This document shows positions 1 to 64,000 of a stretch of DNA of 64,000 nucleotides, in pieces (within the stretch, counting starts at the first letter, position 1; every line of letters begins with the position of its first letter). Location: assembly GCA_947452315.1 (NCBI GenBank), contig CANGCX010000002.1, positions 1-64,000 on the forward strand, read 5' to 3'. This DNA comes from Opitutia bacterium (GTDB lineage Bacteria > Verrucomicrobiota > Verrucomicrobiia > Opitutales > Opitutaceae). The translations under genes were made by a program, and so were the position numbers. The notes below the pieces were generated by a model. The model was given only the letters and a program-made list of their open reading frames with translations. It did not search any database and had not been told where the DNA came from.

Positions 1-1482
1 CGGCTGCAAAATCGTCTCCGCAATCCCCGCGAACTCGGCGGCATCCGCGACACGCTTCTCCAATTGCCCGAGCTCCGCGCGACGCTCGCGGCCTTCGGCC
101 CGTCGGCCGCGTTGACCACGATCAGCGCACAACTCCAAGAACTACCGCCGCTCCGCCAGCTGCTCGTTTCCGCTCTCGCCGACGAACTGCCGGCTGACTT
201 CACCGATGGCAATTTCATCCGCGCCGGTTACGACGCCGAGCTCGACCGCCTGCGCGCGCTCACGACTGACAACAAAACCTGGCTCTCCGATCTCGAGCGC
301 GCCGAGCAAGAACGCACCGGCATCCGCAGCCTGAAAGTCCGCTTCACGAATAATTTTGGTTACTACATCGAAGTCACCAAGGCCAACCTCCACCTCGTCC
401 CCGCCGACTACATTCGTCGCCAGACCACCGTCGGCGGCGAGCGCTACGTCACCGAGGCGCTTAAGCTAAAAGAGAAGGAAATCTTTCACGCCGAGGAAAA
501 CGCCCTCGCCCGCGAACACGCTCTCTTCGCGACCCTCATCGCCGCGATTCTCGACGATTCCATCGCGCTCGCGCAAACCGCAGATGCACTCGCCGAACTC
601 GACGTGCTCGCCGGCTGGGCCCTGCTTGCCCGCGAATGGGATTATTGCCGCCCCGTCCTGGATGAAGGCGACGTCTTAGAGATCACCGAAGGCCGCCACC
701 CGGTCGTCGAACAAATGCTCAAGTCGGCCGATGTCGCTCTCGCGCGCGGTGCCACCTCGGCCTTCGTACCCAACGACACTTTGCTCGCCTGCGACGATGC
801 TCAGATCGCGTTGCTCACCGGTCCCAACATGGCCGGCAAATCGACCTACATTCGCCAAGTCGCCCTTATCACGCTGATGGCCCAAGTCGGCTGCTGGGCG
901 CCCGCGAAAACCTGCCGCGTCGGCCTCGTAGATCGCATTTTCTCCCGCGTCGGCGCCAGCGACGATCTCGCGCGTGGCAATTCGACCTTCATGGTCGAGA
1001 TGAACGAGACCGCCAACATCCTCAACAACGCCAGCGAGCGCTCGCTCATCATTCTCGACGAGATCGGCCGCGGCACCTCGACCTACGACGGCCTCAGTAT
1101 AGCCTGGGCAGTGGTCGAACACCTCCATCGCGAGCCCGAGCGCGGACCGCGCACGCTCTTCGCGACACATTACCAAGAACTCACGCAACTCGACAAACAC
1201 CTCCCGCGCCTGCGCAATTTCTCTGTCGCGGTGAAGGAGTGGAACGACGATATCGTCTTCATGCGTCGCGTCGTCCCCGGCGCCGCGGATCGCAGCTACG
1301 GCATCCAAGTCGCCCGCCTCGCCGGCTTGCCCTTGAGCGTGATCGACCGCGCGAAAACCATCCTCGCGAAACTTGAAAGCGACGACGCCACCGTGGCTTT
1401 GCCAGGGCCAACGCTGACGTCAAAACCCAAACGGAAAATCACCATCACACCAACGGACGACTCGCAACTGAGCTTATTGTGA
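1..1482 (+). CDS. mutS: DNA mismatch repair protein MutS, C-terminal part (5' end outside window)
   Basis: The reading frame is open from base 1, so the gene begins before the window; 493 residues are present and roughly the first 370-390 of a usual 850-880 are missing. MutS binds base mismatches and, through its ATPase, recruits MutL. Visible are the clamp/lever part, the Walker A motif TGPNMAGKST (about residues 273-282 of this fragment, bases 817-846), Walker B in LIILDEIGRGTSTYDG, the FATHYQEL motif and the C-terminal helix-turn-helix around YGIQVARLAGLP. The stop TGA at 1480-1482 lies 9 bases from the stop of the convergent aroF. A TTG at 64 is only an internal codon, not a start. Identification is secure. 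Confidence 0.97.
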   Translation, partial: RLQNRLRNPRELGGIRDTLLQLPELRATLAAFGPSAALTTISAQLQELPPLRQLLVSALADELPADFTDGNFIRAGYDAELDRLRALTTDNKTWLSDLERAEQERTGIRSLKVRFTNNFGYYIEVTKANLHLVPADYIRRQTTVGGERYVTEALKLKEKEIFHAEENALAREHALFATLIAAILDDSIALAQTADALAELDVLAGWALLAREWDYCRPVLDEGDVLEITEGRHPVVEQMLKSADVALARGATSAFVPNDTLLACDDAQIALLTGPNMAGKSTYIRQVALITLMAQVGCWAPAKTCRVGLVDRIFSRVGASDDLARGNSTFMVEMNETANILNNASERSLIILDEIGRGTSTYDGLSIAWAVVEHLHREPERGPRTLFATHYQELTQLDKHLPRLRNFSVAVKEWNDDIVFMRRVVPGAADRSYGIQVARLAGLPLSVIDRAKTILAKLESDDATVALPGPTLTSKPKRKITITPTDDSQLSLL

Positions 1483-1491
1483 GCGCGGCTT

Positions 1492-2523
1492 TTAACAGCG
1501 GCGGAGAGCCCAGAGTTGTTTAGCCTGGCTAATCGTCTTCTTGAGCACCTCTGGGGTGAGCGCTTGTTTAGGATCATCGCCAATGCCTTTCGTAGGTTCA
1601 ACGTGCGCCTCGATGCAAAGTCCATCTGCGCCATATGCGACGGCGGCAAGCGCAGCAGCTGGCACGTAACTCGCCTTGCCGACCGAGTGAGAAGGATCCA
1701 CGACGATGGGCGCCCATGTTTTCTCCTTCAATAGTGGAGTGATGCTTTCGTCGGGATGATTCCGATAGCCGTCGAGCGTGGGCGTGGTTCCGCGTGGGCA
1801 AAGAATAACGTTGGGGTTACCGAACGCCACGATGTATTCGGCGGCCGAGATAAATTCATTGATCGGGCCCATGTGAATACTGCGCTTGAGTAAGACTGCG
1901 GTGTCGCGCTCGCCTATCGCTTTACCAATCGCGCGCAGGAGCGAGTAATTAAGTGCATTGCGGGCCCCGACCTGAAGCGTCGTCACGCCCGCGTCGAGCG
2001 CGAGGGCGATGTGAGCTTCTTCCATCACCTCCGTATCGACGGGCAATCCTGTCCGGCGCGAAGCCTCCATCAAAATATCGAGCGATTTAACATCCCCCTG
2101 AAATGAGTACGGATTGGTACGCGGCTTCCATACGCCGCCACGAAGTGCATTGGCCCCGGCTTCCTTTACGGCGGCGGCGGTTTCGTAAAAGTAATTGGGG
2201 TTTTTCGGATCAATTGTGCAAGCTCCCGCGATTACAAACAATTCCTCTCCGAGCGTAACCCCACCGATTTTGATCCGGTGACTGGCTAGGTCCGATCGTT
2301 TGTCCATAAGCTTGAACGGCGACTGGATGCGATCAATCCGATCGATATACTCTAGCCCCTCGAGTCGGTTAATCATGAGGTCTTCTCGCTCATCGCCAAC
2401 GATAGCATAAATGGAACGTACGGCTCCAACGATCGGCTGAATCTTACAACCAAACTCCGCGACGATGGCGGTAATCTCGGCGAGTTGCTCAGAGTTGAGA
2501 CGATTTGATTTCGGCAGTATCAT
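1492..2523 (-). CDS. aroF: 3-deoxy-7-phosphoheptulonate (DAHP) synthase, AroA(I)-beta / ferredoxin-like-domain type
   Basis: Condenses phosphoenolpyruvate and erythrose 4-phosphate in the first step of the shikimate pathway (cytosol). The 343-aa protein has an N-terminal ferredoxin-like regulatory domain (about residues 1-75) followed by the DAHP/KDO8P synthase TIM barrel, the arrangement of the Thermotoga-type enzyme. Visible barrel motifs are GGVWKPRTNPYSFQG, QVGARNALN, LLKRS, ILCPRG and VVDPSHSVGK. The frame extends upstream to a TTG at 2550, but the ATG at 2523 fits the domain start better. It is the last gene of the minus-strand run tolC-maf-tonB-rluA-aroF, 86 bases after the pseudouridine synthase. 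Where many homologues have GPCSVE this one has GACTID. Confidence 0.93.
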   Translation of the reverse strand: MILPKSNRLNSEQLAEITAIVAEFGCKIQPIVGAVRSIYAIVGDEREDLMINRLEGLEYIDRIDRIQSPFKLMDKRSDLASHRIKIGGVTLGEELFVIAGACTIDPKNPNYFYETAAAVKEAGANALRGGVWKPRTNPYSFQGDVKSLDILMEASRRTGLPVDTEVMEEAHIALALDAGVTTLQVGARNALNYSLLRAIGKAIGERDTAVLLKRSIHMGPINEFISAAEYIVAFGNPNVILCPRGTTPTLDGYRNHPDESITPLLKEKTWAPIVVDPSHSVGKASYVPAAALAAVAYGADGLCIEAHVEPTKGIGDDPKQALTPEVLKKTISQAKQLWALRRC

Positions 2524-2609
2524 GACGTTAAGGTGCACAAACAGACACAAATGCAGCGTCGAGGGAAGTCTGGGCTAACCTCGCTAGCGCCGCCCCTTTC
2601 AGCGACGCG

Positions 2610-3371
2610 TTAAAGCCACGCTTCAAATTCAGCCGGCAGTGGCGCCTTGGCGGAAAAATTAAACTCCTTGCCGTGCCACAAGTACGAGAAACTCGTCTCT
2701 AATGAGTGCAAAAAAAGCCGCTTGGTTTCAGCCTGTTTAGCGAAGGCCCGATTGCGCGTGAAATCACCGTACGTCTGATCGCCGACGATTGGAAGATGGC
2801 GCTTGGAACATTGTACGCGGAGTTGATGACTGCGTCCCGTTTGAGGCTCCAGGCGGATCAAAGTAAGCTTTGGTTGCTTGCGCCCGACGCGCACGACGCT
2901 CATGCGACTTTCTGATGGCATGTGACCGGCATGAGCCGCAGTGCGGATTTGGCCGCCCTTTTTTTCTACTGCCAGCAGATCACGCCAAAGCTCCACCGAT
3001 TTCGCCGGCGCGCCAAACACCAGTGCATGATAAACTTTTCGCACCTGTTTTCGTTTAAACTGCGCCCGAATTTCCCTAGCCAATTCTTCGCTGGCCGCCA
3101 CGAGCATCACTCCAGAAGTTGCCGAATCGAGCCGGTTCAACAACCATAGTCGTCGCACGGCGCCTGCCACATCGCGCCATTCGTAAAATTCGCCATCGAG
3201 CGTGTAGCGTGCATCAACCAAAGCCTTGGGTTGATCCGATGATTGATTGGGATGAGACATCACGCCGGCAGGTTTCACAAAAGCGGCCAACCCATTCACG
3301 TCACTTAAGATACGCGTAACATCGCGGCCCATTGGCACACCTGCCCAAAAGCTCTCCGACACGCTGCTCAC
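2610..3371 (-). CDS. RluA-family RNA pseudouridine synthase
   Basis: Isomerises uridine to pseudouridine in rRNA or tRNA; the target cannot be read from sequence. The catalytic Asp lies in LLNRLDSATSG, and the family's C-terminal motif appears as GRSHQLRVQ. The 253-aa length fits the family; there is no N-terminal S4 domain. The GTG start at 3371 overlaps the TGA stop of the upstream tonB-like gene by four bases (GTGA), which favours translational coupling; an ATG 39 bases further in (3332) is the alternative start and follows a weak AGGTG. Confidence 0.88.
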   Translation of the reverse strand: MSSVSESFWAGVPMGRDVTRILSDVNGLAAFVKPAGVMSHPNQSSDQPKALVDARYTLDGEFYEWRDVAGAVRRLWLLNRLDSATSGVMLVAASEELAREIRAQFKRKQVRKVYHALVFGAPAKSVELWRDLLAVEKKGGQIRTAAHAGHMPSESRMSVVRVGRKQPKLTLIRLEPQTGRSHQLRVQCSKRHLPIVGDQTYGDFTRNRAFAKQAETKRLFLHSLETSFSYLWHGKEFNFSAKAPLPAEFEAWL

Positions 3372-4480
3372 TGATAATAAAAGGTAAATGTCATGTCCTG
3401 CGAATTACCGAGCATCGCAACCATGTCGTCGGACCATTTTCCATAGGGCGAACGCGCGGTGATGGCGCTGATACAGGCTTCTTTTCCTTGGTCGCTGGAA
3501 GTATTCTTCACGTCGATAATCGTCGTGATCTTACCGTCGGAATCCATACGGAAACTCACGGTTACAGTCGTGCCCGATGGCGGATAAAGTGAGCTGGAAA
3601 GCAAGATGCGATCCCATTGGATCTGCACGGTCTCAATCATGCGTTGCAGATAAACACCGTAATTGCTCCAACGTGCGTCTACCGCAGTGGGTCCGATGTT
3701 CATCGTACCGAATTTGTTGTCCGAAAAAATACCGGGACGCACCTGCTGCTTTTGCAACACGGGGCGAGGCTGTGGTTTTTGCCGATCTATTTTGGGTGTG
3801 CTCGCCTGAGTCCCTTGTAACAGTGGCGCATTCTTAATGCCTTCAACCCGCTCTGGTACCGCTTTGGCACCTTCAACTAATTTAGCGATATTGCTGCCAA
3901 AGGCATCAGCATTGTCGCCTTCCTTCTTTTCAAAACCCGAGAGTGGATTCTGTTCCTGCTTGGGCGCTTCTTGCGTCGCGTCTTTGCTGGCGACTTCGAC
4001 CGGCGGAGCCATCGGCACCGATTCCTGCGGCTTGGTGAGCTGACCGTCAACGATCTGCGTAGAGTGAATATCCTTTTTGCCATCGAGCGCGGGCATGTCG
4101 TTCTTGCCGTTTGGCGTCGGCTTCTCCTGCGCTACTTGCTGATTCATGAAACTAAAATTATTCGTCTTATCTGGCGGATTATCTGGTGCGTCAGGATTAG
4201 CCTCCACGAACTTGGAAGGCAGCGGTTTGGGTTGCGGCTTTGGCGCCTCAAACTCTTCTGGCGCCATTTCGATGCTGAAAGTCTGCGGGGGCGGCGTGCG
4301 CGGAACCAAGGACTCTGGAGCGACTTTCAAAAAATACGGGGCTGCCACAAAAAGCAGCAAATGCAAGAGAAGCGTCCCAATCACGCCGATTTGAATCGAA
4401 CGCACCTCTGGATTCGTCGATAGCTGCGGCAATACCCGGCGTGATCGGGTCGGTGGCGGCTCGCTTAAAAGGGTGCTCAT
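3368..4480 (-). CDS. TonB/TolA-like energy transducer
   Basis: A 370-aa inner-membrane-anchored periplasmic protein. One transmembrane helix is visible near residues 30-52 (QIGVIGTLLLHLLLFVAAPY), followed by a long Pro/Lys/Gln-rich spacer (about residues 60-260) typical of proteins that span the periplasm, then a C-terminal globular segment resembling the TonB/TolA C domain that ends in TFTFYYQ. It presumably passes proton-motive energy to the outer membrane, possibly to TonB-dependent receptors such as the one at 38.5-41.9 kb, or acts in a Tol-like system. No ExbB/ExbD or TolQ/R neighbour is present. It lies 32 bases after maf and overlaps the next gene by four bases. TonB versus TolA cannot be decided. 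Confidence 0.78.
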   Translation of the reverse strand: MSTLLSEPPPTRSRRVLPQLSTNPEVRSIQIGVIGTLLLHLLLFVAAPYFLKVAPESLVPRTPPPQTFSIEMAPEEFEAPKPQPKPLPSKFVEANPDAPDNPPDKTNNFSFMNQQVAQEKPTPNGKNDMPALDGKKDIHSTQIVDGQLTKPQESVPMAPPVEVASKDATQEAPKQEQNPLSGFEKKEGDNADAFGSNIAKLVEGAKAVPERVEGIKNAPLLQGTQASTPKIDRQKPQPRPVLQKQQVRPGIFSDNKFGTMNIGPTAVDARWSNYGVYLQRMIETVQIQWDRILLSSSLYPPSGTTVTVSFRMDSDGKITTIIDVKNTSSDQGKEACISAITARSPYGKWSDDMVAMLGNSQDMTFTFYYQ

Positions 4481-4512
4481 GGACAGTGGGCTTCCGGACT
4501 AATACGAATCAT

Positions 4513-5094
4513 TCAGCGTATCAGACCGCACCGGGTCAAAATTTGTTTCGTAGTTTCTAAGGGCAGTCCGATGATATTCGACAACGATCCTTGGTAACCC
4601 GCCACAATCATGTCGGCCCGATCTTGAATACCATAGCCGCCGGCCTTATCAAGTGTGTGCACTCGCGCGAGGTAGGCCTCAATCACGTCATCACCATAAG
4701 TTTTAAACGTCACCTCGCTCGACTCTCCGTCATCAATGCGCAGCCCCTCGCAGAGGCGGCGTAACGCTAAACCAGTAAACACCGTATGCGTGCGACCACT
4801 CAAGCGCCGCAACATAGCGCGCGCCTCGGTGGAGTCCGCGGGTTTATTCAACGCGGCGCCTTCCAGAAAAACTGTGGTATCGGCCCCAAGCACGAGCGCC
4901 TCAGGATTCCGCGCCGCCACCCAGTCGGCTTTGAGTCCAGCATTGTGCGCTACCATTACGCGTGGATCCGTAGCAGGATCTTCATGCTCGGTCACCGCTG
5001 CCGTCTCCACTGTAAAGCTCACCCCGAGTTGCGTGAGCAACTCCCTGCGGCGCGGGGACGCAGAGGCGAGGATCAACAAGGGAGCTGAGTTCAT
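4513..5094 (-). CDS. maf: Maf-family nucleoside triphosphate pyrophosphatase
   Basis: Hydrolyses non-canonical or pyrimidine NTPs (dTTP/UTP or m7GTP in characterised relatives) to the monophosphate. The 193-aa length is normal. Family motifs are LASASPRRRELL at the N-terminus, VLGADTTV with the catalytic Asp, NKPADSTEA, LSGRTHTVFTG, GGYGIQD and GSLSNIIGLPLE. The ATG overlaps the stop of the TolC-like gene by four bases (ATGA at 5091-5094), so the two are probably translated from one message. A GGAG lies about nine bases before the ATG, one of the few Shine-Dalgarno-like sequences here. Confidence 0.93.
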   Translation of the reverse strand: MNSAPLLILASASPRRRELLTQLGVSFTVETAAVTEHEDPATDPRVMVAHNAGLKADWVAARNPEALVLGADTTVFLEGAALNKPADSTEARAMLRRLSGRTHTVFTGLALRRLCEGLRIDDGESSEVTFKTYGDDVIEAYLARVHTLDKAGGYGIQDRADMIVAGYQGSLSNIIGLPLETTKQILTRCGLIR

Positions 5095-6401
5095 TCCACG
5101 CGCTCCGCGAGGATGCCGCGCACGTCGCCTTTAGCGCGAGCGAGTTCAACGCGACTAAGATTGTACTGGTAAACGGCTTCAACGCGTCCATCGCTCGCGA
5201 TCGCAAGGCGATTCTGCGCTTCTATGATCTCCCGATTGTCGGCTACTCCCTGTTGGAAACGTTTTTGCGCCAACTCCAGTTCTTGCTCCGCTAGGTGAAG
5301 ACTTTTTTCTGCCACGGCGATCTGGGCGAAACGTGAGGCCGCATCTTGTTGGGCGAGTCGGAGCTCAGCGGAGATTTGCAGCTCCAGATTATGCAAACGA
5401 ACAGCTTGGGCACGTTGACGCGAAAGCGCGGCGCGGCGGTCAGCACCGCTCTTGAAACCGTCAAAGATCGGAAGTGTTACCGTTGCACCTGCGAACCATG
5501 CTGGTTGATTTGAATTGTCCAAAAACTCGGTGGATACGTAACCGTACTCACCACTAAGCCCCAGTGCAGGGAGACGTTGCAACTTGGCCGTTTGAACATC
5601 GACTTTCGCCTGCTCAACTGCCTTTTGTGCACGCAGCCAATCGGCGCGTTTCGCGAAGGTCGTCTGCTCGAAGCCATCGGCAAAGTTACCAGCGTTGACG
5701 CGACGCACTTCAAAATCAGCCAAGGCCAAACGACGCGCTGGATCTAAATCTAACAAACGCTGCAACAACAACGCGCTTTGGTATACGACCGTATCTTGTT
5801 GTAAGCGGGCTTGCTCGGCTTGGGCGAGGAGGGATTCCGCTCGGGTCACATCAATCTGCGTAGCCACGCCCGCGCTTAACTGGTTTAGCGCGAGATCAAC
5901 GAGAGCTTTAGCGCGAGAGGTGTTGGCGTCTAAAACTTCGATACGCCGGAGATTTCTTAAATGGGTAAAAAACGTCTGCGCCACTGAGGTGAGCGCGGTT
6001 TGCAATGTCGCCTGATAATCAGCTTGGGCGACGGCAATACCGACGCGCGAGGCTTTATAGGCCGAGAGTTGCTGTGGGTTCAAGACCGCGACATTGCCTG
6101 TAAGTTTTCCGTCAAAGCGGTTGGTCGCTGGTGTCTGAGTTAGAGCTCCGCTGCTAGCGACCGACACAGCCTCGGTGCGTTTCTGATTACCGCTTAAGCC
6201 CACGATCGGCATAAGCCCCACACGCTGCTGATTCGAAGCCTCCAAGGCCTGAGCCGCGGACTCACGACTCAGAAGCACGCTGACATTAACGCCCTCAACT
6301 GCGCCCAAGGCCTGCGCCAGTGAAAGCGACTCTGTTTGAGCGGAGACGCAATTTACCACCGCCACTGCGACGAAAAGGAGGGAAAAACGAAACACGTGCA
6401 T
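5091..6401 (-). CDS. TolC-family outer-membrane efflux protein
   Basis: A 436-aa secreted protein with a signal peptide (MHVFRFSLLFVAVAVVNCVSA) and two OEP-type repeats rich in Ala/Gln/Leu coiled-coil helices, as in TolC/OprM channels that serve type I secretion or RND pumps. The repeat hallmark is seen in stretches such as LFVKR-less helices ending VAQTFFTHLRNLRRIEVLD and a second copy near LAQQDAASRFAQIAVAEKSL. The frame extends upstream to a GTG at 6470, but the signal peptide starts at the ATG at 6401, so that start is chosen. No transporter or adaptor gene is adjacent; the MacA-like adaptor at 63 kb may or may not be a partner. Confidence 0.85.
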   Translation of the reverse strand: MHVFRFSLLFVAVAVVNCVSAQTESLSLAQALGAVEGVNVSVLLSRESAAQALEASNQQRVGLMPIVGLSGNQKRTEAVSVASSGALTQTPATNRFDGKLTGNVAVLNPQQLSAYKASRVGIAVAQADYQATLQTALTSVAQTFFTHLRNLRRIEVLDANTSRAKALVDLALNQLSAGVATQIDVTRAESLLAQAEQARLQQDTVVYQSALLLQRLLDLDPARRLALADFEVRRVNAGNFADGFEQTTFAKRADWLRAQKAVEQAKVDVQTAKLQRLPALGLSGEYGYVSTEFLDNSNQPAWFAGATVTLPIFDGFKSGADRRAALSRQRAQAVRLHNLELQISAELRLAQQDAASRFAQIAVAEKSLHLAEQELELAQKRFQQGVADNREIIEAQNRLAIASDGRVEAVYQYNLSRVELARAKGDVRGILAERVE

Positions 6402-6431
6402 GACGACGATCAAGCGCGCCTTCCGATAAAC

Positions 6432-6453
6432 GTGCAAGCCTTGCGAGTTGCAC
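6432..6453. promoter_or_regulatory. Inverted repeat in the tolC/nadE divergent region
   Basis: Arms GTGCAA (6432-6437) and TTGCAC (6448-6453) form a perfect 6-bp dyad with a 10-base centre, lying between the divergent tolC-like (start 6401) and nadE (start 6494) genes. It could be an operator, but six-base arms can occur by chance, and if the tolC-like gene started at 6470 it would be coding. Confidence 0.25.
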
Positions 6454-6493
6454 CTCGCCAAATGATCCACAGGCTTTTGCTCTCGTAACTTCC

Positions 6494-8134
6494 ATGCGTC
6501 TTGGCCTCGCCCAGCTTAATCCGACTGTCGGTGACATCGCCGGCAATCGCCGTAAAATTCTCGCTGCTTACGTCGCGCTCGTCGCCCAAGGCGCCGAACT
6601 CGTCGTTTTCCCCGAGCTCATCGTGTGCGGTTATCCGCCACGCGACCTGCTTTTAAAACGTCGCTTCGTGCCCGACGTTGTTGATTCCATGGCAGAAATC
6701 GCCGCCGCGATTGGCGAGGTACCTGCCATCATCGGCACGGTCACGATCAATTCCTCTGGAAACGGCCGTGCGTTTTACAATTCCGCCGCATTCTGCCACC
6801 GCGGCCAAATCGTCACCATCGCTAATAAATGTCTATTGCCTACCTACGACGTCTTTGACGAGGACCGCTACTTCGAACCCGCCGCCGCGCCAACAGTTGT
6901 GCTGCATCAAGGCCGAAAAATCGGCATCACGCTTTGTGAAGACATTTGGACGCACCCGATGGTCAACACTCGACGCTTGTATCACGGGCTAGACCCTGTT
7001 GCCCAACTAGCCGCGATGAAGTGCGATATCATGGTCAACCTTTCGGCCAGCCCCTGGCACCACGGCAAAGGCGACGTCCGCACAAAAGTTGTCACCGACG
7101 CCGCCCGCACCCTCGGATGCCCCGTCGCCTACGTGAACGCCGTCGGAGGTAACGACGAACTCATCTTCGACGGCCGTAGCCTAGTCGCTCAATCAGATGG
7201 AACTATTACAGCAGGCCTAGCTGCTTTCACGGAAGATATTCGCGTGGTCGATACCAGTATTCGTACTGCGCCTGCACCCACCTTTCAACAAGCCGAACTC
7301 GCCGACATTTACGGGGCACTCGTTTTGGGGCTGAGGGACTACGCGCAAAAATCTGGATTCAAAAAAGCCCTCATCGCCCTCAGCGGAGGGATCGACTCCG
7401 CGCTCGTCGCCGTGATCGCTGCTGAAGCTTTTGGACCGCAAAACGTCATTGGCGTTTCGCTCCCCTCATCGATTTCCTCGCAACACTCGCGCGACGATGC
7501 CCGTATCCTTGCCACAAATCTTGGCATCCGCTTCGAGACCATCGCGATCGCTGAAGCGGTCGCCGCGACTGAAAATTCGCTGAAAACTGTCTTCTCTGGA
7601 CTCGGCCGTGATGTGACTGAGGAAAATATTCAGGCTCGCACGCGCGGCGTCCTCATGATGGCGCTCTCCAATAAATTTGGCGCGCTGCTATTAACTACGG
7701 GAAACAAAAGCGAGATGGCTGTTGGGTACTGTACCCTATACGGCGACATGTGCGGCGGACTCGCCGTAATCAGCGATGTGTTTAAGATGCAGGTTTACGC
7801 CCTTTCACGCTGGATCAACCGCGACCACGAGATAATTCCGGTCAATACCATCGACAAACCGCCATCCGCCGAGCTTCGCCCCGGCCAAGTCGACCAAGAC
7901 AGTCTCCCACCCTACGAACAACTCGATGCCATTTTGCGCGGCTACGTTGAAGAAGGTCTACCCCGACGCGACCTAATCGCCCAAGGTTTTGCCGAATCCG
8001 TGGTTAATGATATCGCCCGCAAAGTCGATCTCAACGAGTACAAGCGCAAACAGTCGGCACCCGGACTCAAGATCACGCCCCTCGCCTTTGGCGTAGGTCG
8101 ACGCATTCCGATTGTTCAAAAATACGTGAGTTAA
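6494..8134 (+). CDS. nadE: Glutamine-dependent NAD+ synthetase
   Basis: Makes NAD+ from deamido-NAD+ and ATP with ammonia released from glutamine, the final step of NAD biosynthesis. The 546-aa protein has an N-terminal nitrilase-type glutaminase domain with its Glu-Lys-Cys triad ([36 protein letters not shown]) and a C-terminal synthetase domain with the ATP pyrophosphatase loop [11 protein letters not shown] near residue 300, [18 protein letters not shown] and [11 protein letters not shown]. The ATG at 6494 has no Shine-Dalgarno sequence. It is followed by hemL 26 bases later on the same strand, suggesting co-transcription. Confidence 0.96.
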
Positions 8135-8160
8135 CCGTAAAGTTGTTCACGCGCTAAGTC

Positions 8161-9444
8161 ATGTCGTCTCAAAATTCTAGTAACCTTTTCGCCCGCGCGC
8201 TCCAACTCATCCCCGGAGGCGTCAATTCCCCCGTCCGCGCCTTCCGATCAGTCGGAGGTTCGCCATTTTACGTAAAGGCCGCTCGTGGGGCGACGCTCAT
8301 CACCGCTGACGACCGCGAGCTGATTGATTTCGTCTGCACCTGGGGGCCAGCGATCCACGGCCACAACCACCCGCGCATTAAAGCCGCAATCGCCACCGCG
8401 CTTGAGAGCGGAACTTCGTTTGGCACACCCAATCCCTACGAGGTCGAAATGGCTGAGCTCATCACACGGCTCGTCCCATCAATTAAAAAAGTCCGCATGA
8501 CCAGCAGCGGCACCGAGGCCACTATGTCCGCCGTGCGACTCGCCCGTGGATTCACGCGTCGCGATAAAATAATCAAGTTTTCCGGCTGCTACCACGGGCA
8601 TTCTGATTCGTTGCTCATCAAAGCCGGCTCCGGAGCCCTTACACACGGTCACCCAGATAGCGCCGGTATCCCAGCCAGTTTCGCCCGCGAGACAATCGTC
8701 CTGCCTTTTAATAATGCTGCCGCTCTTGCCGCCGCGTTTGCCGCCCATCCAGATCAAATCGCCGGTGTTATTCTAGAACCGTACATCGGTAACGTCGGCT
8801 TTATTCCCGCCGCCCCTGGATACCTCGCAGCAGTCCGCCAACTCTGTACCCAGCACGGAGCGCTGCTCATCTTCGATGAAGTCATGACAGGATTTCGCCT
8901 CGCTCTCGGCGGCGTGCAGCAAATCGAAGGTATCGCTCCCGACCTTACCACCCTAGGCAAAATTATTGGTGGGGGTCTACCCGTGGGCGCATTTGGCGGA
9001 CGTGCGGATATCATGGACTACCTCGCACCCTTAGGTCCAGTGTATCAAGCCGGTACTCTTTCTGGCAACCCTCTAGCCTTATCTGCCGGCATTGCTAGCC
9101 TAAGGCTTCTCGAAGAGCTCAATCCTTACGCCCGCCTCGATGCTCTAGGCCGCCAAGTCCGTGAAGCCGTGCTCTCCGCCGCAAAATCCAAAGGTATTTC
9201 CATACAAGTCCCACAACGCGGATCTATGTTCAGCGTGTTCTTTACCGCTACACCCATCCGAGATTACGATAGTGCACTCACCTCTGATGCTAAGCTCTTT
9301 GGTCGTTTCTTTCGCGCCTGTCTAGACGGAGGAGTTTATCTACCACCCAGCGCCTACGAGGCCTACTTTCTCAGCACGGCCCATGAGGGTGACGCTATTG
9401 ACCGCGCCTGCGAGGTGATAAACACGGCACTTCGTAATCTCTAA
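8161..9444 (+). CDS. hemL: Glutamate-1-semialdehyde 2,1-aminomutase
   Basis: A PLP enzyme that turns glutamate-1-semialdehyde into 5-aminolevulinate in the C5 route to tetrapyrroles. The 427-aa length is standard. Motifs: N-terminal [18 protein letters not shown], the PLP-binding [16 protein letters not shown] and [17 protein letters not shown], the Schiff-base lysine in [16 protein letters not shown] (about residue 267), and [12 protein letters not shown]. The gene is followed by 286 bases without a recognisable gene up to the convergent recombinase; I saw no clear terminator there. Confidence 0.96.
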
Positions 9445-9730
9445 TATGCTTTTTTATGCAGACGATTGTTCTGCGCCGCCGCCTGTTACACGCTATTTTA
9501 GTATTACACCCAGGCCGAATCTCCCCCTTGTGCTCTCTGTCTCAAAAGTGTTTATCGACCAACTTTGTACCAGCCTACTCAGCTAGGTAAGAATGATATG
9601 CCTAGGCACTAAGCTTAACCCTTTGACCGCGACGTGAAGCTAGGGCTAACGACGCGGAAATTCCCCCGTTACGACTCTGCCATCAACACCACGTAACGCG
9701 GCATTACGCTTTTACGAGCGTTCTAAAAGC

Positions 9731-10681
9731 TCATGCTCGCGGGTGAGCCTTGGCGTAAATTTCCCGCAACCGAGCCACGCTTACATGTGTATAAACTTGT
9801 GTAGTAGTCAGTTGAGCGTGTCCCAATAATTCCTGCACAAGTCGTAAATCCGCACCTGCATTTAATAAATGCGTCGCGTACGAGTGCCGCAATTTATGCG
9901 GTGTAAGTTCTATCGGCAATTCAGCTAGGGCCAAATATCGTTTCAGCATCAGTTGAATAGCACGCACCGTCATCCGCGTGCCGTCTGGATTGGAGACTAC
10001 GGAATGATCCGGTCCGGTCTGACGAGCGACTTCGTCCCGAACCTTAATCAACACGGCAGTGGCCACACGTCCTAGCGGACACAATCGCTCTTTGCGCCCC
10101 TTACCGACAACTCGAGCGACGCCGTTCGTGAAATCCACGGAGCCAAAATTCAAACTTGCGACTTCACTCACGCGCAACCCGCCTCCGTACAGTAGCTCCA
10201 TCACGAGGCGATCACGCCACGCGACCTCCGGCGTCGCACTCGAATTTTCCATCAAGCGCTGCGGCCCCAATAGCAAACGTTTCATTTGCTGCTCCGTCAG
10301 GAATTGCGGCAATCGCTTCTCGAGTTTAGGCAACGGCACGCCGACAAAAGGATTACGCTTCAGCATTCCTCGCCTTTGCCAAAACTTAGCCCATGTGCGC
10401 AAACCGGAGACATGGTTATGTAACGTCCTCCGGTCGAAACGACTGCGGGCTTCGATCACAAAATCGCGCACTTCGCGCGATTCGAGCGCATCTACTCCGC
10501 GTGCCCAAACCCCCGCAGTTTGCGCCCATCGCCAAAAATCCTCAAACGCCTGGCGGTAGTTTCTTACCGTGTACGCCGAGCATCGGCGCTCGAGAGCCAA
10601 GTGCTCCGAAAACGGAGTCCACCACTCCGCCACGGTGTCGGCGGGTAGTTGCTTAAGCGCTGGGAGTTTGGGCTTCGACAT
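9731..10681 (-). CDS. Tyrosine recombinase, XerC/XerD type
   Basis: A 316-aa site-specific recombinase with the N-terminal SAM-like DNA-binding domain (about residues 15-105) and the C-terminal catalytic domain. Catalytic residues are visible: Arg in GGGLRVSEVASL, Lys in VVGKGRKERLCP, His-x-x-Arg in HKLRHSYATHLLNAGAD, and the nucleophile Tyr in LGHAQLTTTQVYTHVS. This is the pattern of chromosomal XerC/D that resolve dimers at dif rather than a phage integrase, and no att-like repeats or mobile-element genes flank it. It overlaps the 3' end of mazG by 29 bases. XerC versus XerD is undecided. Confidence 0.9.
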   Translation of the reverse strand: MSKPKLPALKQLPADTVAEWWTPFSEHLALERRCSAYTVRNYRQAFEDFWRWAQTAGVWARGVDALESREVRDFVIEARSRFDRRTLHNHVSGLRTWAKFWQRRGMLKRNPFVGVPLPKLEKRLPQFLTEQQMKRLLLGPQRLMENSSATPEVAWRDRLVMELLYGGGLRVSEVASLNFGSVDFTNGVARVVGKGRKERLCPLGRVATAVLIKVRDEVARQTGPDHSVVSNPDGTRMTVRAIQLMLKRYLALAELPIELTPHKLRHSYATHLLNAGADLRLVQELLGHAQLTTTQVYTHVSVARLREIYAKAHPRA

Positions 10682-11315
10682 CGCGCATCACCTTCGTGGC
10701 GTGTAACCGAAGCGCGCCTTCGGGATCAAGCCCGCTGCTGCGCGCCGCGGCAGTCACTTCAAACAACATTTTACCCAACTCCGCTTCGGTTAATTTCGAA
10801 CCGAGCGCCCGAACCTGCGCGACATCCACAACGCCGCCCACGGGCAATGATTTTTTCTCAATTTGTTTCCATACCGCCTCAGCAAACATCAACGCCGGCA
10901 ACCGTGGCGGCAGATCTTTAAAAACTCCCGTAGCGACGGGTCCGTGTTTTTTTTCCTGCGCCTTGATTTGCTCCCATTGCACAAGAACTTGTTCCGAAGT
11001 CCCTAGTTTTCCCGCACCAAACACATGCGGATGTCTGCGCACGAGTTTCTCGTTAACTTCTCGCGCTACATCCTCAAGCGTAAACACGCCTTTTTCCGCA
11101 GCTAACTGAGCATGGAATACGACTTGGATCAACACGTCGCCGAGTTCTTCTCGCATGTGTTGCATGTCACCGCGATCAATCGTGTCGATCAGCTCGCTCA
11201 CCTCATCGATCAAGCAACGCACTAACGAGGCATGCGTTTGCTCTTGATCCCAAGGGCAACCGTCGGGCGCCCGAAGCCGTGCAATCGTCGCTTTTAATTC
11301 ATCCATCGCATTCAT
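10653..11315 (-). CDS. mazG: Nucleoside triphosphate pyrophosphohydrolase MazG
   Basis: House-cleaning enzyme hydrolysing (d)NTPs to monophosphate and pyrophosphate. Typical motifs: RLRAPDGCPWDQEQTHASL near the N-terminus, the metal-binding EVSELIDTI and EELGDVLIQVVFHAQLA, and KLVRRHPHVFG. The frame extends to a codon at 11351, but the ATG at 11315 (MNAMDEL) is preceded by GGAA five bases upstream and begins just where homologues do; 220 aa results. The C-terminal second MazG domain is short. It is divergent from trpC with about 90 bases between. Confidence 0.92.
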   Translation of the reverse strand: MNAMDELKATIARLRAPDGCPWDQEQTHASLVRCLIDEVSELIDTIDRGDMQHMREELGDVLIQVVFHAQLAAEKGVFTLEDVAREVNEKLVRRHPHVFGAGKLGTSEQVLVQWEQIKAQEKKHGPVATGVFKDLPPRLPALMFAEAVWKQIEKKSLPVGGVVDVAQVRALGSKLTEAELGKMLFEVTAAARSSGLDPEGALRLHATKVMRDVEAQTPSA

Positions 11316-11406
11316 CGTGTTTCCAGTTAGGCCACAGCACGCGACGAACACACGGAAATTTTTCCGCTTTGTCTTCCGCCTGTTCCCGGTGTCTCATGGG
11401 CGTTCG

Positions 11407-12207
11407 ATGACTGACAAGCTCACTGAAATCATGACCTGGAAGCGCCAGGAAATCGCGCATCTAGTGCGCCCTGTGCCGCTCGAGGAGTTGCGTGCGTTAC
11501 ACTCCGCCTTACCCGCGGTGTCCTCTTTTGCCGGCGCACTCCGCCGGTCAGATGGTCAACTGGCCGTTATTGCTGAGATCAAGCGGCGATCGCCCTCGGC
11601 TGGTGCTATTGCTACGGGCATCGCTGCGCCCGACCAAGCCGTTAAATACCGTGCCGCTGTCGCTAGCGCTTTGTCCGTACTCACCGACGAAAAATATTTC
11701 GGAGGTACACTCGACGACCTTGTCGCTGTTACTACGCACCTCCGTCAGTCCCCACCCGCACTGCCCTGCATCCGGAAAGATTTTTTCGTTCACCCAATTC
11801 AGGTCCTTCAGGCCCGCCAAGCAGGTGCTAGTGCCATCCTCATCATCGTACGTGCGCTCAACGACGGGGAAATAACCGCTCTCTATACCGCAGCCCAAGC
11901 TGCCGGACTGGACTCTCTTTTTGAGATTCATAACGAAAAGGAACTCACTCGAGCTCTCGCCCACGGAGCAAAGATCATAGGAGTTAATAATCGAGACCTC
12001 GCCATTTTCAAAACTGACCTTGGTCTAAGCGAACGCCTAATTCCGCTTTTCCCAGAACACATCATCGCCGTCAGCGAGAGTGGCATTCATACCCCTGCTG
12101 ACGCGGCTCGCGCACGTGCTTGTGGGGCTCACGCCGTACTCGTCGGTGAGGCGCTTATGAAAACGCAAGATCCTACCGCTTTGATTAAGTCTTTTCGCGC
12201 CGTTTGA
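11407..12207 (+). CDS. trpC: Indole-3-glycerol phosphate synthase
   Basis: Closes the indole ring in tryptophan biosynthesis (CdRP to indole-3-glycerol phosphate). The 266-aa TIM barrel shows the signature AEIKRRSPSAG, LTDEKYFGG, RKDFFVHPIQV, EIHNEKEL, IIGVNNRDL and SESGI. The ATG at 11407 (MTDKLTEIMTWK) is chosen; the longer frame from 11317 adds an unrelated arginine/phenylalanine-rich stretch. No other trp gene is nearby. It heads a plus-strand run: 20 bases to the membrane protein at 12228, then rsmA. Confidence 0.95.
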   Translation: MTDKLTEIMTWKRQEIAHLVRPVPLEELRALHSALPAVSSFAGALRRSDGQLAVIAEIKRRSPSAGAIATGIAAPDQAVKYRAAVASALSVLTDEKYFGGTLDDLVAVTTHLRQSPPALPCIRKDFFVHPIQVLQARQAGASAILIIVRALNDGEITALYTAAQAAGLDSLFEIHNEKELTRALAHGAKIIGVNNRDLAIFKTDLGLSERLIPLFPEHIIAVSESGIHTPADAARARACGAHAVLVGEALMKTQDPTALIKSFRAV

Positions 12208-12227
12208 TAGCAGCGTCCATTTGAATT

Positions 12228-12587
12228 ATGCCCAAAATGACCAGACTGAACGCCGCAGGTCTGCTACCTCGCCGCGAATTCATCCGACGTATATGCCGCA
12301 GTCTCGCGGTCGGGGTTGCGTTGATTACCGTTTCACTCATGATCGGTATGGCTGGGTATCACTGGCTCGGTGGCTTGGCTTGGATTGATGCGTTTTTGGA
12401 TGCTGCGATGATTCTTTCCGGTATGGGCCCGCTTTCTCAGCTCCACTCCGATGGAGTCAAATTGTTCGCTGGATTCTACGCCATTTATTGTGGCATCGCC
12501 CTCATCAGCACCGCGGGCATCATGTTAGCACCTTTGATTCATCGCTACCTCCACAAATTCCACCTAGAGGACGATACCAACGATTAA
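12228..12587 (+). CDS. Small two-TM, ion-channel-like membrane protein
   Basis: A 119-aa protein with a positively charged N-terminus, a first transmembrane helix (about residues 24-46), a short hydrophobic re-entrant-like stretch WIDAFLDAAMILSGMGP (residues 52-68), and a second helix (about 77-105) that ends in APLIHRYLHKFH. The order TM-pore loop-TM and residues such as W-DAF, KLF and YAIYCG resemble the Ion_trans_2 potassium channel module, but the TVGYG filter is replaced by LSGMGP (63-68). It sits between trpC and rsmA with gaps of 20 and 3 bases. Function is not known; potassium selectivity is not expected from the sequence. Confidence 0.72.
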   Translation: MPKMTRLNAAGLLPRREFIRRICRSLAVGVALITVSLMIGMAGYHWLGGLAWIDAFLDAAMILSGMGPLSQLHSDGVKLFAGFYAIYCGIALISTAGIMLAPLIHRYLHKFHLEDDTND

Positions 12588-12590
12588 ATC

Positions 12591-13439
12591 ATGCCGCTTT
12601 CTCCCACCGCCACTCGTGATTTGCTCGTCACCCTTGGTCATCACCCAAAACGAGCGCTCGGCCAAAATTTTCTCGTCGACGGCAACATAGTCCACAAATC
12701 CCTCGCGCTCGCCGGCGTCGCCCCCGACGATACGGTAATTGAGATCGGACCCGGCCTGGGAACTCTCACCGAAGCGCTACTCGCTGCTGGAGCCAACGTC
12801 TACGCTGTAGAACGTGACGAACGCCTTTTCGCACACCTCACCACTACGTTACTGCCCCAGTTTTCAGACCGCTTACATTTACTTTTTGGCGATGCCGTAG
12901 AACACCCACTTGCTGGTTACACGCCTTCATCCTCTGAGGTTAATTTCAAGGTCGTTGCGAATCTTCCGTATGCCATAGCCACACCTTGGCTTGACGGAAT
13001 TCTAACTGGCCCTTTGCCCTCTACGCTCGTGCTTATGCTGCAGCAAGAAGCCGCACAGCGCTACGCTGCCGCCCCAGGAAGTAAATCTTTTGGCGCAATC
13101 TCGATTTTTCTCCAAGCTGCCTACTCCATCGCGCCTGGTCACAAAGTGCCTGCCGCCTGCTTTCACCCGCGGCCTGACGTCGAATCGTATCTACTCAATC
13201 TCGTGCGTCGACCCACCCCATTTATCTTCGACAGACCAACAAAATCCGTCATCCGGGGCTGCTTTCAACAACGCCGTAAACAGATCGGTTCCTTACTACG
13301 GCACCTAGTACCCCCAGCCATCGGCGCACCTTGGTTGGAACAACTCAGTGCCGCCGGACTCTCAGCTCTCAGTCGACCTGAAGATATACCAGTTTCAGTC
13401 TGGCAACACTTGGTAGTACCACCTGCAAGTGCTGCTTGA
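12591..13439 (+). CDS. rsmA: 16S rRNA (adenine1518/1519-N6)-dimethyltransferase RsmA (KsgA)
   Basis: Dimethylates two adjacent adenines in the 3' hairpin of 16S rRNA during small-subunit maturation. The 282-aa protein carries HPKRALGQNFLVDGN, the SAM-binding IEIGPGLGTLTEALLA, VERDERL and the catalytic NLPYAIATP motif, then the C-terminal helical domain. It begins 3 bases after the stop of the channel-like gene, implying co-transcription. The ATG follows an A-rich stretch without a Shine-Dalgarno sequence. Confidence 0.95.
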   Translation: MPLSPTATRDLLVTLGHHPKRALGQNFLVDGNIVHKSLALAGVAPDDTVIEIGPGLGTLTEALLAAGANVYAVERDERLFAHLTTTLLPQFSDRLHLLFGDAVEHPLAGYTPSSSEVNFKVVANLPYAIATPWLDGILTGPLPSTLVLMLQQEAAQRYAAAPGSKSFGAISIFLQAAYSIAPGHKVPAACFHPRPDVESYLLNLVRRPTPFIFDRPTKSVIRGCFQQRRKQIGSLLRHLVPPAIGAPWLEQLSAAGLSALSRPEDIPVSVWQHLVVPPASAA

Positions 13440-13479
13440 AAGGTCTGCGGCTCATCTTCATCACTTTAATCTCAATCCC

Positions 13480-14169
13480 ATGCTTTTCTTCTCCCGAATC
13501 CTCCTCACTGCTCTCCTAGCTGTTGTTGGCTGTGTTACCCTCCGCGCCCAAGGCGAACCCCCTTCCGATCCCATACCGCTGCTCGGACGTGTTGATGCAC
13601 GCACTTATATTTCACCTACCGGTGCCTTCAAAGTTTCCATTCCGGTCCTGCCGGAACTCGGTGGCACCATAACCGATACTGAAAATGTCGTCACCTTTCA
13701 GGACGATTTCAACACGCACATCAGCATTGCCGCGTTTCCCCAAGATGCCACCCAACGCTGGGAAATGTCCACGCGCGGCCTAAAAGATTACCTCGTTTAT
13801 TTTTTTAGCAACTACGTGCTCGGCGATTTCCGGCAGACGTTTCCTGAAACCACCATCGAAAGCGCTAAATTTGTTCCCGGCGCAGTCGACGGTTCCCTAG
13901 TAACCTACATTTTGCTGCCTGGCGGCTCGATGTTCATGGACAAAATTCCAATGATCGCCGGCGGCCCAGTTCCTGTAGCGAAACGCGGCAATCAACTCTT
14001 CGTTAAAAACGGCCACATATTCGTCATCAGCATCGAGCTTACTGAACGCGTCCTTGAGCGCTCAACTTACAAAAAAACGACCTCTGAGGAAGATGAAATC
14101 TTACGTCAGCGCCTCAACGAAGTGATCGTGCGCCTCCAATTCCCGAAGGCCGCCGCGGCGGCCAAGTAA
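13480..14169 (+). CDS. Secreted protein of unknown function
   Basis: A 229-aa protein with a clear signal peptide (MLFFSRILLTALLAVVGCVTLRA). I do not recognise the family. The mature part begins with a segment that mentions an arginine-flanked DARTYISPTGAFKVSIPV, a phrase that resembles proteins with a beta-rich 'PsbP/secreted' fold, and it ends in a charged helix and an Ala/Lys tail (KAAAAAK). No cysteine pair or catalytic signature is evident. The ATG at 13480 is chosen because it begins the signal peptide; the longer frame from 13429 overlaps rsmA. It lies in the trpC-rsmA run, 40 bases after rsmA. Confidence 0.75.
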   Translation: MLFFSRILLTALLAVVGCVTLRAQGEPPSDPIPLLGRVDARTYISPTGAFKVSIPVLPELGGTITDTENVVTFQDDFNTHISIAAFPQDATQRWEMSTRGLKDYLVYFFSNYVLGDFRQTFPETTIESAKFVPGAVDGSLVTYILLPGGSMFMDKIPMIAGGPVPVAKRGNQLFVKNGHIFVISIELTERVLERSTYKKTTSEEDEILRQRLNEVIVRLQFPKAAAAAK

Positions 14170-14191
14170 GCCGTCACACACCGCCCCTCGC

Positions 14192-14440
14192 ATGTCGCTC
14201 GGCGGTTTCATCGCATTTTTACTGATTGGTGCCATCGCCGGTTGGCTGAGTGGCGTCATAATCAAAGGCCGAGGATTCGGCGCCTTGGGTAATATCATTG
14301 TCGGTGTGATCGGGGCGTTTATCGGCGGCTTCCTGTTCAACGCAGTTGGAATTTCAGCCAATGGGCTGCTAGCCCAATTCTTATTCGCGACTGCCGGAGC
14401 CCTACTGCTCGCATGGCTGCTGAGATTCATTAAAAAATGA
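14192..14440 (+). CDS. GlsB/YeaQ/YmgE-family small membrane protein
   Basis: An 82-aa protein with three hydrophobic helices, rich in glycine. The family pattern is clear: GAIAGWLSGVIIKGRGFGALGNIIVGVIG is split between the first two helices, and the third (LFATAGALLLAWLLRFI) ends the protein. Members are often called transglycosylase-associated proteins and are stress-induced in some bacteria, but the molecular role is unknown. The stop overlaps the start of the acetyltransferase by four bases (ATGA, 14437-14440). Confidence 0.9.
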   Translation: MSLGGFIAFLLIGAIAGWLSGVIIKGRGFGALGNIIVGVIGAFIGGFLFNAVGISANGLLAQFLFATAGALLLAWLLRFIKK

Positions 14441-14955
14441 ATCACGCATCGCTCCATCTTCGTTTAGCAAACGAACACGATCTACCCGCGATCGTTGATA
14501 TTTATAATAGCATCATTCCAGGGCGAAGGGTCACCGCCGATCTTGAACCCGTGACTGTCGAAAGCCGACGCGCATGGTTCTCAGCCCACCAGACGCCGAA
14601 CCGGCCGCTGTGGGTTCTAGTCGATTCAGAGGCCAACAAAACTATATGTGGCTGGGCCAGCTTTGATTCTTTTTATCCACGTGCCGCTTACGATGGCACA
14701 GTAATGGTCGCACTCTACTTGGCCGATTCCTATCGAGGCCGTGGCATCGGGGGCTGGCTCTTAGATGAACTCATTAATCGGGCTCCAGCGCTCGGGATTC
14801 ATTCTCTAACCGGGTATATATTTGGCCACAACGAACCGAGTCTACGTTTATTCAAACGGCACGGTTTCACCCAGTGGGCACATTTACCACGCGTCGCAGT
14901 GCTAGACGGCGTCGAACGCGATCTGATTATCCTTGGTCGTCGAGTGGTCACTTAA
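14437..14955 (+). CDS. GNAT-family N-acetyltransferase (phosphinothricin acetyltransferase-like)
   Basis: A 172-aa acetyl-CoA-dependent N-acetyltransferase. It opens with LRLANEHDLPAIVDIYNSII, as in the Pat/Bar subgroup, and shows the acetyl-CoA-binding motif A as SYRGRGIGGWLLDELI plus the late GHNEPSLRLFKRHGF. Pat-like enzymes acetylate small amines such as phosphinothricin or methionine sulfone; the natural substrate here is unknown. Translation is probably coupled to the preceding gene. Its stop overlaps the stop of the convergent PL26-like gene. Confidence 0.87.
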   Translation: MNHASLHLRLANEHDLPAIVDIYNSIIPGRRVTADLEPVTVESRRAWFSAHQTPNRPLWVLVDSEANKTICGWASFDSFYPRAAYDGTVMVALYLADSYRGRGIGGWLLDELINRAPALGIHSLTGYIFGHNEPSLRLFKRHGFTQWAHLPRVAVLDGVERDLIILGRRVVT

Positions 14956-17690
14956 GGCACCCGCGGGGCCCGACGTGTTTGCGGGCCTGTGGCCGACTCT
15001 GACTGATCACGACCTAGAGCTGGCGCTTCAGTGGGTAATTGATCGGCGCAAAGCTCCAAAATTTCAATCGCTAGCAGTCCAGCCTGCGCCGCACCGTTGG
15101 TACTAACCCGAGGAGATTCATCGATGGGATTCAAAACATCAGGTCCATCGATGCGACGTATCGGCGCTCCACTCGCACGAAAGCCTCCACCAAAACCACC
15201 GCCGCCTAGAGCACGTTTAGCAAAGGCTAGATTTTTGGTTTTGTAATAAACGTAAGCCGCAAGTCGGTCGGGACGTGCGTAGCGCGCATCCACATCGCCT
15301 TCGTTACCGGTGACCATGTCTTGGCGAATTACTTCGGCTGACGCTGTGGTGAGTCTACAGAACTGGAGCCAAAGTTTGTCCCAACGCGGATCATTGAGCA
15401 TCTCTCCGAGTTCAATGGCCACTTCGCCACCACCCATGATGGTAGCTAGATTGTAATCTCCGGCGACATCAGAAATAGCAGAAAGCTGACCGGTTTTGGG
15501 ATTATAGCCAAAAACCAAGTTTTTTCCGTTTTTCATCCCAAGCGGCATGGCACTAAGGCTGTCGACGCCGACGAGGATTTTATCCCGCCACTTCGTCTCC
15601 CCCGTACGTTCCCACTCCGTCATCCAGTTGCCGACAAAAGCCAACCAATCCGGTCCGAGTCTTACGCGTCCTGGTGCAATTTTTTTCTCCGCTTCAGTCG
15701 CCGGTTGCGCCAATCGCATAGGATCAAACTCAGTCGCCGCGTAGTCGGCGATAGTCATTTCGCGCATGAGATCACCCACACGCTCATCCGTCGTCAGATA
15801 ATAATAAAAACGCCGATACGCCGCTTGGCTAATGCGCGCTTCTTTCGCACCGCATCCCCAATGACGAACATTGTGGCGAGAGCCGAGCCCGGCAAAACGG
15901 CCAAGATGGTAGCAATCTACTTCACCTGTATGCCTCGTCATAGCCTCCGCTAGTCGAAATATATCTGCACGGCCAGAGCGCAAAAAAGAATACCACAGCC
16001 ACATATCCGTGCCCAATTCTGAGTTATCCCATGCCATCCCGCCTAGGTCGTAGCGCCACACATGACGATCCGCATCGTAGCTATGCATGAAATCCCCAAA
16101 ATCCCAGAAACCATACCAGCGATGTTGTTCCACGGCCTTTTGATAAAAAGCCAATGTCTCATCGAGACCTTCTTCTATGGCCTTTTTAAATGGAGTCGAA
16201 CGATCAGGCAGGCTCCACAGACCGAAGGCCCTCGCTTGGTGCAGGAATTCGGGGGGGCACACCAAAACGGGAGGCGCACGCCCCACCTCTGCTTGAGCGA
16301 CGGTCTCTGTTTTGGTTGGAACGACCGCACTAGGAAAGAGCGTGAGTTCACTTGTACGCGCGACTCCTGTCGCTGTGCTAAAACCAGGTTGCACGTCCTC
16401 ATATACAGCCTCAAGTCCATGTGCTTTGATATCGTAGTGTCTCAAATCCATGCTGGGCGCAGACGGCGTCCAAAGCCAGACAGTCAACTCCGCTGCCGAG
16501 CTCGAGGCATGCTTTACTTCAAGAGCAGCGGGATAGGACTGCCAAAAATTTTTTAAACTAACGGCCAATCCTCCACTAACATCACCCACAAAAACTAACC
16601 CCGAAGCCCGCTTACCCGCACCAGCGGGTATCCATGCACTCGCCGAATTTGTGCGCTTTTCTACGGTAAATCCATCCGCATTAGGCTGCACGAGCCGGAA
16701 GGAATCCCAGACTGCCCATTGTTCGATGAGATTAATACTTCGAGCACTCAGTTGCTCACGGTCCGGGACACGTTTCCCAGCGAGTTGATCGCCATAAATG
16801 TCAGAGCCATCGGCTTGAGCCACGAATCTGCCCTGACGCCCCACCGCGGGTTGCACCGGCTCAGACCAAAGACCCGTGCCTTCACCGGAGAATCGAACGT
16901 GCCGATTCTGCATTTCCTCACGCAGCGGCACCGTAAAACGAACCCCAAGACCACGAATAAAATCCTTCTCCTGATCACCATCAAAAATAAACGTGTGAAC
17001 CATTCGCACGGTTTCAACGCCCGCGGAAAAATAGAGCCTAACGGTAAAAGGTAGCCAGGCGCGTCCACCTTTTAACCCTCGGTGTAGACCTTCAATCTTA
17101 ACCACCGCGCGCACCGGGCCTGCTTGTTCTAGTGTTACCAGAGAAATATCGCTCTCAAAATACTCCTCCCGAATCGTGCCCGAGCTCTCATAGTCGGTAC
17201 GATTTTCCGTGAGCGCGACCAAGTGTCCACCGCGGGCGACTTCCCGGCCCATGATTTTTAAAGACTCCATAAACGCCGCGCCACGGGCCGCAAGATGACA
17301 CTGAATTACGCCGGTGTCTACGGTTACACCACTCGCATCTTGAATCGCCGTCAACGCCCGCGCCGGAACGACGCCAACGCCTTTCGTCAAACGCAACGGC
17401 CCACCGAGAGTGGGTCCGCCGCTCACGGCCACTCCGAGCCATTTTACCGAGCCATCCGGCCAAACAGCTAATGGCCAGGTTTGAGCCGGCACTCTTTGAC
17501 CCTGACTCGCCTGTGCCGACAACACATCGGTACGTTTCCACTCTCCTTGTTTAAATGGGACACCGAAACTAACGCCGACATTGACCGCAGGTGGTGTGCG
17601 CTCAAGCCACTGCACTGACAGCTCAGTCGCACCCAATTGCGCGATGAAAAGCGTCCCAAGAACTAAAAGAAACCGTCGCGACGTATTCAT
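14952..17690 (-). CDS. Secreted PcRGLX/YetA-like protein, putative exo-rhamnogalacturonan lyase (PL26-like)
   Basis: A 912-aa protein with a signal peptide (MNTSRRFLLVLGTLFIAQLGA). The start of the mature part (VQWLERTPPAVNVGVSFGVP, then QTWPLAVWPDGSVKWL) matches the N-terminal domain of the PcRGLX/YetA group, whose fungal founder is an exo-acting rhamnogalacturonan lyase. A middle beta-rich region and a C-terminal helical region (from about residue 530, with HRWYGFWDFGDFMHSYD and DNSELGTDMWLWYSFLRSG) follow, consistent with an (alpha/alpha)6 barrel. The C-terminal tail is Gly- and Pro-rich. The ATG at 17690 starts the signal peptide; the longer frame to 17798 is not used. It stands apart from the pectin locus at 36-54 kb but fits the same substrate. 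Confidence 0.8.
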   Translation of the reverse strand: MNTSRRFLLVLGTLFIAQLGATELSVQWLERTPPAVNVGVSFGVPFKQGEWKRTDVLSAQASQGQRVPAQTWPLAVWPDGSVKWLGVAVSGGPTLGGPLRLTKGVGVVPARALTAIQDASGVTVDTGVIQCHLAARGAAFMESLKIMGREVARGGHLVALTENRTDYESSGTIREEYFESDISLVTLEQAGPVRAVVKIEGLHRGLKGGRAWLPFTVRLYFSAGVETVRMVHTFIFDGDQEKDFIRGLGVRFTVPLREEMQNRHVRFSGEGTGLWSEPVQPAVGRQGRFVAQADGSDIYGDQLAGKRVPDREQLSARSINLIEQWAVWDSFRLVQPNADGFTVEKRTNSASAWIPAGAGKRASGLVFVGDVSGGLAVSLKNFWQSYPAALEVKHASSSAAELTVWLWTPSAPSMDLRHYDIKAHGLEAVYEDVQPGFSTATGVARTSELTLFPSAVVPTKTETVAQAEVGRAPPVLVCPPEFLHQARAFGLWSLPDRSTPFKKAIEEGLDETLAFYQKAVEQHRWYGFWDFGDFMHSYDADRHVWRYDLGGMAWDNSELGTDMWLWYSFLRSGRADIFRLAEAMTRHTGEVDCYHLGRFAGLGSRHNVRHWGCGAKEARISQAAYRRFYYYLTTDERVGDLMREMTIADYAATEFDPMRLAQPATEAEKKIAPGRVRLGPDWLAFVGNWMTEWERTGETKWRDKILVGVDSLSAMPLGMKNGKNLVFGYNPKTGQLSAISDVAGDYNLATIMGGGEVAIELGEMLNDPRWDKLWLQFCRLTTASAEVIRQDMVTGNEGDVDARYARPDRLAAYVYYKTKNLAFAKRALGGGGFGGGFRASGAPIRRIDGPDVLNPIDESPRVSTNGAAQAGLLAIEILELCADQLPTEAPALGRDQSESATGPQTRRAPRVP

Positions 17691-17811
17691 AGTAAAAATT
17701 GATAATGATTTAAAAGGGACCAGCAACAGGGCAACATTAGGACTGCGCAGGAGATCAGACCCAAGTGCAAGCGACACGCCTCCCAAAACACGGTCCAATC
17801 CTCAGACAGTC

Positions 17812-17830
17812 CGTAGTCCGACCGACTACG
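17812..17830. promoter_or_regulatory. Perfect inverted repeat upstream of the prolyl oligopeptidase
   Basis: CGTAGTC (17812-17818) and GACTACG (17824-17830) form a perfect 7-bp dyad with a 5-base centre. It ends 37 bases before the ATG at 17868, in the 177-base space between divergent genes, so it could be an operator or a leader hairpin. No T-tract follows, which speaks against a terminator. Confidence 0.4.
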
Positions 17831-17867
17831 CCTTGCCCCTAGGTGAAACGCTCCACATGCTCAACCC

Positions 17868-20000
17868 ATGAGACTTCAACTCAGTTTGCTTATCCTTCCA
17901 CTTCTATACATGACCGCCCGTCCCACTTTGGCCCAACTCGCTCTCAGTTCCAGCCAACCACCCATCGCTGAGAAAAAACCTAAAGACGTCACAGTCCACG
18001 GAGATCGACGCATAGATGACTATTTTTGGCTTCGGGAAAAAGAAAATCCCGCGGTGCGCAAACACCTCGAGGCAGAAAACACTTACACCGATGCCGTGAT
18101 GGCACCAACTAAACCCCTGCAAGAAAAACTCTATGCTGAGATGTTGGGACGTATTAAGGAAACTGACTCCGCTCCCCCCGTCTTACGTCGTGGTTACTGG
18201 TATTACACTCGCACCGAACAGGGGAAACAATACCCCGTCTATGCGCGCCGCATAGGCACAATCGACTCAACAGAACAGGTCACACTCGACGTCAACCTTC
18301 TCGCCACAGGACATCCTTACATGGCCGTGGGAGCGTACAAAATCAGCGATGACTCTCAGCTTCTAGCCTACACCATCGATTCCACAGGCTACCGCCAATA
18401 CTCGCTTCATCTTAAAAACCTAAGCACCGGCGAGAGTCGCGCACTCGGCGTAGAACGCGTCACCTCGGTCGAATGGAACGCAAACCATCAATCCCTCTTT
18501 TTTACACAAGAAGACGCCATCTCTAAACGCTCCTACAGACTCGGCCGAGTTGAATTGAAGTCGGGAACGATCTCCTGGCTATACGAGGAGAAAGATGAAC
18601 TCTTCGACCTCGGCCTCACTCGCTCGCGAGATGGCAGTTGGCTTTTTGCCACCAGTGAAAGCAAAACTACGACTGAAATCCGCGCATTATCTGCTACTGC
18701 ATCCAACATCGACTGGCGTATCATCGCTCACCGTCGCAACGATATTGAAACCCGCGCCGATTATCGCGACGGACTTTTCTATTTTCGCACCAACGATCAC
18801 GCGAAAAATTTTCGCATTGTCGCCGCGCCTGTCGCGACACCCGAGACCAATCATTGGGTTGAATACATACCGCACCAAGCCGCTGTAAAGCTCGACGACT
18901 TTGACCTGTTCGCGACGCACACGGTTTTGAGCGAGCGCGAAGATGGGCTACCACATCTGCGCGTCATTGACGATCGCAGTCACTCAAGCCACCGCATCTC
19001 AACACCAGAGCCCGTCTATGAAATTTCGTTAGAGAGCAACCCGGAGCCTGACGCAGGAGAAATTCGATTCATCTATCAATCTCTCGTAACGCCGCGCTCA
19101 ATCATCAGCTATCATCTCACCACGAAAGCCCGCACCGTCCTAAAACAACAAGAAATCCCCAGCGGTTATGATGCCTCGCGCTACGCGAGCGAACGCATTT
19201 GGGCTCGAGCCTCGGACGGCACACGAGTGCCTATGAGTATAGTTTACCGCAAAGACCTCCGTCGTTCCGGCGCGCAACCTCTGTATTTATACGCCTATGG
19301 AAGCTATGGCATCAGCATGCCAGTTTCTTTTAACACCTCACGCCTGAGCTTATTGGATCGCGGTATCATTTTCGCTATCGCGCATATTCGAGGTGGCGGT
19401 GAATTCGGCGAACCTTGGCGAGAAGCTGGACGTATGGCGCATAAAATCACGACCTTCACAGATTTCGTAGCCTGCGCAGAGCACCTCATCACGGAAAAAT
19501 TCACAGATTCAAATCAACTCGTCATCAACGGCGGCAGCGCGGGTGGTCTACTCATGGGAGCCGTCGTAAATCTCCGTCCCGAGCTATTTCATGCTGCAAT
19601 CTATGACGTGCCCTTCGTCGATGTGCTCAATACTATGCTCGACGCCTCATTGCCGCTCACGACCAGCGAATACATCGAATGGGGCAATCCTAACATTGCC
19701 GACGAATACGCATGGATGCGCGCCTATTCACCCTATGATAACGTGCGAGCCGTCGCCCATCCCCATATTTTGATGAACGTCTCACTCAATGACTCACAAG
19801 TGCCTTACTGGGAGGGCGCAAAACTTGTCGCTAAAATTCGCGAAATGAACACCGGCAAAAATGCCTTACTGCTGCACACCAATCTTGCAGCTGGTCACGG
19901 CGGCGCGAGCGGGCGTTACGATGCCCTGCGCGAGACAGCCTATCGCTTCGCCTTTGCTCTTGGTTCCCTAGGCATCAACGACATAGCCGTTGCGAAATAA
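17868..20000 (+). CDS. Secreted prolyl oligopeptidase-family (S9A) serine peptidase
   Basis: A 710-aa peptidase with a signal peptide (MRLQLSLLILPLLYMTARPTLA). The N-terminal part is the seven-bladed propeller typical of S9A (opening DYFWLREKENPAVRKHLEAE), and the C-terminal alpha/beta hydrolase domain holds the triad: Ser in INGGSAGGLLMG, Asp in NVSLNDSQVPYWEGAK, and His in AAGHGGASGRYD. IAHIRGGGEFGEPWREAGR is the oligopeptidase B-like region, so it probably cleaves short peptides, possibly after basic residues, in the periplasm. The gene converges on xylB, 22 bases away. Confidence 0.92.
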   Translation: MRLQLSLLILPLLYMTARPTLAQLALSSSQPPIAEKKPKDVTVHGDRRIDDYFWLREKENPAVRKHLEAENTYTDAVMAPTKPLQEKLYAEMLGRIKETDSAPPVLRRGYWYYTRTEQGKQYPVYARRIGTIDSTEQVTLDVNLLATGHPYMAVGAYKISDDSQLLAYTIDSTGYRQYSLHLKNLSTGESRALGVERVTSVEWNANHQSLFFTQEDAISKRSYRLGRVELKSGTISWLYEEKDELFDLGLTRSRDGSWLFATSESKTTTEIRALSATASNIDWRIIAHRRNDIETRADYRDGLFYFRTNDHAKNFRIVAAPVATPETNHWVEYIPHQAAVKLDDFDLFATHTVLSEREDGLPHLRVIDDRSHSSHRISTPEPVYEISLESNPEPDAGEIRFIYQSLVTPRSIISYHLTTKARTVLKQQEIPSGYDASRYASERIWARASDGTRVPMSIVYRKDLRRSGAQPLYLYAYGSYGISMPVSFNTSRLSLLDRGIIFAIAHIRGGGEFGEPWREAGRMAHKITTFTDFVACAEHLITEKFTDSNQLVINGGSAGGLLMGAVVNLRPELFHAAIYDVPFVDVLNTMLDASLPLTTSEYIEWGNPNIADEYAWMRAYSPYDNVRAVAHPHILMNVSLNDSQVPYWEGAKLVAKIREMNTGKNALLLHTNLAAGHGGASGRYDALRETAYRFAFALGSLGINDIAVAK

Positions 20001-20022
20001 TTAAAGCACCACCGAAAGCGCA

Positions 20023-21552
20023 TCACTTCGCCGCCAACGAACGTTGCATTTCGAATGCCTCACGTAGCGCAAGACTTAGCTTGTCCTGCACCGCCTGCAT
20101 AGCTCGGTAGCGCGCAACGTTGGCCGGATTGGGCTTGCAACGAGTGGATTCATTAAGGGCCACGGCTCCAGTCGTGAAATCGGTGAGTCGCGCTTTTTTA
20201 TTTCCATCACGCAGTGCAACGCACCAAGCGGCTTGGAGCGCACCGCCCAAAGCAGCACCTTCATCCTCCACCATTGCGACCACAGGCACGCCAAAAATAT
20301 CAGCCATAATCTGACGCCAAACCGGCGACTTGGCGCCACCGCCGGTCACGCGTATCTCTTTAGCCTTCACTCCAAGGGCGGACAGACGACGGAGTCCGTA
20401 ATTCATGCCAAGGGTAACACCTTCCATGGCCGCACGGGCGATGTAACCGGAAATAAAGGTCTGCGCGTTTAAACCGAGTAGGACACCAGAGCCCATTGGT
20501 ACGTTGGGCGTACGTTCACCCGCTAAATAGGGTAACATTATCAGACCGCCTGACCCTGCAGGCGCGGTGGCGATAGCCGCGTTTAGCGCGTTATGATCCT
20601 GTCCAAACAATGACCGGACGTACTCGGTAACCGTAGTGACGTTCATCGTACAGAGTAGAGGCAACCAACCACCCGTCGAAGAACAAAACGCCGCGATTTC
20701 ACCCTGAGGATCAATCACCGGTTTATTTGCGTAGGCGTAGATGGTACCGCTCGTACCGAAGCTTGCTGTGATCACTCCGGGGACAACGTTTCCGGTACCA
20801 ATTGCGCCCATCATGTTATCTCCACCGCCAGCCGAAATGACGGTATTTTGTGAAAATCCATATTTCGCCGCTAAATCGGGCCGAAGGGTGCCAGATGCTT
20901 CGTGCGAAGCGTTAATCTTGGGGAGATAACCAGCGAGTTTTGGGTCGATAGCCTTGATGACAGCTTTGGACCAAGTCCTAGTCCTTACATCCATCAACGC
21001 CGAACCTGAAGCGTCGCCGTATTCCATGGAATAATTACCCGTGAGGAAATAATTAAGATAATCATGCGGAAGCAGCACATGACGTAGAAATTTATAGTTC
21101 TCGGGCTCGTGGCGCTTAAGCCACAGAATTTTTGGCGCTGTAAATCCCGGAAGGATTAGGTTGCCGGTCAAACGTATCGCGGCCTTAGGACCGCCCAGTT
21201 TTTTAGTCAGTATCGCGCATTCGGCAGTCGTACTGGTATCACACCACAATTTGGCGGGACGAATGACGTCACCGTTTTCGTCCAAGGCCACAAAACCGTG
21301 TTGTTGACCCGAAACGCCAATGGCGCGCACGCGTCGGGCTTGTGCAGATCCGATCTGCGCCGCGACGTCAGATAACACAAAATCGAGTGCCGACGTCCAA
21401 TCCTGCGGGTGTTGTTCCATGTGCCCAATAGGCAATCCTTCGATTAGCTTATGAGGAGCGCGAGCTTCAGCGATGACCTTGCGCGTCTCAAGATCGAGAA
21501 CGATGGCTTTGACGCTTTGAGTACCGGAATCGATACCGATGGTAAGGGACAT
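20023..21552 (-). CDS. xylB: Xylulokinase (FGGY family)
   Basis: Phosphorylates D-xylulose to xylulose 5-phosphate, feeding pentoses into the pentose phosphate pathway. The 509-aa protein begins with the FGGY phosphate-binding loop IGIDSGTQSVKAIVLD and has ISGQ-type GVSGQQHGFVALD, PHDYLNYFLTGN, the ATP-binding GTSGTIYAYA and the late VTGGGAKSPVWRQIMADIFG. No xylose isomerase is adjacent. It lies 16 bases after the spermidine-synthase-like gene on the same strand, suggesting one transcript. Xylulose could come from plant arabinose/xylose released by the pectin enzymes further along; this is inference. Confidence 0.92.
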   Translation of the reverse strand: MSLTIGIDSGTQSVKAIVLDLETRKVIAEARAPHKLIEGLPIGHMEQHPQDWTSALDFVLSDVAAQIGSAQARRVRAIGVSGQQHGFVALDENGDVIRPAKLWCDTSTTAECAILTKKLGGPKAAIRLTGNLILPGFTAPKILWLKRHEPENYKFLRHVLLPHDYLNYFLTGNYSMEYGDASGSALMDVRTRTWSKAVIKAIDPKLAGYLPKINASHEASGTLRPDLAAKYGFSQNTVISAGGGDNMMGAIGTGNVVPGVITASFGTSGTIYAYANKPVIDPQGEIAAFCSSTGGWLPLLCTMNVTTVTEYVRSLFGQDHNALNAAIATAPAGSGGLIMLPYLAGERTPNVPMGSGVLLGLNAQTFISGYIARAAMEGVTLGMNYGLRRLSALGVKAKEIRVTGGGAKSPVWRQIMADIFGVPVVAMVEDEGAALGGALQAAWCVALRDGNKKARLTDFTTGAVALNESTRCKPNPANVARYRAMQAVQDKLSLALREAFEMQRSLAAK

Positions 21553-21568
21553 GGTTAGAAAAAATTGG

Positions 21569-22495
21569 TTAGCGTGCCTTGGTGTTGTTGGTCTTGAGCG
21601 CGTCTAAAAATTCAACCGGCGAAAAATCATCCGTCAAAATTCGGCCCTTGGCCGCAAGCTCTACCGGAAAGGGCAAGAGTTCGGCCGCCAATGAATCGAG
21701 GTCCAATTTCGAAGCGAGCTTGGGGTTTAATTTTTCTAATGCGGCAATATCAGGCTCCCAGCCGAGATCTGAGACGGTCGACTTTAGGGCACAGACGATC
21801 ACATTACCGCGACCGTGAGTCTGAAAAAGGTACACTTTGGGGAAGACGCTCTGAATCGTACGCAAGTCCGCAGCAAAAAGCTCAGTGTCTTGGTGGAGAT
21901 TAGTCACAAAGACTCCACGCTCACTGAGGCGCGCAGCGCACTCACGATAATATTCCTGGGTCTTTAGATGCGGCGGCACAAATCCTCCGCGAAAAGCGTC
22001 CAAAATTAGCCAGTCCCATTGCTCGCGATTACGTTTCACAAAAAGCCGTCCGTCCATCACAGCGACGGGCGTTTGCGCCGTAGGTTTGAATGCGAGTCTC
22101 TCTTGGCAAAGCTCCCAAACCTTGGGATCGAGCTCAACCGACTGCAGTCGCGCCGCGGGAAAAGCATGCGTAAACAAGCGATGGAAGCCCGCCCCACCAA
22201 GTCCGATCATCAGCACGTTCGCCGGATTGGGTTCAAAGAATGCGGCAGCGAATAAGGAACGCGTATACGGCACAACCAGACGCAAAGGATCCGCCAGATC
22301 GACAGCGGACTCGAGGTATTCGCCGGCGCGAGAACGCGCGCGAAGTTCAACTACCGTACCTCGTTTTTCGATCGTAAGGTTATTATAGAGCGTGTCGTGG
22401 TTTTCTACGTAATCAGGCGCCTCCACGGCGAAGGCAGTAACCACACAGCTTAAGATTAAAACGACTGAGTAAATCTGAAAGATACGTGCTTTCAT
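21569..22495 (-). CDS. Spermidine synthase-like SAM-binding protein, secreted or anchored
   Basis: A 308-aa protein that begins with a hydrophobic helix (IFQIYSVVLILSCVVTAFA), then a Rossmann fold of the polyamine-synthase type: VLMIGLGGAGFHR, SVELDPKVWELCQ, VAVMDGRLFVKR and DWLILDAFRGGFVPPHL. The usual catalytic DxTD-like segment of spermidine synthase appears instead as DAFRGG, so true polyamine synthesis is doubtful. Its start overlaps by four bases the stop of the preceding membrane gene; fused versions of the two domains are common in other bacteria. The ATG at 22495 is chosen; the longer frame runs into that upstream gene. Confidence 0.8.
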   Translation of the reverse strand: MKARIFQIYSVVLILSCVVTAFAVEAPDYVENHDTLYNNLTIEKRGTVVELRARSRAGEYLESAVDLADPLRLVVPYTRSLFAAAFFEPNPANVLMIGLGGAGFHRLFTHAFPAARLQSVELDPKVWELCQERLAFKPTAQTPVAVMDGRLFVKRNREQWDWLILDAFRGGFVPPHLKTQEYYRECAARLSERGVFVTNLHQDTELFAADLRTIQSVFPKVYLFQTHGRGNVIVCALKSTVSDLGWEPDIAALEKLNPKLASKLDLDSLAAELLPFPVELAAKGRILTDDFSPVEFLDALKTNNTKAR

Positions 22496-23103
22496 GGAGC
22501 AGTATTCCCGGGAGATGATCGCAGCAACAATATCAAAGCGGTGAGATTTACTAAGGCCACAGTGAGCCACAAATAAAGCAGCGTTGAAACGGGCAAATGC
22601 GGAATCAGCACGAAGGCGGTAAGCATTACCCCAGCGATATTGCCTAATGTGCTCACGCCGTAAATTAACCCAGAGGCCTTACCCGGCGGCGTACCGCGAG
22701 AAGCCAAATATTGAACACATTGCGGGCCAAACGACGACAACGTGGTCACCGGTAAAAAGAATAATGCTAAACAAGCAACAAGTAGCCCCGTAGTAATTTC
22801 GGCAAACGCGATCTCAATCTGCCCGAGCATCGAGCGCCCATAAAATGCCGTGAAAGCGAGCGAGCCGACTGCGATCGCTCCCGCGATCCATTGGCTACGT
22901 TCACGTTGGCGCAGAGGTGCATTACTGATCCAGCCGCCGATAATCGAACCAAGACTAAAGGCCGCCAGAAAGGTGGAAATTAACCAAGCCCAGACGATCA
23001 AAGAGGAGCCGAAAAACGGATTGAGCAACCGTGAGGCGAGAAGCTGGAAGCCCATGCTAAGAATTCCCAGCAGCACAACCAGAACGTAAAAAAAGACGAG
23101 GGG
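22492..23103 (-). CDS. Multi-spanning membrane protein, MFS-like half of a split spermidine-synthase-like system
   Basis: About 203 aa with six hydrophobic segments. The opening (VPLVFFYVLVVLLGILSMGF, then LLASRLLNPFFGSSLIVWAW) and GSIIGGWISN resemble the N-terminal membrane domain of proteins annotated as fused MFS/spermidine synthase. The frame stays open to a TTG at 23181, but that codon lies inside the T-tract of the terminator of the upstream gene, so a GTG at 23103, just before the first helix, is preferred; an ATG at 23055 is another possibility. It is coupled by ATGA to the spermidine-synthase-like gene. What the pair transports or modifies is unknown. Confidence 0.72.
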   Translation of the reverse strand, partial: PLVFFYVLVVLLGILSMGFQLLASRLLNPFFGSSLIVWAWLISTFLAAFSLGSIIGGWISNAPLRQRERSQWIAGAIAVGSLAFTAFYGRSMLGQIEIAFAEITTGLLVACLALFFLPVTTLSSFGPQCVQYLASRGTPPGKASGLIYGVSTLGNIAGVMLTAFVLIPHLPVSTLLYLWLTVALVNLTALILLLRSSPGNTAP

Positions 23104-23179
23104 CACAGCGGGATTCGGCGTATTGTCAGGACCGCTGGCGAGCGCAATATTTCGAAATAATAGCAGGCCGCATCTGCCC

Positions 23180-23210
23180 AAAAAAATACCCGCCGGTGTT
23201 AACCGGCGGG
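23180..23210 (-). terminator. Rho-independent terminator after the M20 peptidase
   Basis: Perfect 9-bp stem CCCGCCGGT/ACCGGCGGG (23189-23197 with 23202-23210) and a GTTA loop, followed on the minus strand by a seven-T run interrupted once (23180-23188). It starts 18 bases beyond the peptidase stop at 23229, the right place and direction for its terminator. Confidence 0.9.
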
Positions 23211-23228
23211 CATGAGAGAAATTTCCAT

Positions 23229-24488
23229 TTAGCGCACTAATCCAACAACAGTGAGCAACACAGCCTGGGGCCCAAGGTGTGAGTTCGTTGAATCAAACGA
23301 TTCGTCAAGAGAATGGGATCGACTGGCTTCACCACCGCCGCCGAGCGTCACGGCGGGAATACCCAGTTGCATCGGAACGTTGGAATCCGTCGAACCCGCA
23401 CCGTACGAAACGATCCCGCCCATCGCTGTAACCGATCCGCTCGCGATTTTCACAATAGCCGAGTCATCCGGCGTCTGGCCGGCGGGACGAAGACCGACCA
23501 ATTCGATTTCCACGGAAACCGCACCGCGATTCTTCCAACGGGCGTTTTCCGCTTTCACGGAATCAGCAACTGCAGCGTTGAATTGATCGCGGACGGCGTC
23601 GAGCGCAGCCATCGTTTCAGAGCGCATATCGACTTCGAACCAAGTTTCAAAAGCGATAGAATTGACTGAAGTACCGCCGCTGATTCGGCCGACGTTGAAG
23701 GTAGTCTTAGGTGTAGCCGGCACTGTGATATCGCCGATTTTCGCGATCGCGCGGCCAAGCGCGTGAATGGGATTAGCCATGCCGAAGGCACCGTAGCTAT
23801 GTCCACCAGGGCCTTTGAAAGTGACGCGATAACGGTAGCTGCCGACTCCAGCATTGGTGATGCGATTCTGGCTACCAGGCTCGATCGAAATGAAAGAATC
23901 AATTTTCCCTTTCAGCGTTACGTTAAATAATTCCTTAACACCCCGGAGATCGCCAAGGCCCTCTTCACCCACATTTGCCACAAAGGTGATGGTGCCCGTA
24001 GTCTTGACGCCACCTTCGTCGAGCGCACGGATCACACTCAGCATGGCCGCAAGGCCACGGCCGTCGTCACCTATGCCAGGAGCGCGCAAAAATTTGCCGT
24101 CACGTTTGACCCTCACATCGGTTCCCTCGGGGAACACGGTATCGAGGTGGGCTGCGACAACCACGTTGGGCTTGGCCAAGGCGCCGGGGCGAACGCCAAT
24201 AACGTTGCCAATTTTATCCACTCTTACGTCTTTTAGACCGAGTTGTTCAAAGAGGCGTTTAACTTCAAGACCTCGCGCCGTTTCGTTAAATGGGGGCGCC
24301 GGAATTTCCGTGAGACGAGCTTGTAAGTTGAGCGTTTCAGGCTCGTTGCGCTCCACGGCGGCTAAAGCTGCTTTGACCGTCGGGTCATTCAGTAACGCAG
24401 CAGGATCGACAGCGGCTGATAAAATCGAAGTCGTGCTTAGCATAGCTACGACGCAACCAAACAAGGAGTGACGAAGGAGTGATTTCAT
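23229..24488 (-). CDS. Secreted M20/M28-type zinc peptidase (PepT-like)
   Basis: A 419-aa exported metallopeptidase with a signal peptide (MKSLLRHSLFGCVVAMLSTT). The two-metal site is visible: VVAAHLDTVFPEGT (His, Asp), GDDGRGLAAMLSV (bridging Asp), ANVGEEGLGDLRG (catalytic Glu-Glu), a later SIEPGS, and the final His in GGGGEASRSHSLDES. The dimerisation domain begins near KGPGGHSYGAFGMANPIHA. Relatives remove terminal residues from peptides. The ATG at 24488 begins the signal peptide. It is divergent from the cupin gene and ends in a good terminator. Confidence 0.9.
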   Translation of the reverse strand: MKSLLRHSLFGCVVAMLSTTSILSAAVDPAALLNDPTVKAALAAVERNEPETLNLQARLTEIPAPPFNETARGLEVKRLFEQLGLKDVRVDKIGNVIGVRPGALAKPNVVVAAHLDTVFPEGTDVRVKRDGKFLRAPGIGDDGRGLAAMLSVIRALDEGGVKTTGTITFVANVGEEGLGDLRGVKELFNVTLKGKIDSFISIEPGSQNRITNAGVGSYRYRVTFKGPGGHSYGAFGMANPIHALGRAIAKIGDITVPATPKTTFNVGRISGGTSVNSIAFETWFEVDMRSETMAALDAVRDQFNAAVADSVKAENARWKNRGAVSVEIELVGLRPAGQTPDDSAIVKIASGSVTAMGGIVSYGAGSTDSNVPMQLGIPAVTLGGGGEASRSHSLDESFDSTNSHLGPQAVLLTVVGLVR

Positions 24489-24562
24489 GGAAGTTTCAGC
24501 AAGTAGCACGATTCATTCTCAAACCTGTGTCAGCTCTATTTACCTATCCCCATCCTTTTGCT

Positions 24563-25009
24563 ATGAAAATTCTACCGATCATTTGCTTAGCAGTAATGCC
24601 AGTTGCTTGGAGTGTTAATGCCGCCGATACACCAAAATCGGTTACCAGATCCTTGGTAATCGATTGGGATAAACTGGCCGTCAAGCCGACCAAAACCGGT
24701 GAGCGGCGCGAACTATTTGATGCTCCCACACTCACGCTCAATAATTTCGAAGGGCATGTGACCACGATACGTCCAGGTGAAGTGCCGCATCCGCCGCACC
24801 GCCATCCCGACGAAGAGATGATTCTAATCAAAGAAGGCACCCTAGAAGTCACCATCAATGGCGAGATGCAGCGCGCGAGCGCGGGTTCGATTTTCTTCTA
24901 CGCTTCCAACGATCTACACGGCATGCGCAACGTCGGTTCAACGCCTGCAACTTACTACGTGTTTCGTTTTATCACAACGAAAACGCCAGCCACCAATGCT
25001 AAGCCCTGA
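24563..25009 (+). CDS. Secreted cupin-domain protein
   Basis: A 148-aa single-domain cupin with a signal peptide (MKILPIICLAVMPVAWSVNA). The metal-binding motif is present: HPPHRHPDEEMILIKEG supplies His-His-Glu and ASNDLHGMRN the third His, so it should bind a divalent metal. Similar proteins bind or epimerise sugars or remain uncharacterised; no substrate can be inferred. The ATG at 24563 is chosen because the longer frame lacks a signal-like start. It is divergent from the peptidase gene (about 75 bases). Confidence 0.87.
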   Translation: MKILPIICLAVMPVAWSVNAADTPKSVTRSLVIDWDKLAVKPTKTGERRELFDAPTLTLNNFEGHVTTIRPGEVPHPPHRHPDEEMILIKEGTLEVTINGEMQRASAGSIFFYASNDLHGMRNVGSTPATYYVFRFITTKTPATNAKP

Positions 25010-25085
25010 GGGTTCAGAAAACTAGAGCCTGCGTGGTTCTGAGACTCGCCTCAAAATTTGACAGCCCTGTAAACGTCGCTGGTGG

Positions 25086-25616
25086 TTATTCCAACCCTAG
25101 GGTCTTGCGCCCATCGGGCGAAATCATCTGTGGAGTCCAAATGGGATCCCATACAATGTGAACCTTGGCCGCGCTTACCGTGGGTAAAGCTGCAATTTTT
25201 TGTCGAGCATCTTCGGCTATAACCGGCCCCATCCCGCAACCCTGCGCAGTGAGCGTCATCTTCGCTTCGACGCTGTGCGTACCATCAGGCAGCTCATCAA
25301 TAGCCAAATCATAGACTAAACCGAGATCCACGATGTTCACGGGAATCTCCGGATCGAAACAGGTTTTTAACGCAGTCCAGATCGCTTGCTCACTCAAAGT
25401 ATCGGCAACAAGATTAACATTCTCGGCTACTGGCGTGTAGCCCGCTAGGGCGCCGATATTTTCGGCCGCGATTCGAAATAAGCCACGGTCGGTACGTACG
25501 GTGACGTTACCGCCGAGCGTCTGTGTGATGTACACGCTGGCTCCAGCACTCAACGTGAGCGCCTCGCCTGAGGGAATAGCGGTAGCCGGGGTGTCGTGAA
25601 TCAGCGTGGTATCCAT
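25086..25616 (-). CDS. sufT: SufT-like Fe-S cluster assembly factor (MIP18/DUF59 domain)
   Basis: A 176-aa cytosolic protein. The C-terminal half is a DUF59 domain (CFDPEIPVNIVDLGLVYDL, then MTLTAQGCGMGPVI with the conserved Cys). The N-terminal ~75 residues are of the type found in proteins called SufT, which support iron-sulfur cluster maturation. No suf operon is nearby. It starts nine bases after the sppA stop on the same strand, so the two are probably co-transcribed. The symbol rests on domain layout only. Confidence 0.83.
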   Translation of the reverse strand: MDTTLIHDTPATAIPSGEALTLSAGASVYITQTLGGNVTVRTDRGLFRIAAENIGALAGYTPVAENVNLVADTLSEQAIWTALKTCFDPEIPVNIVDLGLVYDLAIDELPDGTHSVEAKMTLTAQGCGMGPVIAEDARQKIAALPTVSAAKVHIVWDPIWTPQMISPDGRKTLGLE

Positions 25617-25625
25617 GAATTTTAG

Positions 25626-27464
25626 TTAGCGTAGCGACAGCTCCATCGGCATGCGCGCGTAGATGCCTTGAGGATCATTGAACGACTTGAGGGTTGCGAG
25701 ATCGTGTTTCAGCCGCGCGGTAATTTGACCAATCACGCCATTTGCTTGAGCTTGGGCATCTGGATTAAAACGCTCCACGAGCTCGCCGATCGTCTCGACT
25801 AATTCCTTCTTCTGAGGATATTCGATGAGTCGGTAGTTTTTCCCGAGTCCGGCCTTCGTCACCGCGAACTGGATCGCATCGTCGAGTCCGCCGAGTTCAT
25901 CCACCAATCCAAGTTTTTTTGCTTCAGCTCCAGACCACACGCGACCTTGAGCGATATCTTGCACGTCTTCTTTTTTAAGTTTTCGCGCCTCCGCTACCTT
26001 ACCGATGAATTCTCCATAAATCCAGTCGACCATGTTTTGGAAAATAGCGAGTTCGTCGTCGGTCTTGGGCCGCGTGATAGTTATGACGTCGGCATATTTA
26101 CCCGTCTTCACCACATCAAATGTGAGACCAACGTTGTTCGCGAGTTTCTGCACATCAAATTGCAGTCCAAAAACTCCGATAGATCCAGTTATGGTTGTGG
26201 GCTCCGCAAAAATACGATCTCCATCAGCAGCGATCCAATAACCACCCGATGCGGCATAGGTGCCCATCGAAATAATCACAGGTTTGACCTTACGCGCGAG
26301 GCGCACTTCGCGAGCGATATTTTCCGAGGCAGATGCGCTGCCACCAGGGCTGTTCACCCGGAGCACGATGGCTTTGACGGCATCATCTTGGCGAAGGCGG
26401 CGGATTTCACGTGCAAATTTCACGCCGCCGATTTCGCCACGTTCACCGTTACCATCTACGATGCTACCTTCGGCGTAAATAATCGCGATTTTACCTCGGC
26501 CAGTACCGCTCGACTTAGAATCATCCGCTAAAGGTTTTTTAGACGCGGCAACGCTATCTTTGCTGATTTTCGCGTAAGCAGCGATTTCGATTTGCTTGAA
26601 GGTGATCTTATCGTCCGAAGAGGGGCCGGTCTTGGTGCGCAGTTCGGAAATGATTTCATCGCGATAGACGATGCGATCCACTAATTTAGCCGCCTTAGCT
26701 TTTTCAGGTCGAATGATACCTTCTGAATCGACGACGGATTGTATTTTTTCTCGATTCAGACCGCGAGATTGCGCCATGTCGTCGATCATGGCGCCCCAGA
26801 GATCGTTAAGCAATTTGAGCGTTTGCTCCCGATTTTCAGGGCTCATGTCTTTGCGCGTGTAAGGCTCGATGAACGATTTGTACTTACCGACGCGGGTGAC
26901 TTGCACACCTATGCCAAATTTTTCGAAAGCGCCCGTGTAAAACATCGGCTCACTCGCGAGCCCTGGCATCACAATCATGCCGTAAGGATCCAATGAGATA
27001 TCGCTGGCGACCGAGGCGAGATAGTAATCCTTGGTCGTAATAGCTTCGAGATAAGCTCGAACGGGTTTACCGCTAGCTTTGAAATCAATGAGTGCATTGC
27101 GGACTTCTTTCAATACCGCATAGCCCGAGCCGTACCCGGCGGGCGTGAGAGCCCCCTTGAGTAATATCCCCGCCACGCGATCATCGCTTTTGGCAGCACG
27201 GATAGCCTGGGTCAGTGCGCGAAGTTGAAGCGTCGAAGAATGACCGCCAGTGAATTGACTGAAATCGACCTGAGGAGGCGAATCAGTGATATTCGCGGCT
27301 AGATCAAAAACGATATATGAGCCACTATCGATTGTTGGGGATTTTTTATCTCCACTCATGGAGATAATAGCACCCAGTAGGCCAATGAACAAAAGGATTG
27401 CGCCAGCGGAAAAGACCACCAGCGCCACCAGCGCGCCTAGCATCGAGGTGAAGAAATTTTTCAT
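25626..27464 (-). CDS. sppA: Signal peptide peptidase SppA, 67K type
   Basis: A 612-aa inner-membrane serine protease with Ser/Lys dyad that degrades cleaved signal peptides. A single N-terminal membrane helix (ALVALVVFSAGAILLFIGLL) anchors the protein. Two tandem crotonase-like S49 domains follow: the first holds the general-base Lys in RVGKYKSFIEPYTR, the second the nucleophile Ser in YAASGGYWIAADG and the TITGSIGVFG strand. Length and order match the long bacterial SppA. It is upstream of the SufT-like gene. Confidence 0.94.
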   Translation of the reverse strand: MKNFFTSMLGALVALVVFSAGAILLFIGLLGAIISMSGDKKSPTIDSGSYIVFDLAANITDSPPQVDFSQFTGGHSSTLQLRALTQAIRAAKSDDRVAGILLKGALTPAGYGSGYAVLKEVRNALIDFKASGKPVRAYLEAITTKDYYLASVASDISLDPYGMIVMPGLASEPMFYTGAFEKFGIGVQVTRVGKYKSFIEPYTRKDMSPENREQTLKLLNDLWGAMIDDMAQSRGLNREKIQSVVDSEGIIRPEKAKAAKLVDRIVYRDEIISELRTKTGPSSDDKITFKQIEIAAYAKISKDSVAASKKPLADDSKSSGTGRGKIAIIYAEGSIVDGNGERGEIGGVKFAREIRRLRQDDAVKAIVLRVNSPGGSASASENIAREVRLARKVKPVIISMGTYAASGGYWIAADGDRIFAEPTTITGSIGVFGLQFDVQKLANNVGLTFDVVKTGKYADVITITRPKTDDELAIFQNMVDWIYGEFIGKVAEARKLKKEDVQDIAQGRVWSGAEAKKLGLVDELGGLDDAIQFAVTKAGLGKNYRLIEYPQKKELVETIGELVERFNPDAQAQANGVIGQITARLKHDLATLKSFNDPQGIYARMPMELSLR

Positions 27465-27548
27465 GCAGTATCGAACGTAACAGCGAAGCTCAGCGCAGCC
27501 AGTCGAAACGTCGCTATTTCCGACCTAAACAATGCCCCCCCTTCTCCG

Positions 27549-27577
27549 TTGACTGAAATTCGTAACTCACCTGTTAC
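27549..27577 (+). promoter_or_regulatory. Candidate sigma-70-type promoter for the 27632 gene
   Basis: TTGACT (27549-27554, five of six matches to the -35 consensus) and TGTTAC (27572-27577) are 17 bases apart, 55 bases before the ATG at 27632. The -10 box is poor, so this is only a candidate. Confidence 0.3.
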
Positions 27578-27631
27578 AAACTTAGGTACAGCGAGGTTGC
27601 ATCCTAGCGTGGCGCTCGACAGAACTAATGC

Positions 27632-29119
27632 ATGAGCGAGCAAAAAGAATTACTCACGACCAACCGCAAAGCTCTCACGATCAATCTGGACGAGCCAAAA
27701 TATGGCACCTTTGCAGAAATCGGTGCCGGCCAAGAAGTAGCACGGGTGTTCTTCCAAGCGGGGGGCGCTTCCGGCACCATCGCCAAAACGATCTCAGCCT
27801 ACGATATGACGTTTAGCGACGCTATCTACGGCAAAGCCCCACGCTATGTCTCCCGCGAGCGTCTCGGCCTCATGCTCGATCACGAGTATCAACTTCTTAA
27901 TGAGCGCCTAGCAACCCAGCGCGGCGAACGCACGACCTTCTTCGCCTTCGCCGACACCGTTTCTGCGCGTAATTTCAAAGGTACCAATGAAGCTCACGGC
28001 TGGATGGGTATCCGTTTCCAAACCGATCCCGGCGGCCCACCCAGTGAAGTCGTGCTGCACGTGCGCATGTGGGACAAAGAAAACATCCTCCAGCAACAAG
28101 CTCTTGGTATAATCGGGGTCAATCTGATCTACGGCGCTTTTTACTATCACACCGACCCGCGCAAGCTAGTCGAATCACTTCTCGATAACCTCTCCGCCGA
28201 TCGAATCGAAGTCGATATGTTGAAACTAAGCGGCCCCGCGTTTCAGAACGTGGATAACCGCCTAATGTCGCTCATGCTCGTAGAATTCGGCCTCACTAAC
28301 GCCGTCATGTTCGGGCCTGGCGGGGACGTGCTTCAACCCTCCGAAGTTCTTTACCGTAAACCCATACTCGTCGAACGCGGTTCCTTCCGTCCAGTCACAC
28401 ACGTCAACGTCGACATGCTTAACTGTGCGACCGCCCAATTCGTCCAAGAACCGTCAGTGAAAGGTAAACAAGTAGTCGTGCTCATGGAAATCACCATGCA
28501 CAACCTACTAGCCGCGGGGGAACTCGACCCCAAAGATTTTCTCGCGCGCGTAGATCTCTTAGGTGACATCGGCTTCAACGTCCTGATCTCAAATTACTCC
28601 GAATACTACCGACTCACTTCTTACTTTCGGCGCTACACCAAAGAAATGATCGGCGTCACGATGGGCATCAATAACCTCATCGAAATTTTCAACGAAAAAT
28701 ATTACGAGAATCTAGAGGGTGGCATCTTAGAATCCTTTGGCCGCCTGTTCCGCAATTCGGTTAAACTTTATATTTATCCGATGCGCCAGGATGGCTTCGA
28801 TGTTTACACCGCCTCAGGCCAATCCGTCCCAATCACCTCAGACCGCACCCCGAGTCACGCCTTCGCATCCAGCGTTCTCATCAACGCCAAAAACGTCCAG
28901 ATCGCGGATCACCTGCGCAACCTCTACGCCCACTTATTAGAAGCACACTACATCGACTGCATCGTTGGATTTGATCCCTCAATTCTTCATATTTTTTCTC
29001 GTGATGTCTTGCGCCGCATCAAAGAAGGCGACGTCTCTTGGGAAAAAATGGTGCCAGAAGCTGTCGTCGCAGCGATCAAACGTCGCGAACTCTTCGGTTG
29101 CACAAATACCAAAAGCTGA
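27632..29119 (+). CDS. Conserved 495-aa cytosolic protein of unknown function
   Basis: No signal peptide or membrane helix. It opens with a conserved-looking LTTNRKALTINLDEPKYG and TFAEIGAGQEVARVFFQAGG, followed by FADTVSARNFKGTNEAHGW and WMGIRFQTDPGGPPSEVVLH. From memory, homologues are widespread and carry conflicting names (including nicotinate-nucleotide adenylyltransferase or TonB-dependent receptor), but I see neither a nucleotidyltransferase H-x-G-H motif nor a beta-barrel or plug, so those names are not adopted. It stands alone between sppA (divergent) and the dapF-like gene. Function is unknown. Confidence 0.85.
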   Translation: MSEQKELLTTNRKALTINLDEPKYGTFAEIGAGQEVARVFFQAGGASGTIAKTISAYDMTFSDAIYGKAPRYVSRERLGLMLDHEYQLLNERLATQRGERTTFFAFADTVSARNFKGTNEAHGWMGIRFQTDPGGPPSEVVLHVRMWDKENILQQQALGIIGVNLIYGAFYYHTDPRKLVESLLDNLSADRIEVDMLKLSGPAFQNVDNRLMSLMLVEFGLTNAVMFGPGGDVLQPSEVLYRKPILVERGSFRPVTHVNVDMLNCATAQFVQEPSVKGKQVVVLMEITMHNLLAAGELDPKDFLARVDLLGDIGFNVLISNYSEYYRLTSYFRRYTKEMIGVTMGINNLIEIFNEKYYENLEGGILESFGRLFRNSVKLYIYPMRQDGFDVYTASGQSVPITSDRTPSHAFASSVLINAKNVQIADHLRNLYAHLLEAHYIDCIVGFDPSILHIFSRDVLRRIKEGDVSWEKMVPEAVVAAIKRRELFGCTNTKS

Positions 29120-29246
29120 GCGCCTAGCCCAAGTATCGCGAGACCGCACGAGGTAACGTGCTGAAATCGGCTGAAAGAAGTTCGGCGAGGCTAAACTTTA
29201 CGCGTGTTTATCGTTCGGTTTTTCTACTAGCTCGACGATATCTAAC

Positions 29247-30101
29247 ATGCGATTTCACAAATACCACGCCCTCGGCAACGACTACATTGTTCTTGATCCC
29301 CGCGATTTTCCATCGTGGCAGCCAGCACCGACGACCGAGCAGATCCGTGTCGTGTGCCACCGCAACTTCGGGGTCGGCTCCGACGGTATTCTTTGGGGTC
29401 CCTTGCCATCACAAAAAAGCCAATTCGGTCTACGTATTTTTAACCCCGATGGCTCTGAAGCCGAAAAATCTGGTAATGGCCTGCGCATTTTCTCGCGCTT
29501 CCTCTACGATCAAGGTCTAGCCAAACAACCGAACTTCACAATCGAAGTTCCTGGCGGCCAGGTTGCCGTAGCACTCAAGGATAACGCTCAATTGATCTCC
29601 ATTGCCATGGGGCACGTCAGTTTTTCGTCAGAAAAAATTCCTGTCGTCGGATCTGCGCGCGAAGTGATCAACGAGAAAATCAAGATTCTAGACCGTGATT
29701 TCACGTATTGCGCTGCCACAATCGGCAACCCGCATTGTGTTCTCCCGCTCACAGAAATCTCGGCCGACATGGCCCACAAATACGGCCCACATCTTGAGAC
29801 CCACGCGAATTTCCCGCGCAAGACTAATGTCCAATTTCTCAAAGTTCTGGATCGTGCCAATATTCAAATTGAAATCTGGGAACGTGGAGCCGGTTATACC
29901 CTCGCCTCCGGCAGCAGCAGTAGCGCCAGCGCGGCTGTGGCCCATCGCCTCGGTCTGGTTGATCGCAACATAACGGTTCATATGCCCGGCGGCAAAATCG
30001 GCATAGAAATCGGTGACGAGTTTTCCATCATGATGACTGGCACCGTAAACAAAGTCGCTGAAGGTCACATGCACCCAGAACTTTTTGCGATCAAAGTCTA
30101 G
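29247..30101 (+). CDS. DapF-fold protein (diaminopimelate epimerase homologue) lacking both catalytic cysteines
   Basis: A 284-aa protein with the two-lobed DapF fold: the start FHKYHALGNDYIVLDPRDF and NPDGSEAEKSGNGLR are diagnostic. In diaminopimelate epimerase two Cys act as acid and base, one in the CGNG motif and one in the GETxACG motif. Here the first is Ser (residue 75, bases 29469-29471) and the second is Ser (residue 221, in TLASGSSSSA), and the Glu of GAGET is Tyr (residue 217). The ERG that binds the substrate is kept. The protein may thus not be a functional epimerase, or may act on another substrate; a second dapF elsewhere would be expected. Confidence 0.82.
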   Translation: MRFHKYHALGNDYIVLDPRDFPSWQPAPTTEQIRVVCHRNFGVGSDGILWGPLPSQKSQFGLRIFNPDGSEAEKSGNGLRIFSRFLYDQGLAKQPNFTIEVPGGQVAVALKDNAQLISIAMGHVSFSSEKIPVVGSAREVINEKIKILDRDFTYCAATIGNPHCVLPLTEISADMAHKYGPHLETHANFPRKTNVQFLKVLDRANIQIEIWERGAGYTLASGSSSSASAAVAHRLGLVDRNITVHMPGGKIGIEIGDEFSIMMTGTVNKVAEGHMHPELFAIKV

Positions 30102-30412
30102 CCTGCGGCGTCCTCAATAAGTGCGCTGTTACTCCCAGATCTTTGGGGAAGACCCTGGTCGAACCTCTAGTCTAAGCCGAGATAGCACTGTTGTAGATTT
30201 AAGTCTATCAGCCCTATTGGCCTCTGCCCCCTCTTCCCTCCCGATCCGCGTAACTTTCGACTCGCGCCCACGCAAATCGCGGCATCTCTTCGCTCATCTC
30301 ATGCGTAGAACCTCACAGCAATATGCCGCTCCTGCTGTCGACGCATCTCACAGGTTGTATTTCGTGGACCAACCGCGTTCCGGAACTTGAACCTGCACGG
30401 GTAAACTCCCGC
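30102..30412. other. Intergenic region before the sigma factor (311 bases)
   Basis: The dapF-like stop to the chosen sigma start. A reading frame on the plus strand reaches in from 30323, but its first 30 codons do not resemble an ECF factor. I saw no RNA gene, repeat or clear terminator. GGAACTT (30382-30388) with GTAAA at 30401 recalls an ECF promoter, but the spacing is short and the ATG follows only eight bases later. Confidence 0.5.
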
Positions 30413-31009
30413 ATGAACATCGAGCCCATCACTGATTTTTCAGACGCACGCCATGAGGCAGACGCTCGTCTGCTTGGCTTGGTGGCTTCGGGTGATAGCG
30501 CGGCATTAGGTAAACTCTACGATCGTTTTTCTCGCCCGCTATATGCCACGGCCCTGCGTATTCTTAATGACCCTGGCGACGCTCAAGATATCGTTCACGA
30601 TACCTTCGTAACAGTCTGGGAAAAAGCTGCTAGCTTTGAAGCCGCTCGAGGCACCGCCTTTTCTTGGGTACTCACCCTAACTCGCAACCGCGCCATTGAT
30701 CGCTTGCGCTCTCGACGCCGTCGCCACGAATTGCTCGAAGAGTCAGCCCTCTCTGACCTGAGCCTTGACGATAATTCCTCTGGACCTGCAGCCGATCGTG
30801 CCGCCTCCACCTCAGATCAAGCCAGCACTATTCGCGCCGCAGTCGCCTCCTTACCAACCGATCAACAACGCGCTCTCAAACTCGCTTTTTTCAGCGGACT
30901 AACTCAGGAAGAAATCGCCAAACGTCTAGAAACGCCGCTTGGCACCGTCAAAGCCCGCATCCGTCGGGGCCTGATTAAACTACGCGATCAACTCGCAAAC
31001 CGTCTATGA
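30413..31009 (+). CDS. RNA polymerase sigma factor, ECF type (SigK-like)
   Basis: A 198-aa sigma-70 family factor of the extracytoplasmic-function class. Region 2 is seen in YDRFSRPLYATALRILNDP and DAQDIVHDTFVTVWEKA with TLTRNRAIDRLRSRRRR; region 4 in LPTDQQRALKLAFFSGLTQ and EEIAKRLETPLGTVKARIRR. No region 1.1 or 3. The ATG at 30413 is chosen over the longer frame from 30323. Its stop overlaps the start of the anti-sigma gene (ATGA at 31006-31009), the usual pairing in which the downstream membrane protein holds the factor inactive. Confidence 0.92.
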   Translation: MNIEPITDFSDARHEADARLLGLVASGDSAALGKLYDRFSRPLYATALRILNDPGDAQDIVHDTFVTVWEKAASFEAARGTAFSWVLTLTRNRAIDRLRSRRRRHELLEESALSDLSLDDNSSGPAADRAASTSDQASTIRAAVASLPTDQQRALKLAFFSGLTQEEIAKRLETPLGTVKARIRRGLIKLRDQLANRL

Positions 31010-31911
31010 ACGCCGAACGCCACGAAGATCTCGCCGCGCTCGCCGCCCTCGACTTGCTCACTCCCGCAGAGCAGGCAGAGTTCACTACGGCGCTCGCCCA
31101 CCACCCTGAGTTAGCTACTCTCTCCGCCTCGCTCCAATCCACGGCAGCCGAACTCGCCCATACCGCTGACGCAACCGAGCCACCCGCTGAACTGAAAATC
31201 CGTCTACTGAAGACCATAACCATCCGAGCAAGCTCTGCGCCAGCACCAGTTGCCCAAGCCCCCAACTCTGCGTTATCACCGTTTCCGACGTGGATCGGCT
31301 ATGCTACGGCGGCTTGTTTCGCCTGCCTTGCCGCTTATTTTGCTCAGGCTTATTTTACCGAAAGCGCCCTTAGCTCCGCCTTACGCGACCAGCAAAGCCT
31401 TGTGGATCTTTCATTGCGCAGTGCTAATAACCAACTCGCCGCTGAACGCCTGATTACTCAACGCGAACTTGCCGACATCGCGAAACGCGCCAGCGATTCC
31501 GCCGCGCTGGTCGCCACACTGGAATCTCGCCTAGCTGAGACTAAACAACAGCTATTCAGTCAGGGCACGCTCGCCGATTATAAAATCGCAACGCTCGCTT
31601 CGCTCCTCGGCAACAGTCCCCAGGCGTTAGCGGTCGCCGTCTGGAATCCCTCGAGCCAAGAAGGCATTCTAACCGTACAAAAACTACCCGCGCTGGCGGC
31701 GGATAAAGATTATCAACTCTGGGTCGTCGACCCGCAGTATTCCATCCCAGTCGACGGCGGTGTTTTTAAAGTCGACCCAACTACCGGCGAGGGACGCTTG
31801 ATTTTCCACCCCAATCGCCCCGTCCAAACTGCGGCGAAATTCGCCGTGAGCCTCGAGCGCAAGGGTGGCGTACCCAAGGCCGAGGGCCCGATGGTGCTTA
31901 TCGGCCCCTAG
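31006..31911 (+). CDS. Membrane anti-sigma factor, RskA-like
   Basis: A 301-aa partner of the preceding ECF factor. The cytoplasmic N-terminus (HEDLAALAALDLLTPAEQAE) resembles the anti-sigma domain without the zinc HxxxCxxC motif; one membrane helix lies near residues 97-116 (IGYATAACFACLAAYFAQAY); a coiled coil (about 125-190) follows; and the extracytoplasmic end is an RskA-type domain (AVAVWNPSSQEGILTVQKLP, YQLWVVDP, GGVFKVDP). RskA-type factors are inactivated by regulated proteolysis. The signal sensed is unknown; the pair stands alone, without obvious target genes next to it. Confidence 0.87.
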   Translation: MNAERHEDLAALAALDLLTPAEQAEFTTALAHHPELATLSASLQSTAAELAHTADATEPPAELKIRLLKTITIRASSAPAPVAQAPNSALSPFPTWIGYATAACFACLAAYFAQAYFTESALSSALRDQQSLVDLSLRSANNQLAAERLITQRELADIAKRASDSAALVATLESRLAETKQQLFSQGTLADYKIATLASLLGNSPQALAVAVWNPSSQEGILTVQKLPALAADKDYQLWVVDPQYSIPVDGGVFKVDPTTGEGRLIFHPNRPVQTAAKFAVSLERKGGVPKAEGPMVLIGP

Positions 31912-32016
31912 TCTTTCGCTCGGTCAAAACAGAGGGTTTAAGACGAACCGTGCGTGACTTGGCTACGGCAATTGAAACTTGCCCCGCTCCCGCCTGCCGC
32001 AAACGCTTAGACCCCT

Positions 32017-33207
32017 ATGGTTATTAAACCCAAAGTCCGTGGTTTCGTCTGCGTCACTGCGCACCCCGCCGGTTGTGAAGCACATGTCCAAGAGTGGATC
32101 GCCCACGTCAAAGCCCAACCCGCACTCACAAAAGGCCCGAAGAAGGTCCTCGTGATCGGTTCCTCTACCGGTTACGGTCTGGCCTCACGCGTTACTGCGG
32201 CCTTCGGTTCAGGCGCCGCGACCCTTGGAGTTTTCTTCGAGCGCCCGTCTGAAGAAGGCCGTCCTGCCACTCCCGGATGGTATAACACCATCGCTTTCAC
32301 AAAAGCCGCCCACGCCGCAGGCCACTACGCGAAAAATATCAACGGTGACGCGTTCTCTGCCGACATTAAGCGCCAGGCTCTCGAGTTAATCCGCGCCGAT
32401 CTCGGCCAAGTTGATCTCGTAATTTACTCGCTCGCCTCTCCACGCCGCACCCATCCCACGACCGGCCTCGTCCACAAATCAGTCCTCAAACCTGTCGGCC
32501 AATCCTACACCAATAAAACCGTCGATACTGATAAAGGCATCGTTAGCTCGGTCACCATCGAGCCGGCCAACGAAGCTGAGATCGCCGATACCACTGCTGT
32601 CATGGGCGGCGAAGACTGGGAAATGTGGATGCAAGCTCTGTCCGAGGCCAAACTTTTAGCTCCCGGCGCGCAGTCCGTCGCCTATTCATACATTGGGCCA
32701 GAAGTCACCTGGGCGATTTACAAAAATGGCACCATCGGCCTCGCCAAAAACGACCTCGAACGCGCTGCCCGCAGTATCGATGCGCTCCTAAAACTAAAAC
32801 ACGGCGGCGGACGCGCCTGTATCTCGGTCAACAAAGCGCTCGTCACCCAAGCTAGTTCCGCCATCCCTGTCGTCCCGCTCTACATTTCAATTCTCTACAA
32901 GATCATGAAAGCCCATGGAACACACGAGGGCTGCATCGAGCAAATCGCGCGACTCTTCGCCACCCAACTTTATTCGAGCAACGGCCCCTCCTTCGACGAA
33001 GCTGGACGTATCCGGATCGACGACTGGGAAATGCGTCCGGAGATCCAATCTGCAGTCAAAGATATCTGGCCTCAGACTACGACCGAAAACCTTGCTACAC
33101 TCACCGATATAGCCGGCTATCGCAGCGAATTCATGAAGCTCTTCGGCTTTGGTCTTCCCGGAATTAATTACGAAGCCGAGATCGAGCCGCACGTACCAAT
33201 GCTCTAA
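32017..33207 (+). CDS. fabV: Enoyl-[acyl-carrier-protein] reductase FabV (trans-2-enoyl-CoA reductase, NADH)
   Basis: Reduces the trans-2 double bond at the end of each fatty-acid elongation round. The 396-aa protein starts MVIKPKVRGFVCVTAHPAGC as the family does, with the NAD-binding loop GSSTGYGLASRV (about residues 49-60) and the active-site Tyr-x8-Lys in YKNGTIGLAK, separate from FabI's Tyr-x6-Lys. FabV enzymes are less sensitive to triclosan than FabI. A rho-independent terminator follows. No other fab gene is adjacent. Confidence 0.95.
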   Translation: MVIKPKVRGFVCVTAHPAGCEAHVQEWIAHVKAQPALTKGPKKVLVIGSSTGYGLASRVTAAFGSGAATLGVFFERPSEEGRPATPGWYNTIAFTKAAHAAGHYAKNINGDAFSADIKRQALELIRADLGQVDLVIYSLASPRRTHPTTGLVHKSVLKPVGQSYTNKTVDTDKGIVSSVTIEPANEAEIADTTAVMGGEDWEMWMQALSEAKLLAPGAQSVAYSYIGPEVTWAIYKNGTIGLAKNDLERAARSIDALLKLKHGGGRACISVNKALVTQASSAIPVVPLYISILYKIMKAHGTHEGCIEQIARLFATQLYSSNGPSFDEAGRIRIDDWEMRPEIQSAVKDIWPQTTTENLATLTDIAGYRSEFMKLFGFGLPGINYEAEIEPHVPML

Positions 33208-33224
33208 AACGGGCCCACAACCCT

Positions 33225-33256
33225 AAAAACCGCGAGCCTTTGCCCGCGGTTTTTTT
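33225..33256 (+). terminator. Rho-independent terminator after fabV
   Basis: Arms AAAAACCGCG (33225-33234) and CGCGGTTTTT (33245-33254) pair perfectly over 10 bases with a 10-base loop, ending in a seven-T run (33250-33256). It begins 18 bases after the fabV stop. Confidence 0.88.
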
Positions 33257-33290
33257 CTGCTCATAAACGCACCTGCCTTCATCTCTTTTT

Positions 33291-33743
33291 ATGCGCGCCC
33301 TCCTTCAACGCGTCTCCACAGCTCACGTCGACATCTCTGGCGAACGAGTCGGTGCCATCAATCGAGGCCTCCTTATATTTCTCGGTATCGCGCCGCATGA
33401 CACTGAGGCAGATGCGGTTTGGCTCACCGCTAAAATCAGCACCCTCCGCATCTTCGATGACCCTAATGCTACGATGAACCTCTCCTTACGCGATATCGAC
33501 GGCGAGCTTCTCATCATCAGCCAATTCACACTTTACGCCCGCACAAGAAAAGGCACCCGCCCCTCTTGGGATGGCGCCGCTCGCCCGGAGACCGCCCTCC
33601 CACTTTACGAGACCTTTCTAAGAGTCTCCGCATCTGCCCTTGGTCGCCCCGTTGCCTCCGGTCGCTTTGGCGAGAATATGCAGGTATCTTTAGTGAACGA
33701 CGGTCCAGTTACTTTGCTACTCGACTCACATCAACGCGATTAA
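33291..33743 (+). CDS. dtd: D-aminoacyl-tRNA deacylase
   Basis: Removes D-amino acids wrongly attached to tRNA. The 150-aa length is exact for the family. Motifs are MRALLQRVSTAHVDI, GLLIFLGI, the conserved SQFTLYARTRKGTRPS, and the catalytic NDGPVTLLLDS. It is 34 bases downstream of the fabV terminator, and 18 bases before the DPP-IV-like gene, with which it probably shares a transcript. Confidence 0.96.
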   Translation: MRALLQRVSTAHVDISGERVGAINRGLLIFLGIAPHDTEADAVWLTAKISTLRIFDDPNATMNLSLRDIDGELLIISQFTLYARTRKGTRPSWDGAARPETALPLYETFLRVSASALGRPVASGRFGENMQVSLVNDGPVTLLLDSHQRD

Positions 33744-33761
33744 CCACATCACTTTTTTAAA

Positions 33762-35969
33762 ATGCGCACGGCGTCGCTTATCTTTATCTTTTTACAATCG
33801 CTCGGCATGGTCGCTCTTGCTGCCACTTCCTCCGATCCACTCACCTACTTTCGTGACCTTGCCGAGACCCGCAACTTCTCCCTCGGCCGACCTGTCAGCG
33901 CCAAACTCTCCCCCGACGGTAAGTCTGTCATATATCTTCGCGGTGGCCCTAGGGATCCCATTCTTCGGCTCTACGAATACTCTCTTCCAGCTGGCCCCGA
34001 ACGCGAACTTCTCACCCCAGCCCAACTCCTAGGAACTAGCCCTGAAACGCTCACCACCGAGGAAAAAGCCCGCCGTGAACGAGCCCGCATCAGCACACGC
34101 GGCTTCACCAAGTTTGATCTCTCCAAGGACGGCACACGCCTACTTGTAACTCTTTCTGGTCAGCTCTACGTCGTAAATCGAGCCGATCTCAAGGTCACCA
34201 TCCTCCCTGGAAAAAACTGGATTGATCCACGCTTTTCGCCTGACGGAACTGCCATCGCCGCCGTCTCCGCTGGCGAACTCCACATCATCGAACTCAACGG
34301 TGCGACTCTGACCGCCCGCGCCCTCACCAGTGGAGCAAACGCTACCCTTACCCACGGAACAGCCGAATTTGTCGCCCAAGAAGAGATGGCCCGCAGTGAA
34401 GGTTTCTGGTGGTCACCAGATTCTCGTTCCATTGCCTACCAACAGACGGATGAGTCCGCCGTCGAGATCCGGCACATCGCAGATCCGCTCCACCCCGAGG
34501 CCACCCCGACCAAATTCGCTTACCCCGCCGCGGGCACGACCAATGCAACCGTGCGGCTCGGTGTCATTGCGCGCAACGGGGGATCCACCCGTTGGGTCCA
34601 ATGGGATTCCAACAAATACCCTTACCTCACGCGCGTCCTCTGGCGCGATGACGAGGCACCGCTCATCTTGTATGTCATGGACCGCGCTCAACAAACGGGG
34701 CTCCTCCTACGGGCCGATCCTGCCACCGGCAGCACCGCCGAACTCCTCCGCGAAACCGACCCAGCTTGGGTCAATCTTGACGAACGCGGCGGCTTTCCGC
34801 GCTGGCTACCAGGAGCCAAGGAATTTCTTTGGTCCTCCGAGAGCCGAGGCATTTGGCAGATCGAGCTTCGCTCGGCCAGCGGTAGTTTGATTCGATCCAT
34901 CACTCCAGCCGATTTCATTTATAAAGGTTTCGCCAAATTCGACTCTCTCCGAGGCGACCTGTACCTCTTGGGCAGCAAAGACCCACGCGAAACACAAATC
35001 TGGCGCTTCTCTCTCCCTAGCGGTCTCAGCTCTGCTCTCACCTCAGATCAAGGGCAGCACTCCGCCATCTTTTCTGAAAATGCCAGTGCCTTCATACACA
35101 GTTACGATCTCTTCAACGGCACCTCGGGCACTGAAGTACTCACTCCCAATGGAGACCTCATCGCTACTCTGCCAAGTCACGCCGAAAAATTGCCCACCAT
35201 TCCCCGCGTCGAGCTGACACACACCGCCTCCGAACCGTCATTTTTCGCGGCCGTTGTCCGTCCTCGCGATTTCGATCCCAAGAAAAAATATCCTGTCATT
35301 CTTTACGCCTACGCCGGCCCACATACGACCGTAGTCACAGCATCCGCGCGCGCTTATCTCAACGATCAATGGATGGCTGACCAAGGCTACATTGTGGCGC
35401 GTCTCGACGGCCGAGGAACCCCATTTCGTGGTCGCGATTGGGAACGCGCTATCCGCGGCAACTTAATCGATCTAGCACTCGCCGATCAAATAGCCGGACT
35501 ACGCGCTTTAGGCACACAATATCCTGAGATGGATCTCACCCGCGTCGGCGTGACCGGCTGGTCTTTCGGAGGCTATTTTGCGGCCATGGCGACCCTTCGC
35601 CGACCAGATATTTTTAGCTGCGGTATCGCCGGTGCACCCGTGATTACCTGGGAAAATTACGATACATTTTACACTGAACGCTATCTCGGGCTCCCTCAGA
35701 CCGCTCCCGAGGCTTATAAAGTAAGTAGCGTCCTAAGCTACGCAGCCAAACTTGAGCGGCCGCTTCTCCTCATTCATGGCCTCACCGATGACAACGTGTA
35801 CGCCCAACATACCCTTCAGCTTTGCGATGCTTTGTTCATGGCCGGAAAAACGTATGAATTCCTGCCCATGCTCGGCACGCACATGGCGGGTAGCAGCGAC
35901 CCTATGGTCAAACTCCGTCAGCAACAACGCATGATGGATTTTTTCTCCCGCTACCTTAGCTCCCGATAA
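33762..35969 (+). CDS. Secreted dipeptidyl peptidase IV-like (S9B) serine peptidase
   Basis: A 735-aa exported peptidase with a signal peptide (MRTASLIFIFLQSLGMVALA). The N-terminal propeller carries the S9B double-Glu region (VAQEEMARSEGFWWSPD), which binds the substrate N-terminus; the hydrolase domain has Ser in GVTGWSFGGYFAA, Asp in HGLTDDNVYAQH and His in GTHMAGSSDP. It should cut Xaa-Pro/Ala dipeptides from N-termini in the periplasm. It is the second S9 enzyme of this window (other at 17868). Start has no Shine-Dalgarno sequence. Confidence 0.93.
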   Translation: MRTASLIFIFLQSLGMVALAATSSDPLTYFRDLAETRNFSLGRPVSAKLSPDGKSVIYLRGGPRDPILRLYEYSLPAGPERELLTPAQLLGTSPETLTTEEKARRERARISTRGFTKFDLSKDGTRLLVTLSGQLYVVNRADLKVTILPGKNWIDPRFSPDGTAIAAVSAGELHIIELNGATLTARALTSGANATLTHGTAEFVAQEEMARSEGFWWSPDSRSIAYQQTDESAVEIRHIADPLHPEATPTKFAYPAAGTTNATVRLGVIARNGGSTRWVQWDSNKYPYLTRVLWRDDEAPLILYVMDRAQQTGLLLRADPATGSTAELLRETDPAWVNLDERGGFPRWLPGAKEFLWSSESRGIWQIELRSASGSLIRSITPADFIYKGFAKFDSLRGDLYLLGSKDPRETQIWRFSLPSGLSSALTSDQGQHSAIFSENASAFIHSYDLFNGTSGTEVLTPNGDLIATLPSHAEKLPTIPRVELTHTASEPSFFAAVVRPRDFDPKKKYPVILYAYAGPHTTVVTASARAYLNDQWMADQGYIVARLDGRGTPFRGRDWERAIRGNLIDLALADQIAGLRALGTQYPEMDLTRVGVTGWSFGGYFAAMATLRRPDIFSCGIAGAPVITWENYDTFYTERYLGLPQTAPEAYKVSSVLSYAAKLERPLLLIHGLTDDNVYAQHTLQLCDALFMAGKTYEFLPMLGTHMAGSSDPMVKLRQQQRMMDFFSRYLSSR

Positions 35970-35993
35970 TTCATCAGGCGCGGCAGTCTGATT

Positions 35994-37709
35994 TTAAGGG
36001 TGTTCCGCGGCAGAAGCCGTAATCAGCGGATCGTGGTTATTTTTCAAATCACTCCAATCAATCTTGGGACCACGAGGATTCAGGCCGTAGATAAATTTTT
36101 CTATATTGGTATACCCATCGCCATTCAGGTCGCCCATAGCATCTGCGGCATTTTTTGGATCCAGCCCGTTTTTAATTTCCCAGTCATCAGGCATGCCATC
36201 GCCATCAGCGTCAGCGTATGGTTCACCCGAATAAATCGGATAACCACCTACTTCATCGGGATTGGTAATAAATCCCCGCGGGACCAGCTCGGCCATTTCA
36301 TCGATCCATTTCTGCGCATAACCCACCTGAGCTGCTTTGACTTTTGAGCTTGGTGCTATCGTGGCCGGTGTAACCACACCCGAGCGCACCATCGACACTA
36401 CTCGCGAGTCCACGGCGTCTCTTTTGGGCAGGGTCGCACCAGCACGATTTAAGACGATAACGTAAGACTCTCCTGCGGAAACTACCTCCAGTGGAGCGTG
36501 TGCAAAGGGCTGGTCTACACGGATTGCTGGCAAGACCGCTGCCACCGAGGTTTTTACCGGCGAAGGTTGCACCCCGCCATCCCAGTTATTCTGAGTCACG
36601 CGCAAATTTCCTTCAGTCACGTTGCCAGCAACATAGGCCTTACCGAAATTATTAATGACCGTTTTACTACGCTCGGATTCTGGCTTTAAAATGCGATACG
36701 CGACCTCCGTATTGGGTGTGCCTGGCCCCGGCTTGAAAGTGTTATTATAAATATTAAAAAAACTACGGTGATCACCACCGTCGATAGTGCGATGTCGGTA
36801 GTTGAAGAGCACATTATTAACGAAAGTGAAATCACCGTACATGCCCACGCTGGGATTACGTCCGGTATTACAGGACCAAAGGTTGTGATGAAATGTGCTA
36901 TTTAACCCACCAATCGTGCTACCAAAAGCATGGTGATAAATGTTGAGGGACTCGGAAAAAATCGAGTACTGGATGGTAACATTGACCGTAGGCAACTTAA
37001 GCTCCTTGCCGCCTTCAGGAGGCTGATACATGTGGCGATACATCGACATGTTTTCGTCGAGGCCCCAGGACGCCGAAACATGGTCGATGATTAGGTTACC
37101 AACGGGGTTTCCACCAAAAGAATCGTTTCGGTCTGCCGCATCCGTGGCACCACGACGGAATCGCATGTGGCGCACGATGATGTCGTGCGTTTCGAGTTCT
37201 ACGGTGTTACCCGCGATACAAACACCGTCGCCAGGCGCGGTGTTGCCGGCGATGGTGATGTAGGGAGCCCTCACACGAATTCGGTCTGTGAGTCTAATTA
37301 TACCCGCAACATTGAAAACGACGATACGCGGACCAGCGGATTCACAGGCTGCACGAAAACTGCCAGGGCCACGATCATTGAGATTAGTCACAACAATTAC
37401 TCGCCCACCTCGTCCACCAAACGCGTACATGCCACCACCCCAGGCTCCAGGAAATGCCGGAATTTTGGCTTGTGGCAGATCACCAGGAGCTGACGCACCG
37501 GGTAGATACGGTTTTCCTTTAACCACCCAATTTTTAATCTCAGGTAATATCTCAGCAAATAATTCGTCAGAAAGACGATCTGCAGCTGCCATGCGTTGAT
37601 TAGCCACAGCTTGAACTGACGCTGGAATGCGCGGGTAACCTTGCCCGAAACAGCAGGCAGCACTTATCAGACACAAAACGATGCAAGGAAACACGCGAGA
37701 TGAGTTCAT
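35994..37709 (-). CDS. Secreted pectate lyase, PL1-type, with C-terminal calcium-binding repeats
   Basis: A 571-aa exported lyase that cleaves polygalacturonate by beta-elimination. The signal peptide is MNSSRVFPCIVLCLISAACC. The beta-helix starts with GGRGGRVIVVTNLNDRGPGS and includes ITIAGNTAPGDGVCI, HDIIVRHMRFRRG and IIDHVSASWGLDENM, a pattern of the PL1 subgroup. Near the C-terminus two DxDxDG loops (DADGDGMPDDWE and GDLNGDGYTNIEKF) suggest dockerin/thrombospondin-3-like calcium binding. An ATG at 37730 overlaps the DUF3826 stop as TAATG; I chose 37709 because it begins the signal peptide, but coupling to 37730 is possible. It is the last gene of the locus on this strand. Confidence 0.9.
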   Translation of the reverse strand: MNSSRVFPCIVLCLISAACCFGQGYPRIPASVQAVANQRMAAADRLSDELFAEILPEIKNWVVKGKPYLPGASAPGDLPQAKIPAFPGAWGGGMYAFGGRGGRVIVVTNLNDRGPGSFRAACESAGPRIVVFNVAGIIRLTDRIRVRAPYITIAGNTAPGDGVCIAGNTVELETHDIIVRHMRFRRGATDAADRNDSFGGNPVGNLIIDHVSASWGLDENMSMYRHMYQPPEGGKELKLPTVNVTIQYSIFSESLNIYHHAFGSTIGGLNSTFHHNLWSCNTGRNPSVGMYGDFTFVNNVLFNYRHRTIDGGDHRSFFNIYNNTFKPGPGTPNTEVAYRILKPESERSKTVINNFGKAYVAGNVTEGNLRVTQNNWDGGVQPSPVKTSVAAVLPAIRVDQPFAHAPLEVVSAGESYVIVLNRAGATLPKRDAVDSRVVSMVRSGVVTPATIAPSSKVKAAQVGYAQKWIDEMAELVPRGFITNPDEVGGYPIYSGEPYADADGDGMPDDWEIKNGLDPKNAADAMGDLNGDGYTNIEKFIYGLNPRGPKIDWSDLKNNHDPLITASAAEHP

Positions 37710-37729
37710 GTTAGCGGCGAAATTATGCA

Positions 37730-38377
37730 TTAGCGCGGAGTGATGAGATTTTTTTCAGCCTGCTTCATATTATACCCCTCGGCCGAGAGATAATTATTAA
37801 TCTTCCCTTTATATTTTCCAAACCAGTCATGCTTTTCTTTGGCGGTACCCGCATCCATAGCCTGCTCGCGAGCTTCAGTGAGCAAAGCCAATATTTTAGT
37901 TTTTTGCTCTGACGTGAGCTGCGGTAACATCTGTTGGTAAACGCGAAACGTAAGTGGAAGCACACCGTAAGTATGCCCATCTTTGACGAGATCAATTTGC
38001 TCCAACGTGAGTTCCACTGCTAAACTCCTGAGGTAATCGCGGTGCAAGCTGGCGATTTTGGCCTCATATGACGCTTTGTTCTCGGACAAAGTTGAGGCAA
38101 CGACAGCCTTATCCGAATGTGCTTTAGTGGCAGCCACACCGGCATCCCGCCAACCCTGCAATTCATGCAGTTCAACGTAGTGCCCAGCTATCAAAGCACG
38201 CACACGAGCTAATTGCGCTGGGTCAGTCAATGCGAGCGAAGCACTGATTTTTAAAGCACGTTGTTCCGCCGTCGCCTTGTAGGCATCAGATTGTGATTCA
38301 GCAGCGTTAATCGTAGATGCTACGACCAAGAAACAAAGGCAAATACCTAGGAGTTTTTTAGAAAATAAAGACGTCAT
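37730..38377 (-). CDS. DUF3826 protein, secreted
   Basis: A 215-aa exported protein of unknown function with a signal peptide (MTSLFSKKLLGICLCFLVVA). The family pattern is clear: VELTLEQIDLVKDGHTYGVL, REQAMDAGTAKEKHDWFGKY and KINNYLSAEGYNMK. DUF3826 proteins occur in pectin/rhamnogalacturonan loci of Bacteroidota and Verrucomicrobiota, next to pectate lyases as here; their biochemical role is unproven. Its TAA overlaps a possible ATG of the lyase. An in-frame ATG at 38401 is an alternative start. Confidence 0.87.
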   Translation of the reverse strand: MTSLFSKKLLGICLCFLVVASTINAAESQSDAYKATAEQRALKISASLALTDPAQLARVRALIAGHYVELHELQGWRDAGVAATKAHSDKAVVASTLSENKASYEAKIASLHRDYLRSLAVELTLEQIDLVKDGHTYGVLPLTFRVYQQMLPQLTSEQKTKILALLTEAREQAMDAGTAKEKHDWFGKYKGKINNYLSAEGYNMKQAEKNLITPR

Positions 38378-38473
38378 CGAATACGCAGAGGTAAACTCCA
38401 TAAGCTGAAATGTTAGCCACCCGACAAAAATACCCAATTGGTAAATTCACGCAATTACACCCGGAATAGTCAG

Positions 38474-38508
38474 ATCACCCGCCAGACCAAATCGTCTGGG
38501 TGGGTGAT
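38474..38508 (-). other. Strong stem-loop between receptor and DUF3826 gene
   Basis: ATCACCCGCCAGAC and GTCTGGGTGGGTGAT pair with one bulge around a 6-base loop (38488-38493), 15 bases beyond the receptor stop. No T-tract follows on the minus strand, so it may stabilise the receptor mRNA 3' end or partially attenuate read-through rather than terminate. Confidence 0.55.
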
Positions 38509-38522
38509 AAACCAAAGAGGAC

Positions 38523-41500
38523 TTAGAAAATACCTTTGATACCGAAGGTGACCTGTACGCCAAATTGGCGCAGGTCGTCCCAGTGAGCGTAAGCGGGATA
38601 CAGGCCAGTGGGATCAAATCGTTCAGATCGACTGCCATTGTTAAGCACATCACGCCCGCTCACAAAGAAGCCGTAGCGCCGGGAGAATTGCCAATTGAAT
38701 GTAGCGTCCAATTTAGTGAGTGATGGCGTATAATTGCCCAGAGCATAGACCACGCTATTATAGGTCACGTTGGTTGTGCTATTTAGTTTAAGATCAGTCC
38801 AAGTACCTTTGAGCAACAAGCTGACGCGGCCAGTAGCAAACTGAAGTCCAGCAGATGCGGTGCGACTGGCTGCCGGCACTGCCGTCAATCGCGTGGTGTT
38901 AGCCTGGCTGCGATGCTTCTCTGAGTACGTAGTGAAAACATTGAATCGCTTGCCCCATGTCCCAAGGAACGGAATGAAACGAAGATCCTGAGCGATGTCG
39001 GCTTCGTAACCATATTCTTTGCCCGTTCCGATACCGTTCTCCGAGGTCGTCAGCGTCCAATCTTGATAGTCGACCGGGTTTAACCCCAATGAGGCGAGAA
39101 TCTCCGCGAATTGAGGATCCGCATTATTGGTAACAATGTTCTCTTGGAAATTTTTAATGCGCTTCGTGAAATAAGATACACCGATTTTACCGCCATTTTT
39201 GGTGTAATAATAGATGGCAGTATCCCAGTTATCAGAAATTTTTGGCTTCAAGTTGGGATTGGCGACCGTGATGTTACCAGCGGGCACTGATCCGGCAGCT
39301 GTGTTTTCATTAACGACATAAGAACCATTACCGGAGAGCAAACCGCTCGTGCCGTCCTCAAGGCTAATCTGCCCAAATGTCTTCGAATAAGCCAGTTTGA
39401 ACACCAGGTTTTCAGTAACGTTGAAGGAGGTATTAATACTTTCAGAGGGACGCCCACTACTCTTGGCGCGCACTTCCTGCAGAGGCTTCAATTGCAAACG
39501 CTTACCCTCGAGTGTAGTGAGCAAAACAACGTGATCCGGGTAAGACACCTTCGCTGCATTCAGCGCTGAACGCAGCGCGGTTCCCGCCGCAGTTTGCGCG
39601 AAAACATCGCTAGTGGCAGAGTCGATTTGCACACCGTTAGGATGAGCTACATCGCGATAAAGCTCGCCGCTCGAGAGCTTGAGAAAATTCCATTTACTGT
39701 CGGTCAAGGGCCCTCGTCCGGTACGCCGAGATTCTTCTTTGCGAACACCCGCCACAAAGGTCAACCGACCACGAAACGCATGTCCTTCAATCAAGGCATA
39801 GCCCGCGTCTTTAATATCGGTTATTTTCTTATTCTGATTCACATAACTGGTGTAGTTATTGACCTGATCGCTATCGCTGCTGTCGCTAAAAAGCGAAGGA
39901 TTCGAGGCGTAGATCTGATAAAGGCGATACGTACTCGCCCATTGCTGAGCAGGAAAACCGTAACCAGGTTCATAACCGGTATAAACGGTATCCAGATAAT
40001 CCGTCGTGCTCAGAGCCGGGCCGACATAGGTCTGACGATAACCGGTCCCAACACCCCATTTTTTCTGCACGCTAATCGAGTGTTGTCCGCCGACTTTGGC
40101 CGCTAAATCTAACCGACCATCAAAAAAGGATCCAATATCACGACGGATATCGAGCTTGTAGCTGAACTCGTCATTTAGTGATTCCGCTTTGCCGGAGCGC
40201 GCCTGCACGGTCGGCGGGACCCAGTTGCCTAGCTTGGTCCAATCAAAGTTGTTTCCATTGCGATCTAAGACAGTGATTTTACCCGCGACACCATCGGAGA
40301 TTTTATCAAACGACATTTTACCAACAGTTGAGCTCACATCGACGGTCGAAAAATGACCGTGTTCCAAATCTTTGTAGGAACCACGCGAACTGGATGCACT
40401 AGCCAAACCCTTAATATCCCAATGATCTTTGCGGAAAACGGCGCTCAGATAACCCGTGTGTGAGTTGCCGATTTTATCGCGCGAATCGATATTCATATCG
40501 AGCGTGCTATTGGGCGTGAAAACAGCGCCATTTTGCGACTGAGCCGCCAAAACATATGGATAACTGACCGTGCTGGTAGCATCCCAACTTTGAGGGCGTT
40601 GAATGCGAAACTGCAATCTACGCGCCGCATCTGCGGAGTTGTAGAGCGAGCCGGTATAATTTGCGGCCAACGTTAGGCTGGGAATTGGACGCCAATCTAC
40701 TTTCATCGCAGCCGAAAGACGGTCTGAGAAACGCGGCGCATCCGTAACTGAGATGCGTGTCATGTAAGGATTAACTAAGCTAGCCACTCCCTGCGCATTG
40801 GTGAGAATCACGCTTTGTGCTCCACCTAACGGTCTCAGATCTACACCCGTAACCGAGGCCGTAGCAAACTCGGGACGATAACGGCGACTTTCATTAAATT
40901 GATTCGATGAGGCTACCGTAAATGTTACGCCTAAGGTCTTATTTACTGGTAAAGCGTAAGTGAAATCGAAGCCAGGCTGAGTAGCCCATTCTTTTTTATT
41001 ACGAGGACCGCCGACTTTTTTAAACAACTGAGGGTCGTCCGTATTCATACTGCCATAAACACGCCAATTGAAACTTGGCCGTGAGTACTCAAAAGCCGAC
41101 TTTGAGATAAGATTAATTGAACCACCCACTGAATTAGCAGGCATATCCGGCGTCGGGACCTTCACTAATTCCACGCGCGAGGCATTGTTAATCGAGAGTT
41201 GGTCCAATCCAATAGCCCGACTCAAGCTGGCCGGTGAAGCACTAGATACCGGCACGCCATCGATATATATCGCCGTGTCTTCAGCACCAAAACCACGCAC
41301 CGATATACCGGTTGCATCTGCATCCGAAGTATAGGTGCCCCCGTAATTGATTTCTACGCCGGGTAAAAATTTAATAAATTCACCAATATTGCCCTCAGGA
41401 ATATCCCCGAACGCATCCGCTGAAACGACGTTCTTAATGTTAACCGAGGTGCGCTCTTCTTGAATCGCCAATTGCTGAGCATTTTTGAATCGCTCGCTCT

Positions 41501-41861
41501 CAACCACGAACGGGTTGAGCCGCACGCTGGCACCACCAAAGACCACATCCTGCGTAATAGTTTTTCCAGATTCAACTTTGACGGTTAAAATTTCCGGAGC
41601 CTGTCCGGTAAATGTAGCACGCAATTGAGCGGATCCTGCCGGAACATCTTGTAGCGTATATTCACCAAAATCGTTGGTGTAGGCCGACAGTCCGGTCCCT
41701 TCAACCGCCACTTTGGCTTTACTGAGGTAAGAACCATTCGCTGCATTCGATACTCGACCCTCAATCGTACCCGTTAGCTTGATTTGCGCGCTCCCAGTTA
41801 GGGGTAACGACAAAAAAACCACCCATAGCATTATCGGGAGACTGTTGATTAATTTACGCAT
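38523..41861 (-). CDS. TonB-dependent outer-membrane receptor
   Basis: A 1112-aa receptor with signal peptide (MRKLINSLPIMLWVVFLSLP), an N-terminal carboxypeptidase-regulatory-like domain (about residues 26-110, GTIEGRVSNAANGSYLSKAK), the plug (from NIKNVVSADAFGDIPEGNIG to GSINLISKS) and a long 22-strand-type barrel ending in VTFGIKGIF with the terminal Phe. Such receptors import oligosaccharides or metal complexes using TonB energy; its place among lyases and glycosidases points to oligosaccharide. No SusD-like lipoprotein accompanies it. The ATG at 41861 starts the signal peptide; 41915 is an alternative. Confidence 0.94.
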   Translation of the reverse strand: MRKLINSLPIMLWVVFLSLPLTGSAQIKLTGTIEGRVSNAANGSYLSKAKVAVEGTGLSAYTNDFGEYTLQDVPAGSAQLRATFTGQAPEILTVKVESGKTITQDVVFGGASVRLNPFVVESERFKNAQQLAIQEERTSVNIKNVVSADAFGDIPEGNIGEFIKFLPGVEINYGGTYTSDADATGISVRGFGAEDTAIYIDGVPVSSASPASLSRAIGLDQLSINNASRVELVKVPTPDMPANSVGGSINLISKSAFEYSRPSFNWRVYGSMNTDDPQLFKKVGGPRNKKEWATQPGFDFTYALPVNKTLGVTFTVASSNQFNESRRYRPEFATASVTGVDLRPLGGAQSVILTNAQGVASLVNPYMTRISVTDAPRFSDRLSAAMKVDWRPIPSLTLAANYTGSLYNSADAARRLQFRIQRPQSWDATSTVSYPYVLAAQSQNGAVFTPNSTLDMNIDSRDKIGNSHTGYLSAVFRKDHWDIKGLASASSSRGSYKDLEHGHFSTVDVSSTVGKMSFDKISDGVAGKITVLDRNGNNFDWTKLGNWVPPTVQARSGKAESLNDEFSYKLDIRRDIGSFFDGRLDLAAKVGGQHSISVQKKWGVGTGYRQTYVGPALSTTDYLDTVYTGYEPGYGFPAQQWASTYRLYQIYASNPSLFSDSSDSDQVNNYTSYVNQNKKITDIKDAGYALIEGHAFRGRLTFVAGVRKEESRRTGRGPLTDSKWNFLKLSSGELYRDVAHPNGVQIDSATSDVFAQTAAGTALRSALNAAKVSYPDHVVLLTTLEGKRLQLKPLQEVRAKSSGRPSESINTSFNVTENLVFKLAYSKTFGQISLEDGTSGLLSGNGSYVVNENTAAGSVPAGNITVANPNLKPKISDNWDTAIYYYTKNGGKIGVSYFTKRIKNFQENIVTNNADPQFAEILASLGLNPVDYQDWTLTTSENGIGTGKEYGYEADIAQDLRFIPFLGTWGKRFNVFTTYSEKHRSQANTTRLTAVPAASRTASAGLQFATGRVSLLLKGTWTDLKLNSTTNVTYNSVVYALGNYTPSLTKLDATFNWQFSRRYGFFVSGRDVLNNGSRSERFDPTGLYPAYAHWDDLRQFGVQVTFGIKGIF

Positions 41862-41873
41862 ATAATTAATAAA

Positions 41874-41889
41874 CAGCTTTTTAAAGCTG
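41874..41889. promoter_or_regulatory. Inverted repeat just upstream of the receptor start
   Basis: CAGCTTT-TT-AAAGCTG (41874-41889) has perfect 7-bp arms, or a 6-bp stem with a 4-base loop in RNA. It lies 12 bases before the ATG at 41861 in an A/T-rich leader, so it might govern translation or bind a regulator. If an upstream ATG (41915) were used it would be coding. Confidence 0.35.
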
Positions 41890-42033
41890 AGAAAGGGTGA
41901 GTTTAGCAAATTCATAACTGGGGTAAGGGCGTGGACGAAAGGTGTACGCAAAACCTGCATTCAAAACTGTAAAGGCTCTAGCGACTTATGTGTATGACAG
42001 TCCGAATTAATCGATCAGCTCAACCCAACACTT

Positions 42034-43284
42034 TTAGGGACTAAGCTGCCGATCGAAATAATCATGCATTGATTTAATAACTAGAGACGAAAGCGGCACC
42101 TTATGCCCCCTGGCATCCTCATCTAAAACAAATTGCTGCTCATTGCCTAATTCACGCAGGCGTTGCCGAAGAACATCCATCTGGTGGCGGGCATCCGCTG
42201 ACTCGGTAATGTTAATCGTCAAAAATAAAGGGACTACCGGCTTTTTAAGGTAATCTAAAGCCCCTTTACCCATCCAATTATCAGGGTAAGCCGAACGCTC
42301 CCCCCAAACTTGCGTGTATCGGGCCAACATAGGGTCCTCCGGCAGCAAACTGAGATAAGTAAATCGTCCCGACATTACCACGGCACCCTGAACGGAGCTG
42401 TTCTCTTTCAAATACTCGGGCAGGCCTCGACCTTCAAACCCTAACATTCCATCCGTAGTCACCAGCATCAACGCCATGCCGCTACCTCGGGAAAAACCAA
42501 CCGGTACAATTCGGCCATTTAAGTTCAATTTCGCGCTTTGGGCCCTAAGCGTTCGTACCGCTGCTTTGATCTTCCACGCACACTCTGGCATGGCATCTAG
42601 TCCTTTGTAAGGAGCAGCAACCGGGTGATCCGCCATCGCAACCGCAAGTCCATCAGTCGCTGCACCGTCCAAAATTGTATCACTGCAAATCGAGAGCGAA
42701 GCGTTGCCCATCCGATTCTGATTGTCGCAAGAAAATTCAATCAAGGCACCGACTGGTTTTTTAGGCTGCGCGGGTGCGATGATATCCATAGCCAAGATCC
42801 GCGCATTGTCTTCATAAAAAACAACATCACGCCACAGGCGACAGCCCGATGGCACAATGAAAACGTGCGCTCCATCAATCGGACGATTACCCATTATTTT
42901 TTTTGCCCGTAAATCGTCTCTCAATTTACCTAAATCACGATTTATCCATGGCACCCTCGCCTGAGGATGACTGGCATAGTCCACGACCACGACAAGACTA
43001 CCTGCAGCCCGTAATTCAGCGATTAGCACTTCATCGCTCTCAGTACCAATACGCGGTGAGGCCAAATTTTTTAAATAAAATACAACTGAAACAGGAGTAT
43101 CATCTTGTCGTCGATTTGGTTCTAGCAGGCTCAACTCAAGCGAGCTTTCCGTCACCAAACTTGGCCAGATCTCTGCCTGAGCGCTTGCGACCAATCCGCC
43201 AACTAAAACCAAAATGGGGACACCCCAAAAACAAAAAAATCTCCTTAAAGCGGGTAGAATTAATGGGGGAGATGATGCTACCAT
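42034..43284 (-). CDS. Secreted alpha/beta-hydrolase-fold protein
   Basis: A 416-aa exported protein whose hydrophobic start (ILPALRRFFCFWGVPILVLV) is a signal peptide or anchor. The nucleophile elbow appears as IVPVGFSRGSGMALM and a late His is in DEDARGHKVPL; the Asp is not certain. The layout suggests an esterase or carbohydrate esterase acting on decorated pectin. Gaps of 33 bases to the GH127 gene and about 170 to the receptor allow one transcript. The exact family is not recognised. Confidence 0.75.
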   Translation of the reverse strand: MVASSPPLILPALRRFFCFWGVPILVLVGGLVASAQAEIWPSLVTESSLELSLLEPNRRQDDTPVSVVFYLKNLASPRIGTESDEVLIAELRAAGSLVVVVDYASHPQARVPWINRDLGKLRDDLRAKKIMGNRPIDGAHVFIVPSGCRLWRDVVFYEDNARILAMDIIAPAQPKKPVGALIEFSCDNQNRMGNASLSICSDTILDGAATDGLAVAMADHPVAAPYKGLDAMPECAWKIKAAVRTLRAQSAKLNLNGRIVPVGFSRGSGMALMLVTTDGMLGFEGRGLPEYLKENSSVQGAVVMSGRFTYLSLLPEDPMLARYTQVWGERSAYPDNWMGKGALDYLKKPVVPLFLTINITESADARHQMDVLRQRLRELGNEQQFVLDEDARGHKVPLSSLVIKSMHDYFDRQLSP

Positions 43285-43317
43285 TTGTTATTTTAGCGCA
43301 GAGTAATAACGCAGCAC

Positions 43318-45396
43318 CTATCGCACCGGCAACCAAACGCTCATATCCGTGTCGCCACGATTGCCCCATGTAAAATAGGGAACCGCTTTAAGACGAACTG
43401 GACGCAGAAGTCTAGGTGCGGCTTCAACATAAAGTGCATCCGCCGCTTTTGTTTGTCGTTCTTGGGAAAAAGCAGAAAAAGACAGGGTCTGAAGATGTGC
43501 CGTGCCGAGGTTTTCACGCTTCGCGAGAAAATCCGTAGTCTTGAGCAGAGAAAGCATAACATCGCGTACACGTACTCCCGCGGGTAGATCATTAGCCTCA
43601 ATGCAATAAACGATAGGACCGCATTTGATCGCGACTTGATTGAGCGCCTCCTCAACCAACGGGTTCGCTTCCCATAATGTGGGGCGAAAATCCATATTGT
43701 ACTCAATAATATCCCCTGTCCGCCAAGTACGGGTGATCTCGGCGTAAGTGCCCGGGTTTAAATTGGTCACCATTGGCTGACCGTTGACTCGTAAAGTCGC
43801 CGCCCCTGACGGCAACCAACCAGGCACACGCAGCTTGAGCGCTACGTTTCGTTCGGGCGCGAATTCGACGATAAATTTCACCGCGCCGCTCCACGGATAA
43901 TCCGTCTCTTGGCGCAGCGCGATATGCGAGCCATCGAGCCAGGTCGTATCGAGCCTGCTGGCAGCATAAAGATGAACCCAGAGAGTATCAGCAGATAGCG
44001 AATAAACGTAATTATGCGCTTCAGCTATAGTCCTTACGACGTTGGGCGGACAACAAAAACTAGATTTGATGTTAGGTGTCCGAGTGCGTGACCAACGCAA
44101 CGGCCAATCGAAGTCACGATCTTTGCGCAATGGGTTGACGTAAAAATAGTCTTTCCCCTCGAGACTGATGCCAGCGAGAACGCCATTGTAGAGCGATTGC
44201 TCAAACAAATCTGCATAGCGTGCGTCTGCAGTGACACTCAGCATACGCCACATCCACATCGCGTACCCTATGGTGGCGCAGGTTTCATTATAGGCCGTGA
44301 GATTTGGGAGTTGGTAGTCGCGACCGTAAGCTTGGTGAACAGATTTAATGTCGAGGTGTTTCGCGGAGCCGTCTGGGGATGCGCCATCATAGAGTGCACC
44401 CGTCATTCCTGTTATATATAATTTATGCGCAGAGACGTCGTTCGATATTTTTTCAACTACGTCTAATAGCGAACGATCACTATCTTCGGCGTAGAGGTCA
44501 GCGGCGCCCGCATAGAGATAATTGGCTCGAACGGCGTGCCCAACAGCTTTTGTCATCGCGCGAAAGGGCACCCGATCTTGATTTTGATCAGTACCGTAAT
44601 CATCCGTAACAAGGCCTCGAATTTCAATGAGTTGTTGCGCAAGTTTCAGATATCTCGGTTCACGCGTGACTCGGTAAATTTCAATCACACCCATGTAATG
44701 CGAGGGGCAAATGGCATTTCGAGCCAGTTCGGCTGGAGCCGTGGCGCAGAGTCGATCGAGGTAATCGGCTGCTTTAATCGCACAGGCTAAAAGCGTAGAC
44801 TTTCCAGTAGCGCGAAAGTGAACACACGCCGTCGACATCAAGTGCCCCATATTGTAAGTTTCAAAATGCTCACGATCCTCAAATTCCTTTGCGCTGATTG
44901 AACCCTTGGCTGCTTGGCGCTGAAGAATTATTTTAGGTGTATGCAGATAGCCATCGGCTCGCTGTGCTTGGGCAATGACGGCGATAATTTGATCAAGTTG
45001 AGCGTCGATTTTTGCGTCACGCGTCACGGCGTACAATTGCGCGAGTGCTTCAACCCATTTAAGGAAATCACCGTCGTTAAAGGCCGGCCCATGGGGCTTT
45101 CCGTCGCGACCCTGGCTAAGGCCTGCGGCCATAAGAAAATTTGCCCATGCATGACTTTCCTTTTGATCGCTGAAGATGGTCCAAAGATGCGGAATCATAG
45201 TTTCACGACACACCTCAAAACGCTCGCCCCATAAACCACCGACCCATTTCACATCGCCAAGATCAGGCATATACATTTTTGCCGAGGGCGAGTGAGACGT
45301 GTCCACCAGTGCACTTTGTCCAGCTCTCACGTTTACCCATACCCCGCACAGGATCAAAAAGCTTAAGCACAAACGTAAATCTAGTAATCGAATCAT
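43318..45396 (-). CDS. GH127/DUF1680 beta-L-arabinofuranosidase-like glycosidase
   Basis: A 692-aa exported enzyme (signal MIRLLDLRLCLSFLILCGVW). GH127 enzymes release L-arabinofuranose from plant or glycoprotein chains using a zinc-bound cysteine. The zinc and nucleophile residues are visible as NLTAYNETCATIG (Glu and Cys) and SFCCPPNVV (adjacent Cys pair). By spacing (16 residues before the Glu of ETC), the acid/base Glu described for HypBA1 aligns with a Gln in VHQAYGRDYQLPN; that should be confirmed by alignment. Full (alpha/alpha)6-barrel and C-terminal beta domains are present. It begins the minus-strand stretch that leads through hydrolase to receptor. Confidence 0.88.
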   Translation of the reverse strand: MIRLLDLRLCLSFLILCGVWVNVRAGQSALVDTSHSPSAKMYMPDLGDVKWVGGLWGERFEVCRETMIPHLWTIFSDQKESHAWANFLMAAGLSQGRDGKPHGPAFNDGDFLKWVEALAQLYAVTRDAKIDAQLDQIIAVIAQAQRADGYLHTPKIILQRQAAKGSISAKEFEDREHFETYNMGHLMSTACVHFRATGKSTLLACAIKAADYLDRLCATAPAELARNAICPSHYMGVIEIYRVTREPRYLKLAQQLIEIRGLVTDDYGTDQNQDRVPFRAMTKAVGHAVRANYLYAGAADLYAEDSDRSLLDVVEKISNDVSAHKLYITGMTGALYDGASPDGSAKHLDIKSVHQAYGRDYQLPNLTAYNETCATIGYAMWMWRMLSVTADARYADLFEQSLYNGVLAGISLEGKDYFYVNPLRKDRDFDWPLRWSRTRTPNIKSSFCCPPNVVRTIAEAHNYVYSLSADTLWVHLYAASRLDTTWLDGSHIALRQETDYPWSGAVKFIVEFAPERNVALKLRVPGWLPSGAATLRVNGQPMVTNLNPGTYAEITRTWRTGDIIEYNMDFRPTLWEANPLVEEALNQVAIKCGPIVYCIEANDLPAGVRVRDVMLSLLKTTDFLAKRENLGTAHLQTLSFSAFSQERQTKAADALYVEAAPRLLRPVRLKAVPYFTWGNRGDTDMSVWLPVR

Positions 45397-45546
45397 CTTA
45401 AGCAGGGGGTTTATGAGATGCTTCTCGATTTGTCGGCCACAAAGAAGACACAACATGTTACGCTGAGGTATAAGGTGCCAAACAAGTCGCTGAAATCAAA
45501 ATCCGCATGGCGTTGCCAAAATATTGGAACGGTAGCATTAAATTTA

Positions 45547-45569
45547 GGGGGCTAATTAGAACTCCCCCC
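45547..45569 (-). terminator. Possible terminator after ribBA
   Basis: GGGGG (45547-45551) and CCCCC (within 45564-45569) could pair around a 12-13 base loop, followed on the minus strand by TAAATTTAAT, only partly T-rich. It is 25 bases past the ribBA stop. Weak. Confidence 0.35.
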
Positions 45570-45593
45570 GTCGATATCGGCACTAGCGCCGAA

Positions 45594-46697
45594 TCAAACT
45601 CCGACCTGTTCGACAATTTCTAGACCGTAACCATCGAGTCCAACCACCTTACGCTGGCTACCCGAGAGCAAACGAATTTTGGACAGCCCAAGCGCTCTTA
45701 AAATCTGGGCGCCCGTGCCATAATCACGAAGCCCCATTGCCGAAGGCTGAGCGCCGGCCTTGGCCTGGAGGAGTTGCACCATGATTTCACCCCTATTGGC
45801 TGGCTCCATGTATAAGACCACGCCACAACCCGCTTGCGCAATCGCACGCATCGAAGCCATTAGCGCCGCATGACCTCGCATTCCCTTGGCTTGAAATAAA
45901 TCACTTAATAAATTTTCGCTGTGCACGCGCACCAGCGTTGGCTCATTCGTGAGAGTTCCCATTACCAAGGCGAGGTGATGACGTCCATCTAGTCGGCTAC
46001 GAAAAACCTGCGCCGTAAATTCTCCAAATTCAGTTGGGAACAGTTGCGTGCATACCGGCTCGATCAATTGTTCGCGTTGGGCGCGGTACTCAATGAGTTG
46101 CTTGATCGACACCATCCGTAGATCAAATTTGCGCTTAAATTCGGTGAGTTGGGGCAAACGCTGCACAGTGCCGTCATCGTTTACGAGCTCGCACAATACA
46201 CCGCTAGGGTGAAGTCCTGCTAGCACAGCTAAATCCACGGCTGCCTCCGTGTGACCAGCGCGTTCCAACACCCCACCCGGCCGCGAGCGCAATGGAAACA
46301 CATGTCCCGGCTGAACCAACTGATCCGCGGTAGAGTTAGGATCCGCCAGCAGCCGGATTGTACGCGTACGATCTGACGCACTAATGCCCGTCGAGATACC
46401 TTCCGAAGCATCGACACTGACAGTGAAATCCGTGCGTTGCACTTCACGATTACGCGCCACCATGGGCCCAAGACCGAGTCGGCGCAGATTCGCCTCGAGC
46501 GTAGGTACACATACAATTCCACTTCCATACCGAATCATCATGTTGACGGTTTCTGGCGTCGCCAATGATGCCGCCATGATGAGATCGCCCTCATTTTCAC
46601 GATCTTCATCGTCGGTTACAATCACGAGCCGCCCTGCGGCGATATCGCGGATGGCGTCCTCAATGCGATCAAAAGGATCTGTTACTGAATCTGACAT
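45594..46697 (-). CDS. ribBA: 3,4-dihydroxy-2-butanone 4-phosphate synthase with degenerate GTP cyclohydrolase II domain (RibBA-type)
   Basis: Riboflavin biosynthesis. The N-terminal half (to about residue 205) is a complete DHBP synthase (RibB): VTDDEDRENEGDLIMAA, RYGSGIVCVPT, HVFPLRSRPGGVLERAGHTE with AAVDL. The C-terminal half has the GTP cyclohydrolase II fold (GLRDYGTGAQILRALG, GLDGYGLEIVEQ) but lacks the zinc-binding Cys triplet: where RibA has VHSECLTGDVFGSLRCDC, this has VHSENLLSDLFQAKGMRG. So RibB should be active and RibA not. Length 367 aa. The ATG at 46697 is chosen (a longer frame runs to 46757). The gene is enclosed by carbohydrate genes without obvious functional link. Confidence 0.9.
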   Translation of the reverse strand: MSDSVTDPFDRIEDAIRDIAAGRLVIVTDDEDRENEGDLIMAASLATPETVNMMIRYGSGIVCVPTLEANLRRLGLGPMVARNREVQRTDFTVSVDASEGISTGISASDRTRTIRLLADPNSTADQLVQPGHVFPLRSRPGGVLERAGHTEAAVDLAVLAGLHPSGVLCELVNDDGTVQRLPQLTEFKRKFDLRMVSIKQLIEYRAQREQLIEPVCTQLFPTEFGEFTAQVFRSRLDGRHHLALVMGTLTNEPTLVRVHSENLLSDLFQAKGMRGHAALMASMRAIAQAGCGVVLYMEPANRGEIMVQLLQAKAGAQPSAMGLRDYGTGAQILRALGLSKIRLLSGSQRKVVGLDGYGLEIVEQVGV

Positions 46698-46820
46698 AGC
46701 TTCAAACCGCCAAAGCCCGACGTCGCTGTCAACCCACCGCCCTAAAACGTTGTCCAACTGAACTATTTAAACCGAAAGTGGATTCACTTCAACCAAACTG
46801 CAGCGTGTATTTTTTCCTAG

Positions 46821-47867
46821 CTATAACCGAGAGGGATCCAGCACCACGTGTTTGATCATTTTGCGATCCCAGGTGTAAGTGACATGGACCAATCCATCCT
46901 GACTTTGAATCACAGCTGGATACGAGTAGCCGGCCGAACACGGCTCATGCTCGAGAGTGAGGATGCGCTTCCAGCTGACCCCATCCACAGAGAGTGCTAA
47001 ATCCAAAGGGTAACGATTTCCCTTAGCTTCGTCGGCTCGATGAGCGCTGTGATTATAAACCAAAAGATGACGACCATCCGCCAGCGTTACTGCATCTGTC
47101 CCAGAGTTAGGGTTGGGCAAATCAGTAGCCGTGAGAGCACTCCAAGTCAGACCTTGATCTTTCGACCAGGTTTGCGCGACTAGGCCCTGCTTGGTGCGGC
47201 ACACAGCCTGCAAGGTACCATTGGAGTGAAGAAGGATGCTGGGTTGAATCGCATCTAGATTCGGGCCCTTGCGTAAATCCGCGGTTCGCTTCCAGCTCAT
47301 CCCTGAATCATGCGAAAGTTCGAAATGAACAAGCCAGCCCTCTTTTGTTCCTTCGGTGCTGGTGGGTGAGATCCAAGTCCCGTCAGCAAGTTCCAGTGGT
47401 TTATTTTTAATCGGTCCAAGAATTCCTTCGGGCAGACGGCGTGGCGCGCTCCACGTTTTTCCGGAGTCAGTCGACGTCATCACCATACCCCACCAGGTGC
47501 TGGGTGAGGGACCGATTTTATAAAACAAAAATAGCGGTCCTGACTTGGGTTGAAATAACACGGGATTCCAAGTCGGCAAACGCGGTCCGGTCGGTTGTAT
47601 GCCATTAGCCACTTCGTTCGCTGGAAGCCAATGACCGTTTTCCCGTCGAGTAACCCAGATACCCACATCAGGGTTGCGCTCTGCTGTACCACCAAACCAA
47701 GCGGCGACCAATTGCCCCGGTGAAGTCTCGACTATCGTCGAGGCGTGACACGAAGGATAAGGGGCTAGCTCGTTTAGAAACTCTGTCGAAAGTAGGGCCA
47801 ATGCAGCATCCCCACCGCGCAACAGATTTTGGGTGAGGCACAGGAAAATGAGAAAAAAGGATTTCAT
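46821..47867 (-). CDS. Secreted sialidase-fold (Asp-box beta-propeller) protein
   Basis: A 348-aa exported protein with a signal peptide (MKSFFLIFLCLTQNLLRGGD). Four Asp-box repeats (STDSGKTWSAP, SHDSGMSWKR, SKDQGLTWSA, SVDGVSWKRI) identify the BNR/sialidase six-bladed propeller. WNPVLFQPKSGPLFLFYKIG and AAWFGGTAERNPDVGIW resemble the BNR_2 group often labelled exo-alpha-sialidase, yet I see no clear FRIP motif of true sialidases, so the substrate may be a pectin sugar. It belongs to the minus-strand pectin locus, about 90 bases after the beta-helix enzyme's stop. Confidence 0.8.
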   Translation of the reverse strand: MKSFFLIFLCLTQNLLRGGDAALALLSTEFLNELAPYPSCHASTIVETSPGQLVAAWFGGTAERNPDVGIWVTRRENGHWLPANEVANGIQPTGPRLPTWNPVLFQPKSGPLFLFYKIGPSPSTWWGMVMTSTDSGKTWSAPRRLPEGILGPIKNKPLELADGTWISPTSTEGTKEGWLVHFELSHDSGMSWKRTADLRKGPNLDAIQPSILLHSNGTLQAVCRTKQGLVAQTWSKDQGLTWSALTATDLPNPNSGTDAVTLADGRHLLVYNHSAHRADEAKGNRYPLDLALSVDGVSWKRILTLEHEPCSAGYSYPAVIQSQDGLVHVTYTWDRKMIKHVVLDPSRL

Positions 47868-47955
47868 AAATCGATTATCATTTTGATGAAACGAAAAATT
47901 GAAACATTCACAAATTGGGATTCAGGGCGGAAAATTTAATGGGGGTAATCGGAAA

Positions 47956-50634
47956 TTATCTTGGTTGAAAATCACTGGCTTCAGGAAGACCAGTAATCAC
48001 CGCTTTACTGGGAAACTTTTCCCGATAATCACGAGCCATGCTGGCGATCGACGCGGCAGTAGGTTTACCTCCTTTCCAAAGTCGCTCATGTTGGCGCGGC
48101 GCGAGGCTAAGACCGCCGCGCGGCGAAAATTCATCCCCGCGCTCCGTGCGCCACCAGTACGTCAGATCTATAACATCAATAGTTGATGCTCGAGCCGGAT
48201 CAGCCAAAATTGCTTCTTGGACATCTTTAGGTGCGCTAAGCGCAATTAACGGATGTAGCCCCGTCTCTCGCTCCCATTCCGCGACTACATCGACCCAAAA
48301 TTGCATGAAAGATAACGGTCCACTATTCTCCGCACCGAGCGTGTGGATGACATTGGGCTCATCCGATAGATTCGAGAGACATTGACGGATATAGGAGCGA
48401 TGCAACTCCCGGCGAACCGGGTGTGTGACGTCGTAAAAAGCATCAGCCATTTTTATCGTATCACCCGTCACCGGAGGCGGCTCGACGAAGTCAGTGTCAT
48501 TAATGTTATTCACAGGCCTCCATGGCGAGTCCATCCAATGCGCGGCCGACTCGATGAGATTGTGCTGGAAATACATTTCGTTAACCAAGACTAGTCCGCG
48601 AGCGTGAGCCTCGGCGGCGAACTCACGTAGTCGCCCAAAATACCATAAATTATATTTTCTTAAATCGTAACGACTAAGTCCATCCCAAGCCGTACCTTGT
48701 CCGCTGCGAGCAAAAGGTTGCTCATAAAACGGTGGATAAACTTCGCCATCTGGCCGACGAATTAATTGATGATCAATGCGTCGGCGATCATACCAGAGTC
48801 CATAATGGTGGCGCAATGCCACTTGGCCGTTGCGTTCCATTGCCTTTGCTACAGCTGCAATTTCATCGGTGAATCCGATACCTGTTAGCCCCGGTGCAAA
48901 TCGCGTGATCGCAACACCAAAATCTCCAGCGCGGGCCGGTTCGAGTCTACCAAGCCACCACGCGGTCTCCAATTGTTTTCCCTGCAACGGCGAACCGCCG
49001 ACCGTGAGCCAACCGTTAACTAAACTTAGGGTGCGTCTGGGCCCTGGTGCCTTCGTAAATTTAGATTGGGATAACTTGGGCTGCACCGAATCTATCCTTG
49101 GAGCCGTTTGATCTAATAAATAAAGCCGCGGCGCCAAAGCCGAGAGTGCGCCTTGGCCGCGACGCTGTTGGAGTTGCGCACGGTAAAGACTCATGGGCTT
49201 GGCGAATTCATTTACTTGGCTCCAGGCTCCGTCACCGAGAAATTGTCCCCAGACGCCCACAGCCCAATTGTGTGCGCCTGGGGGCTGACGCACGACGACA
49301 ACAGATGCCGAGCAATTCCATAAAAGCGAATTGGCAGTAGCCCAACCTACACCTTGATTCCAAGTTTCGAGATTATCTAGCCGCAACGATCCCCCGTCGA
49401 TCTGCGCTCCATCGTACAACACCCCAGAGGACCAACTCCCCAATGCGCCACTAAAACCACGAGTTTCACGAGCAGTGCAGTCCAAAAAAACATTCGGCCC
49501 AGCGGAGAGATACCCGACGGTAAAATCGTTTCCACCATGCTCTGCCGTACAGCGCAAAAAAAGCGTCTGCTGACCGCTGGTATGAAAAGCCATGCGTCGA
49601 TATCCGCCGCGCTCTGCGACAGGTGTGACGGATGCGCAATCTTGTACAGTGGCTCGCGCGACTTTAGCGCCAACTTGCACCGTGCTACTAGCAAAATGAA
49701 CAGCAGTGACATCGGCCACCCAAACATCCTTCGCGTAATTAAGACTTATTGCATTCCACGCATGGTCTTCGTCGGCTAAATTAGCCCCGTCATAAGCAGA
49801 CTCGAATCGGATATTTTCGATTCCTGCATTTTCAACGTAACCGCTTTGAGTGTAAGGCTGCACGGTGGCCCCACCGTATCGGCTTTCTAGCGCAAGCGTT
49901 AGCGGTGAGTCTAAAGTTATTTTTGGGCCGTCCACTGCTACCACCACTCGATCCCAACTTACATTAAACGCTCCTGGCTTCCAAGTGTAAGGCTGACGTC
50001 CCGGCGCTACATCCATGCCCATAGATTGGATCCACTGCGTTGGGCTAGGACGTTCGATCGTGATACTCATACCAGGCGATAACCCGTGGTTTGATTCCCC
50101 TATACTTATCGTTGTAGCACCCACAGGCACGTAAGTATTGGCCAACGTTAATTTCACACCGACGTTTTTTCGTGAATCACTACCACCGAGCTCGATCAAA
50201 GCTCGGCGGCCCGTTCCAGCTGCAAACAACACTGTGCCCGTTGGCCCTGCACCTGCACCGCGCAAGACCACACCACTCGAGCGAATTTTTAATTGTCCGG
50301 CAATTGAATATCGGCCCGCGGCGATTTGCACGGCCCCACGAAACCCACGCGAATCCGCCGGCAAGCCGGAGACATAATCGATGGCCGCCTGCACCAATTT
50401 TTCCGCATCCCCTGAAACCGGCTCTATTAAAACACGCACCGGCAACTGAGGCAAAGCAACCCCTCCTCCGGCATACCCAGCGCCGGAGAAATCCGGGACG
50501 CAATCGCCTTGCTCACTCAAAGTATAAACGAGATTTCCGTCAGCACCCACATTTACTGGCGAAGGCACTTGTTTTGCCCAAAGGGTCCCTAAGCCCAAAA
50601 CAAAACTAAGCAGACTGCGGCGTATGAAAATCAT
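47956..50634 (-). CDS. Secreted beta-helix / TIM-barrel-like fusion protein, putative pectin-active enzyme
   Basis: An 892-aa exported protein (signal MIFIRRSLLSFVLGLGTLWA). Residues ~30-460 form a right-handed beta-helix with pectate-lyase-like phrases (QIAAGRYSIAGQLKIRSSGV, TVQDCASVTP, NVFLDCTARETRGFSG). Residues ~550-890 are a second domain with an enzyme-like look, including GLWYDRRRIDHQLIRR, VLVNEMYFQHNLIESAAHW and IRQCLSNLSDEPNVIHTLG ending SGPLSFMQFW, reminiscent of glycosidase TIM barrels; I believe this is the DUF6298 family. Function is not proven. Its ATG overlaps the stop of the upstream glycosidase by four bases (ATGA), so they are expressed together. Confidence 0.78.
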   Translation of the reverse strand: MIFIRRSLLSFVLGLGTLWAKQVPSPVNVGADGNLVYTLSEQGDCVPDFSGAGYAGGGVALPQLPVRVLIEPVSGDAEKLVQAAIDYVSGLPADSRGFRGAVQIAAGRYSIAGQLKIRSSGVVLRGAGAGPTGTVLFAAGTGRRALIELGGSDSRKNVGVKLTLANTYVPVGATTISIGESNHGLSPGMSITIERPSPTQWIQSMGMDVAPGRQPYTWKPGAFNVSWDRVVVAVDGPKITLDSPLTLALESRYGGATVQPYTQSGYVENAGIENIRFESAYDGANLADEDHAWNAISLNYAKDVWVADVTAVHFASSTVQVGAKVARATVQDCASVTPVAERGGYRRMAFHTSGQQTLFLRCTAEHGGNDFTVGYLSAGPNVFLDCTARETRGFSGALGSWSSGVLYDGAQIDGGSLRLDNLETWNQGVGWATANSLLWNCSASVVVVRQPPGAHNWAVGVWGQFLGDGAWSQVNEFAKPMSLYRAQLQQRRGQGALSALAPRLYLLDQTAPRIDSVQPKLSQSKFTKAPGPRRTLSLVNGWLTVGGSPLQGKQLETAWWLGRLEPARAGDFGVAITRFAPGLTGIGFTDEIAAVAKAMERNGQVALRHHYGLWYDRRRIDHQLIRRPDGEVYPPFYEQPFARSGQGTAWDGLSRYDLRKYNLWYFGRLREFAAEAHARGLVLVNEMYFQHNLIESAAHWMDSPWRPVNNINDTDFVEPPPVTGDTIKMADAFYDVTHPVRRELHRSYIRQCLSNLSDEPNVIHTLGAENSGPLSFMQFWVDVVAEWERETGLHPLIALSAPKDVQEAILADPARASTIDVIDLTYWWRTERGDEFSPRGGLSLAPRQHERLWKGGKPTAASIASMARDYREKFPSKAVITGLPEASDFQPR

Positions 50635-52190
50635 GGCAATTGTCCTTTAATGAGGCCGAGTCGGTCGGCGCGGGCGATCAATTTCCCGTCAGCAAAAACC
50701 TGTAACCCCGCGCCTCGAGCAAAATGTTGCCCGTCTGCGTCCCAGAGGATCGTCAATTCGCGTCCATGATACCGTACTCGATCCAGCTTAAACCAGCTCC
50801 ACTGCCCCTCAGGTAGCAACGGATTGATTTCTACGCAATTGTCAGAACGCGGCCGTAATCCGACCAAGCCTGTGATCACTAAGTCAGCAAACGTTGAGTG
50901 ATTGTAATAACGACTTCTCTCATCACGGCCCTTGAGCCAAACTCCAGTCGATTCATCATAATATTCACCGATATACGGTAAACCATCATAGCGCTGAGCC
51001 CGCACGTAGGTTAGAAACGCTTCAAAATAATCATGCCGCGCGATCACATTTGTCGGGTAGTCGCGCAAGACATTCCCTAAAGCCACGAGCGTTTGCGTCG
51101 TCGCAAAGGGCCAAACAGGACCATCCCACTCACATTTACCCGTGCCATGGGTACGGAAACCCGCATGACGCCGCTCGGCCGTGGTGATCCCCATCTCTCC
51201 GCGAAAACCTTGCGGGTCGCTCAACTGAGCCCAGGCGACCTCAAACCCTTCCTGCGATTGAGGCAGCCCAAAATACCAAGGAATAAAGCCGATCGCCTCG
51301 CGGGCATCACTTAATGAGCCATCTTCGAAGCGGACCTTAAAAAACTGCTCCTTCGCATCCCATAAAGTGGCCAACGCGAGTCTTTGTAAACGCGACGCCT
51401 TTTCCCTAAAATCAATTGCTAGATCGTCTCTACCCGCCCAACGCGCAATGGCCGCAATCGCCTGAGCGTTACCAAACATGTAACTGTTAATTGTAGGGCG
51501 GATATTTTTCTTGGTACGCGATCCACTAATAGATTCTTCCATCGCGTCCCAAACATCGTATTGCCAAAAAAGTCCGTCAGGGCGCTGTTTTTCTTGCGTC
51601 CAATTTTGGTAATCGCGGACTAAATCATCCAAAACTAATACGGCAAAACGCTCATCTCCTGTGACGCAAGCACGCGTATAAATGGCGTGAGCCAGCCACT
51701 GACTATACTTATGCAGATGAGACTGAACCTGGCCCCCAGCCCCACCTCGTAGCCAGTAAAGAACTGTGTCATCCAGATATTTTGAATCTCTCAACCAACG
51801 ACCTTCCGCTAGATGGTGACCCAGGGCACTACTCACCGGTTTAGGCTTCGTAATGAATTCCGTGAATACATAACGATCTCCAGTGTCTGGACCGCGACGC
51901 AAATGCTTCCGAAAAGCCCACCATCTAAAATAGTAAATCTCCACCACCTCAGGATCGGGACAATCGAACAACGGAATCGCGGCCTTTAACCAAGCCGCCG
52001 AATCGGCATTGGATACCAAATTGATTACAGGCTCATTTTCCATCGCGTTAAATCGCGACACGGCTTGATCCAAGGGGGCGAAATTCAAAATCGATTCACT
52101 CCCCACAGCCTCAGAGCCCTCAGCCGAGATCATCAAAAAAAACAAACAGCAAAACCCCAGAGACCAACCGTCGTTTTTCAATCGAGCCAT
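50631..52190 (-). CDS. Secreted (alpha/alpha)6-barrel glycoside hydrolase, MGH1/GH63-like
   Basis: A 519-aa exported protein (hydrophobic start WSLGFCCLFFLMISAEGSEA). Phrases such as YYFRWWAFRKHL, DGLFWQYDVWDAMEESISGS, TINSYMFGNAQAIAAIARWA, KCEWDGPVWPFATTQTLVAL and SRYYNHSTFADLVITGL are those of the MGH1-like (alpha/alpha)6-barrel glycosidases (related to GH63 and trehalase). Acid residues in DVWDAMEES and GTGKCEWDGPVWP are candidates for catalysis. Substrate is unknown, but context suggests rhamnogalacturonan/arabinan oligosaccharides. It is first in the minus-strand run and divergent from the 52395 gene, with an inverted repeat between. Confidence 0.82.
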   Translation of the reverse strand: MARLKNDGWSLGFCCLFFLMISAEGSEAVGSESILNFAPLDQAVSRFNAMENEPVINLVSNADSAAWLKAAIPLFDCPDPEVVEIYYFRWWAFRKHLRRGPDTGDRYVFTEFITKPKPVSSALGHHLAEGRWLRDSKYLDDTVLYWLRGGAGGQVQSHLHKYSQWLAHAIYTRACVTGDERFAVLVLDDLVRDYQNWTQEKQRPDGLFWQYDVWDAMEESISGSRTKKNIRPTINSYMFGNAQAIAAIARWAGRDDLAIDFREKASRLQRLALATLWDAKEQFFKVRFEDGSLSDAREAIGFIPWYFGLPQSQEGFEVAWAQLSDPQGFRGEMGITTAERRHAGFRTHGTGKCEWDGPVWPFATTQTLVALGNVLRDYPTNVIARHDYFEAFLTYVRAQRYDGLPYIGEYYDESTGVWLKGRDERSRYYNHSTFADLVITGLVGLRPRSDNCVEINPLLPEGQWSWFKLDRVRYHGRELTILWDADGQHFARGAGLQVFADGKLIARADRLGLIKGQLP

Positions 52191-52282
52191 AGATGGGATG
52201 ATAATTTAAAAGGAAGAACCCGGAGGCTATGTCACCAATACAAGATTCAGAGCCTGATCCACGGCGAGAAATAATTCTACTC

Positions 52283-52308
52283 GATTCAACTCCGCCAGCG
52301 GTTGAATC
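52283..52308. promoter_or_regulatory. Perfect inverted repeat in the divergent glycosidase/propeller promoter region
   Basis: GATTCAAC (52283-52290) and GTTGAATC (52301-52308) are perfect 8-bp arms with a 10-base centre, in the 204 bases between divergent pectin-locus genes. Arm length, spacing and place suggest a regulator's operator acting on both genes; a hairpin is also possible. No regulator gene is in the window. Confidence 0.5.
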
Positions 52309-52394
52309 ATACTAAATCGCACGATCCGGTCTCAAAACAGAGCTCTTTGCTTACTCGATCTTAGACTACTCTAACTCAATCCAACTCGCCCTCA

Positions 52395-54206
52395 ATGCGC
52401 CTAACCTTTTATTTAATTTTCCTAACAATAGGCCTAGATCTATGCTTCGCAGTGCCACCGACCGACACCACTCCTAGGCTTTTACGTTACGTCGGCGCCA
52501 CCGTCGCATCCAGCGACGCCGATGGTGCGCTCCGTCCAGCCATCGGAGTGCATAATTTTCAAGTCGTACGCGCCAACCGAACCGCATCCGAACATCGCGA
52601 CCATCTGTCCCACACCTACCTTCACCAACCGATGCTCGCATGGGCCCACGGTAAATTTTACCTCGAGTACCTCAGCGCTGCCCGTAACGAGCACGATGCT
52701 CCAACGCATACGTCCCTAACTACCTCGCTCGACGGTCGCAATTGGGAGGCTCCGCGCACAATTTTTCCATCATTCGTCCTGCCTGACGGTTCATCGACCA
52801 TTGCTCACCAACGGATGGGATTTTACATAGCTCCGAACGGTCGATTACTCGCTCTAGCTTTTTACGGCAAATCCCCTACGCCCAATGACGGCACTGGCAT
52901 AGGCCGTGCCGTACGCGAAATCTACCCAGACGACACCTTCGGCCCCATTTATTTCATCCGACTTAACACCAAAAATTCCTATCCCCACTTCACTCCGCCA
53001 TACACTCTTTACGTAAGCTCAACAGATAGAGGGTTCGTCAGCGCCTGCGATGCTCTGCTCGCTAATAAACTCATGACCGCCCAATGGTGGGAGGAGGATC
53101 AACTTGACGAAACGGGTTTCTATACTGTGCGAGGTAAGGCTCTATCATACGTGACTCGGCCCGACGGCTCCACCCTCGGCATTTGGAAAAATGCTCTTGT
53201 CGCCACCACTAATGACGCCGGACGCACCTGGACCGAAAAGCAATTCGCGGCAGAGCTTCCCAACAACGCATCGAAATATTGGCTGCAACGCACTCACGAT
53301 TCGAGCTACGCGCTTTTTTTGAATCCGACTAATCGCCTCCGCTATCCACTCGCCGTCATGACGAGTCCCGATGCGACTGAGTTTGACGAGTTACTCGCCG
53401 TGCACGGTGAACTCCCTGACCAACGCTTTCCTGGCGGATTCAAAAACCCTGGCCCGCAATATGTCCGTGGCATCGTCGAAGGAAATGGTGTGCCCCCAGA
53501 TGCTGCTCGTGCCACCTGGGTGACATACAGCGTCAACAAAGAGGATATTTGGATAAGTCGAATACCTGTTCCCATTCGAAGCCACAATCCGTCCCAAGTG
53601 CACGACACGTTTGATGATATCCCTACCGTCGCACTACCCAACGATTGGAATATTTACAGCCCATGCTGGGCCCCCATACGAATCGTCGCAATCGGCACAC
53701 CCGGCAACCATGCCCTAGAACTCCGCGATGAAGACCCCTACGATTACGCGCGTGCTGTGCGCGTATTTCCTGAGACACACGGTTTGAAATTTTCTGTCAA
53801 CATACTCGCCCGTCAAAGTCAGGCCCGACTCGAGGTAGATTTACTCGACGCAAAAGGCGCTCGCCCCGTCCAGCTTGCCTTTGCCGAAGATGGTCATCTC
53901 TGGGCACGGCATGAAGGCGTATGGCAAGATGCGGGTTCTTACCCTATCGACCAATGGTTGAACCTCAGTCTCGAAATAAAACCTAGCGCCACGGCCGACA
54001 GCGCAGAACTCCGTATCAACGGCAAAACCGTCCTTTCACGCGCCCTGGTTTTCAACGAACCCGTACGCACTGTTGAACGCGTATCATTCCGCACCGGCGC
54101 GTATCGCAATCGCGGTTTCGCCGGCAAAGAACTCGTCGGCGCTGACCAAAAAATCTCCCCCGCGATTTTCTTGATCGACGAGCTTATTGCGACCCCCGTG
54201 CCCTAA
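52395..54206 (+). CDS. Secreted two-domain beta-propeller protein of unknown specificity
   Basis: A 603-aa exported protein (signal MRLTFYLIFLTIGLDLCFA). The first ~400 residues are a sialidase-like propeller with degenerate Asp boxes (TSLDGRNWEAPRT, SSTDRGFVSA, TTNDAGRTWTEKQ); the last ~190 (from about residue 410) form a beta-sandwich of concanavalin/LamG type (VDLLDAKGARPVQLAFAEDG, SLEIKPSATADSAELRING). It is the only plus-strand gene of the pectin locus, divergent from the glycosidase operon. I do not recognise the family; related propeller proteins are called sialidases but the catalytic set cannot be verified. Confidence 0.75.
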   Translation: MRLTFYLIFLTIGLDLCFAVPPTDTTPRLLRYVGATVASSDADGALRPAIGVHNFQVVRANRTASEHRDHLSHTYLHQPMLAWAHGKFYLEYLSAARNEHDAPTHTSLTTSLDGRNWEAPRTIFPSFVLPDGSSTIAHQRMGFYIAPNGRLLALAFYGKSPTPNDGTGIGRAVREIYPDDTFGPIYFIRLNTKNSYPHFTPPYTLYVSSTDRGFVSACDALLANKLMTAQWWEEDQLDETGFYTVRGKALSYVTRPDGSTLGIWKNALVATTNDAGRTWTEKQFAAELPNNASKYWLQRTHDSSYALFLNPTNRLRYPLAVMTSPDATEFDELLAVHGELPDQRFPGGFKNPGPQYVRGIVEGNGVPPDAARATWVTYSVNKEDIWISRIPVPIRSHNPSQVHDTFDDIPTVALPNDWNIYSPCWAPIRIVAIGTPGNHALELRDEDPYDYARAVRVFPETHGLKFSVNILARQSQARLEVDLLDAKGARPVQLAFAEDGHLWARHEGVWQDAGSYPIDQWLNLSLEIKPSATADSAELRINGKTVLSRALVFNEPVRTVERVSFRTGAYRNRGFAGKELVGADQKISPAIFLIDELIATPVP

Positions 54207-54217
54207 TTTCGTCCAAC

Positions 54218-55066
54218 TTAGCTTGAGACTCCCCGCGCCACGGGTCTTGCCGGATCCGAAACCCATTCGCTCCAAGAGCCAGCGTAAAGCTTGGAACCCT
54301 TGAGTCCCGCGTATTCCATCGCGAAAATATTGGCGCAAGCTGTAATGCCCGAACCGCAGGAGTGTCCGACATCCTCAACTGCGCGCGCACCGATTAGATC
54401 GACAAACTCCCGATGCAACTCCGCGACGGGGCGGAGCGTAAGATCGGCATTCAGATTAGTCTTAAAGAAGCGATTCACTGCCCCAGGAATATGTCCGGCC
54501 ACGGGATCCATGGGCTCGACTTCACCACGGAAACGCTCACCCGCACGGGCATCGATCAGTAAACTATCTACCTGATTGATTCGACGCAGCACCTCGCCCG
54601 CACCCCAAAGCTGGCTCGTATCCACCGTAGGCGAGCGCGTCGCAACATTGGGCCGCTTCACTGGTATCTCCATGGTAACGGGACGGCCTTCATTTATCCA
54701 CTTTTGCCAACCACCATCGAGTAACGCCACCTGTTTAAATCCGATCCAGCGAGCCAACCACCACAAGCGAGCTGCGTATAGCCCCCCAGCGTCATCATAT
54801 GCGATAATCCGGCTGCTTTCATTTACGCCATGAAGCGTGAAAAAAGCCGCCAGCTTATCCGGCGCGGGCAAAGGGTGCCGACCATTGCGACCGTTTTTTG
54901 CTCCAGAGAGAGCTGTTTCAACGGAGGCGAAATGCGCCCCGACAATGTGACTTTCAGCGTAGAGTTTTGCTCCTTTGCCATGATCAACGAGATCGTGCCG
55001 GCAATCTAAAATAACCCAGGTCGGATCGTTGAGGTGAGACGTGAGTAGAGCGGTTGAAACGAGCAT
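54218..55066 (-). CDS. sseA: 3-mercaptopyruvate sulfurtransferase-type protein (two rhodanese domains)
   Basis: Transfers sulfane sulfur from 3-mercaptopyruvate or thiosulfate to acceptors. The 282-aa protein has two rhodanese domains: an inactive N-terminal one (VILDCRHDLVDHGKGAKLYA) and a catalytic one with the six-residue loop CGSGIT following the catalytic Cys in HSCGSGITACA. A CGSG[IV]TA loop is typical of mercaptopyruvate sulfurtransferase, as opposed to CRxGxR/T of thiosulfate sulfurtransferase. It converges on the 52395 gene, 11 bases apart. Confidence 0.92.
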   Translation of the reverse strand: MLVSTALLTSHLNDPTWVILDCRHDLVDHGKGAKLYAESHIVGAHFASVETALSGAKNGRNGRHPLPAPDKLAAFFTLHGVNESSRIIAYDDAGGLYAARLWWLARWIGFKQVALLDGGWQKWINEGRPVTMEIPVKRPNVATRSPTVDTSQLWGAGEVLRRINQVDSLLIDARAGERFRGEVEPMDPVAGHIPGAVNRFFKTNLNADLTLRPVAELHREFVDLIGARAVEDVGHSCGSGITACANIFAMEYAGLKGSKLYAGSWSEWVSDPARPVARGVSS

Positions 55067-55146
55067 GATGCGCGCAGCTTTAAGGCAGATTTATTCCGCG
55101 TGAAACCAAATCACATAGGTTTCATACAGCAAAACAGCAGGCTAGA

Positions 55147-55806
55147 TTATTTAAATATGAACCCAATGGCGTCCAATTCGTTCATATTGAAAGGCGCACT
55201 CGCAAGCACTTCCTGCAATTTTTCCCAAGCTAAAGACATCGTCGGCAATTCACATATCGCCAGTCCATCGTCATTATCATGCAGGTGAATAAGCCAAGGG
55301 CTATTACTATCAGCATGATGCTGGAACACGGATCCATAAAGATAATTTCCAGGCAAGCCTGGATGAGGCCCAGTTCCCGGAACCAAGAATAGACTATGAA
55401 TCGGATCGTGCGCGAGGACGACTTGATCGCCTATGTGCTTAGCGCGATGCTGCGGTGATTTGCCCGCGACAACCGTGCGACGCTCGGCAGCCCGGTCGCG
55501 CAGTTGTGCAGGCAAAGAAGCAACGTAACGCTCGAAGATACTGAAATTACTTTCCAGATCAGCCGGCTCGACGCGACCGGCAATCACTTCGTCGAGATTT
55601 TGCGCACGAAACACCGGCGCTGTCGCCAGTGATCGCGTGGTGACGTATCCACCTTTGTGATTAGCACTAGCGTAAACTTGATGAGTCGCGAGCAACCGTT
55701 TGAGCGCATCCATATAAGACGGCGTAGCGGGCACGACACCGGTCGGACTGTGCTCGATTAAATCAAGTACAGTGTGATCAAAATGAGCATGGGGATCTTG
55801 GGGCAT
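55147..55806 (-). CDS. Protein of unknown function, 219 aa
   Basis: I do not recognise it. No signal peptide or membrane helix. The start MPQDPHAHFDHTVLDLIEHS resembles a mixed helical soluble protein; later FLVPGTGPHPGLPGNYLYGS and PWLIHLHDNDDGLAICELPT suggest a globular fold, with clustered His/Asp that could bind a metal, though no catalytic pattern is complete. Codon use is like its neighbours. It lies 47 bases after the rsgA stop on the same strand, so it may be co-transcribed with rsgA. Confidence 0.72.
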   Translation of the reverse strand: MPQDPHAHFDHTVLDLIEHSPTGVVPATPSYMDALKRLLATHQVYASANHKGGYVTTRSLATAPVFRAQNLDEVIAGRVEPADLESNFSIFERYVASLPAQLRDRAAERRTVVAGKSPQHRAKHIGDQVVLAHDPIHSLFLVPGTGPHPGLPGNYLYGSVFQHHADSNSPWLIHLHDNDDGLAICELPTMSLAWEKLQEVLASAPFNMNELDAIGFIFK

Positions 55807-55853
55807 GGCCCAAACTTATCGCCAACGCCGCGTAACACCAACCTTCTTCTTAG

Positions 55854-56948
55854 CTAATCCTCGACGTGATGCCGATGCCGAAACGGCGTTTGTCCCTGTG
55901 TGCGGTTTTTCCAACCAGGTTTGCTGGCCAGTGCACTCGGTTTTTTTCTCGCCGGCACACTGGCCGCTTTCTCCCCTTTCAGTTTAAGATAACTCTCAAA
56001 ACGTTGTAACAATAAATTACCCTCCGCGATGCTCACGCGCACTGCGCAGCCCGGCTCATTACCGTGGCTACAATTGCTAAACTTACACCGCGTAGCTAAT
56101 ACCGCGATATCGGCAAATGCGTCCTCCACACCGTCCTCAACGCCCCAAAGCTGCAATTCCCTCATCCCGGGAGTGTCGATCACCAGTGCACCGGTCGGCG
56201 TCTGCACAAGCTCACGCCGCGTCGTAGTGTGCCTACCTTTACTGTCTTTCTCGCGGACTTCTCCAGTTGGCAATGCCTCAGGATCACGCACCAATAAATT
56301 AATGAGGCTCGATTTCCCCACGCCTGAGGAGCCTATAAATGCCAATGTCCGGCCTGGCTGAGCGTAGATCGATGTCAGGGCCTTTAAGCCCTTACGCGTC
56401 TCCGAACTCGTGATGATCACCGGAACACCCGGCACCAGAGCTTCAATCTCTCGGCGCACAGTTTCGGCATCCGTACACACGTCAGATTTATTTAAAACAA
56501 TGACCGCCTCCGCTCCACTTTCCTTCGCCGCCACCAAAAAACGCTGAATGCGCTTCGGATTGAAATTTTGATCCAGCCCGCTCACCAGGAACACCGTATC
56601 GATATTGGCCGCCACGATTTGTTCGATTTCTTCTGAACCCGAGGCACGCCTCGAAAACTTCGTGCGCCGGGGCAAAACCGCATGTATGTCCGCGCGAGCC
56701 TCGCCCGGACGGCGACGTACCGCAACCCAATCGCCAACCGCAGGAAATTGTTCGGCTTTCTTCGCCACGTGGAAAAAACCGCCTCCACATTCTCCTAGTA
56801 CTTCACCGTCCGCGGTGTGCACCGCGTAAAAATTCCGGCGCAACTCGCATACGACACGCGCAGGCTCCAATCCCGCCACCCCGTACGGGGTAAACGCGAG
56901 GGCTAGGGCATCGTGCCAGCCGAGTTCTACAAGAGTCATACCTATCAT
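55854..56948 (-). CDS. rsgA: Small ribosomal subunit biogenesis GTPase RsgA
   Basis: A circularly permuted GTPase that assists late 30S maturation. The 364-aa protein has an N-terminal OB fold (GDWVAVRRRPGEARADIHAV), then G4 in VLNKSD, G5 TSS, G1 FIGSSGVGKSSLINLL, G3 DTPGMRELQLWG and a C-terminal zinc-knuckle CKFSNCSHGNEPGCAV. The order G4-G5-G1-G3 is the RsgA hallmark. A Lys/Arg-rich tail (about 30 residues) extends the C-terminus. Start is ATG at 56948 or 56939. Divergent from the DUF2293 gene. Confidence 0.96.
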   Translation of the reverse strand: MIGMTLVELGWHDALALAFTPYGVAGLEPARVVCELRRNFYAVHTADGEVLGECGGGFFHVAKKAEQFPAVGDWVAVRRRPGEARADIHAVLPRRTKFSRRASGSEEIEQIVAANIDTVFLVSGLDQNFNPKRIQRFLVAAKESGAEAVIVLNKSDVCTDAETVRREIEALVPGVPVIITSSETRKGLKALTSIYAQPGRTLAFIGSSGVGKSSLINLLVRDPEALPTGEVREKDSKGRHTTTRRELVQTPTGALVIDTPGMRELQLWGVEDGVEDAFADIAVLATRCKFSNCSHGNEPGCAVRVSIAEGNLLLQRFESYLKLKGEKAASVPARKKPSALASKPGWKNRTQGQTPFRHRHHVED

Positions 56949-57059
56949 CTTAGCAGAACGACCACGCCCGACGCCAGCGCGCAGCGAAAAATTTCTAAAT
57001 TAGCCACCTAGACTCAGGTTGCGGCTTGAGCTTGCGAGCGGACCTTTGTCCCCTCTGCC

Positions 57060-57788
57060 GTGCCTAACGCCACCCGCGAAGTCCGTCCCAGTCAAAAACA
57101 TGGCTACGTGATCAACGAACACGCCGAACTCGAACCCATCCCCGCGGGTTGGACTCTACTGTTACCCGGCGACTCGGCCCTTAGCCGGCGCATCAAAGCA
57201 GATGGCCCTACATGGACAATGTCTGAGATGAAAGGTCGCAAACGCTTCTCCCTCGGAATATGGGCCCCGGAACATCGTATCGAAGCACTTCGAACGGCAC
57301 TTCTAGTCGAACGCGCCGATCCTGCCCATCAACGCAAACTAGACTCAGCTCGTGCCCGCCGCACCATCGAACAAACAAACTACGTCGAAGATTTTCGCAC
57401 CGCTGTATTAACATTTCTTGCCTTCCATTCTGTGCATGCTGGCGACGCCCAAAGCCTATCTGATCTTATAACCGCTCATGCCACCCCCGTAGGCAGCGGC
57501 ACGGTCGCCCGCACCGAACGTATTCCACTCAAAGAGCGTGCCGAAGCCGCCACCATCGCGTGGCTCCGTCATCAGACTACTGGATACGATGAAATGCGCA
57601 TCCCCCTCATCAAGGGACGTCGCCGCGAAATCCGACACCTTCTCGCCCAACGTTCACACCAACTTTTACGACTTTACCGAGAAGGTCTTCACGTCGATTT
57701 CAAGACTTGTCCCTTACAAGCCGCACTAAACCCCGGTCGGCCCGCACCCACCGCAACCTCGTCTTCCTCGCAGGCTTTGTTTTTTTAA
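57060..57788 (+). CDS. DUF2293 domain protein
   Basis: A 242-aa cytosolic protein of unknown function with a GTG start at 57060. The C-terminal half (FLAFHSVHAGDAQSLSDLIT, VARTERIPLKERAEAATIAW, MRIPLIKGRRREIRHLLA) is the DUF2293 domain; the first ~50 residues (RPSQKHGYVINEHAELEPI, GDSALSRRIKA) are a separate N-terminal part. DUF2293 is found in bacteria and fungi without known role; the basic, Arg-rich tail around IRHLLAQRSHQLLR may bind nucleic acid. It lies 14 bases before the metallo-beta-lactamase-fold gene. Confidence 0.83.
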   Translation: MPNATREVRPSQKHGYVINEHAELEPIPAGWTLLLPGDSALSRRIKADGPTWTMSEMKGRKRFSLGIWAPEHRIEALRTALLVERADPAHQRKLDSARARRTIEQTNYVEDFRTAVLTFLAFHSVHAGDAQSLSDLITAHATPVGSGTVARTERIPLKERAEAATIAWLRHQTTGYDEMRIPLIKGRRREIRHLLAQRSHQLLRLYREGLHVDFKTCPLQAALNPGRPAPTATSSSSQALFF

Positions 57789-57802
57789 TACCCGCTTTCG
57801 TT

Positions 57803-58813
57803 ATGCAAAATACCCCATCAAATAATTCCACTCGCCGTCATTTTATTTGCGCTACCACCGCCGCCCTTGCCACTGCGGTTTTGCCGCAATCGCTACGCGC
57901 AGTCGAAGCCACGCCAAAGCGACAGGCGCCACGCAATGCCTTCAGCTACCGTTTCAACATCGGAGACATCGAGGCCTATTCCATCAGCGACGGTAGCATG
58001 CTCCTGCGCGAAGGCCTCGATCTGATGTGGCCAGAAGCAGCCCGACCCGAAATGCGAGAAGATCTCATTATTAGGGGTGAAAGAACCGATGCGCTTCCAC
58101 TCTACGTCAATATCCTGCTCCTTAAAATTGACCGCGAATTGGTGATCTTCGACGGCGGTTTTGGACATGGGAAAAACCCTGAACGAGGCTGGGTGTCGAC
58201 GGCGCTCGCCGAACTTGGATTGGCGCCAGAGCAGATCACTCACGCCTTTCTCAGCCACGCGCACGGCGATCACATCGGCGGCTTTGTCACCGGCAACCGC
58301 GCCGTCTTTCCTAATGCCGCGGTCTATTGTTTACGCGAAGAAGTTGATTTTTGGCGCTCTCCTACGCCCGATTTCTCCCGATCCAAACGCGCCAAAGGTC
58401 CACTCCCCGGCATGATCAAAGATGCCCGAGAAAAATTCGACGTTCTCCAGCCCAACCTGCAATTTCTCCGTGATGGGGACTCCGTGCTTGGCGGGGCAAT
58501 CACGCTGCTGGGGGCCCCCGGACACACATCTGGCCACGCGATTTTTCGTATTAAATCAGGCCGTGACTCGCTCCTGCATTTCATGGATGTCGCGCATCAC
58601 CATACCTTGATGTTCAGCAATCCGACGTGGGGCATCGCCTACGATCACGAACCCGTACAAGCGATTCATACTCGCCAAAAACTATTTACCGAACTCGCCC
58701 ACTCCCACGAACGCGCCTACGGTTTCCACCTCCCTTGGCCCGGCATCGGCCGCATCGCTCAAACCGGACGAGGCTTTAGCTGGCAAAGCGAGCGCTGGAG
58801 TTGGGGCCTGTAA
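57803..58813 (+). CDS. Exported metallo-beta-lactamase-fold hydrolase
   Basis: A 336-aa protein with a Tat-like signal (SNNSTRRHFICATTAALATA). The MBL motif is FLSHAHGDHIGGFVTG, with further ligands in GAPGHTSGHAIF and FMDVAHHHTLMF, so two zinc ions are expected. It looks like a lactonase, quinoprotein-relay or carbohydrate-degradation enzyme of the glyoxalase II-like group; no substrate can be inferred. The start at 57803 is chosen; the longer frame from 57707 overlaps the DUF2293 gene in another frame. Confidence 0.87.
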   Translation: MQNTPSNNSTRRHFICATTAALATAVLPQSLRAVEATPKRQAPRNAFSYRFNIGDIEAYSISDGSMLLREGLDLMWPEAARPEMREDLIIRGERTDALPLYVNILLLKIDRELVIFDGGFGHGKNPERGWVSTALAELGLAPEQITHAFLSHAHGDHIGGFVTGNRAVFPNAAVYCLREEVDFWRSPTPDFSRSKRAKGPLPGMIKDAREKFDVLQPNLQFLRDGDSVLGGAITLLGAPGHTSGHAIFRIKSGRDSLLHFMDVAHHHTLMFSNPTWGIAYDHEPVQAIHTRQKLFTELAHSHERAYGFHLPWPGIGRIAQTGRGFSWQSERWSWGL

Positions 58814-58881
58814 CTTCTGCGTCGCCAAACGTATCTCCAGCCGACGTCGTTACGCGCAGCGCGCTTGCCCGCGCTTTCATC

Positions 58882-59748
58882 ATGACGCCATTCACAATTT
58901 TACTCACCCATCCCGGTAGCGCCCATAAAGACGAGTTCCTCGCCTGCTGTGTTCTGCTCGCTTTGCACCCCGTGCCCATCGTCCGGCGTGAACCCACCGC
59001 CAGCGATTTAAACGATCCGCAGGTTGCTGTCGTAGATGTCGGCCACCAGCACGATCCCGCGCGGAATAACTTCGACCACCACCAACTCCCCAAAGATCAC
59101 ACGCCTACCTGCTCGCTTTCGCTCGTTTTACAACACCTCGGAATCTACAACGACGCCCGCCAATTTTGTGAATGGCTCGAGCCTGCCGAGTGGTTCGATT
59201 GCCGCGGCCCGATCAGCACAGCCAAATTTCTCGGCATAGAGCGCAACGCCTTACCCAAACTCAACTCTCCGATCGATATCACCTTACTCCGCCGCTTCGC
59301 CATCGCCGATCGTATCGAACCCAGTGCTCCTCTCTGGGCGATTATGTGCATGATCGGAGAAGACCTTTTGGACTATATCCGCACGCTCCGCGCTCGACTC
59401 GATTTCATCGCGCAACACGCCCAAGTCTGGGAGCTCGTGCTAGGCGGCGAGCCGGCCCACATTCTGTTTCTGCCACGCACCGATCCGCTGCCGGAAGAGC
59501 CTTCGATGGGCATCGAACGCTACATCGAGGCCCAAAATCTCGCCGGCAAGATCGTCGGCACCGTCGCTCCAGATCGCCGCAGTACCGGCTACGGTTTATC
59601 CCGGTTTCAAGACAACCCGCGTCTCGATTTCACGCGTATCGCGGAAGCTTCGGGTGTGCATTTCGCGCACGCGCGAGGTTTCGTTGCCAAAACTTCACTC
59701 ACCGATCAGGCACAAATTAAAGCCTTACTTGTGCGCGCAGGTGGTTGA
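58882..59748 (+). CDS. MYG1-like metal-dependent protein (UPF0160 family)
   Basis: A 288-aa protein with the MYG1/DHH-related motifs LLTHPGSAHKDEFLACCVLLA near the start (His, Asp), QVAVVDVGHQHDP and NNFDHHQLPKDH. The eukaryotic MYG1 proteins are reported 3'-5' RNA exonucleases of nucleus and mitochondria; bacterial members are little studied. A Myg1 C-terminal region follows (GIERYIEAQNLAGKIVGTVA). The ATG at 58882 is taken; a longer frame from 58801 overlaps the preceding gene. Confidence 0.82.
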   Translation: MTPFTILLTHPGSAHKDEFLACCVLLALHPVPIVRREPTASDLNDPQVAVVDVGHQHDPARNNFDHHQLPKDHTPTCSLSLVLQHLGIYNDARQFCEWLEPAEWFDCRGPISTAKFLGIERNALPKLNSPIDITLLRRFAIADRIEPSAPLWAIMCMIGEDLLDYIRTLRARLDFIAQHAQVWELVLGGEPAHILFLPRTDPLPEEPSMGIERYIEAQNLAGKIVGTVAPDRRSTGYGLSRFQDNPRLDFTRIAEASGVHFAHARGFVAKTSLTDQAQIKALLVRAGG

Positions 59749-59762
59749 TAAAACACGACGAA

Positions 59763-60488
59763 TCAGGGAAACCATTCAAGTAACGCAGCGCTCACCAAGG
59801 CGTGACCTTTTTCGTTGGGGTGGTTGCGTTGCGACATTAGCGTCTCCGTTACTCCGCCGGTAGCCGCGTGCCGCTGAAACAAAGCATAACTATCCACCAG
59901 CGCGACCTTGTATTCCCGAGCGAGCCCGCGAATTTGCTCAGCGTGCAGAGCCAATTTATCGGAAGGATCAGCCCATTTTGCGGCCGTGTCTGGTGTCGGC
60001 GTGAGCAAAATGACTCTAGCGCCACCGGTTTTAGCGCGCTCGATCATTGCCCGCCAGGCTGATGCCGCCCGCTGCAGGCCCATCCCGCGGTCGTTAAGAC
60101 CGTAATCAATCGTTACGACATCAGGATGCAGGCTCATGACATCGCGTTCAAAGCGCAGCAGCCCTTTTTCTGAATCTTCACCGCCAATAGCCGTCACAAC
60201 GACGTTGATGACCGCGTGCGGATATTTTTCCGCGAGACCAACGCGCAATAGGTGCGGATACGAACCAAGCGAGTTAACAACCGGAGTCTTGAAATAACCG
60301 GCCGGCACGCTGTGACCATGACACACAATCATGAGCGCACGATTTTTTGGCCAGTCGAGCCGACTCAACGCGGCTACCTCCGCGAGGTAAGTTGCCCGAT
60401 CGACAGGTAATGTAAAACTCGAGGAACCGGGCTCCACGGCCAATGTTTCGAGGACCAACAGTAGCCAAAAAAACATTTTTTTCATCAT
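59763..60488 (-). CDS. Secreted SGNH/GDSL-type hydrolase with altered block I
   Basis: A 241-aa exported protein (signal FFWLLLVLETLAVEPG). The SGNH fold is recognised from IVCHGHSVPAGYFKT as block I, VVTAIGGEDSEKG as block II, VTIDYGLNDRG as block III, and NHPNEKGHALVSA as block V. The usual block I is GDS; here it is GHS, and the block V Asp (three residues before His) is replaced by Gln. It would therefore rely on a Ser-His dyad. Members include rhamnogalacturonan acetylesterases, which would suit the pectin theme, but that is inference. Converges on the MYG1-like gene. Confidence 0.82.
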   Translation of the reverse strand: MMKKMFFWLLLVLETLAVEPGSSSFTLPVDRATYLAEVAALSRLDWPKNRALMIVCHGHSVPAGYFKTPVVNSLGSYPHLLRVGLAEKYPHAVINVVVTAIGGEDSEKGLLRFERDVMSLHPDVVTIDYGLNDRGMGLQRAASAWRAMIERAKTGGARVILLTPTPDTAAKWADPSDKLALHAEQIRGLAREYKVALVDSYALFQRHAATGGVTETLMSQRNHPNEKGHALVSAALLEWFP

Positions 60489-60592
60489 AGTAAGCTCAAC
60501 CCAAACTGGGGCCGCGGCATTCGTCGATACGCAACTAGCCCTTGCGCCGGAGCGAAAAATAAAAACTCATAAGCTCCTTCCATATTTTACCC

Positions 60593-61021
60593 ATGACCGA
60601 ACTCCCCGACTGTCTCTATTGCCGTAAAGATCAACGCCTACAAGATCTCATGATCGAGATCGGGCCCATGCAGGTCTCCACTCTTTATCTTTTCAAAGAG
60701 CAAACGTATCGAGGCCGTTGCGTCGTCGCCTACCGCGCACACGTCAATGAGCTTTTTGAGTTACCGCCGACTGAACTCACGCTTTTCACACAAGACGTCG
60801 CCCGCGCCGCGAAGGCGATGAAAGCCGCTTTCAATCCAGCCAAAATCAACTACGGCGCCTACTCCGATAAATTGCCGCATCTGCACATGCATCTTGTGCC
60901 GAAATACGTAGATGGGCCAAGTTGGGGCGCACCGTTCGTGATGATGCCTGAGCCGAAACAAATTCTTTCGGCGGCGGATTACACCGATCTTATCGCACGG
61001 TTGCGTCTGCACCTCGCTTAA
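60593..61021 (+). CDS. HIT-family nucleotide hydrolase/transferase
   Basis: A 142-aa protein with the histidine triad HLHMHLV (within LPHLHMHLVPKY), preceded by CLYC near the N-terminus. HIT proteins hydrolyse adenosine phosphoramidates, Ap4A or similar nucleotides. Length is right for the single-domain group. The start ATG at 60593 is divergent from the SGNH gene and converges on the following methyltransferase-fold gene. Confidence 0.93.
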   Translation: MTELPDCLYCRKDQRLQDLMIEIGPMQVSTLYLFKEQTYRGRCVVAYRAHVNELFELPPTELTLFTQDVARAAKAMKAAFNPAKINYGAYSDKLPHLHMHLVPKYVDGPSWGAPFVMMPEPKQILSAADYTDLIARLRLHLA

Positions 61022-61082
61022 GTTTTCAAATAAAACTCGCGCTGGTCGAAGGAACGGCACGCACCACAAGGAGAGCTTAAAT

Positions 61083-61805
61083 TTAGGATCCCGCAGCAGA
61101 TGCGGTTTCAACCTCAGTTTTCACCAGAGGCACTTTTTTGTCCGCTACGTATATCATATATGTCGTGCTCTTGGCTGTCGCGTGTTTTTTGACCGGAGTG
61201 GGTTTCACCTCGAATCCGCTATGGGAAAGACGGCTTTCGAACGCCTTGTCAGCACCTGAGGACCAGATGGCAACTCGTCCGCCAGGTTTGAGCGCCTGTC
61301 CGATACGCGCGATACCGCGTAGATCGTAGACCTTTGCGTTACCTGATTGGACCATAGCGGCGGGGCCGTTGTCGATATCGAGCAAGATTGCGTCGTAAGG
61401 CTGGCTAGCGGAGCGCGCGATGATAGAGCGCACGTCTTCGTTGAGGATTTTCACACGGGGATCGCTCAACAATGCGCCGTTGAGTCCGCTCATATGCGTG
61501 CGATTCCAATCGATGACAGCGGACACCAACTCAGCGACATGCACTGTGGCGTGCGCGCCGACTTTGGCCAATACACCCTGCAAGGTGAAACCTAGCCCCA
61601 GTCCGCCAATTAGGATCCTCGCTGGGGCTGAGCGCGTGATTTCTGCCGTGGCTAGCTCGCCCAACGCTACCTCAGAAGCGGTCGCGGAGGAGTTCATGAG
61701 CTCCTTGCCATTCACTCGGATGCTAAAGCGTCCGTCATGGGAATGCAGGGTAAGGCGGGCGCCTTCGCGCGTGTGCGCTTCGGCCAGAATGATTTGCGGT
61801 TTCAT
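61083..61805 (-). CDS. Spermidine synthase-like SAM-dependent methyltransferase-fold protein
   Basis: A 240-aa soluble protein with RILIGGLGLGFTLQGVLA (SAM-binding loop) and VAELVSAVIDWNRTH, then YDAILLDIDNGPAAMVQSGN. This is the pattern of spermine/spermidine-synthase-like proteins lacking a tetramerisation domain; DIDNGP is a common variant in proteins of unknown activity. An unusual lysine-rich tail (about residues 215-240) follows. The ATG at 61805 is chosen; the longer frame to 61847 adds a weak start. It is divergent from trhO, with GTTTTAG repeats in between. A second, membrane-linked homologue occurs at 21569. Confidence 0.8.
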   Translation of the reverse strand: MKPQIILAEAHTREGARLTLHSHDGRFSIRVNGKELMNSSATASEVALGELATAEITRSAPARILIGGLGLGFTLQGVLAKVGAHATVHVAELVSAVIDWNRTHMSGLNGALLSDPRVKILNEDVRSIIARSASQPYDAILLDIDNGPAAMVQSGNAKVYDLRGIARIGQALKPGGRVAIWSSGADKAFESRLSHSGFEVKPTPVKKHATAKSTTYMIYVADKKVPLVKTEVETASAAGS

Positions 61806-61877
61806 ACGTCTACCTAAAACCATGACAGGAACAGCACCAGAAGCCACGCCGAACGTTACAAAAATTTTTACCTATTG

Positions 61878-61894
61878 GTTTTAGCGCGTTTTAG
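61878..61894 (+). promoter_or_regulatory. Direct GTTTTAG repeat in the trhO/methyltransferase divergent region
   Basis: GTTTTAG occurs at 61878-61884 and 61888-61894, exactly 10 bases apart, with the reverse-oriented copy CTAAAACC at 61814-61821, and GTTAGCG just downstream. All lie in the 112-base space between divergent genes, so they may be regulator sites. Confidence 0.3.
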
Positions 61895-61917
61895 GTTAGC
61901 GTTTCGCATCATTCAAG

Positions 61918-62772
61918 ATGCCCGAGTTCATCAATATTTCTGTCTATAAATTTGTCCCGTTAACCGGCCTGCCTGAACTCCGCGTCCGGCTGCTGCAGCT
62001 TACCAAGGCGCAATGTCTACGTGGCACTATTTTATTAAGCGCAGAGGGTATCAATCTATTCGTGGCGGGCAATCGTAGACAGATTGATGTGCTGCTCACC
62101 GCCCTACGCGCAGTCCATGGCTTAGGCGATCTTACGCCAAAAGAGAGTTTAAGCGAAGAGCAGCCGTTCAATCGCATGTTAGTGAAAATCAAAAAAGAAA
62201 TCATTGCCTTCGGCGTTGAGGGCCTCGATCCCGCAGGCCGTCCGACCCCAAAACTCCCTGCCCGTACTCTAAAACAATGGCTCGATGAGGGCAGGCCTGT
62301 TACTTTGCTCGACACACGCAACGCATACGAAGTACGCATGGGCACATTTCGTGGAGCGCGTCCCGCTGGTATAGACCATTTCCGCGATTTTCCTGCGGCG
62401 GTGGCTCGCCTTCCCGACACTTTAAAAAATCAACCGATTGTTATGTTTTGCACCGGTGGTATCCGCTGCGAAAAAGCCGGTCCCTACATGGAACGCGAGG
62501 GATTCACCGACGTACACCAACTCGACGGAGGCATCTTAAAGTATTTTGAAGAATGCGGCGGCGCTCATTACGAAGGGGAATGTTTTGTCTTCGATCGCCG
62601 CGTCGGTGTTGACCCGCAATTAAGAGAAACGAAAACGGTGATGTGCTTCAATTGCCAGATGCCGCTAACACCAGCCGAGCAACAGCACTCCCACTATGTG
62701 GCGGACAAAACTTGCCCCCACTGTTTTCACGGCAAACCCTCAAAAAGCTCTATCAGCATACCGGAACTTTAA
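61918..62772 (+). CDS. trhO: tRNA uridine(34) hydroxylase TrhO (YceA-like, rhodanese domain)
   Basis: Hydroxylates uridine 34 of several tRNAs toward 5-carboxymethoxyuridine. The 284-aa protein begins with the family N-terminal domain ([36 protein letters not shown]), a rhodanese domain with the catalytic [10 protein letters not shown], and a C-terminal zinc-type part ([27 protein letters not shown]). Length is standard. The TAA at 62770-62772 is followed by about 190 bases without a gene. Good identification. Confidence 0.93.
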
Positions 62773-62962
62773 AACGGACTATTCCCTACCGCGTATCGTC
62801 AGGCTTGGTCAGACAAAGCCCCACGCAAATATTTCCGCGTTACCTTTCCGTAAAGGCTACGTCATTTGAAGGACGGCCTTCGATCGACTGAGCTAATAAT
62901 TTTAGTTCACTCCCAGACCAAAACCCTACTCCCTCATTTTCCTCAAAGCACCCCTTCCACGT

Positions 62963-64000
62963 ATGTCTAAAGCGCGAAGCACCAGCGGTCTCATCATAAC
63001 CCTCTCCCTCATCGCAGCCGTCAGTATCGGCTCATGGTTTTATTTCCGTAATAGCGGTGAAAAGCCCCCTGAGTTTAACAGCACAAAAGTTTCTCGCGGT
63101 GACGTCCAACAGGTCGTCACTGCCACTGGCGGCCTAGAGGCCGTCACCAGCGTTGATGTTTCCTCCCAAATCTCCGGGCTAATCGTCGAAATCAACGTGG
63201 ACTATAACTCTCCCGTAAAAAAAGGCCAGGTTCTCGCCAAACTCGACCCTGCTACCTATGAATCACGTCTCAGCTCCGCCAAAGCCCAACACGCTAATAC
63301 CACCGCTAATTTCAATCTTATACGAATCAATACCGAGCGCACCCGAGGACTTCGCTCGCAGAACCTCGTATCTCAAGCAGAGCTAGATCAAGCCGAGGCC
63401 CAACTTGCCCAATCCCAAGCCCAAATGCTCATCCAGCAGGCAGCGGTAGACACGGCCAAAGTAGACCTCGCCCGCTGCACCATATATTCACCCATCGACG
63501 GTATCGTGATCGATCGCATAGCCCTCGTCGGCAAGACTGTCTCAGCTAGCACCAGCGCACCCACTTTATTTACCATCGCTAACGATTTGTCTCAAATGCA
63601 AATCAGCGCTGCCGTCGCCGAAGCCGATATCGGCAACATTGAGGACAAACAAAACGTCAACTTCACCGTCGACGCCTACCCAAGTCGCCAATTCCGCGGT
63701 CGTATTTCACAGATCCGCAACGCCCCGAAGACACAATCCAACGTCGTAACCTATGAAACCATCATCGACGTGCGCAACGACGACCTGAAACTCAAACCCG
63801 GCATGACGGCCAATGTATCCATCATCATAGCTCAACGGACCGGCACCCTAAAAGTCAGCAATAGCGCCCTGCGCGTGCGTATCCCTGAAAACCTTCTACC
63901 TGCCCCCGCGCCCGTTGCCACCGTCGGCAAAACCACTGATGGCAAAGCCACTCCCACTACCTCCGCTAAAACCGAGGCACCCAAACCCCTCACCGACGAA
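62963..64000 (+). CDS. MacA/HlyD-type periplasmic adaptor protein, 5' part (cut by window end)
   Basis: Starts at the ATG 62963 (frame open to the window end, 346 codons). One N-terminal membrane helix (LIITLSLIAAVSIGSWFYF) anchors it. Following are biotinyl-lipoyl-like motifs (VSSQISGLIVEINVDYNSPV), a coiled-coil hairpin (about residues 105-155, with LVSQAELDQAEAQLAQSQAQ), and the beta-barrel region (FTVDAYPSRQFRGRISQIRN, DDLKLKPGMTANVSIIIA). It is the adaptor of an ABC (MacB-type) or RND efflux pump; the transporter should lie beyond the window. The tail after residue ~300 is Ala/Lys/Thr-rich. Confidence 0.9.
   Translation, partial: MSKARSTSGLIITLSLIAAVSIGSWFYFRNSGEKPPEFNSTKVSRGDVQQVVTATGGLEAVTSVDVSSQISGLIVEINVDYNSPVKKGQVLAKLDPATYESRLSSAKAQHANTTANFNLIRINTERTRGLRSQNLVSQAELDQAEAQLAQSQAQMLIQQAAVDTAKVDLARCTIYSPIDGIVIDRIALVGKTVSASTSAPTLFTIANDLSQMQISAAVAEADIGNIEDKQNVNFTVDAYPSRQFRGRISQIRNAPKTQSNVVTYETIIDVRNDDLKLKPGMTANVSIIIAQRTGTLKVSNSALRVRIPENLLPAPAPVATVGKTTDGKATPTTSAKTEAPKPLTDE

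Follow-up and report, generated by a model that had tools for sequence, protein, structure and literature searches.

A small pore-loop channel-like protein encoded between trpC and rsmA carries a conserved GMGP sequence at the position of the potassium-channel filter

Overview

Our study identifies a family of small membrane proteins, spread over several bacterial phyla, in which the pore module of cation channels is kept and the selectivity filter is replaced by a different, nearly invariant sequence, GMGP. The member from which the analysis began has 119 amino acids and is encoded in the window, by which we mean the whole stretch of DNA that was analysed (64,000 nucleotides). With moderate confidence, we propose from the homology, the predicted fold and the conserved residues that such a protein is a minimal two-transmembrane (2-TM) pore-loop cation channel, a homotetramer that is probably non-selective and whose histidine-rich inner mouth may sense pH or metal ions. 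The filter of K+ channels is a textbook example of a sequence that fixes function, and a family that retains the pore fold but has fixed another short filter across phyla provides a natural test of which residues selectivity needs. At about 120 residues and with no large regulatory domain, these are also small proteins to express and reconstitute, and their conserved histidines are a candidate gate that can be tested directly. The fixation of both filter and histidines throughout the family should surprise a channel specialist; everything functional is inferred.

The gene and its locus

The following genes were identified in this part of the window:

11407..12207, + strand: trpC (indole-3-glycerol phosphate synthase), upstream neighbour; Pfam IGPS, E 5.8e-76; the ATG at 11407 was chosen here as its start, the listed open reading frame opening at GTG, 11317
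12228..12587, + strand: small pore-loop channel-like open reading frame, 119 amino acids, ATG to TAA; translation and purifying selection
12591..13439, + strand: rsmA (rRNA adenine dimethylase), downstream neighbour; Pfam RrnaAD, E 9.7e-43

An earlier reading made from the sequence only had placed the open reading frame 12228-12587 between trpC and rsmA with a 3-base gap to the latter, and both the coordinates and the Pfam matches of the neighbours agree with it: 20 bases separate the trpC stop from the channel frame, and 3 bases lie between the channel stop, which ends at 12587, and the rsmA ATG at 12591. On the opposite strand of 12228-12587, stops interrupt the one frame that was translated. 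Comparison with the three closest relatives gave dN/dS values of 0.034/0.487 (L002), 0.026/0.768 (L003) and 0.030/0.560 (L004), that is, ratios of 0.03-0.07, similar to those of the adjacent rsmA; because these values are low against all three, the frame is a gene under purifying selection, and we consider it a real gene. Further downstream, 3' of rsmA, positions 14192-14440 encode another small membrane protein, with a match to Transgly_assoc (PF04226, E 4.3e-11).

A filter sequence fixed throughout the family

Relatives were collected by two routes. Searching the genome collection by pattern returned 266, and the 80 best of these were retained; since the pattern peptides (e.g., AAMILSGM) could favour the filter motif, a profile search of whole genomes (profile A1, 52 rows) was added. 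Altogether, 157 related loci aligned to the window protein over most of its length, and the resulting alignment of 158 rows, 155 of them distinct, spans identities to the window protein from 22% to 95%, with a median of 48%. Its conserved features, set on the predicted structure of the window protein, are as follows:

12270..12371, + strand: TM1 helix, residues 15-48 (AlphaFold model), with conserved G40, G43, Y44 and H45 towards its end
12381..12416, + strand: pore helix, residues 52-63 (AlphaFold), with conserved W52, D54, A59, M61 and L63
12417..12434, + strand: filter loop S-G-M-G-P-L, residues 64-69, at the place of T-T-V-G-Y-G of K+ channels (register, conservation, loop length)
12450..12581, + strand: TM2 (inner) helix, residues 75-118 (AlphaFold), with conserved K78, F80, G89 and P102
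12540..12563, + strand: HR..H..H motif at the inner end of TM2, H105, R106, H109 and H112 (conservation)

The sequence-only reading had described the filter as altered relative to TVGYG and reading LSGMGP (residues 63-68, positions 12414-12431), and the alignment bears this out and shows it to be conserved in that form. At residues 65-68, GMGP occurs in 154 of the 158 rows, and GAGP, GEGP, GQPV and TQNL occur once each, so that a G-x-G-P loop is kept in 156. The route of discovery has little bearing on this result: GMGP is present in 73 of the 75 rows found only by the profile, in all 80 found by the pattern and in 120 of 124 at 80% non-redundancy. The residue that precedes it is more variable (S in 94 rows, G in 50, T and A in 7 each). 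The TxG(Y/F)G filter of K+-selective channels is absent at residues 65-68 from all 158 rows, and the family's filter does not match a TVGETP-like CNG sequence either. The altered filter is therefore the rule of the family and no local oddity. Outside the filter, G40 and G43 are present in all 158 rows, Y44 in 154 and H45 in 126; D54, K78 and F80 are near-invariant too, as are G89 (155 of 158) and P102 (158 of 158).

Homology to the pore module of cation channels

Special attention was given to the question of fold. The AlphaFold model of the monomer, built on the 52-row alignment, has a mean pLDDT of 89.7 and a pTM of 0.74, with helices at residues 15-48, 52-63 and 75-118; the predicted order, TM1, pore helix, loop and TM2, is the arrangement of a 2-TM pore module and agrees with the TM-loop-TM topology that had been read from the sequence. 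Searched against PDB sequences, the family profile found NaK2CNG-type chains best (E 2.8e-4), followed by other NaK chains, 5cbf and TASK2. The window sequence alone found nothing significant there, its best match being a flagellar regulator at 0.071, with NaK chains from 0.79. Alignment by hhalign to the pore domains of nine ordinary pore-loop channels gave 98%, E 2.3e-13 and a score of 79.8, against at most 17.6 for 50 block-shuffled versions and 12.4 for the reversed one; this E-value is flattered because the nine target channels had been found with the same profile, and the PDB search is the independent test. Of these targets, only L149 and L151, the latter a clear Ion_trans_2 by Pfam, carry the full TIGYG filter, and the others have TVGY, TVGI, TVGD or PVG forms.

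Structure comparison led to the same kind of protein. All 50 of the matches listed by Foldseek are pore-loop channels, with probabilities of 0.99-1.00 and E-values of 0.023 and up, none of the PDB matches reaching E<=0.001. With VIA, 4zbm matched over 95 residues with Z 11.8 at 5.4 A, and MthK (3ous) over 81 residues with Z 11.1 at 3.2 A; it is important to note that the rmsd among the matches listed ranges from 3.0 to 7.7 A and that Z below about 13 may reflect only the common arrangement of long helices. A comparison with predicted structures of viral proteins gave, at E<=0.001, two potassium channel proteins of giant viruses, and we read these as a sign of shared fold, not of kinship. Neither of the outcomes named beforehand as telling against a channel, a predicted fold without a pore loop or homologues without the re-entrant segment, was seen, save that the filter letters are lost in 2 of the 158 rows.

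The resemblance to the Ion_trans_2 pore module claimed in the sequence-only reading thus holds as homology, given the PDB profile search and hhalign with its controls, although in Pfam the Ion_trans_2 (PF07885) gathering cut-off of 22.5 bits is passed by none of 52 members, the best of which reaches 20.9 bits (E 3.3e-4). For the window protein and the 52 members scanned, no Pfam or NCBIfam model reaches its cut-off; in NCBIfam, the window protein has no match and the 52 members nothing consistent, and PHROGs gave no match for the window protein. Taken together, the comparisons of sequence, profile and structure indicate that the family sits among the pore-loop cation channels, with NaK/NaK2CNG as its nearest relatives; the support is good for homology to the pore module but not for the exact geometry.

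Comparison with known channels

NaK and the engineered NaK2CNG, both non-selective cation channels, share with the family the 2-TM size and the order TM1, pore helix, filter and TM2, and they are its best match by both profile and structure. They differ in the filter, TVGETP or TVGDG in place of the family's GMGP(L/V), and identity is about 15-23% among the matches listed; NaK presumably also lacks the HR..H..H end. MthK and longer pore-loop channels (e.g., L105-L111 and L149) have a homologous pore module (hhalign 98%; VIA) but mostly TVG/TIG filters, one extra loop residue (9 of 9 measured) and long open frames.

Prokaryotic relatives of K+ channels with unrelated filters are described in PMC4607889: the NirBac channels, non-selective relatives of KirBac whose filters are unlike TxGYG, form oligomers consistent with tetramers and let monovalent cations pass. 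They differ in possessing a Kir cytoplasmic domain and in filters that vary between near relatives, whereas here one filter is found across phyla. That domain is absent from the window protein, whose 119 amino acids include a TM2 helix reaching to residue 118. TbIRK, as described in PMC5429665, is likewise a 2-TM channel with a signature-free filter, but it is eukaryotic, of Kir type, and K+ selective with GGYVG. Our literature searches on GMGP and channels found no such protein described, an absence that is unproven because most subscription papers were outside reach, and the literature yielded no functional test of any family member.

Filter register and loop length

In the profile alignment, G65-M66-G67-P68-L69 falls on T-V-G-E-T of the CNG-like filter, ungapped, and the loop from filter to TM2 is likewise ungapped against five NaK2CNG-type chains in the PDB profile alignment. 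Counting from the filter glycine up to the F of the K/R-x-F (or L) found at the beginning of TM2, 157 of 158 rows have 13 residues and all 9 of the ordinary channels measured have 14; consistent with this, hhalign places a one-column gap after the filter, and in the MthK rows of VIA one residue of MthK has no partner. For the ten CNG-mimic entries listed, VIA is mixed: one residue stays unpaired in five of them and none in the other five. By these alignments, the filter-to-TM2 loop has the CNG length, the same as that of NaK2CNG and one residue below that of TVGYGD-type channels.

In strict correspondence, TVGYG then aligns to GMGP(L/V), which makes the earlier equation of TVGYG with LSGMGP right in substance: the S4 threonine is replaced by Gly and the Tyr/Glu position by Pro, and the second filter Gly position is occupied by Leu or Val, with Met once among 81 rows. 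In TM2, G89 lies no more than one residue from the glycine positions of NaK and MthK, depending on gap placement, and we do not claim its identity with the glycine hinge.

The inner mouth

HR..H..H, the motif at the inner TM2 end, is as well conserved as the filter, with H105 in 155, R106 in 154, H109 in 156 and H112 in 155 of the 158 rows. If the gap is put in the loop (VIA, offset 5 at the match end), MthK I84, A88, E92 and E96 map to residues 89, 93, 97 and 101. In two studies (PMC6879586, PMC12703655), I84 touches the S4 threonine, A88 serves to gauge how far the inner gate opens, and rings close to the pore entrance are formed by E92 and E96. H105 and H109 extend the i+4 series 89-93-97-101, H112 is on the same face (at 100 degrees per residue, the three point to 60, 100 and 40), and the conservation moment of residues 94-113 lies at 63 degrees. 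From this we infer that the histidines line the inner mouth and face the pore, an estimate that drifts with length and in which a shift of one residue is a turn of 100 degrees. By the same reasoning, G65-G89 appears to take the place of the T59-I84 pair of MthK.

Two divergent members have lost the filter. L143, from Proteus mirabilis, and L148 align over their full length with GQPV and TQNL, respectively, at the GMGP site and Gln at G89, and both keep P102 and HR.LH.WH. As judged from these rows, the inner-end motif is more durable than the filter. L143 (2464-3864; record NZ_OL790811) is flanked on either side by a universal stress protein gene (Pfam), for which no match was found at any other locus among those searched. 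The record NZ_OL790811 is filed as a plasmid and is 4.08 Mb long.

Proposed function and alternatives

The reading that we favour, a small cation channel, would work as follows. The subunit would assemble as a homotetramer, in which GMGP(L/V) within a loop of CNG length may form a flexible filter with fewer binding sites. Little selectivity is to be expected of such a filter because the S4 threonine and the second filter glycine are lost and the loop has CNG length, and monovalent cations (Na+, K+) would pass with little discrimination; the engineered NaK2CNG is non-selective and has sites S2-S4 (PMC12376597). H105, H109 and H112, on one helical face that continues the pore-lining stripe, would place rings of histidines at the inner mouth, and the binding of protons or metal ions by these rings could set when the pore conducts. 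A bolder version, which we regard as only tentative, is that this multi-phylum family combines a GMGP filter lacking the S4 threonine and the second glycine with a built-in proton or metal gate of cytoplasmic histidines and a selectivity mechanism of its own, and that it would rank among the smallest self-contained ligand-gated cation channels.

Since TbIRK is K+ selective without TxGYG, a change of filter alone is no proof of non-selectivity, and the family could instead consist of channels that achieve K+ selectivity by means of an unusual filter, the GGYVG of TbIRK being the precedent. The selectivity of TbIRK for K+ over Na+ exceeds 7 (PMC5429665), the near-invariance of GMGP suggests that exact geometry matters, and the window's genome (G000, 84% complete) has no match to Ion_trans_2 or TrkH. 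We nevertheless judge K+ selectivity unlikely, as neither the S4 Thr nor the second Gly is retained in the profile and hhalign register and the loop is as long as that of NaK2CNG, whose filter is non-selective. Matches to TrkA_N in the window's genome are weak, and at this level of completeness we draw no inference from them or from the missing TrkH about K+ handling.

A similarly low probability is given to a non-conducting pseudo-channel, in which the pore fold would be reused as a membrane sensor or partner and the cytoplasmic HR..H..H, binding a proton, a metal or a lipid headgroup, would be the working part. It is kept because the motif outlasts the filter in L143 and L148, which retain HR..H..H after losing GMGP and the TM2 glycine; these two count against the conducting reading and fit a non-conducting role there, and the universal stress protein genes around L143 point the same way. 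If the loop did not work, it would be difficult to account for the G-x-G-P retained in all the other rows. Finally, a helical hairpin of another kind, such as the MgtE, Gate or cytochrome b561 families to which weak matches exist, is very improbable: the best Pfam matches of the window protein, MgtE (0.014) and Gate (0.083), are both below cut-off, and these and other scattered weak identities (e.g., Ni_hydr_CYTB in 5 of 52 members) were rejected because they vary from member to member, Ion_trans_2 being the most frequent (20 of 52 at E<=0.1), and because the PDB profile search, hhalign with its controls and the structure comparison all give pore-loop channels.

Gene order around rsmA

From the tight gap, the sequence-only reading had suggested a conserved coupling to rsmA. 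The order trpC-channel-rsmA does recur at 21 loci besides the window; counting the stop codon, the channel and rsmA matches lie 5-11 bases apart at 18 of these and 14, 55 and 452 bases apart at the other three. In L005, L006 and L014, 450-510 bases lie between the channel and one neighbour, a space that in L006 is occupied by a DUF5069 gene (Pfam).

As a general feature, the coupling does not hold. A search for RsmA in 61 genomes of the window's family identified 30 loci, with the channel beside rsmA in 5, window included, and not in 25 (three of which have no trpC in the stretch either). Among the 25 genomes without a channel at rsmA, 5 carry a member elsewhere and 20 have no scored member; the latter include G300, a genome of the window's genus that is 96% complete, in which about 60 bases and no channel lie between trpC and rsmA (locus L113) and the profile search found no family member anywhere. 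In a Limisphaerales-rich set of 19 loci, a pyrD-like frame is upstream of the channel, with Pfam DHO_dh confirmed for one. No universal neighbour emerged when flanking frames were clustered by blast, which gave lineage-specific sets, with flank lengths that differ between loci and many antisense or shadow frames passed over. A general coupling to rsmA was therefore rejected on three grounds, namely the absence from G300, the members carried elsewhere in 5 of 25 genomes and the position of the Limisphaerales group downstream of pyrD. Given the varied neighbours and the absence of the gene from G300, the link to rsmA is one of family-level gene order; the adjacency is good for shared transcription and is not evidence of shared function. 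The slot between trpC and rsmA (L006:3510-3941; L117, L127, L133, L140 and L141) is occupied, depending on the genome, by the channel, by a DUF5069 gene, by both together or by neither of them; DUF5069 was assigned by Pfam for the L006 copy only, the other copies being alike by eye.

Distribution of the family

By profile search, which scored at most 11-15 candidates per genome, members are present in at least 23 of the 288 genomes searched in the window's phylum, at least 5 of 398 in the phylum of a Hyphomicrobium, at least 35 of 297 in the phylum of L077's genome, titled Acidobacteria, and at least 38 of 296 in the phylum of L056's genome, titled Bacteroidetes, where five short weak matches were left unread (G1194, G1096, G1190, G1321 and G1116); each count takes in the centre genome, itself picked as a carrier of the gene. 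Members were split by score from other pore-loop channels, which the same profile also finds at E 1e-7 to 1e-3. The family is widespread across phyla yet patchy. Named strains that carry a relative include Hyphomicrobium sp. CS1BSMeth3 (L040) and Prosthecomicrobium pneumaticum DSM 16268 (L068). In a tree of 81 rows, the phyla are intermixed, with 10 changes against a least possible 5 and a shuffled mean of 22.1, in a tree of few columns and unsettled bootstrap, which suggests gene transfer between phyla. No match was found in phage records at E<=0.01. The plasmid collection has matches in 4 of 72,556 records, and both records annotated under the match say 'hypothetical protein'.

Several individual loci deserve mention. 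Fragmented copies or copies with internal stops, which suggest gene decay or else sequence errors, were identified in L104 (G124:C62), G913:C46:6712-7025 and G1135:C1:1043313-1043552. In L106, what appears to be a truncated second start of a pore-loop channel gene (592-756) lies about 0.9 kb 5' of the full copy (1477-1836). On the Thioclava nitratireducens plasmid NZ_CP019438.1 (L142, 2856-5271), a member with a GGEGP filter lies 3' of a patatin-like phospholipase gene, and its end overlaps the start of a mechanosensitive-channel gene by 4 bases.

Follow-up and report, generated by a model that had tools for sequence, protein, structure and literature searches.

Diaminopimelate (DAP) epimerase, DapF, is described as working through a thiol/thiolate pair (PMC12039745), and its ability to remove a very weakly acidic proton is attributed chiefly to this pair. 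In the Anabaena enzyme, the backbone amide of the glycine at +3 of the second catalytic site contacts the catalytic sulphur (PMC12039745). Serine is a poorer base than cysteine (PMC8142540), and in HisR the C67S and C209S replacements greatly reduce turnover (PMC11602996).

By analogy, natural precedents for the replacement of one or both cysteines are offered by a Thr/Cys racemase and, within the proline racemase superfamily, by Ser/Cys and Ser/Thr enzymes. The accessible part of the work on that superfamily describes Ser/Cys 4-hydroxyproline 2-epimerases, whose catalytic serine is held by the residue at +3, and Ser/Thr trans-3-hydroxyproline dehydratases (PMC4113996). These proteins resemble the one studied here in having a DapF-like fold, serine in place of a catalytic cysteine and a +3 residue that positions this serine, but they belong to another family with other substrates, their epimerase keeps one cysteine, and no Ser/Ser pair is reported in that part of the source (PMC4113996). 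The aspartate/glutamate racemase EcL-DER (Thr/Cys) has likewise exchanged a catalytic cysteine for a hydroxyl residue, although its fold is of an unrelated, glutamate racemase-like class and its replacement is a single one (PMC8142540). A literature search, which mostly did not reach subscription journals, found no published description of a DapF with serine at both catalytic positions (Ser/Ser DapF).

A DapF family protein without the catalytic cysteines

The window (the whole stretch of DNA analysed, 64,000 nucleotides) comes from a 2.77 Mb metagenome-assembled genome of an Opitutia bacterium (Opitutales, Verrucomicrobiota) that is 84% complete. It contains an intact open reading frame, from ATG to TAG, of 284 amino acids plus stop:

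29247..30101, + strand: dapF of the Ser/Ser type, encoding a diaminopimelate epimerase family protein (open reading frame, TIGR00652, PF01678, structure alignment, AlphaFold2, PDB fold matches)

The protein matches the DapF equivalog TIGR00652 over its full length with 234.6 bits (cut-off, 114.65 bits). Both of its halves match PF01678, the only Pfam family detected; the proline racemase family is not matched. Identity to most solved DapF structures is 33-35%. The AlphaFold2 model, built with 46 sequences (mean pLDDT 93), adopts the DapF fold, with two facing helices that carry the catalytic positions at their N-termini: predicted helices 76-88 and 222-234 are preceded by Ser75 and Ser221, respectively. 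The best PDB fold matches to this model were all DapF, and PhzF structures appeared as remote matches. PhzF shares the DapF-like fold and catalyses its reaction without cysteine, but it is about 14% identical to the window protein and its reaction is a different one.

The residues on which the comparison with characterized enzymes turns, all located by alignment, are the following:

29277..29279, + strand: Asn11, conserved substrate-site residue
29442..29444, + strand: Asn66 (H. influenzae Asn64), conserved substrate-site residue
29466..29468, + strand: Lys74, directly before Ser75
29469..29471, + strand: Ser75, codon TCT, at the site of catalytic Cys73; precedes helix 76-88 (also AlphaFold2)
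29733..29735, + strand: His163 (H. influenzae His159), conserved
29826..29828, + strand: Asn194 (H. influenzae Asn190), conserved substrate-site residue
29871..29873, + strand: Glu209 (H. influenzae Arg205)
29880..29888, + strand: Glu212-Arg213-Gly214, the conserved ERG
29895..29897, + strand: Tyr217, replacing the Glu of GAGET (H. influenzae E213)
29907..29909, + strand: Ser221, codon TCC, at the site of catalytic Cys217; precedes helix 222-234 (also AlphaFold2)
29916..29918, + strand: Ser224, at +3 from Ser221

In the alignment to solved structures, Ser75 is paired with the mutated residue of 2q9h (H. influenzae C73S) and Ser221 with that of 2q9j (H. influenzae C217S), and both catalytic cysteines are thus missing from the window protein. 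A first-pass annotation of this DNA had read both positions as serine and the Glu of GAGET as tyrosine, with fold and ERG retained; the alignment with characterized DapF that it proposed, together with the TIGR00652 match and the model, confirms each of these readings. Three other cysteines are still present (37, 155 and 164), so a general avoidance of cysteine is not the explanation.

The substrate site is intact, with the counterparts of H. influenzae Asn11, Asn64, Asn190, Glu208, Arg209 and His159 all conserved. Across the clade of Ser/Ser proteins, N11, N66, G76, N77, H163, N194, E212, R213 and G222 are kept, and the clade-wide changes are S75, S221, S224, K74, I81, E209, Y217, Q196 and a few others. 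Position 74 is Lys in 98% of the clade and Met in 48 of 53 Cys/Cys sequences; position 209 is Glu in the clade and Arg or Lys in every Cys/Cys sequence; and position 224 is an invariant Ser in the clade as opposed to an invariant Gly in the Cys/Cys set (53/53). Set beside the known DapF of H. influenzae, E. coli, Anabaena and Arabidopsis, the Ser/Ser protein is alike in full-length homology, predicted fold, substrate-site Asn, Arg and Glu residues and genomic role after DapL, but differs in both cysteines, in the serine that takes the place of the +3 glycine of the second site, and in the clade-specific Lys74, Ile81, Glu209 and Tyr217, the last of which also occurs in some Cys/Cys enzymes.

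The tyrosine, 98% conserved in the clade, had been listed among the signs of altered function. It is also found in the Cys/Cys DapF of Ilyobacter and Acetoanaerobium, and the same position is Ile in the Anabaena and Ala in the Arabidopsis structure. As it is common to some Cys/Cys enzymes, the Glu-to-Tyr change is little informative, and we rejected it as a mark of lost function.

The Ser/Ser form is conserved and under purifying selection

A first set of homologous loci was Ser/Ser throughout (112/112), and so were all members of the clade in a later collection (194/194). At both sites, TCN and AGY serine codons are used across the clade. No Cys/Ser or Ser/Cys intermediate was found among the Verrucomicrobiota sequences read, and the Ser/Ser proteins form one branch (SH-aLRT 99), with one change of state on the tree. 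The dN/dS ratio between congeners, calculated without the L038 comparison (misaligned by an indel), is about 0.03 (range 0.02-0.06), indicating strong purifying selection. A pseudogene or a sequencing error was rejected on the basis of this ratio and of the 194/194 conservation, in agreement with the first-pass annotation, which had argued against a pseudogene from the clean protein and the codon use.

The clade comprises most Opitutales families and a few others in Verrucomicrobiota (f38, f48, f54, f71, f74 and f81). The gene is carried by a Lacunisphaera metagenome-assembled genome (L103) and persists in genomes as small as 0.9 to 1.3 Mb (G042, G048). Matches in a plasmid collection were all below 40% identity, the four that were read being Cys/Cys, and none were found in the viral contigs searched. 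Judged by its sequences, Ser/Ser DapF is a real, conserved variant, orthologous to other DapF, without catalytic cysteines.

Pathway context points to a need for an epimerase

The search for a second dapF with both cysteines, suggested by the first-pass annotation, was carried out: no second DapF-family gene was found in the source genome, at 84% completeness of the assembly. Most Opitutales genomes, several of them single-contig and others two-contig, likewise yielded no canonical dapF. The source genome encodes the LL-DAP aminotransferase DapL (C52:6092-7303; TIGR03542, 560 bits) and LysA (C13:18975-20228; TIGR01048, 451 bits), and gave no match to Ddh. The product of DapL is LL-DAP and the substrate of LysA is meso-DAP; with DapL and LysA present and Ddh absent, an epimerase is therefore required.

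No DAP or lysine genes were identified adjoining the window dapF; its neighbours encode SppA, an FeS-assembly protein, an ECF sigma/anti-sigma pair, a FabV-like reductase and a D-Tyr-tRNA deacylase. Directly upstream (27632-29119, + strand) lies a gene for a 495-aa protein that matches no Pfam family at 1e-3 and NCBIfam only weakly, below threshold; of 61 representative Ser/Ser loci, about 15 have this gene beside dapF.

The aminotransferase step varies within the order. Three relatives without a TIGR03542 DapL were scanned against NCBIfam, and NF004937 passed its cut-off in two and just missed it in the third. Several Opitutales families (L270-L278, L280, L285) have the NF004937-type LL-DAP aminotransferase and Opitutaceae the TIGR03542 type, a second replacement within the same pathway. 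As for the product, the accessible part of one study reports DAP at a low level by GC/MS in Opitutus terrae and Lacunisphaera, no DL-DAP by TLC in Lacunisphaera strains, and one Lacunisphaera strain annotated with DapL and DapF, the catalytic residues receiving no comment there (PMC5303756).

Ser/Ser DapF is largely missing from genomes with Cys/Cys DapF or Ddh

A DapF match was present in 296 of 323 Opitutales genomes; by score class it was of Ser/Ser strength in about 265 and of Cys/Cys strength in 31, and the residues themselves were read as Cys/Cys in G020, G025, G030, G043, G269 and G331. Strong Ddh matches occurred in 11 Opitutales genomes, nine without DapF and two (G484, G501) with Ser/Ser DapF as well. 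Most Opitutales without the Ser/Ser gene thus have Cys/Cys DapF or Ddh instead. The exchange can be followed at short range: in family f19, genus g43 is Ser/Ser and genus g58 mostly has Ddh, and genus g40 contains genomes with Ser/Ser DapF alone, with Ddh alone and with both. Applied to the displacement counts, a Fisher test gave p of about 3e-32 for genomes that are related and hence non-independent. A better argument, for that reason, is the handful of separate replacements counted from the tables in f1, f8, f99, f16 and f19. Being mostly absent where Cys/Cys DapF or Ddh is present, the Ser/Ser gene behaves as a working DAP epimerase.

About 18 of the 323 genomes have none of the three routes (Ser/Ser DapF, Cys/Cys DapF or Ddh). 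Many of these are small or fragmented, but two, G580 and G477, consist of one contig each, which leaves room for an unrecognised epimerase or route. G580, G477, G668 and G032, at 93-99% estimated completeness, lack DapF and any strong Ddh match. Weak matches above the cut-off to DAPDH_C (PF16654) were recorded in G014, G015, G022, G072, G580, G642 and many g62 genomes (L143-L148); they lie in reading frames of roughly 300-400 aa, score far below true Ddh and correspond to a Ddh-like dehydrogenase. In one genome, G468, a further match of undecided class accompanies the Ser/Ser one.

A second DapF-like family retains both cysteines (L315, L316, L317, L318, L319 and L320, in G160, G261, G290, G321, G309 and G318). 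Its motifs are LCGNGTACF and ...FEFGVEAETLACGTG; ERG is changed to EFG, which turns the substrate Arg into Phe, and GNPH to TGVPH. This EFG family probably acts on another substrate. Outside Opitutales, the EFG paralogue occurs beside Ser/Ser DapF (G160, G261) or beside canonical Cys/Cys DapF (G309, G318). G290 and G321, very large and partly contaminated assemblies, have both Ser/Ser and canonical Cys/Cys DapF.

Proposed role and alternative readings

Taken together, the genomic and sequence data suggest, with good but incomplete confidence, that Ser/Ser DapF is the working DAP epimerase of Opitutales. The enzyme would take LL-DAP from DapL and provide the meso-DAP that LysA and peptidoglycan require. 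Less certain is how it would do so. Positioned where the two facing helices begin, Ser75 and Ser221 may form an acid/base pair in place of thiol and thiolate, a direct two-base mechanism to which we give an even chance. Clade-specific neighbours may help the serine pair, namely Lys74 immediately before Ser75 and Ser224 at +3 of Ser221; from the analogy with the Ser-type proline racemase relatives, we infer that Ser224 may position the catalytic serine as their +3 residue does.

The protein could also be a DAP epimerase in which the proton is carried by Lys74 and Tyr217, or by the conserved His163 and Glu212, the serines only binding or positioning the substrate. Lys74 and Tyr217 adjoin the two sites in sequence and are each 98% conserved in the clade, Glu209 stands where an Arg is otherwise conserved, and PhzF, the remote fold match, illustrates that the DapF fold supports chemistry without cysteine. 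Yet neither serine varies in the clade, whichever codon type (TCN or AGY) encodes it, tyrosine at 217 also accompanies intact cysteine pairs, and serine is the catalyst in the proline racemase relatives as far as the accessible part of that source describes them (PMC4113996); we consider this arrangement unlikely.

A further departure, and one that we hold to be improbable, is that the Ser/Ser protein recognises DAP or a related amino acid but is not the DAP epimerase, acting instead as an isomerase of altered specificity or in binding or regulation, with another, unrecognised enzyme making meso-DAP. The loss of both catalytic cysteines is in its favour, as are the poor activity of Cys-to-Ser mutants (PMC11602996), the Opitutales genomes without any known meso-DAP route, and the fact that some members of the DapF family, HisR and O-ureidoserine racemase among them, act on other substrates. 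The reduced turnover in HisR and the weaker basicity of serine were also counted against the reading of Ser/Ser DapF as an epimerase. However, the DAP-binding residues are kept, and genomes with Cys/Cys DapF or Ddh tend to lack the gene, as would be expected only of proteins that share one function; this pattern, and the need for an epimerase between DapL and LysA where Ddh is missing, speak against the non-epimerase that the first-pass annotation had offered as one option. Another of its options, an inactive paralogue, fares worse. An inactive remnant or pseudoenzyme has the missing cysteine pair as its only point, and it is hardly credible for the sole DapF gene found, present order-wide under a dN/dS of about 0.03 with its substrate and other active-site residues kept, and retained even in the 0.9 to 1.3 Mb genomes.

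Implications

Annotation pipelines call DapF without a check of the catalytic residues. If the proposed role is true, an enzyme that lacks both thiols naturally and across an order would put the thiol/thiolate view to a direct test, and resistance would be expected to thiol-directed DapF inhibitors such as aziridino-DAP and to disulphide inactivation. If the Ser/Ser protein is not an epimerase, Opitutales would hold an as yet unrecognised route to meso-DAP. The choice lies between serine being capable of this demanding reaction and Opitutales making meso-DAP in a novel way.
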